A DNA stretch of 64,000 nucleotides from Actinomycetota bacterium. GTDB lineage: Bacteria > Actinomycetota > Actinomycetes > Streptosporangiales > Streptosporangiaceae. The DNA lies in assembly GCA_027314595.1 (NCBI GenBank), contig DAHVAN010000356.1:1-64000 (forward strand), given 5' to 3'. Shown here in pieces: positions 1 to 64,000 of the stretch. The stretch's first letter is position 1; each line of letters starts with the position of its first letter. The position numbers were made by a program, and so were the translations under genes. The notes under the pieces were generated by a model. The model had not been told where the DNA came from. It saw nothing but the letters and a program-made list of their open reading frames with translations, and searched no databases.

Positions 1-7
1 AGGGGAC

Positions 8-337
8 ATGAGCGCGGAAGACCTGGAAAAGTACGAAGCGGAGATGGAGCTGCAGCTCTACCGCGAGTACCGCGACGTCGTCGGCCTGTTCACCCATGTC
101 GTGGAGACCGAGCGCCGGTTCTACCTCACCAACGACGTGGACCTGAGCGTGCGCTCCACCGACAACGGCGAGGTTTTCTTCGAGGTGACCATGCACGACG
201 CGTGGGTGTGGGACATGTACCGGCCTGCCCGGTTCGTGAAGAACGTGCGGGTCGTCACTTTCAAGGACGTCAACATCGAGGAGCTGGCCAAGAGTGACCT
301 CGAACTTCCGGAGGATAAGCCGGGCTTTTCCGGGTAG
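8..337 (+). CDS. DUF2469 family protein
   Basis: ORF 109 aa; acidic protein with YREYRDVVGLFTHVVETERRFYLTNDVDL, typical of actinobacterial DUF2469 upstream of YraN. Confidence 0.8.
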   Translation: MSAEDLEKYEAEMELQLYREYRDVVGLFTHVVETERRFYLTNDVDLSVRSTDNGEVFFEVTMHDAWVWDMYRPARFVKNVRVVTFKDVNIEELAKSDLELPEDKPGFSG

Positions 338-355
338 CCGGACCCGCATGCGCTC

Positions 356-1102
356 ATGGATCGCCGCATGCTAGGGCTCCCCGACCAGGTGACCGCCTGC
401 CTGTTCGACATGGACGGGGTGGTCACCAAGACCGCGCTGGTGCACGACGCGGCGTGGAAGGAGATGTTCGACGACTTCCTGCGGCAGTGGTCGGACGGGC
501 ACGGGACCGGCTTCGTCCCCTTCGACCCGGCGCGCGACTACGACGAGTACGTCGACGGCAAGCCCAGGCTCGAAGGCACCAGGTCGTTCCTGGCATCCAG
601 GTCCATCGAACTGCCCGAGGGCTCGCCGTCAGACCCGCCGGGGACACCCACCGTGTACGGCCTGAGCAACAAGAAGAACCAGCTGGTGCTCGAGGTGCTG
701 AAGCGCGACGGAGTAGAGGTCTACGACGGCTCGCGCCGCTACATCACCGCGGTGCGGGCCGCCGGCCTGCGCACGGCGATCGTCTCCTCGAGCGCCAATA
801 CGGTCCAGGTGCTCCAGGCGGGCGGGATCGCCGGCCTGTTCGACGCGCGGGTGGACGCGCAGGTGGCCCGCGGACGCGGGCTGCGGGGCAAGCCCGCGCC
901 CGACACGTTCCTCGAGGCGGCGCGGATGATCGGCGTCGAGCCCGCCCACGGGGCGGTGTTCGAGGACGCGCTCGCGGGGGTCGCCGCGGGGCACGACGGC
1001 CGGTTCGGATGCGTGGTGGGGGTCGACCGGGCGGGCCAGGCCGAGGCGCTGCGGGCCCATGGCGCCGACATCGTGGTACAAGACCTGGCAGAGTTGCTAT
1101 GA
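356..1102 (+). CDS. HAD-superfamily beta-phosphoglucomutase-like hydrolase
   Basis: FDMDGVVTKTA motif, GKPAPDTFLEAA and FEDALAGVAAG HAD motifs; followed by GH65. Confidence 0.85.
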   Translation: MDRRMLGLPDQVTACLFDMDGVVTKTALVHDAAWKEMFDDFLRQWSDGHGTGFVPFDPARDYDEYVDGKPRLEGTRSFLASRSIELPEGSPSDPPGTPTVYGLSNKKNQLVLEVLKRDGVEVYDGSRRYITAVRAAGLRTAIVSSSANTVQVLQAGGIAGLFDARVDAQVARGRGLRGKPAPDTFLEAARMIGVEPAHGAVFEDALAGVAAGHDGRFGCVVGVDRAGQAEALRAHGADIVVQDLAELL

Positions 1103-1145
1103 GCGTCTTCCCCCTGTGAGCCGCCTGCCGTGAGGGAGCCTGGCC

Positions 1146-3506
1146 ATGATCGCTAACGCGCCGTACGGAGTGGAGCCGTGGTGCCTGACCGAATCCTCGC
1201 TTGACCTGGACCTGCTGGCGCAGAGCGAGTCGGTCTTCGCGCTGTCCAACGGGCACATCGGGCTGCGCGGCAACCTGGACGAGGGCGAGCCGTGCGGGCT
1301 GCCGGGTACCTACCTGAACTCGCTGTTCGAGAGCCATCCGCTGCCGTACGCCGAAGCCGGGTACGGGTTCCCGCAGACCGGCCAGACGATCATCAACGTC
1401 ACCAACGGCAAGGTGATCAGGCTGCTCGTCAACGACGAGCCGTTCGACATCCGCTACGGCACGCTGCACTCCCACACCAGGACCCTGGACCTGCGCGGTG
1501 GCACCCTGACCCGGAGCGTGCGCTGGACCTCGCCGGCCGGGAACACCGTGGAGATCAGGTCCGAGCGGCTGGTCTCGCTGACGCAGCGCGCCATCGCCGC
1601 GATCTGCTACACGGTCAGGCCCGTCGACGAGAAGCTGCGTCTTGTCCTCATGTCGGAGATCGTCGCCAACGAGGAGGTGCCGCGGGCCGCCGACGACCCG
1701 CGCGCCGCCTCCGTCCTCGCCTCGCCGCTGGTCAGCGAGGAGCACATGGCGGTCGACGGGAAGCACCCGCGCGCCGTTCTGGTGCACGGGACGCGCAACA
1801 GCAAGCTGCGGCTGGCGGCGGGGATGTTCCACGAGGTCTACGGGCCGGAGCGGATGACGACCGTGTCCGAGGCGTTCCCCGACCTGGGGCGGCTGATGGT
1901 CGCGGCCGAGGTCGCGGCCGGCCAGGAACTGCGCCTGGTGAAGTACCTGGGCTACGGATGGTCGCGGCTGAGGTCCCGCCCGGCCCTGGTCGACCAGGTG
2001 TCGGGCGCGCTCGCCGCGGCCGAGCTCACCGGCTGGGAGGGGCTGCTCGGCGAGCAGCGGGCGTACCTCGACGCGTTCTGGGAGGGGGCCGACGTCGAGG
2101 TCGACGGCGACCTGGAGATCCAGCAGGCCGTGCGGTTCGGGCTGTTCCACATCCTGCAGGCGGGGGCGCGCGCCGAGAACCGGATGATCGCCGCCAAGGG
2201 CCTGACCGGGACCGGGTACGACGGGCACACCTTCTGGGACACCGAGATGTTCGTGCTCCCGGTGCTCACCTACACCCAGCCTGACGCGGCCGCAAGCGCC
2301 CTGTGCTGGCGGCACAGGATCATGCCCGAGGCCAGCAGGCACGCGAGGGAACTGGGCCTTGAGGGCGCGGCGTTCCCGTGGCGGACCATACACGGCGAGG
2401 AGTGTTCGGGGTACTGGCCCGCCGGAACGGCCGCGTTCCACATCAACGCCGACATCGCGGCCGCCGTCATGAGGTACGTGGACGCCACCGGGGACACGGT
2501 CTTCGAAAAGGAGACCGGCCTGCCGCTGCTGGTCGAGACCGCCCGGCTGTGGCGCTCGCTCGGCCAGCACGACGCCGCGGGCAAGTTCCGCGTCGAGGGC
2601 GTGACAGGACCGGACGAGTACAGCGCGGTGAAGGACAACAACGTTTACACGAACCTGCTGGCGCAGCAGAACCTGTCCGGGGCCGCCGACCTCGCCGCGA
2701 AGCTGCCGGACGCCGCGCGCGAGCTGGGCGTGACGACGGAGGAGACCGCGTCGTGGCGGGACGCCGCCGCGAACATGTACATCCCCTACGACGAGCGCCT
2801 TGGCGTGCACCCGCAGCACGACGGGTTCACCGACTACGCGCGGTGGGACTTCGCCGCGACGCCGGAGGACCACTACCCGCTGCTGCTGCACTACCCGTAC
2901 TTCCAGCTCTACCGCAAGCAGGTCGTCAAGCAGGCCGACCTGGTGCTCGCCATGCAGCACCGCGGCGACGCCTTCACCGGCGAGCAGAAGGCCCGCAACT
3001 TCGCCTATTACGAGGGCCTGACCGTCCGGGACTCCTCGCTGTCGGCGTGCACGCAGGCGGTGCTCGCGGCCGAGGTCGGGCACCTGGATCTCGCCTACGA
3101 CTACCTCGCGGAAGCCGCCTTCATGGACCTGCAGGACCGCGAGCACAACACCAGGGACGGCCTGCACATCGCCTCGCTGGCCGGCGCCTGGACGGCGCTG
3201 GTCGGCGGGTTCGGCGGGATGCGCTGCGACGGCAGCGGACTGGCGTTCAGGCCGCGGCTGCCGTCCGGGATCGTCGGCCTGTCGTTCCGGCTGCGCTACC
3301 GGGGACGGGTGCTGCACGTGGAGGTGCGGTCGGGGAAGACGCGCTACTCGCTGATCTCGGGTGACCCGCTGCCGATCGCCCACCACGGCGCGCAGGTGAC
3401 CCTTGGCGAACAGACGGTGACCATGGACATTCCGCCGATGGAGCCGCTGGCCCGCCCGTCCCAGCCGGCTGGAAGGGTCCCCCAGTCCCGCCGCGCCCGC
3501 GAGTAG
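1146..3506 (+). CDS. Glycoside hydrolase family 65 (trehalose/maltose/kojibiose phosphorylase-like)
   Basis: 786 aa; AKGLTGTGYDGHTFWDTEMFVLPVL and GVTGPDEYS motifs; next to bPGM-like gene. Confidence 0.9.
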   Translation: MIANAPYGVEPWCLTESSLDLDLLAQSESVFALSNGHIGLRGNLDEGEPCGLPGTYLNSLFESHPLPYAEAGYGFPQTGQTIINVTNGKVIRLLVNDEPFDIRYGTLHSHTRTLDLRGGTLTRSVRWTSPAGNTVEIRSERLVSLTQRAIAAICYTVRPVDEKLRLVLMSEIVANEEVPRAADDPRAASVLASPLVSEEHMAVDGKHPRAVLVHGTRNSKLRLAAGMFHEVYGPERMTTVSEAFPDLGRLMVAAEVAAGQELRLVKYLGYGWSRLRSRPALVDQVSGALAAAELTGWEGLLGEQRAYLDAFWEGADVEVDGDLEIQQAVRFGLFHILQAGARAENRMIAAKGLTGTGYDGHTFWDTEMFVLPVLTYTQPDAAASALCWRHRIMPEASRHARELGLEGAAFPWRTIHGEECSGYWPAGTAAFHINADIAAAVMRYVDATGDTVFEKETGLPLLVETARLWRSLGQHDAAGKFRVEGVTGPDEYSAVKDNNVYTNLLAQQNLSGAADLAAKLPDAARELGVTTEETASWRDAAANMYIPYDERLGVHPQHDGFTDYARWDFAATPEDHYPLLLHYPYFQLYRKQVVKQADLVLAMQHRGDAFTGEQKARNFAYYEGLTVRDSSLSACTQAVLAAEVGHLDLAYDYLAEAAFMDLQDREHNTRDGLHIASLAGAWTALVGGFGGMRCDGSGLAFRPRLPSGIVGLSFRLRYRGRVLHVEVRSGKTRYSLISGDPLPIAHHGAQVTLGEQTVTMDIPPMEPLARPSQPAGRVPQSRRARE

Positions 3507-3694
3507 TCTCCCGAACGGGACCGTGGCGCCTGTCAGCCTCCCAGGCAGGCGCCTGCCGTGAGATCGTCCCCTGGCATTAAAGCAGGCAGCGCTGACGTTT
3601 CGCTGACGTTATCCACATGCGCGGGCCTGCTTAAGCTTTCCTCCACTGCCCGGAACTGCCCGCTGCGCGCCGCCGGGCCGGCGGGCCATCGTCG

Positions 3695-4069
3695 TTGCCG
3701 GAGGTGATGACGATGCAAGCCAAGGATGTGCTCGGCCGGGACGGCGAGCAGGCCGCGGCCGCCTACCTGGAGGGCCGCGGTTTCCGGATACTCGACCGCA
3801 ACTGGCGGTGCGCCGACGGGGAGATCGACATCGTCGCGGTGGAACGGCACACGTTCGTCGTCTGCGAGGTGAAGACCCGCTCGGGGACGCGGTTCGGGAC
3901 GCCGCTTGAGGCGGTCGGCAGGGCAAAGCGCGCCAGGCTGCGCAGGCTGGCGGTGCGCTGGCTGAACGCCCACGGCGTCCGGTTCGACCAGATACGGATC
4001 GACGTGGTCGGCCTGCTCTACGAGGGCACAGGCGGGGTCACGATCGAGCATGTCAGGGGGGTGGGCTGA
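3695..4069 (+). CDS. YraN/UPF0102 family endonuclease-like protein
   Basis: GRDGEQAAAAYLEGRGFRILDRNWRCADGEIDIVA...VCEVKTRS signature. Confidence 0.9.
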   Translation: MPEVMTMQAKDVLGRDGEQAAAAYLEGRGFRILDRNWRCADGEIDIVAVERHTFVVCEVKTRSGTRFGTPLEAVGRAKRARLRRLAVRWLNAHGVRFDQIRIDVVGLLYEGTGGVTIEHVRGVG

Positions 4070-5614
4070 ATGGGCCTGGCCCGCACGCGCTCGGTCGCGC
4101 TCGTCGGTGTCACCGGCCACCTCATCGAGGTGGAGGCGGACATCGCCCAGGGCCTTCCGGTGACGATCCTGGTCGGCCTGCCTGATACGGCCCTTCGCGA
4201 GGCGCGGGACCGGATACGCGCCGCGATCGTCAACAGCGGGGAGAAGTGGCCGCAGTCGAAGATCACCGTCGGCTTGTCCCCCGCGAGCCTGCCCAAGCGG
4301 GGCAGCGGCTTCGACCTCGCGATCGCCGTCGCCATCCTCGCCGCCGGCGGCAGGCTGCCGTCGCCGTCGCCTGCCGGGGTCATGTTCCTCGCCGAGCTCG
4401 GCCTCGACGGCAGCCTGCGGCCGGTGCCCGGGGTGCTGCCCGCTGTCGTCGCCGCCGCGGCCGCGGGCGTGGGCACGGCGGTGGTGGCGACGAGAAACGC
4501 GGCGGAGGCAGGCCTGGTGCCAGGCATCCGCGTCGTCGCCGCGGGCTGGCTGGCGGAGCTGGCCATCTGGCTGCGCGGCGGCCCGGTTCCCACGCCCGCG
4601 CTCCCTGCCCCGGCGGCCGGCGATCGGGCCGCCCCGCCCGCCACGGCGGCGCGCCAGCGCGATCTCGCGGAGGTCCTCGGCCAGTCGGAGGCACGCAAGG
4701 CAGCGGAAATCTGCGCCGCCGGCGGGCACAACCTGTCCCTGCTCGGCCCGCCAGGGGCGGGCAAGACCATGCTGGCCGAACGGCTCCCCACGATCATGCC
4801 GAAGCTGGATCCGGCCGCCGCCCTCGAGGTCACCTCGATTCATTCGGTGGCCGGGACGCTGCCGGCCCATGGCGGGCTGGTCACCGAGCCGCCGTTTTGC
4901 GCGCCGCACCATACGGCGAGCAAGGCGGCCATCGTCGGCGGCGGCAGTGGCGTCATCCGGCCGGGCGCTGCCTCGCTGGCGCACCGCGGCGTGCTCTTCC
5001 TCGACGAGGCGCCCGAGTTCGACAGGGACGTGCTCGACGCGCTCAGGCAGCCGCTCGAAGCGGGCGAGGTGGTCATCGCGCGGTCCGCGATGTGCGCCAG
5101 GTTCCCGGCCAGGTTCACCCTGGTGCTCGCCGCCAATCCCTGTCCGTGCGCCAAGGCTGCTTCGGGGGGAGCCGGCTGCGGCTGCAGCCCGGCGGCCAGG
5201 CGCAGGTACCTCGGCCGCCTTTCCGGGCCGCTGCTTGACCGGGTGGACGTGAAGGTCCGGCTGCTTCCGGTGAACAGGCACGAGATGCTCTATGACCGCG
5301 CGCACGCGGAGACGAGCGCTGTCGTGGCGGAGCGGGTGGCCGCCGCGCGGGAGCGCATGGCCCGCCGGCTGAGCGGCACCGCGTGGCGGGTCAACGCCGA
5401 GGTTCCCGGCGCGGAGCTGCGCCGCTCGTACGCTCCCGAGCCCGGCGCGCTGCGGTCGCTCGACCGCGCGATGGAGCTCGGGCAGGTAAGCGCCCGCGGC
5501 GCCGACAAGATCGTCCGGGTGGCGTGGAGCCTTGCCGACCTGGCCGGAAGGCCGCGGCCCTGCGCCGGCGAGGTCGACTCCGCCATCACGTTGTGGCTGG
5601 GGGTGTCCCGGTGA
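4070..5614 (+). CDS. YifB family Mg chelatase-like AAA ATPase
   Basis: GPPGAGKTMLAERLPTIMP, HRGVLFLDEAPEF; directly follows YraN. Confidence 0.92.
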   Translation: MGLARTRSVALVGVTGHLIEVEADIAQGLPVTILVGLPDTALREARDRIRAAIVNSGEKWPQSKITVGLSPASLPKRGSGFDLAIAVAILAAGGRLPSPSPAGVMFLAELGLDGSLRPVPGVLPAVVAAAAAGVGTAVVATRNAAEAGLVPGIRVVAAGWLAELAIWLRGGPVPTPALPAPAAGDRAAPPATAARQRDLAEVLGQSEARKAAEICAAGGHNLSLLGPPGAGKTMLAERLPTIMPKLDPAAALEVTSIHSVAGTLPAHGGLVTEPPFCAPHHTASKAAIVGGGSGVIRPGAASLAHRGVLFLDEAPEFDRDVLDALRQPLEAGEVVIARSAMCARFPARFTLVLAANPCPCAKAASGGAGCGCSPAARRRYLGRLSGPLLDRVDVKVRLLPVNRHEMLYDRAHAETSAVVAERVAAARERMARRLSGTAWRVNAEVPGAELRRSYAPEPGALRSLDRAMELGQVSARGADKIVRVAWSLADLAGRPRPCAGEVDSAITLWLGVSR

Positions 5615-6810
5615 CCGGCAGGCTCGATGAGGAAAGGTACGGGCGGGCGGCGCTGACCTACCTCGCCGAGCCCGGCGACCGGCGGCTCGGCGGGCTGGCG
5701 CGTTCGCACGGAGCGGCGCGGACCCTGGCGGCGATCAGGGCCGGCGTGCTTGCGGACGAGCCTGCCAGCGGCGACGTCCTGGCTGGCGCCGGCGCCCTGG
5801 GTGCGGCGCGTGCCACGGCGGCCAGGCGGGCCATGTCCCGATGGCAGGTGCGGCTGGGCGAATTGCCGTCGGCGGAGGAGATCGCCGGGTTCTGCCGGGC
5901 CGGGATCCGGCTGGCGTGCCCCGGCGATCCGGAGTGGCCGGCCCGCCTTGACGACCTGGGCGACGCCCGGCCCTACGCGCTGTGGCTGCGCGGCGCCGCG
6001 GACCTGCGGTTCAACTGCCTGCGCTCGGTGGCGATCGTCGGGTCGCGCGCGGCGACCGCCTACGGCTCCTATGTGGCGTCGGAGTTCGCGGCCTCGGTCG
6101 CCGCGCGCGGCTACGCGGTGATCTCCGGCGGGGCCTACGGCATCGACGCGGCCGCCCACACGGGCGCGCTGGCCGCCGGCGGCGTGACCGTCGCGGTGCT
6201 CGCGTGCGGCGTGGACGTGCCCTACCCGGCCGGCCACGCCGCCCTGCTCGACGCGATCGCGGCCCACGGGGTCATCGTCAGCGAATGGCCGCCCGGCCGG
6301 ACCGCCACCCGGCTGAGGTTCCTCGTCCGCAACAGGGTGATCGCCGCGCTGGCCCCGGGAACGCTCGTGGTGGAGGCCGGGCAGCGCAGCGGCGCGCTGA
6401 ACACCGCGCGGCACGCCCGCGACCTCGGCCGTCCGCTGATGGCGGTGCCGGGCCCGGTCACCTCCGAGATGTCCGCCGGGTGCCACACGATCATCAGGGA
6501 CTGGCAGGGGATGCTCGTCACCAGCGCGGCCGATGTCACCGAGTGCCTGTCCCCGATCGGCACGCCCGCGGACCAGCCGCCGGGCCCGCACGCGGGGGGC
6601 CGGGCCGCGGCCGTGATCGGGCGTGACGCGCTGGACCTCGAGACCGCCACCGTGCTCGACGCGCTGCCGCTGCGGGGCGGGATGGGCCCGGCCAGCATCG
6701 CCGTCAAGGCCGGCCTTGACCCGGACACCGTGATCCGCCGCCTCGGAGCGCTCGCCGCCGCCGGCCTCGCCGAACGCTGCGACAACGGCTGGCGCCTGCG
6801 CCGCGCCTGA
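5611..6810 (+). CDS. dprA: DNA-processing protein DprA
   Basis: GTG start overlapping yifB stop; [43 protein letters not shown]. Confidence 0.92.
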
Positions 6811-6886
6811 GTCCGATTCGCTCCGGCCGGCTGAAACCTTCGCGAGATGGTTTCCCAACGGCCCCGGTCCGGTGCACACTGTGCCC

Positions 6887-7972
6887 ATGGCTACGCCACA
6901 GGCGCGGGCCGCCGGCGCGGACGGCCCGCGACAGACGCTGCCTACGGGGCTGAGCGTCGCGCTGGCCGAGTTCAGCGAGCATCTCGACGCCGAGCGTGCG
7001 TTGTCGCGTCATACGATTCGCGCCTATCACGGTGACATCGCCTCGCTTCTGCGGTACGCGTGGCGTTCCGGGGTCAGCGAACCAGGCTCGCTCGACGTCA
7101 CGATGCTGCGCGGCTGGCTGGCCTGCCAGCACCAGGCCGGGGCGGCACGGGCCACGCTGGCGCGCCGCGGCGCGGCGGCACGGGCGTTCACCTCGTTCGC
7201 GCACCGCCAGGGGTGGCTCGCCGCCGACCCCGGGCCGCAGCTCGGCACCCCGAAGGTGCGTCGCGTCCTGCCCCAGGTGCTGCGCAGGGATGAGATCAAC
7301 AGGGTCCTCGCGGACTGCGAGGACCGGGCGCTGCGGGACTTCGCCTCCGGTCAGCGGGCGACCGCGGCGCTGGCCATGCGCGACGCCGCCGTCCTCGAAC
7401 TGCTTTACGCGTCCGCGATCCGGGTGAGCGAGCTGTGCGAGCTTGACGTCGGCGGCCTGGACCAGGAGCGGCGCACGGTCCGCGTGCTTGGCAAGGGGCG
7501 GAAGGAACGGGTCGTCCCCGTCGGCGTGCCCGCGGCCCGGGCGGTGGCCAGGTGGCAGGAGCTCGGGCGTCCCGTGCTGGCCGGCCAGCGCAGTGGAACC
7601 GCCCTTTTCCTGGGCGCGCGCGGCGGGCGCCTCGATCCGCGCAGCGCGCGGCGCATCGTGCACGCGCGCCTGCGCGGTGCCGCCTTCCCCGCGGCCGCGG
7701 CCGCGGCTGCGGCCGCACGACCCGGGACCGCGCCAGCCGCGCTAGCCGCGGCTGCCCGGGAGGGCGGGCATGACGCCCCGCAGGCCGTGCGGGACGCGGG
7801 ACCGCACGCGATCCGGCACACCGCCGCCACCCACCTGCTCGAAGGCGGCGCGGACCTGCGCAGCGTCCAGGAGATCCTCGGCCACTCCTCGCCGGCCACG
7901 ACTCAGATCTACACGCACGTCTCGGCCGAGCGCCTGAAGGCGAGCTATCGCCAGGCGCACCCACGCGCGTAG
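6887..7972 (+). CDS. xerC: Tyrosine recombinase XerC
   Basis: [51 protein letters not shown] catalytic motifs; ATG at 6887. Confidence 0.88.
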
Positions 7973-8319
7973 TGCGTCCGACTTGAAGTAGTCTGGACGC
8001 GGTCGCTTCGTACGCGCCGTCAAGACGCACGCGGTGACCGTAATTCGCGTGCCCGTGTGCCGCACGAAACCAGCAACAGTCAGGACATCGCGAACGGTCG
8101 CCGCCAGGCGAGCCTCGCACCAAGGACGGACCTGACGGGGACCTGGGATCGCGCGGGACCGCACCACTCGGTCCGCCGGCCAAGGCGAACGGCGAAAGGG
8201 GCGAAAGCTCCCGCCCAAGGCCGGCCGCTCGGTGCGGGACAATCCCGGGCGCCAGGAGGTAAACCGAGCCGCGCGCGGCCGGGACAGACGCCGCGCGCAT
8301 GTAAGGAAGGACCGTAGCG

Positions 8320-9282
8320 ATGCCCCCGGTCGTCACCATGAAGCAGCTCCTGGAGAGCGGCGTCCACTTCGGCCATCAGACCAGGCGCTGGAACCCGAAG
8401 ATGAAGCGTTACATCTTCACCGAGCGCAACGGCATCTACATCATCGACCTGCAGCAGTCGCTGGACTACATCGACCGCGCGTATGAGTTCATCAGGGAGA
8501 CGGTCGCGCACGGCGGCACGATCCTGTACGTCGGAACCAAGAAGCAGGCGCAGGAGGCGATCGCCGAGCAGGCCCGCCGGGTCGGCATGCCCTTCGTCAA
8601 CCAGCGCTGGCTGGGCGGGATGCTGACGAACTTCTCCACCGTGTTCAAGCGGCTGCAGCGGCTGAAGGAGCTCGAGGAGATCGACTTCACCGACGTGGCA
8701 GGCTCCGGCATGACCAAGAAGGAGCTGCTGCAGCTCAAGCGCGAGCGCGACAAGCTGGACCGCACCCTCGGCGGTATCCGCGACATGAGCCGGGTGCCGA
8801 GCGCGGTCTGGGTCGTGGACACCAAGAAAGAGCACATCGCGGTCAGCGAGGCGCGCAAGCTGGGCATCCCGGTGGTCGCCATCCTGGACACGAACTGCGA
8901 CCCGGACGAGGTGACCTACCCGATCCCGGGCAACGACGACGCGATCCGCAGCGTGGCGCTGCTGACCCGGGTGGTCGCTGACGCGGTGGCGGACGGCCTG
9001 ATCGGGCGGGCTGGCGCGTCGGACGGCGACCAGAAGCCGTCCGACGACCAGTTCCTGAGCGAGGAGCCGCTGCCCGAGTGGGAGCGTGACCTGCTCGGGG
9101 GCAGCGCCGCCGCAGCGGCCGAAGCCGGGCCAGCGGCCGAAGCCGGGCCAGCGGCCGAGACGACCGAGCCGGCCGCCGCCGAGACCACCGAGCCGGCCGC
9201 CGCCGAGGAGGTCGTCAGCACCACCGCGGCGACCGCCGAGGTGGTGGCGCAGGCCGAAGCCGACGCCGCCGGCGACGAGTGA
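8320..9282 (+). CDS. rpsB: 30S ribosomal protein S2
   Basis: [28 protein letters not shown]-terminal Ala/Glu/Pro repeat tail. Confidence 0.97.
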
Positions 9283-9307
9283 CCAGACAGGAGCGAGGAA
9301 CCACGAC

Positions 9308-10144
9308 ATGGCGAATGTCTCCGCCGCTGATGTGAAGCGGCTGCGCGAACAGACCGGCGCGGGAATGATGGACTGCAAGAACGCCCTCGCGCAGGCCGAT
9401 GGCGACTTCGAGGCCGCGATCGAGTTCCTGCGGCTGAAGGGCCTTAAGGACCAGAGCAAGCGTGCGACCCGCACCGCGGGCAACGGGCTTGTGACGGCCG
9501 AACTCGACGGCAGCAGCGCCGGCGTGCTCGTCGAGCTGAACTGCGAGACCGACTTCGTGGCCAAGAACGAGCAGTTCCAGGAGGTGGCCGCCAAGATCGC
9601 GAAGGCGGCCCTGGGCAGCGGCGTGGCCGACCGGCTCGCCCTGCTGACCGTCGAGGTCGAGCCCGGCAAGACCGTCGAGCAGCTCATCGAGGACGCGAGC
9701 TCCTCGATCAAGGAGAAGCTGGAACTCGGCCGCTTCGCCCGCTTCGAGGGCGGTTACGTGACCAGCTACCTGCACCGCTCCGACCGCGACCTGCCGCCGA
9801 CCCTCGGCGTGCTCGTCCAGCTGGACAAGCCGAGCGAGGGGGTCGCCAGGGACCTGGCGCAGCAGGTCGCCGCCATGCGCCCGATGTGGACCACGCGCGA
9901 GGAGGTTCCCGAGGACGTGGTCCAGAAGGAGCGCAGGATCGCCGAGCAGATCACCCGCGACGAGGGCAAGCCCGAGCAGGCGATCCCGAAGATCGTCGAG
10001 GGCCGGCTCGGCGGCTTCTTCAAGGACGTCGTGCTCGTCGAGCAGGCGTTCGTCAAGGACAGCAAGCTGTCCGTGGCCAAGGTGCTCGAGGCCGACGGCG
10101 TGTCCGTGCGGGGATTCGCCCGGTTCCAGGTGGGCCAGGCCTGA
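9308..10144 (+). CDS. tsf: Elongation factor Ts
   Basis: MANVSAADVKRLREQTGAGMMDCKNAL; downstream of rpsB. Confidence 0.96.
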   Translation: MANVSAADVKRLREQTGAGMMDCKNALAQADGDFEAAIEFLRLKGLKDQSKRATRTAGNGLVTAELDGSSAGVLVELNCETDFVAKNEQFQEVAAKIAKAALGSGVADRLALLTVEVEPGKTVEQLIEDASSSIKEKLELGRFARFEGGYVTSYLHRSDRDLPPTLGVLVQLDKPSEGVARDLAQQVAAMRPMWTTREEVPEDVVQKERRIAEQITRDEGKPEQAIPKIVEGRLGGFFKDVVLVEQAFVKDSKLSVAKVLEADGVSVRGFARFQVGQA

Positions 10145-10149
10145 TCGGG

Positions 10150-10201
10150 GGGCGCCGGAAAGACGCCGATCCGCGGCAGCGGTCAGTGCTTTCCGGCGCC
10201 C
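10150..10201 (+). terminator. Hairpin terminator after tsf
   Basis: Perfect 13-bp inverted repeat GGGCGCCGGAAAG (10150-10162) / CTTTCCGGCGCCC (10189-10201). Confidence 0.6.
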
Positions 10202-10299
10202 TTCGTATGAGAATGGGTAGGGCCGGGTAGTGTGGTGACGACCGTACGGGGCCGAGGTCCGAGCCGACCGGCACGCAAGTGCGCACAGGAGCCGTAACG

Positions 10300-10857
10300 A
10301 TGATCGATGACACCCTCCTTGAGGCCGAAGAGAAGATGGACAAAGCCGTCGCGGTCGCCAAGGAAGATTTCGGCAACATCCGCACCGGCCGGGTCCACCC
10401 GGGCATCTTCACCAAGGTGACCGCCGCGTACTACGGCACCCAGACCCCGCTGGACCAGCTCGCCACCTTCCGCGTGCCCGAGCCGAGGATGGTCATCATC
10501 CAGCCGTTCGACAAAGCCTCGCTCGGCACGATCGAGAAGGCCATCAGGAACAGCGACCTCGGCGTGAACCCCTCCAACGACGGCGTGATCATCCGGGTGA
10601 TCTTCCCCGAGCTGACCGAGGAGCGCCGCCGCGAGTACATCAAGACCGCCCGGTCCAAGGCCGAAGACAGCCGCGTCTCCATCAGGAACATCCGGCGCCA
10701 CGCCAAGGACGCGCTGGACAAGATGGTGAAGAACGGCGAGGCGGGCGAGGACGAGGTACGCCGCGCGGAGCGTGACCTCCAGGAACTCACCGACACCTAC
10801 ATCGCGCAGGTCGACGAGCTGCTCAAGCACAAGGAAGCCGAGCTGCTCGAGGTGTGA
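10300..10857 (+). CDS. frr: Ribosome recycling factor
   Basis: [34 protein letters not shown] at 10300. Confidence 0.95.
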
Positions 10858-11738
10858 GCGCCGCAGGCACACAGCCCCAAGACGATATGCCGGACGAGGG
10901 CCGGCAGGCGCCCGGCACGGGGATCAGGGCCGGCCGCAACCTGCCCGCCGCGATCGCCGTTGGCGCCGCGCTCGGCGGCATCGCGCTGCTCACGCTGCTG
11001 ACCGTGAAGGCGACGTTCCTGATCTACATGGGCGCCGCGCTCGCGGTCGCGCTGTATGAGCTCGCCGGCGCGCTGCGCACCCGCGAGATCGCGATCCCGG
11101 TGATCCCGGTCGCCCTCGGCGGCGCCGCGATGGTGACCAGCGCGTACTGGGCCGCGGGCGGCGCCGTCGCCGCCGCGTTCGCGCTGACGGTGCTCGCGAT
11201 CCTCGCCTGGCGCATGTCCGGCGGCACCGATGGCTACGTCAGGGACGTCACCGCGGGCGTGTTCGCGGTCGCCTACCTGGCGCTGCTCGGCTCGACCGTG
11301 TCCGCGATGCTGGCCGCCCACGACGGCGGCCGCCGGGTCCTGGTGTTCGTCATCCTGGCGATCTGCAGCGACATAGGCGGCTACTTCGCCGGAATCACGC
11401 TCGGGCGCTCCGGCGCCCACAAGCTAGCCCCCGTCATCAGCCCGAAGAAAACGTGGGAAGGCCTGGCCGGTTCCGCCGTCGCCACCATCGCGGCCGGCGC
11501 CATCTTGCTGCCCGCGCTGCTGCACGGGTACTGGTGGCAGGGTGTCGTGCTCGGCGCGGCGGCCGTCGTCGCCGCGGTGCTCGGCGATTTCGCCGAGTCG
11601 ATGATGAAGCGGGACCTGAACATCAAGGACATGGGGTCGCTGCTGCCGGGCCACGGCGGCATCCTGGACCGGATCGACTCGCTGCTTTTCTGCGCTCCGG
11701 CCGTCTGGCTGCTGCTGTCGGCCTTCCTGCGCACATAG
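10854..11738 (+). CDS. cdsA: Phosphatidate cytidylyltransferase
   Basis: C-terminal [13 protein letters not shown]...[36 protein letters not shown] signature; overlaps frr stop. Confidence 0.93.
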
Positions 11739-11875
11739 CTTTCCGTCCGTAACTGGAGTCTCTTTTCTGCTATCCAGAACGGGCCCTTGCCGACTGCCGC
11801 CGGAAATGTTTGAGCCCCCGATTTTATGGGACTTGAGTCGAAGGAATATCGGTTCGGCATTCCGGAACGGAGTCG

Positions 11876-12061
11876 ATGGACATGTCGGCTAGGTGGGTCA
11901 AGATCCTCATCCTGACGGTCTACCTGATCATCGGCGGCGTTATCGCCTGGGACCATGGGTACCTCGGCCTCACCTGGCTGAGGTCACTAGCCAGCGCGAT
12001 CCTGGCGATCTTGCTGTGGTGGCTCATCCCGCTGGGCGTGAACCTGCATATCCACGGATAG
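11876..12061 (+). CDS. Small two-TM membrane protein, unknown function
   Basis: 61 aa, hydrophobic (ILILTVYLIIGGVIAW; ILAILLWWLIPLGV). Confidence 0.5.
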   Translation: MDMSARWVKILILTVYLIIGGVIAWDHGYLGLTWLRSLASAILAILLWWLIPLGVNLHIHG

Positions 12062-12067
12062 CGCGGC

Positions 12068-13192
12068 CTAGCGGAGCGCCGCCGCCGGAGGATTGACAAT
12101 CCAGCCGCGGCGTTCCGCGGCCAGCTGGCTGACAAGGCTGGCAGAGCCATGTTCCTTGGCAATCAGCCGGGACCGTTCGGAAATCGGAATTATCCAAAGC
12201 CACCTGACAGGGTCATCGTCCACCGAGAAACCCGACAGATCGGGCGCCGCGGGCCCGGGGAGCGCGGACGGGTCCTGCAGGAGCAGCACGCCCTCGTAGC
12301 CGCCGCCGAGCGGGAAGTTCGCCGCCCGGTCGTACCACCGGACGCTGTGGCCGGGGCCGAACCAGGTCACCGCGCGCCAGGGGTATCCGGCCAGCCACAA
12401 GAAGACCAGGGCCGCCACCCCGGACGGCAGCGTCGTCGCGACGGCGAGCTCGACCCTGGAGTACCCGGCGGGATCGTCGACGACCTGCTCGACCATGGGC
12501 ATCCGCTGCGCGCTCATGCCAACCGTGGACAGCACCGTGTACGGCCGGCCCGAGGACGGCGGGCGCTCGGAGATCCCGATCGCCGGGCGCCTGCCCTGCG
12601 CGCCGTCCCAGTAATGGGCGCCCGGGCCGAGCCGCGAGGTCAGGTGCGCGAGCGCCGCCTGCTGGAACTTGGCCCAGCCTGCGGTGGAGTTGCGCCACCG
12701 CCAGAACTGGCCCGCGCGCTCCACCCGGGGGCCGAGCCCCTCGATGGCGTCGTCGAGCGACCAGGCGAACGGCGTCTGGCCGATCACGTCGCGGCTGTAC
12801 CCGGGCATGCCGCGGCCGGAGTTGGCCCAGCCAGGGATGACGGCGAGCAGGGTGCCGCGCTCCAGCAGCGCCACGCCGTCGCCTTCCTCGAACCACAGCG
12901 CCTGCAGCGTGTCCGGGTCGAACGGCGGCCGGCCGCGCGGATGCCGGGTGCGGACGGCGGGCATAAGCGGCGCCTGGCCCGCGTTGATCCTGGCGGAATC
13001 GCTGGTGCGCGGGGCGCGAACGTGGTTGGCTATCCAGGTGGCGGCGATCGTCGTGGTCTCGTCGTACAGGTACGCAGCCGTGGTTGTGCCGTCGAACTCC
13101 ACCGTCAGCCGCCGGCTCCCGTAGGGGCTCACGCTGTCGAGCAGCGTGGCCGGCTGCGGGAACGGCTCGGGACCGGACCGCATTATTGCCAT
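12068..13192 (-). CDS. Suppressor-of-fused (SUFU)-like domain protein
   Basis: 374 aa; RPYTVLSTVGMSAQRMP...VELAVATTLPS...VRWLWIIPISERSRLIAKEHGS resembles bacterial SUFU domains. Confidence 0.55.
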   Translation of the reverse strand: MAIMRSGPEPFPQPATLLDSVSPYGSRRLTVEFDGTTTAAYLYDETTTIAATWIANHVRAPRTSDSARINAGQAPLMPAVRTRHPRGRPPFDPDTLQALWFEEGDGVALLERGTLLAVIPGWANSGRGMPGYSRDVIGQTPFAWSLDDAIEGLGPRVERAGQFWRWRNSTAGWAKFQQAALAHLTSRLGPGAHYWDGAQGRRPAIGISERPPSSGRPYTVLSTVGMSAQRMPMVEQVVDDPAGYSRVELAVATTLPSGVAALVFLWLAGYPWRAVTWFGPGHSVRWYDRAANFPLGGGYEGVLLLQDPSALPGPAAPDLSGFSVDDDPVRWLWIIPISERSRLIAKEHGSASLVSQLAAERRGWIVNPPAAALR

Positions 13193-13321
13193 AATCCTTA
13201 ATATCGTCCTGTTTGCCCTCCGTGATCAAGTCCTTGCGCTTAGGTAATATCGGTGGGTCGATCCCCTTCGGGGGTCCGGGGGTCGCCCCCCGGGTGTGCG
13301 CAGTCCCCGAACGGAGCCGCC

Positions 13322-14440
13322 GTGTCTGGTCCACCTCGCCATCTCGCCGATCTCGGCCTGGCGGAGCGGCGGCAGGCAGTCGCCGACCTGGGAGAGCGCG
13401 AATTCCGCGCCGACCAGCTGTCACGGCACTACTTCGGCAGGCACACCGACTCGGCGCAGGACATGACCGACCTGCCCGCCGCGGTGCGTTCTGCGCTGGC
13501 CGCGGCGCTGCTGCCCCCCTTGCTCACGCAGCAGCGGTCGTTCGCCTGCGACAAGGGCGCGACGCGCAAGACGCTGTGGCGCCTGCACGACGGCGCGCTC
13601 GTCGAATCGGTGCTGATGAAGTACCCGGACCGGGTGACCATGTGCGTGTCGTCGCAGGCTGGCTGCGGGATGGGCTGCCCGTTCTGCGCGACGGGCCAGG
13701 CCGGCCTGACCCGCAACCTGTCCACCGCCGAGATCGTCGCCCAGGTGGTAGCGGGCGAACGCGCCCTGCCCGCCGCCGCCGCCCCGGGCCCCGCGCCCGG
13801 CCGCCTCTGCACCGGGAACCCCGCCCACGGCCGCGTCTCGAACGTCGTCTTCATGGGCATGGGGGAGCCGCTGGCGAACTACCGGAACGTGATCGGGGCG
13901 GTCCGCCGGCTGACCGACCCCGTGCCCGCCGGCCTGGGAATCTCACAGCGTTCGGTCACCGTGTCCACCGTCGGTCTCGTCCCGGCGATCAACCGCCTGG
14001 CCTCGGAAGGCCTGTCGGTCACGCTCGCGGTCTCTCTTCACGCGCCGGACGACGAGGCGCGTGACGGGCTCGTCCCGGTCAACCGCCGCTGGAAGGTCGC
14101 CGAGGTGCTGTCGGCCGCGTGGGACTACGCGGCCGCCACCGGGAGGCGGATCTCGATCGAATACGCGCTCATCAGGGACGTCAACGACCAGCCGTGGCGG
14201 GCCGACCTGCTCGGTTCGCTGCTCGCCGGGCACTTGGCGCACGTGAACCTCATCCCGCTCAACCCGACGCCAGGCTCGAAGTGGACCGCCTCGCTGCCGG
14301 GCGCGCAGGACGAGTTCGTCAGCCGCGTCGCCGCCCACGGCGTGGCCGTGACCGTGCGGGACACCCGGGGCCGTGAGATCGACGGCGCCTGCGGCCAGCT
14401 AGCCGCGTTGAACTCGCCGAACGCGCCGAAGGGCCGCTAA
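13322..14440 (+). CDS. rlmN: 23S rRNA (adenine(2503)-C2)-methyltransferase RlmN
   Basis: [22 protein letters not shown] radical SAM motif; GTG start at 13322. Confidence 0.93.
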
Positions 14441-14489
14441 GCCGGGGGAGGGCCACCGCCGTGCCGCGCGAACGCGGGACAATGCCCTG

Positions 14490-14900
14490 GTGAAGTGGTG
14501 GAAGCGGCTGAAGTTGCGGGCCGGGCGAGCACGGCGGGCGCTGCTATGGCGGGCCGTGCACTGGGGATGGCGGGAGTTCCAGCGGGCCGGCCTGATCACC
14601 GGGGACACGCCGGCGGGGCGGGCCTACCGGGAGTTCGGCCGGGGCTCGGTGATGGCGTTTCCGCCCGGGTCCGTGTTCGGCGAGGGCTGGATCGCGGTCG
14701 GCGAGGACACGCTGATCGCCGCGCAAGTGACCATGTCGGCCGGCATCATGCCCGGTCAGGATCTGGGTCCGGACCCGGTGCTGCGAATCGGCGACCGCTG
14801 CGTGATCGGGCGCGGCAGCCATATCGTCGCGCATGAAAGCGTCGAGATCGGCGATGACGTGTGGACCGGGCCGTACGTGTACATCCCTGAGCATTCGTAG
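14490..14900 (+). pseudogene. 5' part of interrupted hexapeptide-repeat acyltransferase (remainder at 26500-26766)
   Basis: Ends ...EIGDDVWTGPYVYI then PEHS* from element DNA; joined at TC (14884-14885 / 26498-26499) to TDQNHGYTDPDTPIG in frame. Confidence 0.92.
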
Positions 14901-14912
14901 ACGTAGGCTACT
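14884..14912. other. attL: core TC (14884-14885) plus inner arm ATTCGTAGACGTAGGCTACT (14893-14912)
   Basis: Reverse complement of the arm matches the arm at 26471-26490 in 19/20 positions; both 7 bp from the core. Confidence 0.87.
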
Positions 14913-14915
14913 CCC

Positions 14916-16580
14916 ATGGGTACCGAGCGGCGCGGCAGCGCAGGGCAGACGGGTCTCCGTTGGGGCGGGGACGTGCGCATCTCTGAGGACGAGTGGGTCA
15001 AGGACCCGAAGACGGGCGAGATGCGCCTGTCCGAGAAGGGCATTACCCGGCAGGAAGAGGACATAACCGCACTGGTCGGCCGGCTTGGCGGGGAAGTCGC
15101 CAAGTGGTACCCGGAAAACGACACGTCGGCGTACAAGAAGCGGCGTATCCGGCTTCCGAACGGGCGTAGCGTGTGGCGGGTTTACCGCCCGGAATTCCGG
15201 CGCATGCTCGCCGATTACGAAGACGGGAAGATAGACGGGATCATCTTCTACGACATTGACCGTCTCGCCCGTCAGCCGCGCGACCTGGAAGACCTGATAG
15301 ACCTAGTCGAGTACTACAAGCGTCCCGTTGAAACGGTGACCGGAAATATCGACTTGCGCACATCCAATGGTCGCGCGATGGCGCGCGTGCTGGTGGCGAT
15401 GGCGAACAAGTCTAGCGAGGACACCGCGCGGCGCGTGGCACGCGCCAAGCTCCAAATTGCGCAGGAGGGAAACGGCAGCCGTTTCACGGGAAGCCGCCGG
15501 CGTTTCGGCTACCGGGAAGACGGAACCCTGAATGAGGCGGAAGCGGTGCTTATCCGTGACGCGGCACAAAGGTTCATGGCTGGCGAGTCGTGGAACGGTA
15601 TTGCCAAGCATTTCCGCGCTTCGGGAATCCGGCCGGTCTACGCGAATGTCTGGTCAATGACGTCTATACGTCAGGTTCTTCTGTCTCCCTCTACCGCAGG
15701 TATCGCGGTGTATAATGGTTCGCTGCGCGAGGAAAACAAGACGGGCCGTCCGAAAAACCTCTACTCCGACCCTGAAGCCGTCGCGCTGAAAGACGCGGCT
15801 GGCCGGTACCTGATGGGAAACTGGAAGCCGGTTCTGTCAGTTGACGAGTGGAAAGCACTCGTAGCGGAATCGGAGGCGAGGAGGAAAGGGCAGACATTCA
15901 GTGCCAGGGGAACGCGGAAATACCTATTGACCGGGCTCTTGCGGTGCGGGCGCGTACACGACAACGGCGTTGTATGCAACCGGTCTATGGCCGGCTTCAA
16001 ATACACCAATAAAGCCGGCACGGTTTGTTACGGTTACCGGTGCCCAGACAAGATAAAAGGCGGCTGCGGCGGTCTCCAGCGAAGCATGCCGAAACTCGAC
16101 AAACTCATAGAAGACCTGCTTTTCGCGCACCTCGCGGAAAACGCGCCGGACAGCATGCAGGAAAACGACGGGGCAGGCGAAACCGATGCTGACGCTATCC
16201 AGCTAGCCGAAACACAGGAAAGCATACGCAAGCTCCGGATGGGATATGCGGCGGTTCCCCGGACGGTCAGCGATGACACGATGTTCAGCGTGCTGCCGCA
16301 ACTGGAAGCCACCGAACGCGACCTGAAGGCAAAGCTGCGGAAAAAGGCCAAGGTACGTATGGGCCGGGTTTCCCTTGCAAAGAGGCCGGAAGAAGTACGC
16401 CGCGAATGGGACGAGGCCGATGATAACTTGGTGCGCCGCGCGATTCTTTCCCGCTACCTGAAAGCGGTTATTATCTGCAAGACAGATCGACGTGGTCCGG
16501 GAGCCCTGGATTATGCCGCGATCGAGCCGGTATGGCGCGAAGACGGGGAATACGCGCCACTTGATCACGTGATTTACTAG
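14916..16580 (+). CDS. int: Large serine recombinase/integrase
   Basis: 554 aa; VRISEDE catalytic Ser motif, GIIFYDIDRLARQPRDLEDLID, recombinase domain, zinc-ribbon CGRVHDNGVVCNR...YRCPDKIKGGCGG. Confidence 0.93.
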   Translation: MGTERRGSAGQTGLRWGGDVRISEDEWVKDPKTGEMRLSEKGITRQEEDITALVGRLGGEVAKWYPENDTSAYKKRRIRLPNGRSVWRVYRPEFRRMLADYEDGKIDGIIFYDIDRLARQPRDLEDLIDLVEYYKRPVETVTGNIDLRTSNGRAMARVLVAMANKSSEDTARRVARAKLQIAQEGNGSRFTGSRRRFGYREDGTLNEAEAVLIRDAAQRFMAGESWNGIAKHFRASGIRPVYANVWSMTSIRQVLLSPSTAGIAVYNGSLREENKTGRPKNLYSDPEAVALKDAAGRYLMGNWKPVLSVDEWKALVAESEARRKGQTFSARGTRKYLLTGLLRCGRVHDNGVVCNRSMAGFKYTNKAGTVCYGYRCPDKIKGGCGGLQRSMPKLDKLIEDLLFAHLAENAPDSMQENDGAGETDADAIQLAETQESIRKLRMGYAAVPRTVSDDTMFSVLPQLEATERDLKAKLRKKAKVRMGRVSLAKRPEEVRREWDEADDNLVRRAILSRYLKAVIICKTDRRGPGALDYAAIEPVWREDGEYAPLDHVIY

Positions 16581-16847
16581 CAGCGAAAGCGAAAGGGTGC
16601 GGCTCCGCCGCCAGATTTACGGCATTTCGCCCTGACCAGCCAACATCCGCAGAACTCAGCATCCTCCGACTGGCCTGGGAAGACGCAATGCCCGTCGCCG
16701 CCTAAACCCCGAAAGTCGCGTGAGATAACCAAGAACCTACGAGAAGGAGCCCTTCACGTGTTAACCCACAGCCGCGAACCGGACACACGGGCATCAAGGC
16801 ACCGAAAGGGCCTCGCGCTGCGTCACCCTGGAAGAGCCGCACCCAAA

Positions 16848-16887
16848 GCGAAAGACGCCGGCCGCGCATGCGGTCGGCGTCTTTCGC
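16848..16887. terminator. Long hairpin, probable bidirectional terminator
   Basis: GCGAAAGACGCCGGCCGC gcat GCGGTCGGCGTCTTTCGC: 17/18-bp stem, 4-nt loop, between convergent int and tra operon. Confidence 0.75.
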
Positions 16888-16891
16888 GTGT

Positions 16892-17164
16892 TCAGGATTC
16901 CTTTTCCTCGTCTTGGTCGTCATCACGGATTTCCTGGTTTCCGTAGTGCAGTAGCAAGAGCATGTCAGCCCATTGCCGTTGCGTGATTTTGGGTGCGCGT
17001 GCGACGTGATAAGCGATCCACTGTTCACGGGTCATCGGCTCTTCGGCCGCCGGCGTGCTGTCGTCGTCGTCGTGCGGGGGGTCGCGTCCCTTCGTCCCTT
17101 CGTCCCTGTCCCTCCCGTTACGTGCAGACGCGCGCGAGGGAGGGACGAAGGGACGATCACTCAT
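16892..17164 (-). CDS. Small protein of transfer operon, unknown function
   Basis: ATG at 17164 overlaps FtsK stop; EEPMTREQWIAYHVARAPKITQRQWADMLLLL. Confidence 0.6.
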   Translation of the reverse strand: MSDRPFVPPSRASARNGRDRDEGTKGRDPPHDDDDSTPAAEEPMTREQWIAYHVARAPKITQRQWADMLLLLHYGNQEIRDDDQDEEKES

Positions 17165-18936
17165 GGTGACTCCCGGGCGCGCCACCGGCCACGGCTGACC
17201 TGGTAGGCGCGGCCCTCGCCGGCGAGGTTCTGAAGGTAGCGGTAAAGCGGAGACCGGCTCATTCCGGTAATCCTCATGAGGTCTCCGATTTCTAGCCCTT
17301 CTTCGGGTGCGCCGCGAAGTGCGGCCCATAGTGATTCCTCGGGTGACTGCTCCGACTTTCGGTCGTACGCCTGGGGCATCTCGGCAGCCGCGGCGATTAT
17401 CGCATTGCGGGATACCTGGTCAAGTCCGCGAGGTATTTGCGAGTGCAGTGCGGCCGTTCGGGCCACCATTTCATCCGTGACGAGGTAGGCGCGCGCCCGG
17501 CGGGGAATGTCGTGCTCGGGAGCGGAGACGAGGAACTTCCCGGGCGCGTTCAGCTTGTGCGCGTTCCATCCCGCGTTAAGCATGCCCTGACCGAGAACTA
17601 GATCCACGTCTCGCTGCTCCCGGACACGGAAGCATATTCGCAGGTCCATTTGCGACCGCACCGCGCCCTGTCCCATGACTTTCTGCGTCGGACGCTGTGT
17701 TGCCGCTATCAGGGTCACGGCAAGCGCACGACCGAGCCGCGCTATCTCGTCGGTGTAATGCATCGCTTCCGGCGCTTCCTCGGAGAGTTCCGCGTATTCG
17801 TCGATGATGATTATCAGCGCGGGCATTTCCGGGGTCGGTTCCCATGTTCGCCGGCCGATCGACGCCAGGTATTCCGCGCGTCCCTTAAGGATTGCCACCG
17901 CATCACGGAGCAATGCGGTTGCCTGGCCGGGAGTGGTGGCGAGCCGGTCTATGCATTCGGTCCACGGGCCGAGTTCCATTCCCCTTTTCAGGTCGATAGC
18001 CCAGATGATCACGTCCGGGCACGCGGTCAGGTTCCCCATGAGCACGTTTAGCCCGCCGCTCTTGCCGGAACCGGCGATGCCCCCTATCAGAGCGTGCCGG
18101 CGGAGGAATAGCAGTCGGCACGGCATCGCGTCCTCGAACGGGCCGAGTTCGGCCGGGTCGGTAATCGAGCCGATAGACGGCCCAGGCCACGGGATCGCAT
18201 CGGCGTGGGGGTCGGTGTCGAGTACCCGCAACTCGAACCTGTTCGCCCGGTCGTCGGGGGTCGGGTAGACCCGCACCGCGCCCCGGTACGTGCCAAGGCC
18301 TGACTCGATTGCCGGAATCCTGGCAATGACATCGGTGATGGTCTGCCCGCGTGCCAGGCGGAACCGTGCTCGCCATCCCCACACGTCCACGGTGGCGGAC
18401 ATGACCGCGCTGCCGGCCAGGCCGACCGCGCGGGCGATGTCCGGCCAGGCGGCCAGGGTCCGCTCAACGCGGACCCTGGCGCGCCGGCGACGGTGCGCCC
18501 ACCCCGGCACCGACAGGACCACCGCGCCAATGCCCAGGACGAGCGGCAGCGGCGGGGTGAGCGGGCCGAGCGCGGCGGCCAGGGCCAGCCACGCCCCGCC
18601 CGCGAGGATCACTGCGCCGGCATAAGCGCGCTCGGCAACCGGGCGCAGGCCGAACTTCGCGCCGAACGCCACTGCCGCCGCCGCGACGGCCAGCGCGGCG
18701 GCCAGGACCGGCACCGCCGCGGCGGGGAACGCGACGTGCGCCCACAGCCCGGCGCCGGCCAGCGCCGCCGCGACGTCGGCCGGGGCTAGCTCGGAGCGGT
18801 AACGCCACACCAGGCGGGCGAGAACCACGATGGCCAGTTCGGGCAGCGGGTCACCGGAGTTGACGACGATCAGGGGCTGCATGCCCGCGCGCCGCGCATG
18901 GCGGGCGTGACGGCGCATCTGCCGGTAGCCGCTCAC
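17161..18936 (-). CDS. FtsK/SpoIIIE-like DNA translocase (AICE Tra protein)
   Basis: Walker A GGIAGSGKSGG, Walker B ALIIIIDEYAEL, ATQRPTQKVMGQGAVRSQMDLRICFRV, C-terminal winged-helix; GTG start overlaps upstream stop. Confidence 0.9.
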   Translation of the reverse strand: MSGYRQMRRHARHARRAGMQPLIVVNSGDPLPELAIVVLARLVWRYRSELAPADVAAALAGAGLWAHVAFPAAAVPVLAAALAVAAAAVAFGAKFGLRPVAERAYAGAVILAGGAWLALAAALGPLTPPLPLVLGIGAVVLSVPGWAHRRRRARVRVERTLAAWPDIARAVGLAGSAVMSATVDVWGWRARFRLARGQTITDVIARIPAIESGLGTYRGAVRVYPTPDDRANRFELRVLDTDPHADAIPWPGPSIGSITDPAELGPFEDAMPCRLLFLRRHALIGGIAGSGKSGGLNVLMGNLTACPDVIIWAIDLKRGMELGPWTECIDRLATTPGQATALLRDAVAILKGRAEYLASIGRRTWEPTPEMPALIIIIDEYAELSEEAPEAMHYTDEIARLGRALAVTLIAATQRPTQKVMGQGAVRSQMDLRICFRVREQRDVDLVLGQGMLNAGWNAHKLNAPGKFLVSAPEHDIPRRARAYLVTDEMVARTAALHSQIPRGLDQVSRNAIIAAAAEMPQAYDRKSEQSPEESLWAALRGAPEEGLEIGDLMRITGMSRSPLYRYLQNLAGEGRAYQVSRGRWRARESP

Positions 18937-19262
18937 GATGCCCCCCGGTGGCCCTGGGAACGCTCCCGGCGGGCCTGCAACTCGTCGCGCAGGTAGTACA
19001 AGGAGTCCGGTTCCCCGTCCGCATGCGCGCCAATGGTGGCGCGCATGGCCGCGAGCAGGTTCGCCCGGTCCAGCCGCGCCGCCTCGAGTTCCGCGCGGGT
19101 CCGCTGTAGTTCCGCGAGCACGGCCGGCACGTCGGCTAGCGCCGAGTCCACGAACCCGAACACGCCCGCCAGCGTGGGCGCGGCGGAGGCGAACCCGGCG
19201 ATGATGTCGCGTGCGATGTCGTTGCGGGTGGTGATCTCGGCATAGCTGTTGCTGGTCATCAT
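18933..19262 (-). CDS. Small coiled-coil protein of transfer operon
   Basis: 109 aa; 4-bp overlaps with both neighbours. Confidence 0.65.
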   Translation of the reverse strand: MMTSNSYAEITTRNDIARDIIAGFASAAPTLAGVFGFVDSALADVPAVLAELQRTRAELEAARLDRANLLAAMRATIGAHADGEPDSLYYLRDELQARRERSQGHRGAS

Positions 19263-20224
19263 CGTGCGCCCTCCTGCCTGCCGGCGACGGCCCGGGCGAG
19301 TCGGCCGGCGGCCAGCCGCGCGAAGTCCGGCGAGATGTCGATGCCGGTAAACCGTCGGCCCAGCTGGATCGCGGCCAGTCCTGTCGTGCCGCTGCCCGCG
19401 AACGGGTCAAGGACGGTCCCGCTGGGCTTGCACCCGGCGGCGATGCACCGAAGCGGCAGGTCGATCGGGTAGGCGGCGAAGTGCGGCCCGTTGTAGGGGC
19501 GGGTGGAGATAGACCACACGTCGCCGGGGTTGCGCCCGTTCGGGTGCCCGCGTCCGTCACGGCCTGTCCCGTAGCGGCGGGCCGTGACAACCTCGGGCGT
19601 GCCCGGCCCGTACTTCGGCGGTCGGACAGGTCCCTCAGCGTGCCCCGGCGGACGGGTCCGCCGGGCGCGCCCTGGGCTGTCCGCGTGGGGAACGCGGATG
19701 GGGTCTAGGTTGAACCAGTAGGCGGGCTGCTTGACGAGCAGAAACAGCAGCTCGTGCCGGCATGAAAGCCGGTCGCGCACCGATTCGGGCATCGCGTTGG
19801 GCTTGTGCCACACGATCGCGTTCCGCAGAATCCAGCCGTCCTCTTGCAGTGCGAACGCGACCCGCCACGGGAGGCCGAGCAGGTTCTTCGCGCTCAGCCC
19901 GGCCGCCCGGTGCGTGGTGATGTGCCGGCCCAGGTAGGCGTGCAGCCCGGTGGCCCCGCCGCCGCTGGCCGAGTAGGAGTCGCCGAGGTTGAGCCAGCAC
20001 GTCCCGTCACCGGCGAGCACGCGTCGCGCCTCGCTGAAAACGCCCCGCATCGTTTCCACGTACGCGGCGGGGGTTTCCTCGTGGCCGTACTGTGCGGGGA
20101 TGCCGTAGTCCCGCTTGCCCCAGTAGGGCGGGCTGGTCACGATGCAGTCGGCCGACTCGGCGGGCATCATCGCGAGCACCGCGCGGGCATCGCCAACATG
20201 CAGCGCGAACGGTGCGGCGCTCAC
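19259..20224 (-). CDS. Site-specific DNA methyltransferase (beta-class, m4C/m6A)
   Basis: DCIVTSPPYWGKRDYG (motif IV) and VLDPFAGSGTTGLAAIQLGRRFTGIDIS (motif I). Confidence 0.92.
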   Translation of the reverse strand: MSAAPFALHVGDARAVLAMMPAESADCIVTSPPYWGKRDYGIPAQYGHEETPAAYVETMRGVFSEARRVLAGDGTCWLNLGDSYSASGGGATGLHAYLGRHITTHRAAGLSAKNLLGLPWRVAFALQEDGWILRNAIVWHKPNAMPESVRDRLSCRHELLFLLVKQPAYWFNLDPIRVPHADSPGRARRTRPPGHAEGPVRPPKYGPGTPEVVTARRYGTGRDGRGHPNGRNPGDVWSISTRPYNGPHFAAYPIDLPLRCIAAGCKPSGTVLDPFAGSGTTGLAAIQLGRRFTGIDISPDFARLAAGRLARAVAGRQEGAR

Positions 20225-20424
20225 CGGCCACCGCCGAACCAGTGACCGAACCAGTAGGTGATGGCGGCGATGACTTCGTTAATGTTTGGCGCTGCCCCGG
20301 TTGCGGCGAGCAGGAACCCGAGGATGATGCACACCACGGCGTGCCAGAGCCGTAGCCCCATATGCCGGTATGCGATCCAGGCGACGAGGGCGAGAATGGC
20401 GATGAGGGGAATCGAGATAATCAT
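20221..20424 (-). CDS. Small membrane protein of transfer operon
   Basis: 67 aa from ATG 20424; MIISIPLIAILALVAWIAYRHMG...; overlaps MTase start. Confidence 0.6.
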   Translation of the reverse strand: MIISIPLIAILALVAWIAYRHMGLRLWHAVVCIILGFLLAATGAAPNINEVIAAITYWFGHWFGGGR

Positions 20425-20431
20425 TAGCGCA

Positions 20432-20587
20432 TCACTTCCTTCCGGTAACGCGGCGGGTCTGGCTTTTCCGTGACTGCCACTTCCTGCGTCGGCTCCAGCG
20501 GGCACGGCCCGTGCATTTCTGGCACCCGTATTCGGTGCAGTGGCGGACGACATAGGCGACGGCGATGATCTCGCTGGCGCGGCTCAT
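20432..20587 (-). CDS. 51-aa basic small protein (below ORF-track cut-off)
   Basis: MSRASEIIAVAYVVRHCTEYGCQKCTGRARWSRRRKWQSRKSQTRRVTGRK; ATGA overlap with upstream gene stop. Confidence 0.45.
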   Translation of the reverse strand: MSRASEIIAVAYVVRHCTEYGCQKCTGRARWSRRRKWQSRKSQTRRVTGRK

Positions 20588-20823
20588 ACGTTCGGCCGCC
20601 TCTTTTCGGGCGCGGATTCCTTTTCGGGCGCGGATTCTGCAGGCGGTGCGGGGTAGCGGACGCTGAGGAGAAGCCGGCGCGCGAATGCGTCTGAAGCCGA
20701 GCGGGGGCCACTTGCCAGGTGCCGGCGGTCGCCCCGCTGGATTCCGATGATCAGGACGGCGAGGGTCACGACCGCCGCAGCGGCTAGGACCCCCACGCCT
20801 GCAAGGACGAGGATCGGGGACAT
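20584..20823 (-). CDS. Small single-TM protein of transfer operon
   Basis: MSPILVLAGVGVLAAAAVVTLAVLIIGIQRGDRRHLASG. Confidence 0.6.
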   Translation of the reverse strand: MSPILVLAGVGVLAAAAVVTLAVLIIGIQRGDRRHLASGPRSASDAFARRLLLSVRYPAPPAESAPEKESAPEKRRPNV

Positions 20824-20827
20824 GCGC

Positions 20828-21124
20828 TTACTCGCTTCGCTCGTTGTCGTTCTTGTGCGGGATGGCGACCGCTCGGTATTCCACCGGGCCGAAGAGACGG
20901 ACGGCGACGTAGTGGCCGCCTCCGGAAAAGTGGGCGTTCACGCCGAGCCGTGCGGCGGTAGCGTCGATTTCGGCGCGCATTTGCGCCCAGTCGTCGGCCG
21001 CCGGGAATGTGTGCACGGCCGGATAGGCGGGGGCCGGAACTTCCGGGTTGGATTCCAGGTAATCGGCCAGGGTGCGGAGTCCGCTGATAAGCGCGGCCCG
21101 TTCGGTGGAATCGGCATGGTTCAT
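20828..21124 (-). CDS. Hypothetical protein, first gene of transfer operon
   Basis: 98 aa, co-oriented, 4-bp spacing to next gene. Confidence 0.6.
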   Translation of the reverse strand: MNHADSTERAALISGLRTLADYLESNPEVPAPAYPAVHTFPAADDWAQMRAEIDATAARLGVNAHFSGGGHYVAVRLFGPVEYRAVAIPHKNDNERSE

Positions 21125-21226
21125 CGGGCATCACCTCTTCGCGTTGACGCCGGTGCAGCTCTTCCGGCGGCTGGTATTTCCATGCCTGAATTCCATCGAA
21201 AATGCCGCACGGCTCCGAGGCGGTAG

Positions 21227-21270
21227 CAGGGCGGTACCAGGCCGGTTGCAGGCCGGTTGCAGGCCGGTTG
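21227..21270. repeat. Four 11-bp tandem units (iteron-like): one degenerate plus three perfect CAGGCCGGTTG
   Basis: CAGGGCGGTAC CAGGCCGGTTG CAGGCCGGTTG CAGGCCGGTTG, in the divergent intergenic region of the element. Confidence 0.8.
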
Positions 21271-21413
21271 GCCATTCCGGCTCGCTGAAATAAGCGCTTC
21301 ACAACGATTCGCGGGCGCTTTCTTAGGGGAAGCGCGTTAGTGTGTTCCGGATAATTACCGGCTACGCTGGCGAGGACGGCCGGCGGCGGTAGCGACCATG
21401 GAGGCGGTAGCCA

Positions 21414-23744
21414 GTGGAGATGGTGACCGGCTGGACCGGGCGGGAAGCGTGCGCGCTGCAAGCAGCGCTGCGGATGAGCAACGTGGCGTTCGCCGGCCGA
21501 CTGGGAATCGGGCTGAGCACGGTCAAGGACTGGCACGACAGGCCCAGCCTGCGGCCACGGCCGGAGACGCAGCGGATTCTAGACACCACCTGGGCGCAAG
21601 CGTCGGCAGCAGAGCGGGAACGGTTCGCCGCCCTTCTCGACCAGTCCACGCAGACGGACAATGCCAGCACCGGCGAAGACGGAACGGAGACGGCCGACGC
21701 TGCGAACAGGCCCGATCCCCGCTCGGTCTCGATCGGCGTCAACGCCGGCGTGATCAGTACCGGCGACGGAGCCGTGATCGACGCCCGCACGATCCATCTG
21801 CCGGCCGAGGCTGTTCGAATGCCCGCCGGGGTCGCGGCGGCACGCGGCCTACATAACCTGCCCGCGCCGCACAGCGCGGTTTTCGTCGACCGGCAGGAAG
21901 ACCTAGCGCAGCTGGATGCGGTCATGGCCGACGAGGCGGCAGTGGTCCCGCCCGTCGTGCACGGCCTAGGTGGAACCGGCAAGAGCACGCTTGCACTGCA
22001 CTACGCGCACCGCAACCGCGACCGCTACAACCCGGTGTGGTGGATTCCCGCCGATTCCCCGGTCAGCATTACCAGCGGTCTTGCCGAACTGGCCGCCCGC
22101 CTCGACCCCGTCCAGAACCTCACGGCCAAGAACAACGCCGAGGCGGCCGCGTGGGCGGTCAGCTGGCTACAGACGCATACCGGCTGGCTACTCGTCTTCG
22201 ATGATGCCGCCTCGCCGCGTGGCATCGAATCCGTGCTCGGGACACTCGCCGGCGGTCGGCACCTGATCACCAGTCGGCGCGCAACGGGATGGCACCGCGT
22301 CGCCAGTCTCATGCCGCTAGCCCCGCTTCCGCCCGCAGCAGCACTGGAAATGCTCATGCGAATCATCAACCCGGACCCCGATGACCCCAACCGGGAACTT
22401 TTGGAGAGCATCGCCGCTGAACTGGGGTATCTCCCGCTGGCCTTGGAACAGGCCGCCGCGTACATCCAGTACACGGCGATCGAGCCCGCAGCCTACCTCG
22501 ACCGGCTACGCCGCTTCCCTGCCCGCATGTTCGCCGTGTCCGCACCCGCGCAGGAAGCCGATGAATCCGCCAACCAACGAACAGTTGCCCGAATCTGGCA
22601 ACTCACCATGCAGGCGATCGAAGACGAGGAACCGCTAGCCGGGGAAATCCTCCGGACTCTGGCATGGTGGAGCCCGGACCCTATTCCCCGTGACCTGGCC
22701 TACGCGCTGCACGATGACCCCATCACGGTTGACGACGCGCTAGCCCTGCTGAACACCTACAGCATGATCAGCCTGACCGCGCAGTCAGTGACCATCCACC
22801 GGCTAGTGCAGGCAGTAGCGCGCATCCCCGACCCTGCCGACCCGCACCGCACGCCCGAGGCAATCACCAGCGCCCGCGTACGCGCCGCTGAAATCCTGCG
22901 GGGCGCGCTGCCGGAAAACCCCCTGTTCAACGTGCCCGGGTGGCCACGCTGGCGCGAACTAATCCCGCATGTCCTTGCCCTAGCGGACCTCACGCCCCCG
23001 GACGAGGACACCCCGGATACCGCCGCGATCCTTCTGGCAGCGTCCGGCTACTTGCAGGGCGACGGACTTAATGACGAGGCCGTGACCCTCGCGCGCCGCG
23101 CGGTTGGCGCCTACCGTCGGCTGCAAGGCCCCGACGCGCTAGACACCCTGGCCGCGCGCAGCTTCCTGGCCAGCGCCTACCGCGCCGCCGGCGACCTGGC
23201 CACCGCCGCGCCCCTGCACCAGCTGAACCTGACCGACTCCGAACGCGTTCTCGGTGCGGACCACCCCGAAACCCTGGTCGCGCGGGCCAACCTGGCCTAC
23301 CTCTACGCGCTACAGCACCGGGAGAATGACGCGCTAGAACTGCACGAACGCAACCTGGCCGACTACGAACGGGTACAGGGACCGGACCATCCCCACACGC
23401 TGAACGCCCGCGCTAACCTAGCCAGCTCTCACCGGGCCGTGGGCCATCTTGACCGGGCGATTGAGTTGCACGAACGGTCGGCGGCCGACTACGCCCGCGT
23501 CTTCGGTCCCGACCATTCCGAAACCATCACCGCGCGCAGCAACCTGGCCTACGCCTACCAGCTGGCCGGCGACCTCGCGCGAGCCATCCCGCTGCACAGG
23601 GAAGTCCTAGCCGATCGGGAACGGCTGTATGGACCGGACCACGCCTACACCGCCATAGCCCGACAGCTACTCACCAACGCCGAGCACCAGGCATCCGCAC
23701 ATGAGCCAGCGAACGGCCCGGACAACCGGCAGGCCGACGAATAG
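21414..23744 (+). CDS. STAND ATPase: N-terminal HTH-like region, NB-ARC domain, C-terminal TPR repeats
   Basis: 776 aa; VHGLGGTGKSTLALHYAHR P-loop, WLLVFDDA, LPLALEQAAAYI; TPR units ...ERVLGADHPETLVARANLAYLY... Confidence 0.85.
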   Translation: MEMVTGWTGREACALQAALRMSNVAFAGRLGIGLSTVKDWHDRPSLRPRPETQRILDTTWAQASAAERERFAALLDQSTQTDNASTGEDGTETADAANRPDPRSVSIGVNAGVISTGDGAVIDARTIHLPAEAVRMPAGVAAARGLHNLPAPHSAVFVDRQEDLAQLDAVMADEAAVVPPVVHGLGGTGKSTLALHYAHRNRDRYNPVWWIPADSPVSITSGLAELAARLDPVQNLTAKNNAEAAAWAVSWLQTHTGWLLVFDDAASPRGIESVLGTLAGGRHLITSRRATGWHRVASLMPLAPLPPAAALEMLMRIINPDPDDPNRELLESIAAELGYLPLALEQAAAYIQYTAIEPAAYLDRLRRFPARMFAVSAPAQEADESANQRTVARIWQLTMQAIEDEEPLAGEILRTLAWWSPDPIPRDLAYALHDDPITVDDALALLNTYSMISLTAQSVTIHRLVQAVARIPDPADPHRTPEAITSARVRAAEILRGALPENPLFNVPGWPRWRELIPHVLALADLTPPDEDTPDTAAILLAASGYLQGDGLNDEAVTLARRAVGAYRRLQGPDALDTLAARSFLASAYRAAGDLATAAPLHQLNLTDSERVLGADHPETLVARANLAYLYALQHRENDALELHERNLADYERVQGPDHPHTLNARANLASSHRAVGHLDRAIELHERSAADYARVFGPDHSETITARSNLAYAYQLAGDLARAIPLHREVLADRERLYGPDHAYTAIARQLLTNAEHQASAHEPANGPDNRQADE

Positions 23745-23765
23745 GAGCCAGCACCGGCCCCTTCC

Positions 23766-24026
23766 CTACCAGCGCTTCTTGATGATGGCCAGCAGGACCG
23801 GTTCGCCGTGCACGGTAACGGTCGTGCTCCATCTGCCGTGAGCAGTAAGCGAATGCTCGGCAGCCCCCGATTCGAACGCAGCGTTGACCGTCATGGCACT
23901 CCGTGCCACCGCTTCCGGGTCGTGCGCCGTGAGGCCGGTTATAGCCTCAGCGACAACAGACCGGGCATCCCGGAAGTTCTTCACCCGCACGGTCCTGCTG
24001 CCCACGCTGACCCTGTAGCTGCTCAC
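23766..24026 (-). CDS. Small protein of unknown function, convergent with STAND gene
   Basis: 86 aa, MSSYRVSVGSRTVRVKNFRDARSVVAEAI... Confidence 0.5.
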   Translation of the reverse strand: MSSYRVSVGSRTVRVKNFRDARSVVAEAITGLTAHDPEAVARSAMTVNAAFESGAAEHSLTAHGRWSTTVTVHGEPVLLAIIKKRW

Positions 24027-24256
24027 CCGGCTAACGCTAACGAGGAAGCCCCCCTGACCGCGCCCCCGCAGTCCGGTTGATTGCTCGCCCGCAGCCGTCA
24101 GCAGGCCAACTCCCCGTTCGCAGAGACCTGTTTTACTTCTCGTGTTTGCGTGTTAGACGGCGATAGCGTCGCAGGTCGGGGCTCCTGAACTGTTTTGTAG
24201 TGGCTGGTTCTGACCGAGGGTGTCGCATAACTGCAGCGCGGGGATATCCGTCTTAA

Positions 24257-24484
24257 ATCTGGATCCCACTTCGCGGACGCGAAGAACCAGCACGCCCGCC
24301 GCCACTCCCGGCCGATCCCGGCCGCCGCGGCCATCCCAGTCACCGTGCCCCGGTCCGCCAGGACCAGCCCGCACGCCAGCACCGTGAACAGCCGGAACGT
24401 CGAACGGCGCGCGAACACGGGGGCAAGCTCCTCCAGCAGCTCCCGCCACTCCCGCGGCATGGATAGGCTCTGGCCAGGCAGCAT
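24257..24484 (-). pseudogene. Truncated DDE transposase N-terminal fragment
   Basis: MPREWRELLEELAPVFARRSTFRLFTVLACGLVLADRGTVTGMAAAAGIGREWRRACWFFASAKWDPD, then unrelated sequence. Confidence 0.7.
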
Positions 24485-24634
24485 CGGCGGACACCCCCCG
24501 GTTACCGGTGACGTGATAGACACCGCCGATGCTGCCGTATCACACGCGCACCGCCAAATCACGTACACCCGACTGCCGTCTCGGTCGCTCGGCAAGCCTG
24601 CGCCCCTTACTCACCGCGAACTCGGAAACACGAG

Positions 24635-24808
24635 TTACTTGAGTCCGCCCACAAAGGCCTGCCAGGCTTCGACGCTGAATGTGAGCGTCGGCCCTTGACG
24701 GTCGGTGGTGTCGCGAACGGCCACGCCATCGGCGTTCGCCACCTCTATGCAGTTCTCGCCGCCGTTACTGTAGCTGGCTTTACGCCAGTTCAAATCTGTG
24801 CCTTCCAT
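24635..24808 (-). CDS. DUF397 domain protein (57 aa, below ORF-track cut-off)
   Basis: MEGTDLNWRKASYSNGGENCIEVANADGVAVRDTTDRQGPTLTFSVEAWQAFVGGLK. Confidence 0.9.
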   Translation of the reverse strand: MEGTDLNWRKASYSNGGENCIEVANADGVAVRDTTDRQGPTLTFSVEAWQAFVGGLK

Positions 24809-25563
24809 GTCTCCTCCTGCGTACGGAGAAATTCTAGTGACGCTACAGCGGGGAGCGACGCGCCTAGGATCACATCGAACAGGTTGAGGGTGTCGTCTAC
24901 CACGTCCGCCGCTGTGCTCGTCACGTCACGTATGGCGGTGGTGAGGCTCACGGTTGAGATGCCGTCTCTAGTGGCGATGCCGAATGCGCCGGCAAGCCCA
25001 ACGCTCGCGCCTTCCGGGACTACATGCAACCTGATTACCTGCGACTCCGCCCGTGCGGCCAGGTGCGCGCACTGCTCCGCCATGACCTGAGACGAGCCGA
25101 CGCGCCGCTGCAGCACCGTGTGATCGATGACCGCCGTAACCCGTGCATGTCCTAGGACTCGCTGACGTTCGAGTCGGGCCGCGACAATGTCGGCAGACTG
25201 CTCGTGAGCACGGGCGTATCCCTCGGTCTGAAGCAGGCCGGGAACTACTAGCGGTCCCCAGAACCGGAGGGTAGTCGCCTGAGCTTCAGCGGTCAGGTAT
25301 GGCATGAACCACTCCGGGGTGCCCGACTTGGCGCGCTGTGCTAGGTCCGTGAGCGTGTCGAGGGGTGCGCCCGTAGCCCCGGCCCATGCTGCTAGCACAG
25401 CGTCGGACGGTACGGGATGGGCGGGGTTTTCCGCCTTGCTGACGACCGGGCGCGACACGTTGAGCTTTTTCGCCAGCGAACCGTGGGACTCGAATCCGGC
25501 ATCGAATCGCGATTGCTTCAGGATCGTAGCTAGCTGTTCTCGCGGCGTAGGCACGGTGCGCAC
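24790..25563 (-). CDS. XRE-family HTH regulator with DUF5753
   Basis: HTH LAKKLNVSRPVVSKAE; WFMPYLTAEAQATTLRFWGPLVVPGLLQTEGYAR; overlaps DUF397 partner. Confidence 0.9.
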   Translation of the reverse strand: MRTVPTPREQLATILKQSRFDAGFESHGSLAKKLNVSRPVVSKAENPAHPVPSDAVLAAWAGATGAPLDTLTDLAQRAKSGTPEWFMPYLTAEAQATTLRFWGPLVVPGLLQTEGYARAHEQSADIVAARLERQRVLGHARVTAVIDHTVLQRRVGSSQVMAEQCAHLAARAESQVIRLHVVPEGASVGLAGAFGIATRDGISTVSLTTAIRDVTSTAADVVDDTLNLFDVILGASLPAVASLEFLRTQEETWKAQI

Positions 25564-25738
25564 CTTCCGTTACCGGCGTTCAAGAGTGGTCAGCATCGAG
25601 GAAACGTATATCCAATTCTAGCTCCGCATCGTGAGGATGGTCACACGCTCCGCCGTCGGCGGTTAACCGTCCGAATCAGTGCGGCGGCGGAGCGCGCCAG
25701 AGTGGCAAGGTCCGCCATCTTCAAACAAGGGAAAGGCA

Positions 25739-25909
25739 ATGAGCGATACGAAGACGCCAACCGAAGACTTCGCGGCGATGGATGATCCGACGTTCCTAGC
25801 CGAACGGAAGCGCGTACGGGAAGCTCTCGAAGAGCTTACAGAGCGCATGACCGAACTAGACAACGAGTTCATCAGGAGGGCGGGAATCGCGTGGACATCA
25901 GCCAGCTAG
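25739..25909 (+). CDS. Small acidic hypothetical protein
   Basis: MSDTKTPTEDFAAMDDPTFLAERKRVREALEELTERM; co-directional with GntR gene. Confidence 0.5.
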   Translation: MSDTKTPTEDFAAMDDPTFLAERKRVREALEELTERMTELDNEFIRRAGIAWTSAS

Positions 25910-26091
25910 GGATAGCGACACTGCCTTGCCTCCTGGCCGTCGAAGTGCTCTTGGCCGAACCTGAGGCGCTACAAGACGACGTCCTAGAAAGCTGCCTCTA
26001 CATCTTGCGTGACCGGCTGCGCGGGACGGAAGGCGAGGACGACGGCGGGGAAGACGTAGCAAGGTCTCATGACCCTTGCGAGGTCTCATGA
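25891..26091 (+). CDS. Small hypothetical protein
   Basis: 66 aa, GTG start, overlaps both neighbours. Confidence 0.45.
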   Translation: MDISQLGIATLPCLLAVEVLLAEPEALQDDVLESCLYILRDRLRGTEGEDDGGEDVARSHDPCEVS

Positions 26092-26096
26092 CCCTT
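26062..26096 (+). repeat. Direct repeat AGGTCTCATGACCCTT x2 (period 19) over the GntR start codon
   Basis: Perfect 16-bp copies at 26062-26077 and 26081-26096. Confidence 0.85.
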
Positions 26097-26444
26097 AAGC
26101 GTGAGCGCGTAGCCCGTGGCGTGCGGGCAGCGATCGAGCACGGCGAATACGCCGACGGGCAGCCCCTCATCCAGCAACGGCTGGCGTCCGAATACGGCGT
26201 GACCCGTGATGTGGTCTGGTGGGCGCTAGCTGACCTTGAGAAAGACGGATGGGTGTCGTTCACTAACAAGCGGTACCTGGTGAACGCCACCCATGTATCT
26301 CGCCAGTTGCAGCGGGTGCTGACCTTCGCTGAGCGCCTTGACCTCACGGAAAAGAAGCTTGACGCGCTGTGCCGGCACCTGCTGCCGGCATCAGGCAGGT
26401 ACGCACCCCCCGGTGTTCGCATGCATGCCGGTCCCGGGGCGTGA
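26088..26444 (+). CDS. GntR-like winged-helix regulator
   Basis: MTLKRERVARGVRAAIEHGEYADGQPLIQQRLASEYGVTRDVVWWALADLEKDGWV. Confidence 0.75.
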   Translation: MTLKRERVARGVRAAIEHGEYADGQPLIQQRLASEYGVTRDVVWWALADLEKDGWVSFTNKRYLVNATHVSRQLQRVLTFAERLDLTEKKLDALCRHLLPASGRYAPPGVRMHAGPGA

Positions 26445-26470
26445 GGCAACCCGCAGGTCAGAGGACTGCT

Positions 26471-26499
26471 AGTAGCCTACTTCTACGAATAACTTGCTC
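26471..26499. other. attR: inner arm AGTAGCCTACTTCTACGAAT (26471-26490) plus core TC (26498-26499)
   Basis: Mirror of attL; chromosomal side continues ACCGACCAGAAC in acyltransferase frame. Confidence 0.87.
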
Positions 26500-26766
26500 A
26501 CCGACCAGAACCACGGGTACACCGACCCCGACACGCCGATCGGCCGCCAGCTTCCGGTGAACCGCGCGGTCACGATCGGTGCGGGGTCGTGGCTGGGCGC
26601 CGGGGCGATCGTGCTGCCGGGTTCCCGGATCGGGCGCAACGTGGTGATCGCGGCCGGCTCGGTAGTACGCGGTGAGGTTCCCGACCGGTGCGTCGTCGCC
26701 GGCGTGCCGGCGAAGGTCGTCCGCGAGCACACCGAGGCTGGCTGGTCCCGCCCGGTGATCGTCTGA
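26500..26766 (+). pseudogene. 3' part of interrupted hexapeptide-repeat acyltransferase
   Basis: TDQNHGYTDPDTPIGRQLPVNRAVTIGAGSWLGAGAIVLPGSRIGRNVVIAAGSVVRGEVPDRCVVAGVPAKVV. Confidence 0.92.
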
Positions 26767-26804
26767 CGTACCCGACCTGCCGCCTCGTGGCGTGCGCGGG
26801 CCGT

Positions 26805-28751
26805 CTAGATGACATACCTGGTGGGGTAGGTGGTGTGGGTACGCCCTGATGGGGTGTGCCAGACCATGATGCCTGGTGCGGGCTGTTCGAGCCGCCAGCC
26901 GGGGGCCTGCTTGTTCCTGTGGTGGTACCTGCACGGGGCCCCGATGTTGCATTCGCAGCTTGGCCCGGTCGGCCAGGGGATGGTGTGGTCGGCGTCGGCG
27001 GTGGCGGAGGGTCGGTTGCAGCCGGGCGCGACGCATTTGGTGGCTCGGGCTTTGATGAGGTCCTTGACCTTGCGGCTGATGACGTACCGGTCGGAATAGT
27101 GGCGGTGGTCGCAGTGCCCTTGGGCGATCGGGGCGAGCTGGACCCGCAGCCGGCGGAGCAGCCCGGCGACCTGAGCCGCTTGTTCGGCGGTGGCGGGTGT
27201 GCCGGGCTGGCCTAGTGGTGCGGGCGGTGGCTGCCCGCCGTGGGGCGCCGGCCCGGGGGGTGGCCCGGGGGCCGGGTGCAAGCTGGCGCTGGTGGCGTCC
27301 GGGCTGGCGCTGGTGGCGTGCGGGCCTGGGGTCCAGGGGTGGCGGCCGGGTGCGCAGCCGTGGGCGGCGGCGGTGCCGTCGGGGCCGACCACGGTGACAC
27401 ACCAGCGGGTTTCGGGGTGGGCGGCCGCTGCCTGGGTGAGGTCCCGGGTGGTCTGCGGGTCAAGCAGCCCGAACCCGGGGATCTCCCCTGGTGCCGATGA
27501 CCAGCCCAGCAGCGTCCCGGCCGGGACCAGGAGGGTGATGGCGGCCTTGACCGTCGCCGTATGCCCCGCGCTGTCCTGCCGCCCGCTGTCCTGGCGCCCG
27601 CTGTCCTGGCCCGCCCTGTCCTGCCCGGCGCTCTCCTGCTCGGCGCTGTCTGCGGTGGTGAGGCGGGCGAGGGGGTCGCGGCCTTTGGTGAGGTCGAGGA
27701 AGACCAGTGCGCGCAACTGGTCCAGGGTGCCGGGCAGGCCGCCGGCGCGCAGGGCGCGGGCGCAGTCGTCGATGTGCTGGGAGGAGGCGAGCACGTCGGC
27801 GGGGGGCAGGTCCCGGCCGCACAGGGCGGCGTTGCCGGACTGTTCCTGGAACCGGATGACGCGGGCATGCTTTGCGGCGCTGTCCTTGCGGCGCTGCGCG
27901 GCGGCCGGGTCGATCATCATGACCACCCGGGTGCACATGCCGCGCAGCAGGCTGGGCGTCAGCGCCGCCGCGGCCGCTGCCAGCAGCAGGTCGGCCTCGG
28001 CGGCGCCGTCATCGGTCAGGCAGGCCGTGGCGTCGGTGATGATCTGCAGCTGGAACGCGCTGATCAGCCCGTCGTGGAGCAGCCGGCAGCAGGCGGGCAG
28101 CCGCCGGGCCGCGTCCCGGGCCCGGGCCATCGCCTCCTCGGCGGCCGCGTTCTTGATGACCAGTTCCGGGGCCAGCTCATCGGGGGCGAACGGGGTGAAC
28201 CCGTACGGGGTGGCCTTCTTCGGGCTGGGCTCGGCGCGGCGGGCGGCGAACTCGGCGACCGCGGCATGCTGTACCCACGCGCCCCGGGCGGCCAGCCGCC
28301 GTCCCGCGGCGGCCAGGCCCAGGACCTGGTTGTCGGTCAGCGCCTTCAGCACCTGCGGGTCGGCGGCCATCTCGGCGACCGCGGCCAGCACCGCGTCCGG
28401 CTCGCGGGTGTTCAGGGCGCCGCCCTTGGCGAACCCGGTCACGTCCACCTCGGCGGGGTCGGAGGTGCCCGCCAGGCTGAACCAGGTCTGCGGCATCGCG
28501 TCCGCCTCGCCGGGTATCGCGACCAGCCCGGCGTCGATGTCGGCGACCAGTCGCGCCATCTTCGCCGCCCCGTCCCACCCCGCGTCCGCATGCGCCGCAT
28601 CGGGGTCCGGGCCGCCGCCGCCGCTCTTGCCCTGGCCTGCGTCCGCGCTCTTGCCCGGGCCGGAGTGCGGGGGCCGGCCGTTCCCGGGCACGGGCGGGCG
28701 GGACGGCTGCCCGCCGTCTGCTCCGCTGCCGGGAACGGCTCCTGGGGACAT
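26805..28751 (-). CDS. DUF222 / HNH endonuclease (13E12 repeat family)
   Basis: C-terminal KCVAPGCNRPSATADADHTIPWPTGPSCECNIGAPCRYHHRNKQAPGW HNH motif. Confidence 0.88.
   Translation of the reverse strand: MSPGAVPGSGADGGQPSRPPVPGNGRPPHSGPGKSADAGQGKSGGGGPDPDAAHADAGWDGAAKMARLVADIDAGLVAIPGEADAMPQTWFSLAGTSDPAEVDVTGFAKGGALNTREPDAVLAAVAEMAADPQVLKALTDNQVLGLAAAGRRLAARGAWVQHAAVAEFAARRAEPSPKKATPYGFTPFAPDELAPELVIKNAAAEEAMARARDAARRLPACCRLLHDGLISAFQLQIITDATACLTDDGAAEADLLLAAAAAALTPSLLRGMCTRVVMMIDPAAAQRRKDSAAKHARVIRFQEQSGNAALCGRDLPPADVLASSQHIDDCARALRAGGLPGTLDQLRALVFLDLTKGRDPLARLTTADSAEQESAGQDRAGQDSGRQDSGRQDSAGHTATVKAAITLLVPAGTLLGWSSAPGEIPGFGLLDPQTTRDLTQAAAAHPETRWCVTVVGPDGTAAAHGCAPGRHPWTPGPHATSASPDATSASLHPAPGPPPGPAPHGGQPPPAPLGQPGTPATAEQAAQVAGLLRRLRVQLAPIAQGHCDHRHYSDRYVISRKVKDLIKARATKCVAPGCNRPSATADADHTIPWPTGPSCECNIGAPCRYHHRNKQAPGWRLEQPAPGIMVWHTPSGRTHTTYPTRYVI
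27575..27650. repeat. About 15-bp tandem repeats in DUF222/HNH gene
   Basis: CGCTGTCCTGGCGCCCGCTGTCCTGG...; encodes QESAGQDRAGQDSGRQDSGRQDSAG. Confidence 0.7.
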
Positions 28752-28955
28752 TGGGTAACATCCTTTCGTTCGGTGCTTAGTGCCGCATATTCTGCCTCTC
28801 CGAAAATAATATCAAACATCGATATTTAATGCAAGCATATAAATTCTTTTCAAGATCTTTTTCGAACACATAGGGCTGGCCGTGAACTCGCCGCCGGCTG
28901 GCCATGAGGTCTCCAGAACGGGGCGCCGGGTCCCCGGCGACCTGCGGGCGAATCG

Positions 28956-29630
<675 letters not shown>

Positions 29631-29753
29631 CGGTGCGGGTGGTGGTGAGGTCGCGGGATGGTATGGCCCTTCAAGTCTGTCATGACGGCCGTGAGGGGCG
29701 ATCACGATGGCGTTGTATCGATCGCCTCCCGCAAGTTGAGTGATGGTTGTGGT

Positions 29754-31202
29754 CTAGTTGGTGAAAGAGTCCTCGCAGTCACTCTGGTGTGGTCCCGGAG
29801 TGGCCAAGAGGCCACCCCGCCGGCCGCGCCGCGCCGTGAGCCGCGTCAGCCATCGGGCCGGGATGGTCGTCGCGGCCGCCACGCAGAACGACAGGATCGA
29901 AGCCGACATCCAGCTAGCCGGGGTGAAGCCGATGTCGTGCCCGAACGAGGTCCATGCCGCGGCCCACCAGGACACGTAGCCCGGGTTGACGAGCTGGTAG
30001 GTGACGAAGCCCGCGGCCCACGCAAGCAGCATCAGCCAGCGGGAGCGGGCCGCTGCCGACAGGTCCCAGCCCCGCCTGGGCGGAACGAAGTAGTCCGCGA
30101 TCATCACCGCCGACATGGGCACGAACACCGAGCCGATCAGGTACAGGAAGTTCTCGTAGTCGGCGATGTTGAGCCACAGCGCCCCCGCCGTGGTCAGCGC
30201 CGTGATCGTTCCCGCCAGGACTCGCCGGTCCCACAAGGGCCGCAGGTTCTGCGTCGAGACCGCGGTGGAGTAGACATCGGCGAAAGACTGGTCCAGTTCC
30301 CGCGCGGCCAGGATGGCGAACGCCAGGGAGCCGACCGGCAGCGCGATGAACGCCCCGTAGATGTCGTTCGGGTTGCCGCGTGCGACCGTGACCAGTGCGA
30401 GCAGCCCGATGACGTAGCAGAGAACCTGCGTCGTGCTGTAGCCGGCCAGCGCGCCCGCGAAGGCCGCGCGCGGGGTGCGGGAGTGCCGCGTGTAGTCGGC
30501 GGCCAGCGGCGCGAACGAGATGGCGACGGCGACCACCGTGTCGGTGGCAGCCCAGTAGCCGGACCAGGTGCCGTGCGCGGAGTTGGCGAGCGGGTGCCTG
30601 ATGAGCTGGATGAACAGGTAGCACATCACGATGAGCACGGCGCCGGTGGCGTACCGCCGGAGCACCCGGATGGCGCCGAGCGGCCGGACGGTCAGCAGGC
30701 CCGTTACCGCACCCGCGATCAGGACGTAGCCATACTTCGGCAGGGCTGGCGCGACCGTGTGCGCGGCCGTCGCGATCGTGACCAGTTCGAAGATTCCCCA
30801 CCCGATGCACTGCAGGATGTTGAGCACGGTGGGCAGGTAGGACAGCCTGGCCCCGAACAGCCCGCGGAGCAGCACCATGGCCGGCGCGCCGGTCTGCGCC
30901 CCGGCCAGTCCGGCCAGCGCAAGCGGCAGGGTGCCTAGCACGGTGCCGACGACGATCGCCGCCAGCGCGGCGGCCAGGGAAAGCTCAGGAGTGCCCGCCC
31001 CCGCGGGCTGCAGCACGAAGATCGCGGCGGTGAAGCCGAGAAGGCTCACACCGAGATTGCCCCACAGTCCGAATTGATCGAGCATGCTGAGCGCCTGCGG
31101 CACAGGCTCGGCGAGCGTTCTGGCGACTTCTGAGTGACGGTCTCCGGGGACGGTCACGAACGTGCCCTCGGTGTTACCGCTGGCACTGGTGGTCGATGCC
31201 AC
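29754..31202 (-). CDS. NCS1-family permease, probable hydroxymethylpyrimidine/thiamine-related transporter (CytX-like)
   Basis: 12-TM cytosine permease-like protein; preceded by TPP riboswitch. Confidence 0.82.
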   Translation of the reverse strand: MASTTSASGNTEGTFVTVPGDRHSEVARTLAEPVPQALSMLDQFGLWGNLGVSLLGFTAAIFVLQPAGAGTPELSLAAALAAIVVGTVLGTLPLALAGLAGAQTGAPAMVLLRGLFGARLSYLPTVLNILQCIGWGIFELVTIATAAHTVAPALPKYGYVLIAGAVTGLLTVRPLGAIRVLRRYATGAVLIVMCYLFIQLIRHPLANSAHGTWSGYWAATDTVVAVAISFAPLAADYTRHSRTPRAAFAGALAGYSTTQVLCYVIGLLALVTVARGNPNDIYGAFIALPVGSLAFAILAARELDQSFADVYSTAVSTQNLRPLWDRRVLAGTITALTTAGALWLNIADYENFLYLIGSVFVPMSAVMIADYFVPPRRGWDLSAAARSRWLMLLAWAAGFVTYQLVNPGYVSWWAAAWTSFGHDIGFTPASWMSASILSFCVAAATTIPARWLTRLTARRGRRGGLLATPGPHQSDCEDSFTN

Positions 31203-31208
31203 GGCAGC

Positions 31209-31320
31209 CTCCCTACGCCGGAATTACCCGGACAGGTTCAGACGGTCGGTGGCGCGTGGGCCGGTCCCCGCCAGGGAAGCGGCCAGCCACCCTCTCAGCC
31301 CGGTCAGCCCGAGCTCCCGT
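31209..31320 (-). ncRNA. TPP riboswitch (THI element)
   Basis: Minus strand GGGAGCTCGGGCTGACCGGGCTGAGAGGG...CTGAACCTGTCCGGGTAATTCCGGCGTAGGGA, matching THI-box consensus. Confidence 0.92.
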
Positions 31321-31357
31321 GCGTGTTCAGTTGTGCGCAATCCTAACAGGCCAGCTT

Positions 31358-31561
31358 TCAGGGAGCCGGGCCGGCCGGAGGCCGGCCCGGCTTGCGCATC
31401 TGCCCGGCGTCGCGGGGCACCCGGCCGGCCTCGCCGAGAGCGCGACGGAGCAGGAACTCGATCTGAGCGTTGGTGCTTCGCATCTCGTCGGCCGCCCAGC
31501 TGGCCAGGGCGTCGTACACGGCCGGGTCGAGCCGCAGCAGCACGTTCTTGCGTTCGGCCAT
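31358..31561 (-). CDS. Arc/ribbon-helix-helix-like protein
   Basis: MAERKNVLLRLDPAVYDALASWAADEMRSTNAQIEFLLRRAL. Confidence 0.75.
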   Translation of the reverse strand: MAERKNVLLRLDPAVYDALASWAADEMRSTNAQIEFLLRRALGEAGRVPRDAGQMRKPGRPPAGPAP

Positions 31562-31576
31562 TCGCCATGCCCGCCG

Positions 31577-31772
31577 TTACTGGTACAGCGATCCGGTGTT
31601 CACGACCTGCTGTGCCGCCTGTTCGCCGCAGAGCACCGCGAGCAGGCCGGAGACGATGGCCGCCTTCCGCTCCCCGTCGAGTCCGACGACGCCCTGAGGC
31701 GCGTCTCGACGACCTGCACGCCGGCGGGCCGGACCCGCTCGGTGAGCTTTTCGATGATCTGACCCTGGGCTG
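31577..31772 (-). pseudogene. Decayed SPFH/Band-7 domain protein fragments
   Basis: Frame 1 KLTERVRPAGVQVVETRLR, then another frame GERKAAIVSGLLAVLCGEQAAQQVVNTGSLYQ*; central and N-terminal parts missing. Confidence 0.65.
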
Positions 31773-31915
31773 ACATCTGCCCACCTCCATCGGAACCTCT
31801 CTGATACCATGATTGTATCGTCGTGATATCAATTTCTGGCAAGCAGCGCCGCGCCGCCCGAAAGCGCTCGGCGCGCGCCGGCGCGCACCGGCGCGCTGCG
31901 CTCGGGATGCCGAGG

Positions 31916-32284
31916 TCAGAGCTTCGGCGTGAAGGCCTCGCCGCGCATGGCGCGCTCGACAAGGGCGACGGCCCGCGCGGTGGCGGCGAGCCTGCGGCCC
32001 TCGGTCCGGTAGGCGGCGAGAACCGCGTCGACGGCATGCGGCGGCAGTGCCACGGCGAGTTCGGTGCGCGCGGTGCGGTACCCCTGGCGGGCGCCCTCGA
32101 CGCAGGCCGCCGTGTGGTGACGGGCCATGGCGGCGAGCGCCACCGGATGCCGGCGCAGCACGCCGTGCAGCCGGTAGTCGGGCGGGACTACGTCAAGCAG
32201 CCACGCGACGGCGGTCGACTCGAAGTCGTCGCTGTCCGGCGGATGCACCCCGGTTGGCCATCCCGGCGGTATGTACGCGGCCAT
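31916..32284 (-). CDS. Conserved actinobacterial hypothetical protein
   Basis: MAAYIPPGWPTGVHPPDSDDFESTAVAWLLDVVPPDYRLHGVLRRHPVALAAMARHH. Confidence 0.65.
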   Translation of the reverse strand: MAAYIPPGWPTGVHPPDSDDFESTAVAWLLDVVPPDYRLHGVLRRHPVALAAMARHHTAACVEGARQGYRTARTELAVALPPHAVDAVLAAYRTEGRRLAATARAVALVERAMRGEAFTPKL

Positions 32285-32382
32285 GGCTGAAAGCATAGCA
32301 AGAGGTCGAACGGCAATTCGAGTACCCCCGATGCCCAGGGGTAGTAGCCGCCTTCAGCCGACGATTGTGACTTTTCGCGTAG

Positions 32383-33297
32383 CTAGCTGACTGACCGCAG
32401 CCGGGCTGACGGCCCATCGGGCAAGGTCATCCGGCCGTCCACGACCTGCTGGGCGTACTGCGCGGACTCGCTCTCCGAGAGCGCGCTGAAGCCATGTTCG
32501 GTGACTGTCACGATCACCGGGAAGATCTGCCGGGTCAGGTCGGGGCCGCCGGTGGCAGAGTCATCGTCGGCCGCGTCATACAGCGCCTGCACGCAGGCGA
32601 GCGCTGCGTCGGCGACGGGCATGCCGTCGGAGTAGAACTTCTTGAGCGCGGACCTGGCGAAGACCGATCCCGAGCCGATCGAGTGGAAGCGGTGCTCCTC
32701 GTAAGGCCCGCCCGCCACGTCATAGCTGAAGATCCGGCCGGCCTGGGTCTGTTCGTCGTAGCCGACGAACAGCGGGATCACCGCCAGGCCCTGCATCGCT
32801 GCCATAAGGTTGTCGCGGATCATCTTGCTCAGCCGGTTGGCCTTGCCCTCAAGGGTGAGGGAACGGCCCTCCATCTTTTCGTAGTGCTCAAGCTCGACGC
32901 CGAACAAGCGGACGAGTTCAAGCGCTATTGCCAGGGTGCCGGATATCGCGATGGCCGAGTACTCGTCGGCGCGGAACACCTTCTCCACGTCCCGCTTGGA
33001 GATCATGGTGCCCGCGGTCGCGCGGCGATCGCCCGCCATCACCACGCCGCCTTCACAGGCGACCGCGACGATCGTCGTCGCGTGCGGCAGGTTCTTGATC
33101 ACGTCGGCGGCCGGGCCGGCCGCGCCCAGCGGGCCAAGGTTCGCCAGCGGGAGCATGCTGGGGTCGTAGGAGGAGAGGAATTGCGTGAAGGAGGGGATGC
33201 GCGCGGCCATGAATGCCGCCTGGTCCCGCCCGGTGCCGTTGAAAAAGCCTGCCACGCCGCCGCCTTCCTGCCGACTATGTTGCCTTTGGGCAGACAC
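32383..33297 (-). CDS. prcB: 20S proteasome beta-subunit-like protein
   Basis: HATTIVAVACEGGVVMAGDRRATAGTMISKRDVEKVF; SYDVAGGPYEE; candidate catalytic Thr. Confidence 0.9.
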   Translation of the reverse strand: MSAQRQHSRQEGGGVAGFFNGTGRDQAAFMAARIPSFTQFLSSYDPSMLPLANLGPLGAAGPAADVIKNLPHATTIVAVACEGGVVMAGDRRATAGTMISKRDVEKVFRADEYSAIAISGTLAIALELVRLFGVELEHYEKMEGRSLTLEGKANRLSKMIRDNLMAAMQGLAVIPLFVGYDEQTQAGRIFSYDVAGGPYEEHRFHSIGSGSVFARSALKKFYSDGMPVADAALACVQALYDAADDDSATGGPDLTRQIFPVIVTVTEHGFSALSESESAQYAQQVVDGRMTLPDGPSARLRSVS

Positions 33298-33335
33298 TAT
33301 CTTCTAGCGGGAAGATTTTCCCTGATGCTTAACCG

Positions 33336-36300
33336 TCACGCCCGCCGGGCGTCCCGCGGGTCCCTGGGCGACGCCGCCGGGGCGTCGAACAGGCGAAGCG
33401 CCAGCGCCTTGGCGGCCGCCTCCGTCCTCGAGGCGGCGCCCAGCTTGGCGAGAATGTTGGAGACGTGCACGCTGGCCGTCTTGGGCGAGATGAACAGGGC
33501 CGCCGCGACCTCCCTGTTGGACTGGCCGGCGGCGACCAGGCGGAGCACCTCGAACTCGCGCCCGGTAAGCCCGGCAGGCGCGTTCCCCGCGCCGGACCCG
33601 GCCAGCGAGACGTCGGCCCGCAGGGCCAGTGACGCGATCTCGCCGGCCAGCGGGCTGGTACCCAGGCTGGCGGCGAGTCCGGCCGCGCGCCGCAGCCGGA
33701 CCGCCGCGAGCCGGCGTCCGTCAGCGACGGCCAGCGCGGTGCGCGCCGCCGCGAACAAGGTGCGCGCCGCCTGGTAGGGCTGGCGCACCGCGTCCCAGGC
33801 CGCCGTGGCCGCGTCCCAGGCCGCCAGGCGCTCTGGCGGGCCGGTGCCGTCCGGCGGAACGAGCGCCGTGAACGTGAGCTGCCAGGCCTGCTGCACCGGA
33901 CCGAAGGCTGCCGTCTTCTCCGCCAGCGAGCCAAGCCGGTCTCGCAGCGCCGCAATGCCTTCGTCGTCCTCGCGAAAGCCCATCGGTCCGGCGCCCCCGG
34001 CGCCCCCGGGCGCCCCAGTCGCGTCGAGAGCCGCGACGGACGAAAGAGCCGCGACCGTGAGCAACGGCCAGACGTACCGCGGGCTGCTCGCCGTCAGGTC
34101 ATACCGGTTGAGCTCGGCAGCGGCGAGGGCGGCCGCGGCGGCCGGACCGTCCGTGGCCAGCTTCAGTTCGATGTCGAGCTGGGCCTGCGGGAGGTGGTAC
34201 TGGTCCTCGTACCCGACCCCCGACAGCACGGCCCGGCTCGATGCCGCCCGCCGGCTGGCGGTGCCTGTGTCGCCCCGGGCGAGAGCGGCGTACGCGCAGA
34301 TCATCCGCAGCCCCGCGCCGGTCAGGGGTGGCGGTGCCAGGTCCAGGGCCCGTTCGGCGATGTCCGCCGCCTCGTCCCAGCGGGCCAGGGACATCAGCGG
34401 TTCCGCCACGTTGATGGCCAGGAACGCCCCCGCGGTCCGGGCAAGCCCGTGCCGCTCGGCGTCGGCTATCCCCTGCCGGGCGACCATGGCGGCGCTCTCG
34501 TGCTCACCCGCCCCGCAAAGCAGGTGCGACTCGTAAATCACCAGCTTGGCGAGAGGGTGGTAGGCGCCGCCCCGCTGCGCGGCCGCCCGGGCCAGCGCCA
34601 GCAGGCGGAAAGGCTCGCTGCCCGGCGTCGCGAGCGAGCTGTGCCCGGCTTCGATCATCGCCAGCGTCGAGAGCGCCTGCGCCTCCGCGTCGAAGTCGCC
34701 TTCCTCGCGGGCCAGCCGCAGTGCCTCGTCCGCCAGGTGCCGCCAGTGCGGGCCCGCTGAGCCGCACCCGTCGTGCGCGGCGGTGAGCAGCAGCTGTGTC
34801 CGCGCCTGCGTGGAGGCCGACTCGGGCACCAGGCTCAGCGCCCGGTCCAGGTCCGCCGGATCCGCCGGCAGGCCGAGATCCTTACGGAACATGTGCCGCT
34901 GGCGGAGCAGCAGGGCGACACGGACCGGGGCGTCTGACTCGTCGAGTTCCGCCAGCGCCGACTCCGCGAACGCCATGCCGCGCTTGGCCTCGCCGACGTC
35001 GGACGCGGCGGTCGCGGCCTCCTCGAGCACCCGCACATGGTCGGCGCCGATGCGCTCGGCGGCATCAGGCACCTGATCCCACAGTTCCAGGACGCGGGCG
35101 AGCAGAACGAGCCGCTCCGCGTGCGCGACGGCCCGGGACGCCTGTGCCGACGCCTGCCACGCGCTGGCCAGCGCCTCGGGCGTGTTGTGCGCCGAGTACC
35201 AGTGGTGCGCCCTCTCGATGTCCGCCCGGCCGTCCGAGACCAGTGCCGGGTCGGCGCCGATCGCGAGCGCGTACCGGGTATGCACCCCGCTGTGCTCGCC
35301 GGGCAGCAGGTCCTCGTGCACGGCCTCGCGGATCAGCGCGTGCCGGAAGGCGTAGCCGTCGGCCGTGGTGACGAGCACGTTGCCGGTGACGGCGGGCCGG
35401 ATCACGGAAGTCAGCTCGTCCTCGGCGCGCCCGGTGACCCTGGCGAGCAGCGCGTGGCTGGTGCTGCCGCTCCCCGCGCTCGCCACGCGCAGCAGCTCCT
35501 GAGTGTCCTCCGGCAGCCGCCGCACGGCCTGGAGCAGCAGGTCCGCGAGCGAGCCCGGTATCTCCGCGCAGCCGTCGGCGCAGGCGATCAGCTCCTCGGT
35601 GAACAGCGGGTTGCCCTCGGCCCGCTCGTACAGCGCGTCTGTCTGCAAGCGGTCGGGCACCCGTCCGAGCACCGCCGCGGCGAGCTCCTCGGCCTGCCCG
35701 CGGCTGAGCCGGGGCAGTTCGGTCCGTTCCACCCAGTCGATCCTGGCCAGCTCGGCCAGCAGCGGCCGCAGCGGATGAGTGCGGTGCAGTTCGTCGGAGC
35801 GGAACGTCACGGCGATCAGCACGTTGCGCAGCGCGCGCTGATAGCCGATGAGGAAGGCGATCAGGTCACGGCTGGACCTGTCCGCCCAGTGCGCGTCCTC
35901 GATCACCAGAACCAGCGGGCACTGCCCGGCCAGCCGCTCGAGCAGTGTGAGGAACTCCTCGAAGAGCCGGGCGCGGGCCTCGCCGGCGGCAGGCGCGGCG
36001 GGGGCGGGCCCTCCGGCTTCCGCGCTGGCCGGAGCGCTGGCCAGCGCGGAAGCATTCGCCAGCTCGGGAAGCAGCCGAGCCAGCTCCCGTATGGCCCGGT
36101 TGCTGCCCGGCAGCATGCCGACGATCTCCCGCGCGCCGATCTCGCGTACCAGGTCGCGCAGCATCGCGGTGAACGGTCCGAACGGCAGCCCGTCGGCCCC
36201 GAGCTCCAGGCACCCGCCGGTGAGCACTCGCGCGCCGGCCGCCCCTGCCCGTGCCGCGAACTCGCTGATCAGCCGGGTCTTCCCGACCCCCGCCTCGCCG

Positions 36301-36488
36301 CCGATGAGCAGCGCGGCTGGACCGCCCTGGCGGACCGTCTCGAACGCGGCCTCCAGGGCGGCCATCTCCGCCGCCCGCCCAACGAGGACGGGGCTTGTCC
36401 CGCGCCTGCTCATCTCTCCCTGCAGCATGCCACGGGGGTCTGACATTCCAGCCGGCACGGACGCCCCCGCGCCGGTGTTCTCCGCCAT
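33336..36488 (-). CDS. LuxR-family regulator with N-terminal AAA ATPase (LAL type)
   Basis: [20 protein letters not shown]-terminal [44 protein letters not shown]. Confidence 0.92.
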
Positions 36489-36506
36489 CGCCGCCGCCGG
36501 CCGCGG

Positions 36507-36737
36507 TCAGCGGCCAGCGCCCGCGCGCTGCACCGGCACCTGCTCCCCGGCGACGTGGAACGTGCTGTCCACGTAGTCGGGGATGGCCGGCGCGACGAAG
36601 TTGTCCGGAGCCTCGGCACGGGCGCGCTGGGCGCGTATCGCCTTGCGCGCTGCCCGCGCGATGCTCGCGTTCCTGGCTGCGTCGCGCCGCTCGGCGTCGC
36701 GCTGCCTGGCTACTTCGCGCATCATGTCGGGATGCAT
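36507..36737 (-). CDS. Small Arg/Ala-rich hypothetical protein
   Basis: MHPDMMREVARQRDAERRDAARNASIARAARK; 76 aa. Confidence 0.5.
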   Translation of the reverse strand: MHPDMMREVARQRDAERRDAARNASIARAARKAIRAQRARAEAPDNFVAPAIPDYVDSTFHVAGEQVPVQRAGAGR

Positions 36738-37115
36738 CGTTCCTCCTCGGTCCCGGGGAACCGTTCCCCCGTACCTTGAGGTTCGCGCTAAGGCCCCCCT
36801 CGCCGCATCGGACGAACGCCTTATGTTTGCGCCGGCCGGCGCCTTAGATGCCCGCCGCCGATCGCACCCAGGCACAATTCAAAGGCTCTTATCCCGAACG
36901 GCCGCGTGTTTCACCCGGGCGGCACCGCATTCCCGGCCCCTGCCACGGCCCCTGCCGCGGCTTCTGCCGCGGCCCCTGGCGCGGCCCCCTGCCGCGGCGG
37001 CGGGCGCGGTCCTGCGCGGGCGGCGCCGGACATCCCCTGGCTGGCAATAAACTGGTGGCTGACGGCCGCCGATCCGAGTGGCCGCCGCTCCCCGAATCCG
37101 AATGAGACCTCACGC

Positions 37116-39017
37116 ATGCCCGCACCGCAGACCACGACCATGAGCGCGAGCAGCGCAGGCGAGATCGCCACCCGCGACGACCTGCGGAACATCGCGATCG
37201 TCGCGCACGTGGACCACGGCAAGACCACGCTCGTAGACGCGATGCTGTGGCAGTCCGGCGCGTTTCGCGCGAACGCCCAGGTCAATGAGCGGGTCATGGA
37301 CACCGGCGACCTGGAGCGGGAAAAGGGCATCACGATCCTCGCCAAGAACACGGCCGTACGGCACGGCGGGCTGGTCGTCAACATCGTCGACACGCCGGGG
37401 CACGCGGACTTCGGCGGCGAGGTCGAGCGCGGCCTTTCCATGGTGGACGGCGTGCTGCTGCTCGTCGACGCCAGCGAGGGACCGCTGCCGCAGACCAGGT
37501 TCGTGCTGCGCAAGACCCTGGAGGCGAACCTCCCTGTCATCCTCGTGATCAACAAGGTGGACCGCCCGGACGCGCGGATCGCCGAGGTCGTCGACGCCTG
37601 CTACGAGCTGTTCATCGACCTGGACGCCAGCGAGCAGCAGATCGAGTTCCCGATCGTGTACGCCGCCGCCCGGGCGGGCCGCGCCTCAAGGAACCGCCCG
37701 GACGACGGCCAGATGCCCGACAGCGACAACCTCGAGCCGCTGTTCGACGTGATCCGCCAGACGGTCCCGCCGCCCGTCTACCAGCAGGGCGCCCCGCTGC
37801 AGGCGCACGTCACCAACCTGGACGCCTCCTCCTACCTGGGCCGGATCGCGCTGTGCCGGATCTACAACGGCTCGATCAGCCGCGGCCAGCAGGTCGCCTG
37901 GTGCCGCCACGACGGCTCGGTCGAGCGGGTGAAGGTCTCCGAACTGTTCCGCACCGAGGCGCTCGACCGCGTGCAGACCGACGTGGCGGGTCCCGGCGAC
38001 ATCGTCGCGATCGCCGGCATCCCGGAGATCATGATCGGCGACACCCTCGCCGACCCCAACGACCCCAGGCCGCTCCCGCTGATCACCGTCGACGAGCCGG
38101 CGATCTCGATGACGATCGGGGTGAGCACCTCCCCGCTGGCGGGCCAGGTCAAGGGCTCGAAGGTCACCGCGCGGCTGGTCAGGGACCGGCTCGACCGCGA
38201 GCTTGTCGGCAACGTGTCGCTGCAGGTGCTGCCCACCGAGCGCCCGGACACCTGGGAGGTCCGCGGCCGCGGCGAGCTCGCGCTCGCGGTGCTCGTGGAG
38301 ACGATGCGCCGGGAGGGCTACGAGCTGACCGTCGGCCGCCCGGCGGCCGTGACCAGGGAAATCGACGGCACGCTGCACGAGCCCGTCGAGCGCCTTTCCG
38401 TCGACGTGCCCGAGGAGTACCTCGGGGCGGTGACGCAGCTTGTCTCGGTGCGCCGGGGCCGGATGGAGTCGATGACCAACCACGGCACCGGCTGGGTCCG
38501 GCTGATCTTCCTCGTCCCGTCCCGCGGGCTGATCGGGTTCCGCACCCAGTTCCTCACCGAGACCCGGGGCACCGGCATCGCGCACCACGTCTTCGAGGGT
38601 TACGAGCCGTGGGCCGGCGCCATCCGCGGCCGCGCGACCGGCTCGCTTGTCGCCGACCGCAGCGGCGCCGCCAGCGCCTACGCGATGTTCAACCTCCAGG
38701 AGCGGGGGTCGCTGTTCGTCTGCCCGGGCACCGAGGTCTACGAGGGAATGATCGTGGGCGAGAACTCCCGGGCCGACGACATGGACGTGAACATCACCAA
38801 GGAGCGCAAGGTCACCAACGTGCGCCAGTCCGCCGGGGAGGAACTGGAGCGCCTCGTCCCGCCCAGGCTGCTCAGCCTGGAGCAGGCCCTGGAGTTCTGC
38901 AACGACGACGAGTGCGCCGAGGTCACCCCGGCGGCGGTCCGCCTGCGCAAGACCGTCCTCGACGCGAGGGAACGCGCCCGCGCCCGCGGCCGCGTCTCCC
39001 GGGGCGAGCAGGCCTGA
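37116..39017 (+). CDS. typA: Ribosome-associated GTPase TypA/BipA
   Basis: [25 protein letters not shown]...[21 protein letters not shown]. Confidence 0.95.
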
Positions 39018-39113
39018 CTCCAGGCGGGGCTGGCCGGCGTCCATTCCGCCGGTATTTGCACCGGAATCACCGGTAAGCCCGCGTTCGCGCTCACGTCCCT
39101 GTAAGCTCCGTGC

Positions 39114-41138
39114 GTGACTGGGCTACGGGCACGCGCCAAAATCGCGGGCGCGGTGCTGATCGTCGCGGCAGGACTGGCCGCCGCGCCCGGGGCCGCCGCG
39201 CCCGGGGCCGCCGCTTCAGCGGCGACGTCGCCACCGGTAATGGGCACCGACGTCTCAGACCACACCGACGTCACGAGCTGGCCGGACGTGGCGGCCGCGG
39301 GCATGAGCTTCGCGGGCGTGGAAGCCATCCAGGGCGAGTCCATCGTCAACAAGCAATACGCCGCCCAGGTGACCGGGGCGACGTCGGCCGGGCTGTTCGT
39401 CATGCCGTACGTGTTCGCCGATCCCGGCAAGATCTCCGACGGCGCCACCCAGTTCGGCTATGCGTGGAACCTGATCGACTCGGTCCCCGGCATTCCCTAC
39501 GCGCGCGGCGGCCTGATGCTGCCGATCGTGCTGGACATGGAGAGCGACCCGTACAACTTTCCCACCGAGCCCTGCTACGGCCTGTCCAGGTCGGCGATGG
39601 TCACCTGGATCGGGCAGTTCGTCGTCGCCGCGGACAAGCAGACCGGCGCGATGCCGTTCATCTACGCCAACCCGGACTGGTGGGCCGCATGCACGGGCGA
39701 CAGCACCGCGTTCGGCGCCGACCCGCTGTGGATCGCCGACTACGGCGTCTCCAGCCCGGCGGTACCGCCCGGCTGGCCCGGCTACACGTTCTGGCAGAGT
39801 TCCGGCGCAGCCACGGTCAACGGAATCAAAGGCCCCGGCCAGGCCGACCTCGACCAGATGCAGGGCGCGCCTGGCATCGTGACCGGCAGCAACGCCGCCG
39901 CCGGCTCGTTCCAGGTCCAGACGCTGAACTCGCTCGCCGGCGCCGGAGTCGGCTACACCGCCTCCGGCCTGGCGCCCGGCCTGTCGCTGAGCCCCGGCGG
40001 ACTGCTCACCTGGGCGCCGGGCACCGCGGCCGGCGCCTACCCGGTCACGGCCACGCCCACGAGCCCGGCCGATCTGCCCGCCGCGGTGTCGTTCACCCTC
40101 CACGTCCACGGGACCGTCACGGTGGTCTCTCCCGGGGCCCGCAGGACCGTGGCCGGGGCCCCGGTCGTGTTCCGCGTCGCCACCGCGGGCCCGGACCAGA
40201 AGGCCGGCTTCTGGCCCTCGCTGCGGGCGACCGGACTGCCGGCCGGGGTCTCGATGAGCCCGGCCGGGCTGATCACCGGCTGGCCGTCGCGGCCGGGCAC
40301 GTTCAAGGTCACGGTGCACGCGTCCGACAGGCTCGGCGGCGCCGGGGCCGTCACGTTCACCTGGACGATCGCGGCGGCTGGCGACGCCGGGGTCACCGGG
40401 CAGGTCAGGCAGGCCGGCGGCACCGGCAAGTGCCTCAACGACCCGCGCGGCGCGACAGCCAACGGCACCGAGCCGAACATGTGGACGTGCGACGGCAAGT
40501 CCTTTCAGCGCTGGACGATCGTCCAGGATGACACGATCCGGGTGGCCGGCAAGTGCCTGGACATGGCCGGCGCCGGCTCGGCCGTCAATACCGCCGTGCG
40601 GTTGTGGACCTGCGACCCGGGCGATGGCGCGCAGCAATGGAGGGTGGGCAGCGACGGCGAACTGGTGAACCCGGCGTCGGCGAAGTGCCTGTATATTCCC
40701 GTGAACGGCGCGGCCAACGGCACCAGGCCTGTCGTCCACGCGTGCGCGAACGACGTCAGGCATCACTGGCTCGGTCCGGCGGCCCCGGTGGTGTCCGGCG
40801 AGCCCGGCAAGTGCCTCGGTGTCGCCGGATCCGCCGTCGAACTGCTCACCTGCGCGAACACCGCCGCTCAGCACTGGGTGACGCAGTCCGACGGCACTAT
40901 CCGGGTAGGCAGGAACTGCCTGACCGAGAGCGGCGCGACCGCCGGCGCCGGCCTGCACATCGGACCGTGCTCCGGCGCGGCGGCTACCTGGAACCTGGCC
41001 GCCGCCGGGCCGATCGCCACCGAACTGGTCAGCGCCGCCTCCGGCCTGTGCGTGACGGCGCCCTCGGCGGCCAGCGGCGCCAGGCTGGTAGTGGCAGCGT
41101 GCGCCGCCACCCCCGCGGCCACCTGGCACGTGGCGTAA
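39114..41138 (+). CDS. Secreted GH25-like (lysozyme) protein with ricin-type lectin repeats
   Basis: Signal peptide; GTDVSDHTDVTSWPDVAAAGMSFAGVEA; QxW-like GKCLDMAGAG..WTCDPGDGAQQW repeats. Confidence 0.8.
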   Translation: MTGLRARAKIAGAVLIVAAGLAAAPGAAAPGAAASAATSPPVMGTDVSDHTDVTSWPDVAAAGMSFAGVEAIQGESIVNKQYAAQVTGATSAGLFVMPYVFADPGKISDGATQFGYAWNLIDSVPGIPYARGGLMLPIVLDMESDPYNFPTEPCYGLSRSAMVTWIGQFVVAADKQTGAMPFIYANPDWWAACTGDSTAFGADPLWIADYGVSSPAVPPGWPGYTFWQSSGAATVNGIKGPGQADLDQMQGAPGIVTGSNAAAGSFQVQTLNSLAGAGVGYTASGLAPGLSLSPGGLLTWAPGTAAGAYPVTATPTSPADLPAAVSFTLHVHGTVTVVSPGARRTVAGAPVVFRVATAGPDQKAGFWPSLRATGLPAGVSMSPAGLITGWPSRPGTFKVTVHASDRLGGAGAVTFTWTIAAAGDAGVTGQVRQAGGTGKCLNDPRGATANGTEPNMWTCDGKSFQRWTIVQDDTIRVAGKCLDMAGAGSAVNTAVRLWTCDPGDGAQQWRVGSDGELVNPASAKCLYIPVNGAANGTRPVVHACANDVRHHWLGPAAPVVSGEPGKCLGVAGSAVELLTCANTAAQHWVTQSDGTIRVGRNCLTESGATAGAGLHIGPCSGAAATWNLAAAGPIATELVSAASGLCVTAPSAASGARLVVAACAATPAATWHVA

Positions 41139-41229
41139 GCCGCAGCCTGCCTCACATTCCCCACCCTGGCACCAGCAGCCAGGCGGTGCCCCGCCCGCCG
41201 CCCCCTCTGACCACGCGCCCGCGCCCGCG

Positions 41230-41291
41230 TATTGGGCCAGATGCGCAGACACCCCAGCCCTATCGGGCCAGATGCGCGGATGCCCCAGTTA
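41230..41291. repeat. Two tandem 31-bp units (copies A and B of a dispersed repeat)
   Basis: TATTGGGCCAGATGCGCAGACACCCCAGCCC / TATCGGGCCAGATGCGCGGATGCCCCAGTTA. Confidence 0.85.
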
Positions 41292-41339
41292 GCAGTCCCC
41301 GGCAGGCGCACGCCTGCCGGGGACCACGCGGCGAAACCG

Positions 41340-42125
41340 TTACCGCTTGCCAGGGACGGCCGGGGTGCCCGCCTTCGACGGGCGGCGGGAGATCTTCGAG
41401 CCGAGCCAGACCAGCGGGTCGTACTTGCGGCCCGCGACGCGCTCCTTCATCGGGATCAGCGCGTTGTCGGTGATCTTGATGTGCTCGGGGCACACCTCGG
41501 TGCAGCACTTGGTGATGTTGCACAGGCCGAGGCCGAAGTCCTGCCGCGCGATGTCGCGCCGGTCCGCCTCGTCACACGGATGCATCTCGAGCTCCGCGAC
41601 CCGCATCAGGAACCGCGGGCCGGCGAACGCGCTCTCGTTCTCGGAGTGGTCGCGGATCACGTGGCAGACGTTCTGGCACAGGTAGCACTCGATGCACTTG
41701 CGGAACTCCTGCGACCGGTTCACGTCCTCCTGCCGCATCCGGAACTCGCCGGGCTTGATCGAAGCGTCCGGCGTGAAGGACGGGATCGCGCGCGCCTTCG
41801 CGTAGTTGAAGGACACGTCGGTGACCAGGTCCCTGATCACCGGGAACGTCCGCAGCGGCGTGATCGTCAGGACCTCATCCGGGGAGAACGTCGACATCCG
41901 GGTCATGCAGCCGAGCCGGGGCCGGCCGTTGATCTCCATCGAGCACGACCCGCACTTGCCCGCCTTGCAGTTCCACCGGATCGCCAGGTCGCTCGCCTGC
42001 GTGGCCTGCAGCCGGTGCAGCACGTCGAGGACGACCTCGCCCTCGTTGACCTCGACCGCATAGTCGGTCAGCGCGCCCGACCCGGCGTCGCCGCGCCAGA
42101 CCCGAAGCGAAGCCTTGTACCCCAT
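41340..42125 (-). CDS. sdhB: Succinate dehydrogenase/fumarate reductase iron-sulfur subunit
   Basis: IRWNCKAGKCGSCSMEING; CIECYLCQNVCHVIRDH; start overlaps sdhA stop. Confidence 0.92.
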   Translation of the reverse strand: MGYKASLRVWRGDAGSGALTDYAVEVNEGEVVLDVLHRLQATQASDLAIRWNCKAGKCGSCSMEINGRPRLGCMTRMSTFSPDEVLTITPLRTFPVIRDLVTDVSFNYAKARAIPSFTPDASIKPGEFRMRQEDVNRSQEFRKCIECYLCQNVCHVIRDHSENESAFAGPRFLMRVAELEMHPCDEADRRDIARQDFGLGLCNITKCCTEVCPEHIKITDNALIPMKERVAGRKYDPLVWLGSKISRRPSKAGTPAVPGKR

Positions 42126-44053
42126 CAGTGGCCCTTCCCTTCTGTCGGCGCCGGCGCAGCCGGAGGCACCGACGGCAGCCCGGCCAGTTCTTCCTCGGTC
42201 ATGTACTTCTTGAGCTCGGACTTGTCGAACAGCGCGAGCAGGTCCGTGCGCATGGCCGGCAGCGGCTTGTGGGCGAGTTCCACCTTGTCGCCGGTCAGTG
42301 TCAGGATCAGGTTGACCTTGCGCCATTCGGCGGACATCACGGGATAGTCATCGCGGGTGTGCCCGCCGCGGGACTCCTGCCGCTCCAGCGCCGCGAGCGC
42401 CACGCACTCGGCGACGAGCAGCATGTTCCGCAGGTCGAGCGCGTAGTGCCAGCCCGGGTTGTAGGCCCGCTCCCCGGGCACCGCCACCCGAGCGGCCCGT
42501 TCCCTGAACTTCTCGAGTTCGCCGAGCGCGGCCTTGACCTCGTGCTCGCGGCGGATGAGGCCGACCAGGTCCTGCATCGTCTGCTGCAGCTCGTGGTGCA
42601 CCGTGTACGGGTTCTCGCCCTCCGTCCGCCCCAGCGGCGCGAGCGCCTCCGCCACGGCCGCGTCAAGGTCGGCAGGGGACACGGCAGGCTGGGAAGGAAT
42701 CCCTTCCACATAGTCGGCCGCGCCGTCTCCGGCCCGCTTGCCGAACACCAGCAGGTCCGACAGCGAGTTCCCGCCAAGCCTGTTGGATCCGTGCATGCCG
42801 CCGGACACCTCGCCGGCCGCGAACAGGCCGGGCACCGAGGTCGCGGCGCTGTCCGGGTCGACCTCGACGCCGCCCATGACGTAGTGACAGGTCGGCCCGA
42901 TCTCCATCGGCTCCTTGGTGATATCGACGCCGGCCAGCTCCAGGAACTGGTGGTGCATGGACGGCAGTTTCCGCAAGATCTCCTCGGCCGGCAGCCGGGA
43001 GGCGACGTCGAGGAACACCCCGCCGTGCTCCGTCCCGCGCCCGGCCTTGATCTCAGAGTTGATCGACCGGGCGACCTCGTCCCGCGGCAGCAGTTCCGGC
43101 GGGCGCCGGTTGTTGGCCTGGTCGGCGTACCACCGGTCGGCCTCTTCCTCGGTCTCCGCGTACTGCGCGCGGAACACGTCGGGCACGTAGTCGAACATGA
43201 ACCGCTTGCCCTCGGTATTCCGCAGCACCCCGCCGTCGCCGCGCACCGACTCGGTGACGAGCAGGCCGGCCACCGATGGTGGCCAGACCATGCCCGTCGG
43301 GTGGAACTGCACGAACTCCATGTTCAGCAGCGAGGCGCCGGCCAGCAGCGCGAGCGCGTGCCCGTCGCCGCTGTACTCCCAGGAGTTCGAGGTGACCTTG
43401 AACGTCCGCCCGATGCCGCCGGTGGCCAGCACCACCGCGGGCGCCTCGAACAGCACGAACGTGCCCGTGTCCCTGACGTACCCGAAGGCGCCTGCGATCC
43501 GGTCCCCGTCCTTGACCAGCCGCGTGATCGTCGTCTCGGCGAACACCCGGATCATCGCCTCCGGGTCGCCGAGATCGTAAGAATCCCGCTGCTGCAGGGC
43601 CACCACGCGCTGCTGCAGCGTGCGGATCATCTCAAGGCCGGTCCGGTCGCCGACGTGCGCGAGCCGCGGGTACTCGTGACCCCCGAAGTTGCGCTGCGAG
43701 ATCTTGCCGTCCTTCGTCCGGTCGAACAGGGCGCCCCACGCCTCGAGTTCCCAGACCCGGTCCGGCGCCTCCTTGGCGTGCAGTTCGGCCATCCGCGGGT
43801 TGTTCAGGAACTTCCCGCCGCGCATGGTGTCGCGGAAGTGCACCTGCCAGTTGTCGTTGGGGTTCACGTTGCCCATGGCCGCGGCGGCGCCGCCTTCGGC
43901 CATCACCGTGTGGGCCTTGCCGAACAGCGACTTGGAGATGATCGCGGTCTTCTTGCCGCGCGCGCGGGCCTCGATCGCCGCGCGCAGCCCAGAGCCACCC
44001 GCGCCGATCACTACCACGTCATAGGAATGACGCTCGATTTCGCTGGAAGACAT
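42125..44053 (-). CDS. sdhA: Succinate dehydrogenase/fumarate reductase flavoprotein subunit
   Basis: VVIGAGGSGLRAAIEARARG; HGSNRLGGNSLSDLLVFG. Confidence 0.95.
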   Translation of the reverse strand: MSSSEIERHSYDVVVIGAGGSGLRAAIEARARGKKTAIISKSLFGKAHTVMAEGGAAAAMGNVNPNDNWQVHFRDTMRGGKFLNNPRMAELHAKEAPDRVWELEAWGALFDRTKDGKISQRNFGGHEYPRLAHVGDRTGLEMIRTLQQRVVALQQRDSYDLGDPEAMIRVFAETTITRLVKDGDRIAGAFGYVRDTGTFVLFEAPAVVLATGGIGRTFKVTSNSWEYSGDGHALALLAGASLLNMEFVQFHPTGMVWPPSVAGLLVTESVRGDGGVLRNTEGKRFMFDYVPDVFRAQYAETEEEADRWYADQANNRRPPELLPRDEVARSINSEIKAGRGTEHGGVFLDVASRLPAEEILRKLPSMHHQFLELAGVDITKEPMEIGPTCHYVMGGVEVDPDSAATSVPGLFAAGEVSGGMHGSNRLGGNSLSDLLVFGKRAGDGAADYVEGIPSQPAVSPADLDAAVAEALAPLGRTEGENPYTVHHELQQTMQDLVGLIRREHEVKAALGELEKFRERAARVAVPGERAYNPGWHYALDLRNMLLVAECVALAALERQESRGGHTRDDYPVMSAEWRKVNLILTLTGDKVELAHKPLPAMRTDLLALFDKSELKKYMTEEELAGLPSVPPAAPAPTEGKGH

Positions 44054-44072
44054 AACCGCATCCCTGTTCGGC

Positions 44073-44879
44073 CTAATTGAAGAATCGAAGGTCGGAGATC
44101 GCGCCGCTGGCGACCAGCATGACGTACAGGTCGGTCAGCATCAGCGTGCCCAGCGTGGTCCAGGCGAGCTGCATGTGCCGCGCGTTGAGCCAGGAGATCT
44201 TCGTCCAGGCCCAGTACCGCACCGGGTGCTTGGAGAAATGCTTGAGCCTGCCGCCGGTTATGTGCCGGCACGAGTGGCAGGACAGCGTGTACGCCCAGAG
44301 CAGCACCACGTTCGCCAGCATGATGAGCGAGCCGAGCCCGAACCCGAAGTTCCCGTCCTTGCCGCGGAACGCCTGCGTCACGTCCCAGGTGTTGAGCAGC
44401 GAGATCAAGATGACGACGTAGAAGAAGTACCGGTGCAGGTTCTGCATGATCAGCGGGAACCTGGTCTCACCGGTGTACGTCGCGTGCGGCTCCCGCACCG
44501 CGCACGACGGCGGGGACTGCCAGAACGACCGGTAGTAGGCGCGCCGGTAGTAATAACAGGTCAGCCGGAACCCGAGCACGAACACGAGCGAGACGAACGC
44601 GTACGGGATGATCGGCGGCACCGCGGGGATCCACGTGCCCAGCGACGACGCCCCGGGCACGCACTCGCCGCTGACGCAGGGCGAGTAGAACGGCGTCAGG
44701 TAGTGGTAATCCGGTACGTAGTACCAGTGCCCGGTGAACACGCGGACCGTCGCGTAGGCCAGCCATATGGTGAGCAGCGTCACGACGACGATGGGCGCCT
44801 GCCACCACCTGTCCTTGCGGAGCGTCCGCTCGGCGATCTGCGCCCGCGTTCTGGCTGGCGCATCCGATACTTGAGTCAT
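44073..44879 (-). CDS. sdhC: Succinate dehydrogenase membrane subunit
   Basis: Multi-TM protein immediately upstream of sdhAB. Confidence 0.8.
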   Translation of the reverse strand: MTQVSDAPARTRAQIAERTLRKDRWWQAPIVVVTLLTIWLAYATVRVFTGHWYYVPDYHYLTPFYSPCVSGECVPGASSLGTWIPAVPPIIPYAFVSLVFVLGFRLTCYYYRRAYYRSFWQSPPSCAVREPHATYTGETRFPLIMQNLHRYFFYVVILISLLNTWDVTQAFRGKDGNFGFGLGSLIMLANVVLLWAYTLSCHSCRHITGGRLKHFSKHPVRYWAWTKISWLNARHMQLAWTTLGTLMLTDLYVMLVASGAISDLRFFN

Positions 44880-45108
44880 ACTTCAGCGTCCTCGCTGCCT
44901 TGTGCGTGATCGTAACGCGACGCGCGTCGAGGCCAGCCCTTGCCCCCGGCGGAAGGGCCCGGGGCGCCCGCGCATGCGATGATGCCCTAGAACTTATTCC
45001 AGTAAGTCTCAGGATGCCGCATCAGGGCACCCATCCAGCATGTGAGACTGACTACACTTAGGGAGCCCGCGCGGCCAGCAGCCATTGCGCGCGGCCACGT
45101 GAGCAGGC

Positions 45109-47268
45109 TCACATGCCGGTCGCGGCGGTCTCAGCCTCCTCGCCGGCCGCCGCGAGCGCCGAGCGCAGGAAAGCGACCTGCAGCAGCAGCAGGTTCTCCG
45201 CCACGACTTCCTGCGGCGTCATGTGGGTGACACCGGAAAGCGGCAGCACCGAATGCGGGTACCCGGCCGCGAGCAGCGCCGATGACAGGCGCAGCGAATG
45301 CGCGACGAACACGTTGTCGTCGGCGACCCCGTGAATGATGAGCAATGGGCGGATGACAGACGCCGCCGCTCGTTCCGGATCATTGATGAGCGAACTTGCC
45401 GCGTAAGCGGCCGGGTTTTCAGCCGGGTCGCCGAGGTACCGCTCGGTGTAGTGCGTGTCGTAGAGCCGCCAGTCGGTCACCGGCGCGCCCGCCACCCCCG
45501 CGTGGAAGACGTCGGGGCGGCGCAGCACCGCGAGCGCCGACAGGTAACCGCCGAACGACCAGCCGCGAATTCCGACCCTGCTCACGTCGAGGTCGGCGAA
45601 TTCCGCCGCCGCGGCGTGCAGCGCCGTGACCTGGTCCTCGAGCACGCCGGTCGCGAGGTCGCCGGCCACCGCCCGGTCCCACGCCGGGCCGCGGCCCGGC
45701 GTGCCGCGGCCGTCCGCGACGACGACCGCGAACCCCTGCTCGGCGAACCACTGCGGGCGGAGGAATATGCCGCAGGCCTGCAGAACCTGCTGTGCGTGCG
45801 GGCCGCCGTACGGTTCCATCAGGACCGGGAGCCTGCCGCCGGGCTCGTGCCAGGAGGGGAACAGAACGGCGGTGCGGATTCCGGTCGGCCCGGCGTTCAG
45901 GAACCGCGGCCGCGGATGCGGCAGGGCGGGCTCCTGCGCGAGGCAGGCGATCTCCCCGGTCGCCTTCCCGTGCCTGACGATCCGCACGGACAGCCGCTTC
46001 GCGGCGAGCGTCCGGCTGCTCACCACCGTTGTGCCGCCCCCCGGCCTGGCGGTGTGCACGCCGGGCCAGGTCGCGATCTCGGCCAGGCCGCCCGTGCCGC
46101 CGGCGCCGGCGTCGTAGCTCCACACGCCGATCTCGGTGGACTCGGTCGAGCCGCGCAGCAGCACGACGCCGCCGTCGGTGCCGAGGACCTCGCGGACCTG
46201 CAGGCCGGGCGGGGTGAGCGGCGCGGCGGCCGCCAGCCCGGAAGCGGGCGCGATGATCAGGCGCCTGGTGTCCTCGCTGATCTCGGTCCACACGATGCGC
46301 CCGTCGTCGAGCTGGGCTGGGACGCCGCCGACGATGTCGGTCCAGTGCTGGTCCTTGTCCTCGCGGATGAGCTCGCCGGTGGTCCCGTCGATGACCTGCA
46401 TGGTCTTCTGGTCGCGGGTCTGGGCGACGATGAGCAGGTCGTCATCCCAGCAGGCCGTGACCAGGTAGGGGAGCTCCTTCCGGTCCCACCCGGCCGGCTC
46501 CGTCGTCCCTGTTCCCCCGGCGGCGGCCGCCGCCGGGGCGATGACCAGCGACACCTCGGCGTTCGGCGTGCCCGCCGCGGGATACCTGACGGTGGCCGGC
46601 TCGCGCTCGGGGTGGGCCGGGTCGGCGATGTGCCAGCGCTTGACGGGCGACTCGTCCACCCGGGCGATGAGCAGCCGGGCGCCGTCGGGTGACCACCAGT
46701 AGCCACGGGACCGGCCCATCTCCTCGGCGGCGACGAACTCGGCGAGACCGAAGGTGACGCCCTCCTCGGCGGCGACCACGTGGTCGTCGCCGGTCTGCAG
46801 GTCGATGACGCGCAGCGCGCCCTGGTGCACGTAGGCGACCTTGCCGCCGCGGGGGTCGGGCCGCGGGTCAAGCGCCGGGGAGCGGGCGGGCACCTGCCGC
46901 GGCGCGGCCCGCGGGTCGCCCAGGGCCACCGCGTACACCTGACCGGACAGCGCGAACACCGCGAGGCTGTGCGCGGCGTCCGCCGCGTACGACACGATGC
47001 CCGCGGCGGTCTCCCGGACCCGTTCCCGGTGAGCGCGCTCCTGCGGCGACAGGCGCTCCTCGTCGGCGCTGATGCCGGCGGGGTCGGCGACCAGGCGTTC
47101 GGCGCCGGTGGCGGCGTCGGCTTCCCACAGGCATGTCACCGGGTCGTCGCCGCTCTTGGTCCGCAGGAACGTGATCCTCGAGCCGTCCGGTGATATCTGG
47201 AAGGCCCGCGGCGCGCCGAGCGTGAACCGCCGGGTCCGGGCCTGCTGCCTGGCGAAGCTGTCCGTCAT
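45109..47268 (-). CDS. S9 family prolyl oligopeptidase (DPP-IV-like)
   Basis: [25 protein letters not shown] (GWSFGG serine motif), [17 protein letters not shown]. Confidence 0.92.
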
Positions 47269-47348
47269 ACCTGCATCCTGCCAGTCCCGCGAGCCGAAGG
47301 GCGCGACGGCGGCCTGCCGGGCGGCCGGGGAAAGCGGGACAATACAGC

Positions 47349-48251
47349 ATGGAACGCAGTCTGTTGTTCGTGCATGCGCACCCCGACGACGAGTCGATCG
47401 GCACCGGCGCGACGATGGCCAGGTACGCGGCCGAAGGCGCCAGGGTCACCCTCGTGACCTGCACGCTCGGCGAGCTCGGGGAGATCATTCCGCCGGCGCT
47501 GCGGCACCTGCTCCCCGACGAGCTCGGCGAGCACCGCACCGGCGAACTGGCGCGGGCGTGCCAGGCGCTCGGCGTGTCCGACCACCGGTTCCTCGGCGGC
47601 CCCGGGCGCTGGCGGGATTCGGGGATGATGGGCCTGCCCGACAACGACGACCCGCGCTGCTTCTGGCAGGCCGACGTGGACGAGGCCGCCTCGGCGCTCG
47701 CCGACGTCGTCAGGGAGGTCGCGGCGGACGTGATCGTGACCTACGACGCGAACGGCTTCTACGGGCATCCGGACCACATCCAGGCCCACCGGGTCGCCAG
47801 GCGGGCGCGTCAGATGACCGGCGGGACCGCGAAGTTCTACGCGACGGCGATGCCGCGCTCGGTGCTCGCCGAGGCCGTCAAGCTGCCCGCGGACTCCTGG
47901 TTCAAGCAGGTCACGGACCTGTCGGCGAGCGTTCCCGACGACGCGGTCACGACGCGGATCGACGCGACCGCCTACCTGGGCGCCAAGCTGGCCGCGATGC
48001 GGGCGCACCAGACCCAGATCACGGTGGACGGCGGGTTCTTCGCGCTGTCCAACGACCTGGGCATGCGCGTTCTCGGCACCGAGTACTACACGCTGCTCGA
48101 CGGCCCGCCCACCGCCCCCGGGCCCACCGCCCCCGGCGCGCGGTACGAGAGCGACCTCTTCGCGCGCTGGCCCGGCGCCCCAGCGCGCACCCGCGCCGGA
48201 CTCGGTAGCCTGCTGGTTCATGGGGACAACGCAGGGCCTGCCAGGACGTGA
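47349..48251 (+). CDS. mshB: N-acetyl-1-D-myo-inositol-2-amino-2-deoxy-alpha-D-glucopyranoside deacetylase
   Basis: [42 protein letters not shown]. Confidence 0.93.
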
Positions 48252-48621
48252 GCAGCCGCGCGCTTTCACGGCGGTGACCTACCTGGTGCTGCTCCTGCTC
48301 GGCGTCATGGAGGGCCTGATCGGCAGCTTCCAGTACAGCCGCGGCCCCGCTCCGCTCATCGCGATCCTGCTCGCCGTGATGATCTTCGTCACGTGCCTGC
48401 TGTGCGGCTGGGGGATGGGTTCCTTCGCCGGCGGCCTGGTCCCCGCCATCGGCTGGATCGTCGCCTCGTTCGTGATGTCGATGCCAAGCTCGCACGGCAG
48501 CGTGATCATCACCGCCACCACCGCGGGCGAGTGGTACCTGTACGGCGGCGCGTTCGCCGCCACGGGCGGCGCCTCCGCCGCGTTCATTCTCTGGGCCCGC
48601 CGGCAGCCCCGCCGCCGCTGA
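48220..48621 (+). CDS. DUF6113-like membrane protein
   Basis: 4-TM protein overlapping mshB 3' end. Confidence 0.7.
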
Positions 48622-48641
48622 CAGCGGCTGCCTCGAATCAT

Positions 48642-48683
48642 TGTGTGTAGTTTGACCCCGGCCAGGGGGTCAAACTACACACA
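48642..48683. terminator. Perfect 18-bp hairpin between convergent genes
   Basis: TGTGTGTAGTTTGACCCC ggccag GGGGTCAAACTACACACA. Confidence 0.7.
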
Positions 48684-48828
48684 TAAATCGGGGACCGTGG
48701 CCGGGACCGCCCGACCGCCGGCCCATCAGTCCCGCCAGCCGCAGCCGCCGCACAGGTGCCGGCCCCGCGCCGCCGCGCAGGCATCCGGCCCCGCGCCGCG
48801 CGCCCCGCGCCCCGCGCAGCGCCGCCGC

Positions 48829-50040
48829 TCAGCCGGTCAGCACCGCCTCGGTGAAGCGCTCGAGGGCCCAGTCGAGCTCGTCTTCGGTGATCACGAGCGG
48901 GGGCGCGAGCCTGATCGTGGTGCCGTGCGTCTCCTTGGCGAGGACGCCGAGCGACAGGAGCCGTTCGCACACCGCGCGGCCGTCCAGCGAGCGGAAGGAC
49001 ACGCCCGCCCACAGCCCCCGCCCGCGCACCGACGAGACCACCGACGACGGCAGGGCGCGCAGGCGAGCGTGGAACCTCGCGCCGAGCTCGGCCGAGCGCG
49101 CCTGGTACTCGCCGGTCCGCAGCATCGCGATGACCTCGCGTCCCACCGCGCACGCCAGCGGGTTGCCGCCGAACGTCGATCCGTGCTGTCCGGGCCGGAG
49201 CACCCCGAGCACCGGCCGCGTGGACACCATCGCAGAGACCGGCACGATGCCGCCGCCCAGCGCCTTGCCCAGCAGGTAGGCGTCGGGCTCGACGCCTTCC
49301 AGCGAGCACGCGAACGTCGCCCCCGCCCGCCCGAGCCCGGACTGGATCTCATCGGCGATCATCAGCGCGCCCGCCGACGTGCACAGCTCACGCACCCCGG
49401 CGAGGAAGCCAGGGGGCGGCACGATGACGCCGGCCTCGCCCTGGACCGGCTCGATCAGCACCGCGACGATCCGCGGCCCGTAGGCGGCGAAGACCGACTT
49501 CAGGGCCGGCATGTCCCCGTACCGGACAGAGACGAACCCGGGCGTGTACGGCCCGAAGCCGTTCTTCGCGTCCGGGTCGGAGGAGAACGACACGATCGTC
49601 GTGGTGCGCCCGTGGAAGTTCCCGTCGAACACCACGATCACCGCCTGGCCGTCGGGCACGCCACGGACCTCGTACCCCCACTTGCGCGCGACCTTGATCG
49701 CGGTCTCGACCGCCTCGGCGCCGGTGTTCATGGGCAGCACCATGTCCATGCCCGCCAGTTCGGCCAGCTCGGCGCAGAACGGCCCGAACTGGTCGTGGTC
49801 GAAGGCCCGGCTCATCAGCGTGACCCGGTCGAGCTGCCGCCTGGCGGCGGCGACCAGCCGCGGGTGCCTGTGCCCGAAGTTGAGCGCCGAGTACCCGGCG
49901 AGCATGTCCAGGTAGCGCCGGCCCGCCACGTCGGTCACCCAGACGCCGGACGCGGTCGCGGCGATGACGGGCAGCGGATGATAGTTGTGCGCGCTGAACT
50001 CGCGCGTCAGCCCGGCCAGGTCTGCCAGCGTTTCGGTCAT
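48829..50040 (-). CDS. rocD: Ornithine--oxo-acid transaminase
   Basis: SAHNYHPLPVIAATASGVWVTDVAGRRYLDMLAGYSALNFGHRHP; ATG at 50040. Confidence 0.92.
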   Translation of the reverse strand: MTETLADLAGLTREFSAHNYHPLPVIAATASGVWVTDVAGRRYLDMLAGYSALNFGHRHPRLVAAARRQLDRVTLMSRAFDHDQFGPFCAELAELAGMDMVLPMNTGAEAVETAIKVARKWGYEVRGVPDGQAVIVVFDGNFHGRTTTIVSFSSDPDAKNGFGPYTPGFVSVRYGDMPALKSVFAAYGPRIVAVLIEPVQGEAGVIVPPPGFLAGVRELCTSAGALMIADEIQSGLGRAGATFACSLEGVEPDAYLLGKALGGGIVPVSAMVSTRPVLGVLRPGQHGSTFGGNPLACAVGREVIAMLRTGEYQARSAELGARFHARLRALPSSVVSSVRGRGLWAGVSFRSLDGRAVCERLLSLGVLAKETHGTTIRLAPPLVITEDELDWALERFTEAVLTG

Positions 50041-50069
50041 CGCGGTCGCTCCCTTGGCTAGCGCGGACG

Positions 50070-50903
50070 TCAGGGTCTGGCCGGACGCAGCTCGAGCGTG
50101 CAGCACTTGGCGCCGCCGCCCGCCTTGAGCAGCTCCGACATATCGACGGGGACCGGCGCGAATCCGCGCGCGCACAGCTGCCTGGCGAGCCCGGCGGCCT
50201 GCGCGGCGAGCACCACGTGGTACCCGTCGCTGACCGCGTTCAGCCCGAGCACCTCCGCGTCCTCGTCCTTGGCCTCGATCAGTTCGGGGAACACCGAGCC
50301 GAGCGCCGCCCGCCCGGCGTCGTCGAACGCGGCGGGGTAGTACATCGCGGTGGCCGAGTCGAGCACGCACAGCGCGGTGTCCAGGTGGTAGAACCGCGGG
50401 TCCACGAGCCGCAGGCTCACCACCGGCATGCCGAACACGGCGGCGAGCTCGCTCGCGGCCCTCTGGTCGCTGCGGAACCCGTACCCGGCGAGCAGCGTCT
50501 GCCCGGCGACGAGGATGTCTCCCTCGCCTTCGTTGTAATACCCGGGCACGCGGACCTCAGGCCAGCCATTGGTCCTGAACCAGTCGAGGTAGGCCCAGGC
50601 TTCCGCGGACCGCTGCGGGTGCCGGAACCTGGCGCCGAGCACGGTCCCGCCGACGACCGTCGCCCCGTTGGCGGCGAAGACCATGTCGGGCAGCCCGGGC
50701 ACCGGGTCGATGACGCGCACCTCGTGCCCGAGGCCGAGATAGGCCGTCCTGAGCCGCTCCCACTGAAGCATCGCGAGCCCGGCGTCGGCGGGCTGGTCCG
50801 GCCGCATCCACGGGTTGATCGCGTAGGTCACGGCGAAGTGGGCCGGCGGGCACATCAGGTAGCTGCGGCCGGTGGCGGCCCGGCGCGGCCCGAGGTTCGT
50901 CAT
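50070..50903 (-). CDS. ddaH: Dimethylargininase
   Basis: MCPPAHFAVTYAINPWMRP, VFAANGATVVGGTVL, GGGAKCCTLEL. Confidence 0.9.
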   Translation of the reverse strand: MTNLGPRRAATGRSYLMCPPAHFAVTYAINPWMRPDQPADAGLAMLQWERLRTAYLGLGHEVRVIDPVPGLPDMVFAANGATVVGGTVLGARFRHPQRSAEAWAYLDWFRTNGWPEVRVPGYYNEGEGDILVAGQTLLAGYGFRSDQRAASELAAVFGMPVVSLRLVDPRFYHLDTALCVLDSATAMYYPAAFDDAGRAALGSVFPELIEAKDEDAEVLGLNAVSDGYHVVLAAQAAGLARQLCARGFAPVPVDMSELLKAGGGAKCCTLELRPARP

Positions 50904-51026
50904 GGCGTTAAGCGTAAGGAGCCGAGCTGCCGGTATGGCACCCGGTGATCATGCGTCCATGCGGCGTTTCGTTGCGTTTTCCGGCCAGTTCCCGGCCATT
51001 CGTTGTGTCGCCAGGCGAGCGGGGAG

Positions 51027-51797
51027 CTACCGCCCGACGTCGCGCGCCAGGTCCAGCCCGAACAGCATGTCCGCCGCCGCGAACGTCTCGAACTTCACCC
51101 CGTCGGGCTCGCCGGGGTCGTCGGCCAGCGCGGCCATCTCGCGCAGCGCCGCCGCGGTGTCCAGGCCGTCGGCGAACGCGGCGGTGATCGCGCCGGCGTA
51201 CCGCGGCGACATCGGCCCGCTCGGCGACCGCGCCCACCGCGCGACGAGCTCCCGCCACCGGGCCAGGGTCCTTGACGCGCCGTTATGGTCCCAGCCGTCC
51301 CCGAGAGCCTCGCCATACCCATGCCTCATCAGCATCATCCGAACGAGGAGTGGCTCCTCCCCGAGCCCGAGCCGCTCCGCCAGCGGGCGTGCCGTCTGCG
51401 CCGGCGCCGGGTCCGCCACCTCGATCCACTGCGCGGCCAGCCTCGCGACCCCGGCGCCGGCGTCCTCGCCGGCCACCCGGATGCCCACGTCGAACACCGG
51501 CGCGCGGACTGCGCCGGCGAACAGGTCGGCCAGCGCGTCCGCGCCGGCCGGCGGCGTCAGCGTCTGCCGCGGCGGGTGGATGTTGAGGGCCGCGCAGATC
51601 GCGCGCAGGCCGTCCTCCTGGTGCGGGAGGAGATCGACGACAGAGGGAACAAGCCGGCACCGTTCGGACAATCGCCTCAGGATGTCGGCGGCCAGGTAGC
51701 CGCGCACCTGCCCCAGCCCGGTGCGGCGGGCCGCGACCAGCACCCGGAACTCTCCCCGGTGCGCGGGCCGCACGTCGGCGTCGTTGAGCCTGACCAC
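51027..51797 (-). CDS. Conserved actinobacterial protein, possibly a degenerate class I aaRS (CysRS/MshC-like) relative
   Basis: LLVRMMLMRHGYGEALGDGWDHNGASRTLARWRELVARWARSPSGPMSPRYAGAITAAFADGLDTAAALREM. Confidence 0.45.
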   Translation of the reverse strand: MVRLNDADVRPAHRGEFRVLVAARRTGLGQVRGYLAADILRRLSERCRLVPSVVDLLPHQEDGLRAICAALNIHPPRQTLTPPAGADALADLFAGAVRAPVFDVGIRVAGEDAGAGVARLAAQWIEVADPAPAQTARPLAERLGLGEEPLLVRMMLMRHGYGEALGDGWDHNGASRTLARWRELVARWARSPSGPMSPRYAGAITAAFADGLDTAAALREMAALADDPGEPDGVKFETFAAADMLFGLDLARDVGR

Positions 51798-51853
51798 CCT
51801 GCCACGTTAGCCGGTCGCCTCCGGCTAGGCCGGCCCGGCGTGCCCGATCCGTG

Positions 51854-52999
51854 TCACGCGAGGGCGCGCAGCCGCTCCCCGGCTGCGGCGACGCGCTCGT
51901 CGGTCGCGGTGAAGGCGACCCGGATGTGCCCGGCGCCGCCCGGACCGTACATCGAGCCGGGGGCGACCAGGATGCCGCACTCGGCGGCGAGCAGCTCGCA
52001 GGCCGCCCGGCAGTCCAGGCCGGGGCGGGCCGCCCACAGGTAGAGCCCGGCCTCGGAGTGGTCGACGCGGAACCCGGCGGCGGCCAGGCCGCCGGCGAGG
52101 ATCTCCCGCCGCGCCCCGTACCGCGCCCGCTGTGCCCGCGCGTGCTCGTCGTCGGACAGCGCCGCGGTCATCGCCGCCTGCACAGGGCCGGGCACCATCA
52201 TCCCCGCCTGCTTCCTGACCAGCAGCAACTGCGAGATCAGCGCCGGATCGCCGGTCACGAAGCCGGCCCGGTAGCCCGCCAGATTGGACCGTTTGGACAG
52301 CGAGAACACGGCGAGCACGCCCTCGTGGGCACCGTCGCACACCGACGGGTGCAGCGCCGACACCGGAGAGGCCGACCAGCCGAGGTCGATGTAGCACTCG
52401 TCGGAGGCGAGCACGCACCCGCGAGAGCGCGCCCAGGCCACCGCGTCACGCAGCCGGCCGGCCGAAAGCACCCGGCCGGTCGGGTTGGATGGCGAGTTGA
52501 TCCACAGCAGCCCGGGCGCCCCCGGCACGCCGGGCCCCCCGGGCGTTCCCGGCCGCCCGGCCGGCGCGTCCGGGTCGATCGGGACGTCGGCGGCCACCGG
52601 CGCCGCGCCCGCGAGCCGGGCGCCGATGTCGTAGGTCGGGTAGGCCAGCGACGGGTAGATCACCGTGTCGGCCGGGCCGAGCCCGAGCATGACGGGCAGC
52701 CAGGAGATGAACTCCTTGGTCCCGATCACCGGCAGCACCGAATCCGCGCTGACGTGCACGTCATGGCGGCGGGCCAGCCATCCCGCGGCGGCGGCGCGCA
52801 ACTGCGGCGTCCCCGCGGTGAGCGGATAGCCGGGCGCGCCGGCCGCCGCGGCCAGCGCATGGCGGATGACGGGCGGAACCGGGTCGACGGGCGTTCCTAT
52901 CGACAGGTCAACCGCGCCGCCAGGGAAGGCGCGAGCCTTCTCCCGGAGCGGCCCGAGTTCGTCCCAGGGGTAGCCGGGGAGTCGTGCGGCGAGTGTCAC
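51854..52999 (-). CDS. dapC: Succinyldiaminopimelate transaminase
   Basis: PLP aminotransferase (SLSKRSNLAGYRAGFV) adjacent to fdxA; GTG start overlaps fdxA stop. Confidence 0.9.
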   Translation of the reverse strand: MTLAARLPGYPWDELGPLREKARAFPGGAVDLSIGTPVDPVPPVIRHALAAAAGAPGYPLTAGTPQLRAAAAGWLARRHDVHVSADSVLPVIGTKEFISWLPVMLGLGPADTVIYPSLAYPTYDIGARLAGAAPVAADVPIDPDAPAGRPGTPGGPGVPGAPGLLWINSPSNPTGRVLSAGRLRDAVAWARSRGCVLASDECYIDLGWSASPVSALHPSVCDGAHEGVLAVFSLSKRSNLAGYRAGFVTGDPALISQLLLVRKQAGMMVPGPVQAAMTAALSDDEHARAQRARYGARREILAGGLAAAGFRVDHSEAGLYLWAARPGLDCRAACELLAAECGILVAPGSMYGPGGAGHIRVAFTATDERVAAAGERLRALA

Positions 53000-53322
53000 T
53001 CTTCCCCGGCCTGCGGCGCGAGCGCCGCGACCAGCGGGTGGTCCTTGCCGGTCCTGCCGACCTTGGACGCGCCGCCCGGGGAGCCAAGTTCCTCGAAGAA
53101 ATCGACGTTGACCTTGTAGTAGTCCTTCCACTGCTCCGGCACGTCGTCCTCGTAGTAGATAGCCTCAACGGGGCAGACGGGCTCGCAGGCACCGCAGTCC
53201 ACGCACTCGTCCGGGTGGATGTAGAGCATGCGGTCACCCTCGTAGATGCAGTCCACCGGGCACTCTTCGATGCATGCCTTGTCAAGCACATCGACGCACG
53301 GCTGCGCGATGACGTAGGTCAC
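52996..53322 (-). CDS. fdxA: Ferredoxin (7Fe type)
   Basis: MTYVIAQPCVDVLDKACIEECPVDCIYEG...DCGACEPVCPVEAIYYEDDVP. Confidence 0.96.
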   Translation of the reverse strand: MTYVIAQPCVDVLDKACIEECPVDCIYEGDRMLYIHPDECVDCGACEPVCPVEAIYYEDDVPEQWKDYYKVNVDFFEELGSPGGASKVGRTGKDHPLVAALAPQAGEE

Positions 53323-53388
53323 GTGAGCTCCTCTTCAACTTCTTAACCCTGCTACCACACAGTATGGCCGGTTCCCCGGCATCGTGCG

Positions 53389-54282
53389 CTAGCTGGCGAC
53401 AATACTCCCGGCCGCCCCGCCGGGGCCGGTCTGCCAGCTTGTCTCTGCCAGTCCGGCCGTCCACTGGTACCCGCCGTAGCTCACCTGGGTAATCCCGTAG
53501 GAGCTGGCGTTGGTGAGCAGCCAGTTGGCCACCGCCCACCCGCTGCCCGCCGTCACCGCGACCGTCTCCGACCCTCCCGCGCGATCCCAGGTTGTCCTCA
53601 GCACCGGCCCTTTCCCCGGCCGGCCGAACGTCTGACCCAGGTCCCTGACGGCGGCGGGCAGGTCCAGCCGGGTGCTGACGCCGTTGTCCGCCGCCTGCGT
53701 CGCCGGGTCGTACCAGCAGGTGACCGCGTGCGGGGTGGCGGTGAACTCGGCGGCGAGCATCGCGCCGGTCTGGGCGTACTGCTGGTAGGCGTAGCCGTCG
53801 GCGCTGTGCTGGACGTCCTGCGCGGCCACGTACACCGGCAGCCGCGTGTAGCGGGGAACCTTGACGAGCGCGTCGAAGAACGCCGTCGCGGCGTACTCGG
53901 GGTCCTCAAGTTCGGCGACGGTGCCCCAGCCTTGCGAGGGGCGCTGCTGGAAGACGCCGACGGAGTCCAGGTCGCCGTAGCTGAGGTTCTCGAGCTTGGA
54001 CTCCTGCAGCGCCGTGGCGTACGCGATGACGAGCGCCTGGCGGGGCAGGTGATTGCGCTCGGCGACGCCCGCGATGATGGCCGCGTCCGAGGCCTGCGCG
54101 AAGTCGAGCGGCAGCGCGTTCGCCCCGAACCCCGCCTGGCAGCCGGGCACGGTGAGCAGCCGCTGGACGAAATGCTGGTAGGCCGTGAAAGCCGCGTAGC
54201 CGCCACCGCCAAGCAGCACCGCGATAACGGTCAGTATCGTGAGCGGGCGGCGCCACGAGGGGCGTTGGTAGTAGTTCTGCAC
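53389..54282 (-). CDS. Membrane-anchored conserved hypothetical protein (lytic transglycosylase-like fold possible)
   Basis: N-terminal TM; ALQESKLENLSYGDLDSVGVFQQRPSQGWG. Confidence 0.6.
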   Translation of the reverse strand: MQNYYQRPSWRRPLTILTVIAVLLGGGGYAAFTAYQHFVQRLLTVPGCQAGFGANALPLDFAQASDAAIIAGVAERNHLPRQALVIAYATALQESKLENLSYGDLDSVGVFQQRPSQGWGTVAELEDPEYAATAFFDALVKVPRYTRLPVYVAAQDVQHSADGYAYQQYAQTGAMLAAEFTATPHAVTCWYDPATQAADNGVSTRLDLPAAVRDLGQTFGRPGKGPVLRTTWDRAGGSETVAVTAGSGWAVANWLLTNASSYGITQVSYGGYQWTAGLAETSWQTGPGGAAGSIVAS

Positions 54283-54368
54283 AGCGCCTCAGGGTCGTCG
54301 TAGGTACACCACCTGAAGGTACCCGCAGTCGCGCTGCCGCCGCTTGCCGTTCGGTAGGCTGCGACGCC

Positions 54369-55205
54369 ATGAGCGAGTCGCTGAAGTCCCCGCTGTCACC
54401 GGTCATCGACGAACTGTGGGAGCAGCGGGCCGGGCTGAGCCCGGATGATTCCGCCGCGCGGGCCGAGGTCGTCGCGGCCGTGGACGAGATCGACGCGGGA
54501 AACGCCAGGGTGGCGTTCATCGGCAAGGAAAGCGGCGAGGTGGTCGTCGACCAGCGCGCCAAGCGCGCCATCCTGCTGGCGTTCCGGCTGCTGCCGATGG
54601 CCCAGTCGCAGGCCGGCGACTTCAGGTACCACGACCGGGTGCCGCTGAAGACGCGGTTGGACGGGGTGCGCGTGGTGCCCGGCGCGATCGTCCGCTGGGG
54701 CTCGTACATCGCTCCGGGGGCCGTGCTGATGCCCTCGTTCGTCAACATCGGCGGCTACGTGGACTCCGGGACGATGGTGGACACCTGGGCGACGGTCGGG
54801 TCGTGCGCCCAGATCGGGAAGAACGTCCACCTGTCGGGCGGTGTCGGGATCGGCGGCGTGCTCGAGCCGCCGAACGCGGTCCCCGTCGTGGTCGAGGACG
54901 AGTGCATGATCGGCTCGCGGTCGATGGTGGTCAACGGCGCGCGGGTGCGGACCGGCGCGGTGCTCGGCTCCGGCACGATACTTACCGACACCACGCACGT
55001 CATCGACGTGCAGACCGGGCAGGAACTGCCACGCGGCGAGGCGCCGCCCTGGTCGGTCTGCGTGGGCGGCACGCGGCCGCGTGCGTTCCCTGGCGGGGAG
55101 TTCGGCATGCCGTGCGTGCTCGTGCTGCGGCGCCTGCCCGAGGGCAGCAGGCACGACAAGGCCGAGCTCAACGCGATCCTGCGCGATCACGGCGCAGACG
55201 CCTGA
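54369..55205 (+). CDS. dapD: 2,3,4,5-tetrahydropyridine-2,6-dicarboxylate N-succinyltransferase
   Basis: FIGKESGEVVVDQRAKRAILLAFRLL; hexapeptide repeats; GGYVDSGTMVDTWATVGSCAQIGKNVHLSGGVGIGGVLEP. Confidence 0.92.
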   Translation: MSESLKSPLSPVIDELWEQRAGLSPDDSAARAEVVAAVDEIDAGNARVAFIGKESGEVVVDQRAKRAILLAFRLLPMAQSQAGDFRYHDRVPLKTRLDGVRVVPGAIVRWGSYIAPGAVLMPSFVNIGGYVDSGTMVDTWATVGSCAQIGKNVHLSGGVGIGGVLEPPNAVPVVVEDECMIGSRSMVVNGARVRTGAVLGSGTILTDTTHVIDVQTGQELPRGEAPPWSVCVGGTRPRAFPGGEFGMPCVLVLRRLPEGSRHDKAELNAILRDHGADA

Positions 55206-55227
55206 CCGCGCTACCGTGGACAGCGTC

Positions 55228-55983
55228 ATGAACGCGACCAACAACACGCGCAGGGTCCGCCGCCAGGGACCCGTTACGCTGCGCGGTAAGCAGATACCCG
55301 CGACGACGACCGACCAGCGGCTGCTGGACAGGCGCGGGCCTTCGGACTGGGTGCACACCGACCCCTGGCGGGTGATGCGCATCCAGGCGGAGTTCGTCGA
55401 GGGCTTCGGGCTGCTCGCCGAACTGGGGATGGCGGTCTCTGTGTTCGGCTCGGCGCGGACGCTGCCGGGCACGCCGGAGTACGAACTGGCCGAGGAGATA
55501 GCGGCGGCGCTGGTGCACGGGGGATACGCGGTGATCACCGGCGGCGGCCCCGGGATCATGGAGGCGGCGAACAAGGGCGCCGCCGTGGCGGGCGGCGTCT
55601 CTGTCGGCCTCGGCATCGAGCTCCCGATGGAGAGCGGGCTCAACGACCACGTGAACGTCGGCCTTGAGTTCCGCTACTTCTTCGTCAGGAAGACCGTCTT
55701 CATCAAGTACTCGCAGGCGTTCGTCGTGCTGCCCGGCGGCTTCGGCACGATGGACGAGCTCTTCGAGGCCGTGACGCTTGTCGCGACGGGGAAGATCACC
55801 AAGTTCCCGATCGTGCTTGTCGGCAGCCAGTACTGGTCAGGCCTGCTTGGCTGGCTGAAGGAGACGATGCTCGGCCAGGGGAACATCGGGGGCGACGAGC
55901 TTGACCTGATCAAGGTCGCCGACGACCCCGAAGAGGTCATCGAGATCATCAAGGAAGCTCACACCGACTTGTCCTTCCGCTGA
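55228..55983 (+). CDS. LOG-family / TIGR00730 Rossmann-fold protein
   Basis: ITGGGPGIMEAANKGA; VVLPGGFGTMDELFEA. Confidence 0.92.
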   Translation: MNATNNTRRVRRQGPVTLRGKQIPATTTDQRLLDRRGPSDWVHTDPWRVMRIQAEFVEGFGLLAELGMAVSVFGSARTLPGTPEYELAEEIAAALVHGGYAVITGGGPGIMEAANKGAAVAGGVSVGLGIELPMESGLNDHVNVGLEFRYFFVRKTVFIKYSQAFVVLPGGFGTMDELFEAVTLVATGKITKFPIVLVGSQYWSGLLGWLKETMLGQGNIGGDELDLIKVADDPEEVIEIIKEAHTDLSFR

Positions 55984-56573
55984 CCGCGGCCGCCGGCCGC
56001 CCTGCCGAAGGCCCTGCCGATGGCCCGGCGGACGGTCCAGGCGGGCCGCGGCCTGCCGAGGACGGCCTCGGCCGCGTCCAGGCTCTGGCGGACCTGCGCG
56101 ACATGGCGGGTCCTGACGGCTGTCACGCCGAGCCAGCAGCAGGCCGCCGCCAGCGCCTCCGCGCCGGCCACGCCGAGTCCGGCCGCGCCCGCGTCGACGT
56201 CGGTCAGGGTCGACCAGCCCGCTCGCAGCGTGCGGTCCAGGTGCACCATCGGCACCGTGACCAGGATGCGGTCCGGCGCGATCCCCTCATAGCGGGCCTT
56301 CTCGGCCGCCGTCACGCCTGAGCAGATCAGCCTGGCGCCGCTGCGCAGCGCCAGGCTCGGGTCGGGTACCAGGTCCGCGGACTCGTCCGCGCCGCTGATG
56401 ACCACGTCAGGGAGCAGTGACCTGATGGCCGCGATGAGCGCCGGACCGCCGGCACCGACCTCGATCATCGTTGCCCCGGCGAATCCCGCGGCGACGGCGT
56501 CGTCAAGGCTCCCGGCCTCGGTCAGCAGCGCCGTGCCCGGGTCGGGCAGGACGGTTCGGGAGTGCGACTTCAC
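55959..56573 (-). CDS. Dihydropteroate synthase-like protein (short/divergent)
   Basis: FAGATMIEVGAGG; RILVTVPMVHLDRTLRAGWSTLTDVD; AACCWLGVTAVRTRHVAQVRQSLDAAEAVLG. Confidence 0.45.
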   Translation of the reverse strand: MKSHSRTVLPDPGTALLTEAGSLDDAVAAGFAGATMIEVGAGGPALIAAIRSLLPDVVISGADESADLVPDPSLALRSGARLICSGVTAAEKARYEGIAPDRILVTVPMVHLDRTLRAGWSTLTDVDAGAAGLGVAGAEALAAACCWLGVTAVRTRHVAQVRQSLDAAEAVLGRPRPAWTVRRAIGRAFGRAAGGRGQRKDKSV

Positions 56574-56599
56574 TCTCAGAGCATGGCACGATTCTGTAT

Positions 56600-57118
56600 G
56601 TGCCTGTCGTATTGCTGATCACTATCGCGGTCATCTTGGTAGCCGCGGTGCTCGTCGCTCTCGGCCGGGGCGGGGAGATGCCCGCGGAGCGCACCGATTA
56701 CGCCCCGCTCGACCTCGGGCCCGTGACCGCCACGGACGTCGTGCTGCTCCGGCCGCCGACGGCGCTGTGGGGGTACCACATGCAGGCGACCGATGACGCG
56801 ATGGAGCGGATCGCCGAATCGATCAGGGATCGCGACGTGCGCATCGTGGCGCTCGAGCAACTCGTCACCGACCTGAGCAGGGAACACGCCCTGCCCCCGC
56901 CGCTCGACAGCCCTTACGTGGGCACCCGCCGCAGGCGGCTGCCGTCGGACGGCGCGGCGGACGGCGCGGCGGGCGGCCCGGCGGCGGGCGAGGGCTTCGG
57001 CGCCCCGGGCGCTCCCGGCGCTCCCGGTGCCCCCGGTGCCCCCGGTGCCCCTGGCGCTCCCGGCGCTCCCGGCGCCCCGGGCCCCGGGGCCGCGCCGCCG
57101 GAACAGTCGCATGACTGA
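56600..57118 (+). CDS. Membrane-anchored DivIVA-like small protein with C-terminal (GAP)n tail
   Basis: TM segment, short coiled region, then GAPGAPGAPGAPGAPGAPGAPGAPGPGAAPP. Confidence 0.55.
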   Translation: MPVVLLITIAVILVAAVLVALGRGGEMPAERTDYAPLDLGPVTATDVVLLRPPTALWGYHMQATDDAMERIAESIRDRDVRIVALEQLVTDLSREHALPPPLDSPYVGTRRRRLPSDGAADGAAGGPAAGEGFGAPGAPGAPGAPGAPGAPGAPGAPGAPGPGAAPPEQSHD

Positions 57119-57737
57119 GCCCGCGGGCATGGCAGTGCCAGGCCCCGATGGCAGGCTGCGCTGCCCCTGGGGGCTGAGCGCCCCCGAGTACCTCGCCTAC
57201 CACGACGAGGAATGGGGCCGCCCGGTCCGCGGCGACCAGGCGATCTTCGAGCGGCTGAGCCTGGAAGCCTTCCAGTCGGGACTGTCCTGGCTCACGATCT
57301 TGCGCAAGCGGGAGAACTTCAGGAAGGCGTTCGCCGGGTTCGGCCTCGCCGCTGTCGCCGCTTTCGGGCCGGACGACGTGGCGCGCCTGCTGTCCGACGC
57401 CGGCATCGTGCGGAACCGGTCGAAGGTCAACGCCGTGATCACCAACGCCCGTGCCGCGCTGGCGCTGCCGTCCGGGCTGAGCGACCTGGTCTGGAGCTAC
57501 GCCGACGCCGACGCCGGCACGGCGCGTCCCGCGCCGCGCACCCTCGCCGACGTCCCGGCCCAGACCCCCGCCTCGGAACGGCTCTCCGCGCAACTGCGCA
57601 AGCACGGCTTCACCTTCACCGGCCCGGTCACCGCGTACGCCACGATGCAGGCCTGCGGCCTGGTCAACGATCACCTGGCCGGCTGCTTCGCCCGCACCCC
57701 GCCGGCCCCGGTCTGCCAGAACGCCCGGGGGCGGTGA
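57111..57737 (+). CDS. tag: DNA-3-methyladenine glycosylase I
   Basis: YLAYHDEEWGRPVRGDQAIFERLSLEAFQSGLSWLTILRKRENFR. Confidence 0.93.
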   Translation: MTEPAGMAVPGPDGRLRCPWGLSAPEYLAYHDEEWGRPVRGDQAIFERLSLEAFQSGLSWLTILRKRENFRKAFAGFGLAAVAAFGPDDVARLLSDAGIVRNRSKVNAVITNARAALALPSGLSDLVWSYADADAGTARPAPRTLADVPAQTPASERLSAQLRKHGFTFTGPVTAYATMQACGLVNDHLAGCFARTPPAPVCQNARGR

Positions 57738-57794
57738 GACCGCGAACCGCCGAGCGGCGCCCGGCGGGCGGCGCGGCGTGCGACAATACCCGGC

Positions 57795-58523
57795 ATGGAT
57801 GACGAGGATCCCGACATAGCCGAGCTTTTCGCCCCAATCGACCCGTCGAAGGCGCTTGGCGTCGTGCTCAGCGAAGCGCACGAGATACTCTCCCACGTCC
57901 GTGAGCCGGTCGATGCGGAGCTGTGGGGATCGGACATGATCGGCGCGCTGTCCGCCGCGGCTGACGAGTCGGACGTGATGGCGGAACTCGCCACCTCCAT
58001 GGTGCCGGCCGCGGAGGAGACCGCGACGCCAGAGGCGCTGGCGCTGCTGCGGATCTTCGGGGCGATCGGAACGGAGCAGTTGCGCTCCGCGGCCGCCGCG
58101 GCCGCCGAGCGCGTGGCCTCCCGTGGCGTGGCGGAGCCGGAGTGGGCGACCGCGATCGGCTCGCCCACGGTGGGGAAGTGCTGGCATTACAGCGACATCG
58201 GCGGCCGGCAGGAGTCGGTGACGGTGACATTCGGCTACGGCGAATCCGAGCACGCCTTGTCGGTGCTGATCGACCACGGCAAGGGCGGCCGGATCAAGGA
58301 CGCGTGGGTCGGCGACGCCACGGGCCTGCTCGACAAGACGTGGCTGGCCGCGGAAAACGACCCGCTCGTGGTGTTCGAGCCGATCGACGCCGCGGACGCG
58401 CGGGACCGGCTGGAGCGTGCCATCACCGCCGGCGAGTGTCCCGAGAAGCCCGACCAGGCGGACGACCTCACCGCGCACCGTGCCCTCATGCACGCCAGGA
58501 TGCGGTTGCTCGCGGTCGGCTAG
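57795..58523 (+). CDS. Conserved actinobacterial hypothetical protein
   Basis: 242 aa ORF with clear high-GC coding pattern. Confidence 0.6.
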   Translation: MDDEDPDIAELFAPIDPSKALGVVLSEAHEILSHVREPVDAELWGSDMIGALSAAADESDVMAELATSMVPAAEETATPEALALLRIFGAIGTEQLRSAAAAAAERVASRGVAEPEWATAIGSPTVGKCWHYSDIGGRQESVTVTFGYGESEHALSVLIDHGKGGRIKDAWVGDATGLLDKTWLAAENDPLVVFEPIDAADARDRLERAITAGECPEKPDQADDLTAHRALMHARMRLLAVG

Positions 58524-58594
58524 CCTGCCGGTCCCGCTCGCCGCCGCGCGCCGCCCTGTGGCCCACGGGGCGCGACACCGCGCGCCCGCTCCGG

Positions 58595-59809
58595 CTACGG
58601 CACCAGGGCGAGGGTCTTGCCCGCGGGGGTGAGCAGGCGGTGGTAGCCAGGCCGGCCCGGAAGCAGGGCGCGATCGCCGGACACGCGGCGGTAGGCGCCG
58701 TCCGGGCCGGCCAGCACCAGTCCGTCCGCCTCGATGGCCACGAGTTCCCCGTCCTGGCGCAGCAGGACGGGGCCGTCGCGCTCCGCGGTGATCGCGACCC
58801 GGCCGGACCGCAGGCCGTCGAAGATCGCGCCGGCGTCCTCGCCGGTGCTGTCAACCCAGGTGGTGGGCGTGCCGAGCGGCGCGTCCGAGCCGTCCCTGTG
58901 CCAGTCGCTGCCGCCGATGGGGATCGCCGCCGGGTCCCAGGCCTGCCACCAGGCCAGCGGCGTGGTCCAGGTGAGGTCGAGCCAGCTCCAGTGCCAGACC
59001 TCGACAAGCGGCGGACGGCGCCGCATCTGGTACAGCCAGCTCACCGGGCCCGCGATCGGGTGGTTCACCACCATCAGCCCCCCGCCGCGCTCGGCGGCGT
59101 CGAGCCAGTCGTCCGGGCCGTCGCGGAAGTCGACCCAGCCGGTGTCGCCAAGCACCCCGGCGTGACCGTGCGGCGTCGTGACCTCCTGCCCGGGGATCAG
59201 CGTGATCGCGTAGGCGCGTGCCGCGGCGGCAAGTTCGGCGTGATGGCTGACCGTGTTGTGGTCGGTGACCGCGACGAAGTCCAGGCCGCGGCCGATCGCG
59301 AGACACGCCAGTTCGGGCACTGTCAGCGCGCCGTCCGAATGCACGGTGTGCGAGTGCAGGTCACCGGCCAGCCAGCGGCGCCCGGCCATGGCGGGCAGTT
59401 CCCGCCTCGGCGGCCGGCTGGCCGGCGCCGGCGGTGCGGGCACCGCGGCGCGCCCGCTGGCCTGCCCGTTGGACGGCTCCGCGGTGACCCGGTACCTGAC
59501 CCCGCCGGCCGGCACCAGGTGCAGGCCGACGATCACCTGCCACAGGCCCGGCTGCACCGGCCCCGGCAGGTACCCGGGCGTGGCGCCGTCCTCGGCGATG
59601 ACGAAAGACCTCCGGGCGCCCCCCGACCAGCCGCGGAACCCTGACGGGCCCAGGCATCCGAGGTCGAGGATCGCGCCTGCCCGCTCGTACTGGAGCTCCA
59701 CGCGCAGCGCGGCCGTCCCTGGCGCCACCTCGACGGGCAGGTACTGCCATGGTGCGGCAAGCCGGTCATCGAGCGTCCAGACCCCCGAATGCACCGTCAC
59801 CCGACCCAT
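58595..59809 (-). CDS. PHP-domain metallohydrolase (CehA/McbA-like)
   Basis: AGDLHSHTVHSDGALTVPELACLAIGRGLDFVAVTDHNTVSHH. Confidence 0.87.
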   Translation of the reverse strand: MGRVTVHSGVWTLDDRLAAPWQYLPVEVAPGTAALRVELQYERAGAILDLGCLGPSGFRGWSGGARRSFVIAEDGATPGYLPGPVQPGLWQVIVGLHLVPAGGVRYRVTAEPSNGQASGRAAVPAPPAPASRPPRRELPAMAGRRWLAGDLHSHTVHSDGALTVPELACLAIGRGLDFVAVTDHNTVSHHAELAAAARAYAITLIPGQEVTTPHGHAGVLGDTGWVDFRDGPDDWLDAAERGGGLMVVNHPIAGPVSWLYQMRRRPPLVEVWHWSWLDLTWTTPLAWWQAWDPAAIPIGGSDWHRDGSDAPLGTPTTWVDSTGEDAGAIFDGLRSGRVAITAERDGPVLLRQDGELVAIEADGLVLAGPDGAYRRVSGDRALLPGRPGYHRLLTPAGKTLALVP

Positions 59810-59860
59810 CTCCCCAGTCTGCCGGCCCACCATGCCTGCCGGCAAGAACGTGATGTATCG

Positions 59861-59910
59861 CCCTGCCCCGGCGCCCGCCCGTTCTCCCTGCCCCGGCGCC
59901 CGCCCGTTCT
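59861..59910. repeat. Perfect 25-bp tandem duplication
   Basis: CCCTGCCCCGGCGCCCGCCCGTTCT x2. Confidence 0.9.
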
Positions 59911-59970
59911 CCTGGGGCACCTGCGCATCTGGCCCGATAGAACCGGGGTAGCCGCGCGTCTGGCCCAGAA
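59909..59970 (-). repeat. Two tandem 31-bp units (copies C and D of the dispersed repeat)
   Basis: Minus strand TTCTGGGCCAGACGCGCGGCTACCCCGGTTC / TATCGGGCCAGATGCGCAGGTGCCCCAGGAG. Confidence 0.85.
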
Positions 59971-60093
59971 CGCGGCACGAGCCAGTGGTTCGTGCGGGAT
60001 GCGCGGGACGCCGGCGAAAACCAGGTGACTTCGGCGGGGCCGCGGTGTTAAGGTTTCGGGCTTCGCGCCCACGACCGAACAAGGGAGTAAGCC

Positions 60094-62154
60094 ATGCCCG
60101 CCGACGCCGGGGAGGACGGCGAAGACAGCGTTATCCGCGCCGAGCGCGCGCATCTCACCCAGTCCCGCGAGTTCCTCCGCCTGATGCGGGAGAACGTGCT
60201 CGCGCTCAATCCCATGGCCGGGGACCCGGTGTCCCTTGAATTCCTCAAGGCGGACCTGCACCGTCGCGCCGAATCGCTGCGCGACCTGCCGGGCGCGCCG
60301 CTGTTCTTCGGCCGCCTCGACTACCGGTCGCCTGATGCCGGCTCGGTCCACATAGGGCGCAGGCACGTGCACGACCAGGACGGCACCCCGGTGGTGATCG
60401 ACTGGCGGGCGCCCGTCTCGCGGCCGTTCTACCGGGCGAGCCAGGCGGACCCGATGGATCTGGGGCTCCGGCGGCGGTTCGGGTTCTCCGGGGGAGATCT
60501 CACCGCCTACGAGGACGAGTGGTTCGGCGCACGGCGGGCGGGGACAGACGCCACGGGCCGTTCGGAAGAAAGACAAACGAGCAAGCTTCTGCTGGCGGAG
60601 ATCGAGCGCCCGCGCTCGGGCCCGATGCGCGACATCGTCGCCACGATCCAGCCCGACCAGGACGACATCGTGCGCGCGGACGTTGGCCGGACCGTGTGCG
60701 TGCAGGGTGCGCCTGGGACGGGGAAGACCGCGGTCGGGCTGCACCGGGTCGCGTACCTGCTGTACGCGCACAAGGAGCAGGTGATACGGCGCGGGGTGAT
60801 CGTGGTCGGGCCGAACAGCGCCTTCCTCTCCTACATCAGGAACGTGCTCCCGGCGCTAGGCGAGCTTGACGTCACCCAGACCACCGTCACCGACCTGGTG
60901 GCGTCGGTGCCGGTGCGCGGCGCTGACGGCGACCTCGCGGGCGTGATCAAGGGCGACGCCCGGATGGCGGAAGTGCTGCGGCGGGCGCTGTGGGCATCGG
61001 TCAGGGAGCCGGCCGAGGGGCTCATGGTGGCCCGCGGCGCACGGCGGTGGCGGGTTTCAGCGCGCGAGGTGGCCTCGCTGGCGGCCCAGCTGCGCGATCG
61101 CGGGGTCCGGTACGGGGCGGGGCGGGAACTGCTCGGGCACCGGATCGCCCATGTGATCCTGACCCAGATGGAGGCGGCCGGGGAGACCTGCGATGACCGG
61201 ACGCACGACGCGGTACGGCGGTCCGCGCCGGTGCGGGCGTACGTCGATCAGGTGTGGCCGAAGGTCGAGGCCAGACGGCTGGTGTTCGGGCTGCTGTCGT
61301 CGCCGGCGGAACTGGCGCGGCACGCCTGCGGGCTGCTGTCCGCGGCTGAGCAGCAGGCGATCGTGTGGTCGGCGGCGCCGCGCGGCCCGGGTTCGGCCCG
61401 CTGGAGCCGGGCCGACCAGGTGCTCATCGACGAGGCCGCCGACCTCATTGAGCGCACGCCGAGCATGGCGCACGTCGTGGTGGACGAGGCGCAGGACCTG
61501 TCGCCGATGGAGTGCAGGGCGATCGGCCGGCGGTGCTCGACTGGGTCGGCGACCGTGCTCGGCGACATCGCCCAGGGCACGACCCCGTGGGCGGCCACGT
61601 CGTGGCCGGTGATGCTCAGCCACCTGGGCAAGCCGGAGGCCGCGGTGCGTGAGCTCGACGTGGGCTACCGGGTGCCACGGCAGATTCTGGATTACGCCTC
61701 ACGCTTGCTGCCGTCGATCGCGCCCGGGCTGCGCCCGCCCGTGTCGCTGCGGCAGGACGCCGGGGCCCTCGCGGTCGAGCCGGTGGCCCCGGGCGGGCTC
61801 GGCGGGCGGGTCGCGGACGCCAGTTCCCGTGCCCTGAACCTGCCGGGCTCGGTCGCCGTCATCTGCGCCGACGCACAGGTGGCCGACGTCAGCGCGGCGC
61901 TGCTCGCGGCGGGGCTCGCGTTCGGCGTGCTGGGCTCAGGGCCAGCCGGACAGGAGTCCCGGCTCGCGGTCGTTCCCGTCACGCTGGCGAAGGGACTTGA
62001 GTTCGATCACGTCGTGCTCGCCGAGCCCAGCCGTATCGTCTCCGGCGAGGCGCACGGCATGCGCCGCCTCTATGTGGCGCTGACCCGCGCCGTATCCCGG
62101 CTCACCGTGCTGCATGCGGAGCCGCTTCCCGCTGAACTTTGTTACGTATCATAG
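60094..62154 (+). CDS. UvrD/HelD-like superfamily 1 ATPase (HelR-like RNA polymerase recycling motor)
   Basis: VCVQGAPGTGKTAVGLHRVAYLLY; VVDEAQDLSPMECRAIGRRC; LAKGLEFDHVVL; RRLYVALTRAVSRLTVLH. Confidence 0.82.
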   Translation: MPADAGEDGEDSVIRAERAHLTQSREFLRLMRENVLALNPMAGDPVSLEFLKADLHRRAESLRDLPGAPLFFGRLDYRSPDAGSVHIGRRHVHDQDGTPVVIDWRAPVSRPFYRASQADPMDLGLRRRFGFSGGDLTAYEDEWFGARRAGTDATGRSEERQTSKLLLAEIERPRSGPMRDIVATIQPDQDDIVRADVGRTVCVQGAPGTGKTAVGLHRVAYLLYAHKEQVIRRGVIVVGPNSAFLSYIRNVLPALGELDVTQTTVTDLVASVPVRGADGDLAGVIKGDARMAEVLRRALWASVREPAEGLMVARGARRWRVSAREVASLAAQLRDRGVRYGAGRELLGHRIAHVILTQMEAAGETCDDRTHDAVRRSAPVRAYVDQVWPKVEARRLVFGLLSSPAELARHACGLLSAAEQQAIVWSAAPRGPGSARWSRADQVLIDEAADLIERTPSMAHVVVDEAQDLSPMECRAIGRRCSTGSATVLGDIAQGTTPWAATSWPVMLSHLGKPEAAVRELDVGYRVPRQILDYASRLLPSIAPGLRPPVSLRQDAGALAVEPVAPGGLGGRVADASSRALNLPGSVAVICADAQVADVSAALLAAGLAFGVLGSGPAGQESRLAVVPVTLAKGLEFDHVVLAEPSRIVSGEAHGMRRLYVALTRAVSRLTVLHAEPLPAELCYVS

Positions 62155-62279
62155 ATGTTGGCCACATTTATCTGGCGCTTGCGCGTAAATTCACAATGCG
62201 CGTTGCGTGACCGTGTCGGGGGCGGCATCCTCGGACGATCTAGCACGCTTGGGGTTCTGGGAAACTACCATAAGTAGCG

Positions 62280-62585
62280 ATGGTGATATCGGTGGAAGCC
62301 AAGGGGAACCACGCAGAGTCGGTATACCTTGACAAGCTGGCGGAGGAACTGACGCACCGGGGGCTTGAAGCCTGGCTCATGGCGCCGGCGGGCCGGGTAC
62401 CCAGCGTTTACGTGGTGAATCCGGCCGCGAGAGCCCTTGAGGATAACGTGTACGTGGGCTGCGGCAAGGATGGCCTGTGGTGGTTCTGGTGGTCCTGGGC
62501 GGAGCGGATCTCGATCGCCGACGACATCGACGCGGCCGCGACCGCCATCGCCCGCGTCCTCGCCCTGCCGCGCGGCGCCGGGTAA
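62280..62585 (+). CDS. Conserved actinobacterial hypothetical protein
   Basis: 101 aa, GLWWFWWSWAERISIADDIDAAATAIARVL. Confidence 0.65.
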   Translation: MVISVEAKGNHAESVYLDKLAEELTHRGLEAWLMAPAGRVPSVYVVNPAARALEDNVYVGCGKDGLWWFWWSWAERISIADDIDAAATAIARVLALPRGAG

Positions 62586-62635
62586 GCCCGGACATCGGGC
62601 CCTCGTCTGCCCGTGCTGGGGCCCTCGGGCGAACG

Positions 62636-63085
62636 TCAGGCCGTGGGGGCGGAGCCCGACGGCATGCCGGGGAAGGCGACGGTTGAACCACGCCATGCCG
62701 CCGCCCGGCTCGCGGGGGGCTGCATGGCGAGTGCGCCGAAGGCGCGCAGCGCCGGATCCGTGACGGCGACCAGGCCGAGATAGGCCCGGGTCACGCCGTC
62801 CTCGAGCGTTGCCGCCAGCCGCCGCGCCGAGCGCGTGTCGTCCACGGCGAAGGGCAGCTCGTATGCCGCGCTCGCGGCTACGGGGGTGGCGCCCAGCCTG
62901 GTGATCATCGCCTGGAGGGTATCCCTGGCCTCCTGGTGAAGCCTCCAGTCGGTCAGCGCGGTGGCCTGTCCGGCGCCGCTGAGCATGGCCCCAAGCACGC
63001 CGTAGCCGTAGATGGCCGCGTGCTCGGCGGCGAGCGCGGCCTGCAGCGCCTGCAGCGCCTGCGGCGCGACGTTCGCCCGCGTCAT
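62636..63085 (-). CDS. Ferritin-like DUF4439 protein
   Basis: ALQAALAAEHAAIYGYGVLGAMLSG. Confidence 0.75.
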   Translation of the reverse strand: MTRANVAPQALQALQAALAAEHAAIYGYGVLGAMLSGAGQATALTDWRLHQEARDTLQAMITRLGATPVAASAAYELPFAVDDTRSARRLAATLEDGVTRAYLGLVAVTDPALRAFGALAMQPPASRAAAWRGSTVAFPGMPSGSAPTA

Positions 63086-63573
63086 GCGTGGCCTGTTTCC
63101 AGCACGGTGATGTGGGTGGCCTCCGCGGCGGCGATGCTCGCGTACAGCTGCGCGAGCGACGGCGAAGCGCCGCTCAGGCGCCGCAGCTGTGCGGTGCTCG
63201 CGGCGTGCTCGGCGGTGCGCAGCTGGGCCAGGACGGCTGCCCGCGTGCCCGGAATCGGCGGCCTCGACGTGACCCGGTCCGGCACGGCCTTGCCCGGCGG
63301 CTCGATGATGCGGGCGCGCAGCCGCGCGAGGTGCGCCCAGTGCTCGGCCAGCAGCGGCTCGAGCTCAGCGGCCAGCGCGGGATAAGACGCTATGGTGCGC
63401 GTGTACAGGGAAACCAGGTTCTCTTCCGCGGTGACCGCGGTGAACAGGGTTCGCACGTCAGCCGCCAACGGCGGCGGCGACGCGAGCCCCTCCGGGCGCG
63501 TGCAGGCGCTCGCCGCGAGAAACAGTGGCAGCGTCGTCGCCGACGCGGCGAGCAACTGACGCCTTCGCAGCAT
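63082..63573 (-). CDS. Ferritin-like lipoprotein
   Basis: Signal MLRRRQLLAASATTLPLFLAASAC; overlaps DUF4439 gene. Confidence 0.65.
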   Translation of the reverse strand: MLRRRQLLAASATTLPLFLAASACTRPEGLASPPPLAADVRTLFTAVTAEENLVSLYTRTIASYPALAAELEPLLAEHWAHLARLRARIIEPPGKAVPDRVTSRPPIPGTRAAVLAQLRTAEHAASTAQLRRLSGASPSLAQLYASIAAAEATHITVLETGHA

Positions 63574-63729
63574 AGGCTCTAAGCATGCCACGGAGCTGGG
63601 GCTGCCGCGGTTGCGGCCGGTTCGCGATCGCTTTGCCTCCAAAGACGCGTGCGGCTTCCGTGGCCTATAGGCTGGACCTGCGAAGATAAGAGGCTGCGTG
63701 GTAGACGGCTCGTAGACGAGGAGGTCGTG

Positions 63730-64000
63730 ATGCCCGGTGGCTCTCGCACCGCCGCCGGCCCGGTGGACGACAGGCGCCTGGCCGGCCTGATTCAGCCTGT
63801 GGTGGCTGCCGCCGGGATGGACCTGGAGTCGGTGCGGACGACCATGGCCGGACGGCGGCTGCTGCTGCGCATCGTGGTCGACAGCGACCATGGCGTCAGC
63901 CTCGACGACACGGCCCTTGTCAGCCGCGAGGTGTCTGCCACCCTCGATGCCACCGACGTCATGGGTGACGTGCCGTACACCCTGGAGGTTTCCTCACCTG
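63730..64000 (+). CDS. rimP: Ribosome maturation factor RimP (truncated by window end)
   Basis: RLAGLIQPVVAAAGMDLESVRTTMAGRRLLLRIVVDSDHGVSLDDTALVSREVSATLDATDVMGDVPYTLEVSSP. Confidence 0.88.
   Translation, partial: MPGGSRTAAGPVDDRRLAGLIQPVVAAAGMDLESVRTTMAGRRLLLRIVVDSDHGVSLDDTALVSREVSATLDATDVMGDVPYTLEVSSP

Follow-up and report, generated by a model that had tools for sequence, protein, structure and literature searches.

An 11.6-kb serine-integrase element of TraB/FtsK type within a conserved acyltransferase gene of an uncultured Streptosporangiaceae bacterium: probable ordinary integration rather than a genetic switch

In one Streptosporangiaceae genome (Actinomycetota; GenBank assembly GCA_027314595.1), a host gene for a hexapeptide acyltransferase lies in two pieces with other DNA between them. 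This raises the questions of what separates the halves, whether the gene could be made whole again, and whether its interruption serves the host. The window analysed was a stretch of 64,000 nucleotides (positions 1 to 64,000 of contig DAHVAN010000356.1, forward strand); the host genome is a draft of 6.2 Mb in 488 contigs with 6.8% estimated contamination. A first-pass annotation made from the sequence alone had described an integrative element of roughly 11.6 kb that splits the gene, and had suggested that its integration and excision could act as a genetic switch. The first of these statements is supported, homologues of the gene being whole; the second is not.

The 5′ half of the gene starts with GTG at 14490 and ends in GPYVYI, after which the reading frame meets an element-derived stop after five codons (PEHS*; ORF end at 14900). 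The 3′ half, which opens with TDQNHGY, spans 26500 to 26766. The junction positions 14885 and 26500, as first annotated, were confirmed to the base, and translation of 14490-14885 joined to 26500-26766 gave one 220-aa ORF without a stop or a frame change. In G001, a genome of the same genus without the element at this site, the matches to 14885 and 26500 are neighbouring bases (3621/3622 of L030). Dozens of homologues continue uninterrupted across the junction, which excludes proteins of this kind naturally ending at GPYVYI. The two junctions have just the bases TC in common (14884-14885 and 26498-26499); the cut would therefore fall within or at the edges of this dinucleotide, and the element measures 11,614 bp (26498 − 14884). 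Site-specific excision between the two TC cores is thus predicted from the anatomy of the junctions to restore the 220-aa frame exactly, in agreement with the earlier claim.

Serine integrases characteristically use a 2-bp core within a symmetric attP and an attB of unlike sequence. Rejoining the ends of the element, right to left, gives AGTAGCCTACTTCTACGAATAACTTGC-TC-CCTGAGCATTCGTAGACGTAGGCTACT, a symmetric 27+2+27 attP around the central TC. As an inverted repeat, the two arms agree at 20/27 positions, compared with a random mean of 7.9 (sd 2.5). Since the maximum among 200,000 random arm pairs was 21 matches, the symmetry of the arms does not by itself amount to absolute proof; the recurrence of the structure in a second genome, G009, settles it. 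With the inverted repeat of the end arms and this recurrence, a chance origin of the junction structure is not plausible. The 2-bp core, the symmetric attP arms and an attB of different sequence were all found at this locus and again in G009; a 2-bp crossover has been described for Tn4451 (PMC5704250). The integrase gene adjoins the att site and its domains are in the usual order, the zinc-ribbon match lying slightly below its curated cut-off. The coordinates of the halves, att sites and element genes are collected in Table 1.

Table 1. Features of the split acyltransferase gene and of the inserted element, with window positions.
Feature	Position	Strand	Evidence
5′ half of the host hexapeptide acyltransferase gene, codons 1-132	14490..14885	+	Hexapep Pfam match; 220-aa join; homologues in relatives whole
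attL crossover dinucleotide TC, left end of element	14884..14885	.	Sole bases common to both junctions; TC also in G009
Right arm of attP, CCTGAGCATTCGTAGACGTAGGCTACT	14886..14912	.	Inverted repeat of the other end, 20/27; all 27 bases identical in G009
Large serine recombinase (integrase), 554 aa, intact-looking	14916..16580	+	Pfam Resolvase, Recombinase and Zn-ribbon in order; G009 copy at this site 94% identical
Small protein adjoining the translocase, without family match	16892..17329	-	Related element of G009 (C171) has a protein of similar length (160 aa) in the corresponding place
TraB-like FtsK/SpoIIIE DNA translocase, ~591 aa	17161..18936	-	FtsK_SpoIIIE; NCBIfam TraB; GTG start at 18936 inferred from the G009 homologue
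Small ORF, 109 aa, upstream of the translocase, without family match	18933..19262	-	Similar ORF in G009 C171
DNA N6/N4 methylase, orphan (without restriction partner)	19259..20224	-	Pfam N6_N4_Mtase 1e-52; PADLOC MTase_II 6e-90
FxSxx-COOH-system type NB-ARC/TPR protein	21414..23744	+	NCBIfam NF040586 (350 bits, cut-off 300); G009 element has a homologue
Helix-turn-helix / DUF5753 regulator	24790..25563	-	Pfam DUF5753 3e-34; different DUF5753-like gene at a like position in G009
Small GntR-type DNA-binding protein adjoining attR	26076..26444	+	Pfam GntR 8e-10
Left arm of attP, AGTAGCCTACTTCTACGAATAACTTGC	26471..26497	.	Inverted repeat of 14886-14912; similar in G009
attR crossover dinucleotide TC, right end of element	26498..26499	.	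Junction comparison; TC also in G009
3′ half of the host acyltransferase gene: predicted catalytic His137, later hexapeptide coils	26500..26766	+	Hexapep Pfam match; His aligned to maltose O-acetyltransferase

The second carrier, G009, is a Streptosporangiaceae MAG of another genus, in which the 94%-identical integrase immediately follows the same acyltransferase codon and both attL and attR have the same TC core. DNA identity between the two elements was 91% over the left 1.7 kb, against 77-79% for the host flanks, and the site is the same, which indicates that the element moves between hosts and does so site-specifically. The NB-ARC/TPR region is only ~73% identical between the two elements, their DUF5753-like genes are different, and the two contigs that carry the G009 element did not yield its middle part. 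The comparison fits a mosaic element that would move between hosts and return to one site. Across the sampled family genomes, the integrase was found at the acyltransferase site in 2/344, plus one decayed relative (63%) at another site in G001. Partial matches in G005 and G003 were not counted as occupied sites, as they run off contig ends, and a relative of the integrase in Streptacidiphilus carbonis (46%) is not located in the acyltransferase.

Beside the decayed relative in G001 (L037 2522-3795, C217) is the 3′ end of a different host gene, which by eye resembles a DUF5753-type regulator. The similarity of this relative starts at the first base of the present element, and since the sequence there begins TCCCTGA, the same core may be used there in a different target.

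Among the cargo genes, the translocase scored 3e-10 against PF01580 and 1e-47 against NCBIfam TraB, yet the latter score is below the curated cut-off. Its best relative in G009 was considered as the missing part of the split-gene element and rejected, because it belongs to another integrative element (C171, L044 1-7400) with its own, different serine recombinase of 511 aa. That element encodes the TraB-like protein at 68% identity and similar small neighbours, so the transfer module recurs with different integrases. No direct repeats of the TraB-binding (clt) type were found between the integrase and translocase genes. From its position only, the GntR-type protein is a candidate regulator or excision factor. 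Two tandem 19-bp copies of GCAAGGTCTCATGACCCTT (26059-26096) lie at the start of its gene and could be an operator. Weak DDE-transposase similarity (E 0.027) was seen at 24098-24595, possibly a transposase remnant within the element.

Taken together, the inserted DNA is very probably an integrative element of the actinobacterial TraB/FtsK type that was integrated by its own large serine recombinase. The integrase would recombine attP with an attB of ~46 bp centred on acyltransferase codons 132-133 (TACA-TC-ACCG), in a single orientation and with TC as the crossover point. Transfer of the circular form, in double-stranded state, would rely on the TraB-like translocase, either unaided or with the help of another element, and excision would regenerate the whole acyltransferase gene. 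The best reading is an ordinary AICE-like or mobilizable integrative element with a conserved gene as its predicted attB.

According to Ghinet and colleagues (PMC3218068), an AICE combines an integrase (tyrosine, or serine in ~14%) with Tra and Rep functions. The present element has the integrase and the FtsK/SpoIIIE (Tra) translocase, and no replication gene (RepSA, RepAM or Prim-Pol) was recognised among the element ORFs scanned with Pfam and NCBIfam, which makes self-transfer as a complete AICE doubtful. From its gene content, the element does not appear to be a complete AICE and fits the 'remnant or mobilizable' group of that study. A close parallel in its anatomy is Faln2929 of Frankia alni (PMC3218068), an actinobacterial AICE that likewise has a serine recombinase and an FtsK/TraB-type translocase and disrupts a protein-coding gene. 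The target of Faln2929 is a putative endonuclease whereas here it is a hexapeptide acyltransferase, no Rep gene was recognised in the present element, and excision was detected by PCR for Faln2929, although no recombination directionality factor (RDF) was identified there, whereas it is predicted from sequence here. The streptococcal rumA IMEs (PMC5704250) share a site-specific serine integrase, a very short common att sequence and a position within a conserved gene; however, these mobilizable elements are found in Firmicutes and use relaxase-based single-strand transfer, in contrast to the TraB-like double-strand DNA translocase encoded here.

The acyltransferase gene itself was matched in 337/344 sampled family genomes, and in 284 of the 286 better ones. 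Among the matches listed, only G000, G005 and G009 had two matches per genome, those of G005 being overlapping copies of which one runs off the contig end. The attB window ranked 18 of 528 46-bp windows for conservation, with the most conserved one beginning 3 bases from it. The attB window encodes YVYITDQNHGY, including His137, which aligned with the catalytic histidine of maltose O-acetyltransferases. By these alignments, the insertion site falls in a strongly conserved part of the gene, which surrounds the codon for the predicted catalytic histidine. Neither half should be active, with residues 1-132 parted from the predicted catalytic His137 and the later coils. As the split separates the N-terminal portion from this histidine and no close second copy was found in the genome, the acyltransferase is likely lost while the element is integrated. 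Among named NCBI families, the WbbJ-type polysaccharide O-acetyltransferase scored best, though far short of its cut-off. A search of the literature found no hexapeptide acyltransferase reported to serve as attB, most subscription papers lying outside that search.

Two features of the neighbourhood were recorded. Downstream, a DUF222 gene with, by eye, an HNH-type C-terminus (26805-28751) lies between the acyltransferase and a response regulator; the G001 region lacks a DNA match to it, and the acyltransferase of G009 is closely followed by the response regulator, so this DUF222 gene looks like a separate local insertion. Upstream, a SUFU-domain protein (12068-13192) adjoins an rlmN-like gene (13253-14440), an order also seen in G005.

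The alternative that survives best, though improbable, is that the host or the element controls excision, so that a near-core and possibly surface-sugar acyltransferase is off when the element is integrated and on afterwards, in the manner of SPbeta/spsM or skin/sigK. If true, the co-opted element would be an actinobacterial counterpart, in uncultured Streptosporangiaceae, of SPbeta in spsM of Bacillus subtilis (PMC4191935), which also uses a large serine recombinase, inserts into a polysaccharide-synthesis gene and restores it exactly on excision. SPbeta, however, is a prophage with the excision factor SprB, sporulation-timed excision and a reported core of 16 bp, whereas the present element has a core of 2 bp and its excision control is hypothetical. 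No RDF or developmental control was recognised among the element genes, serine-integrase RDFs being too diverse to exclude one, and neither an excised form of the element, an emptied site nor regulated excision was found. The suggestion of a switch was built on exact restoration of the reading frame, yet any attB within an ORF gives this automatically, recombination being conservative. Nearly all family genomes have the gene, there is no close backup copy here, both halves are undecayed in either carrier, and the terminal tree branch of the protein is not long; but the same facts are explained by a recent insertion, after which undecayed halves are equally expected. Against a switch, only 2/344 family genomes carry the element, with differing cargo and signs of recent horizontal transfer, and its behaviour is that of a horizontally mobile rather than a domesticated element. 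Under ordinary integration, the excision-reversible disruption of the target would be a by-product of using conserved coding sequence as attB and not evidence of host regulation.

A serine-integrase prophage or prophage remnant, in place of a conjugative-type element, is less probable still. Related serine integrases do occur in Streptomyces and Mycobacterium phages (26-31% identity among the best-ranked matches), but none of the element's genes was recognised as structural, packaging or lysis (no Pfam matches to capsid, terminase or lysis genes among the element ORFs) and the element encodes a TraB/FtsK translocase. Viral contigs contained neither a relative of the integrase nor a match to attP, and the phage and plasmid collections yielded distant integrases only, all below 60% identity. 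An assembly artefact, in which a chimeric MAG contig joins unrelated DNA inside the gene, is the least credible explanation by far: fragmentation and contamination of the draft would allow it, but the junctions have matched att arms with a TC core and both recur in a separate assembly from another genus.

As an integrative element of the TraB/FtsK type, the present case follows an ordinary mechanism and leaves knowledge of such elements unchanged; a gene-disrupting, excising AICE with a serine recombinase was already known from Frankia (Faln2929, PMC3218068). It provides a cleanly delimited serine-integrase system of an uncultured lineage, with predicted attP, attB and crossover dinucleotide and two separate carriers, which may offer a new integration tool for rare actinobacteria. 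It also illustrates how integrases would choose highly conserved coding DNA around a catalytic residue, a target that persists across genera.
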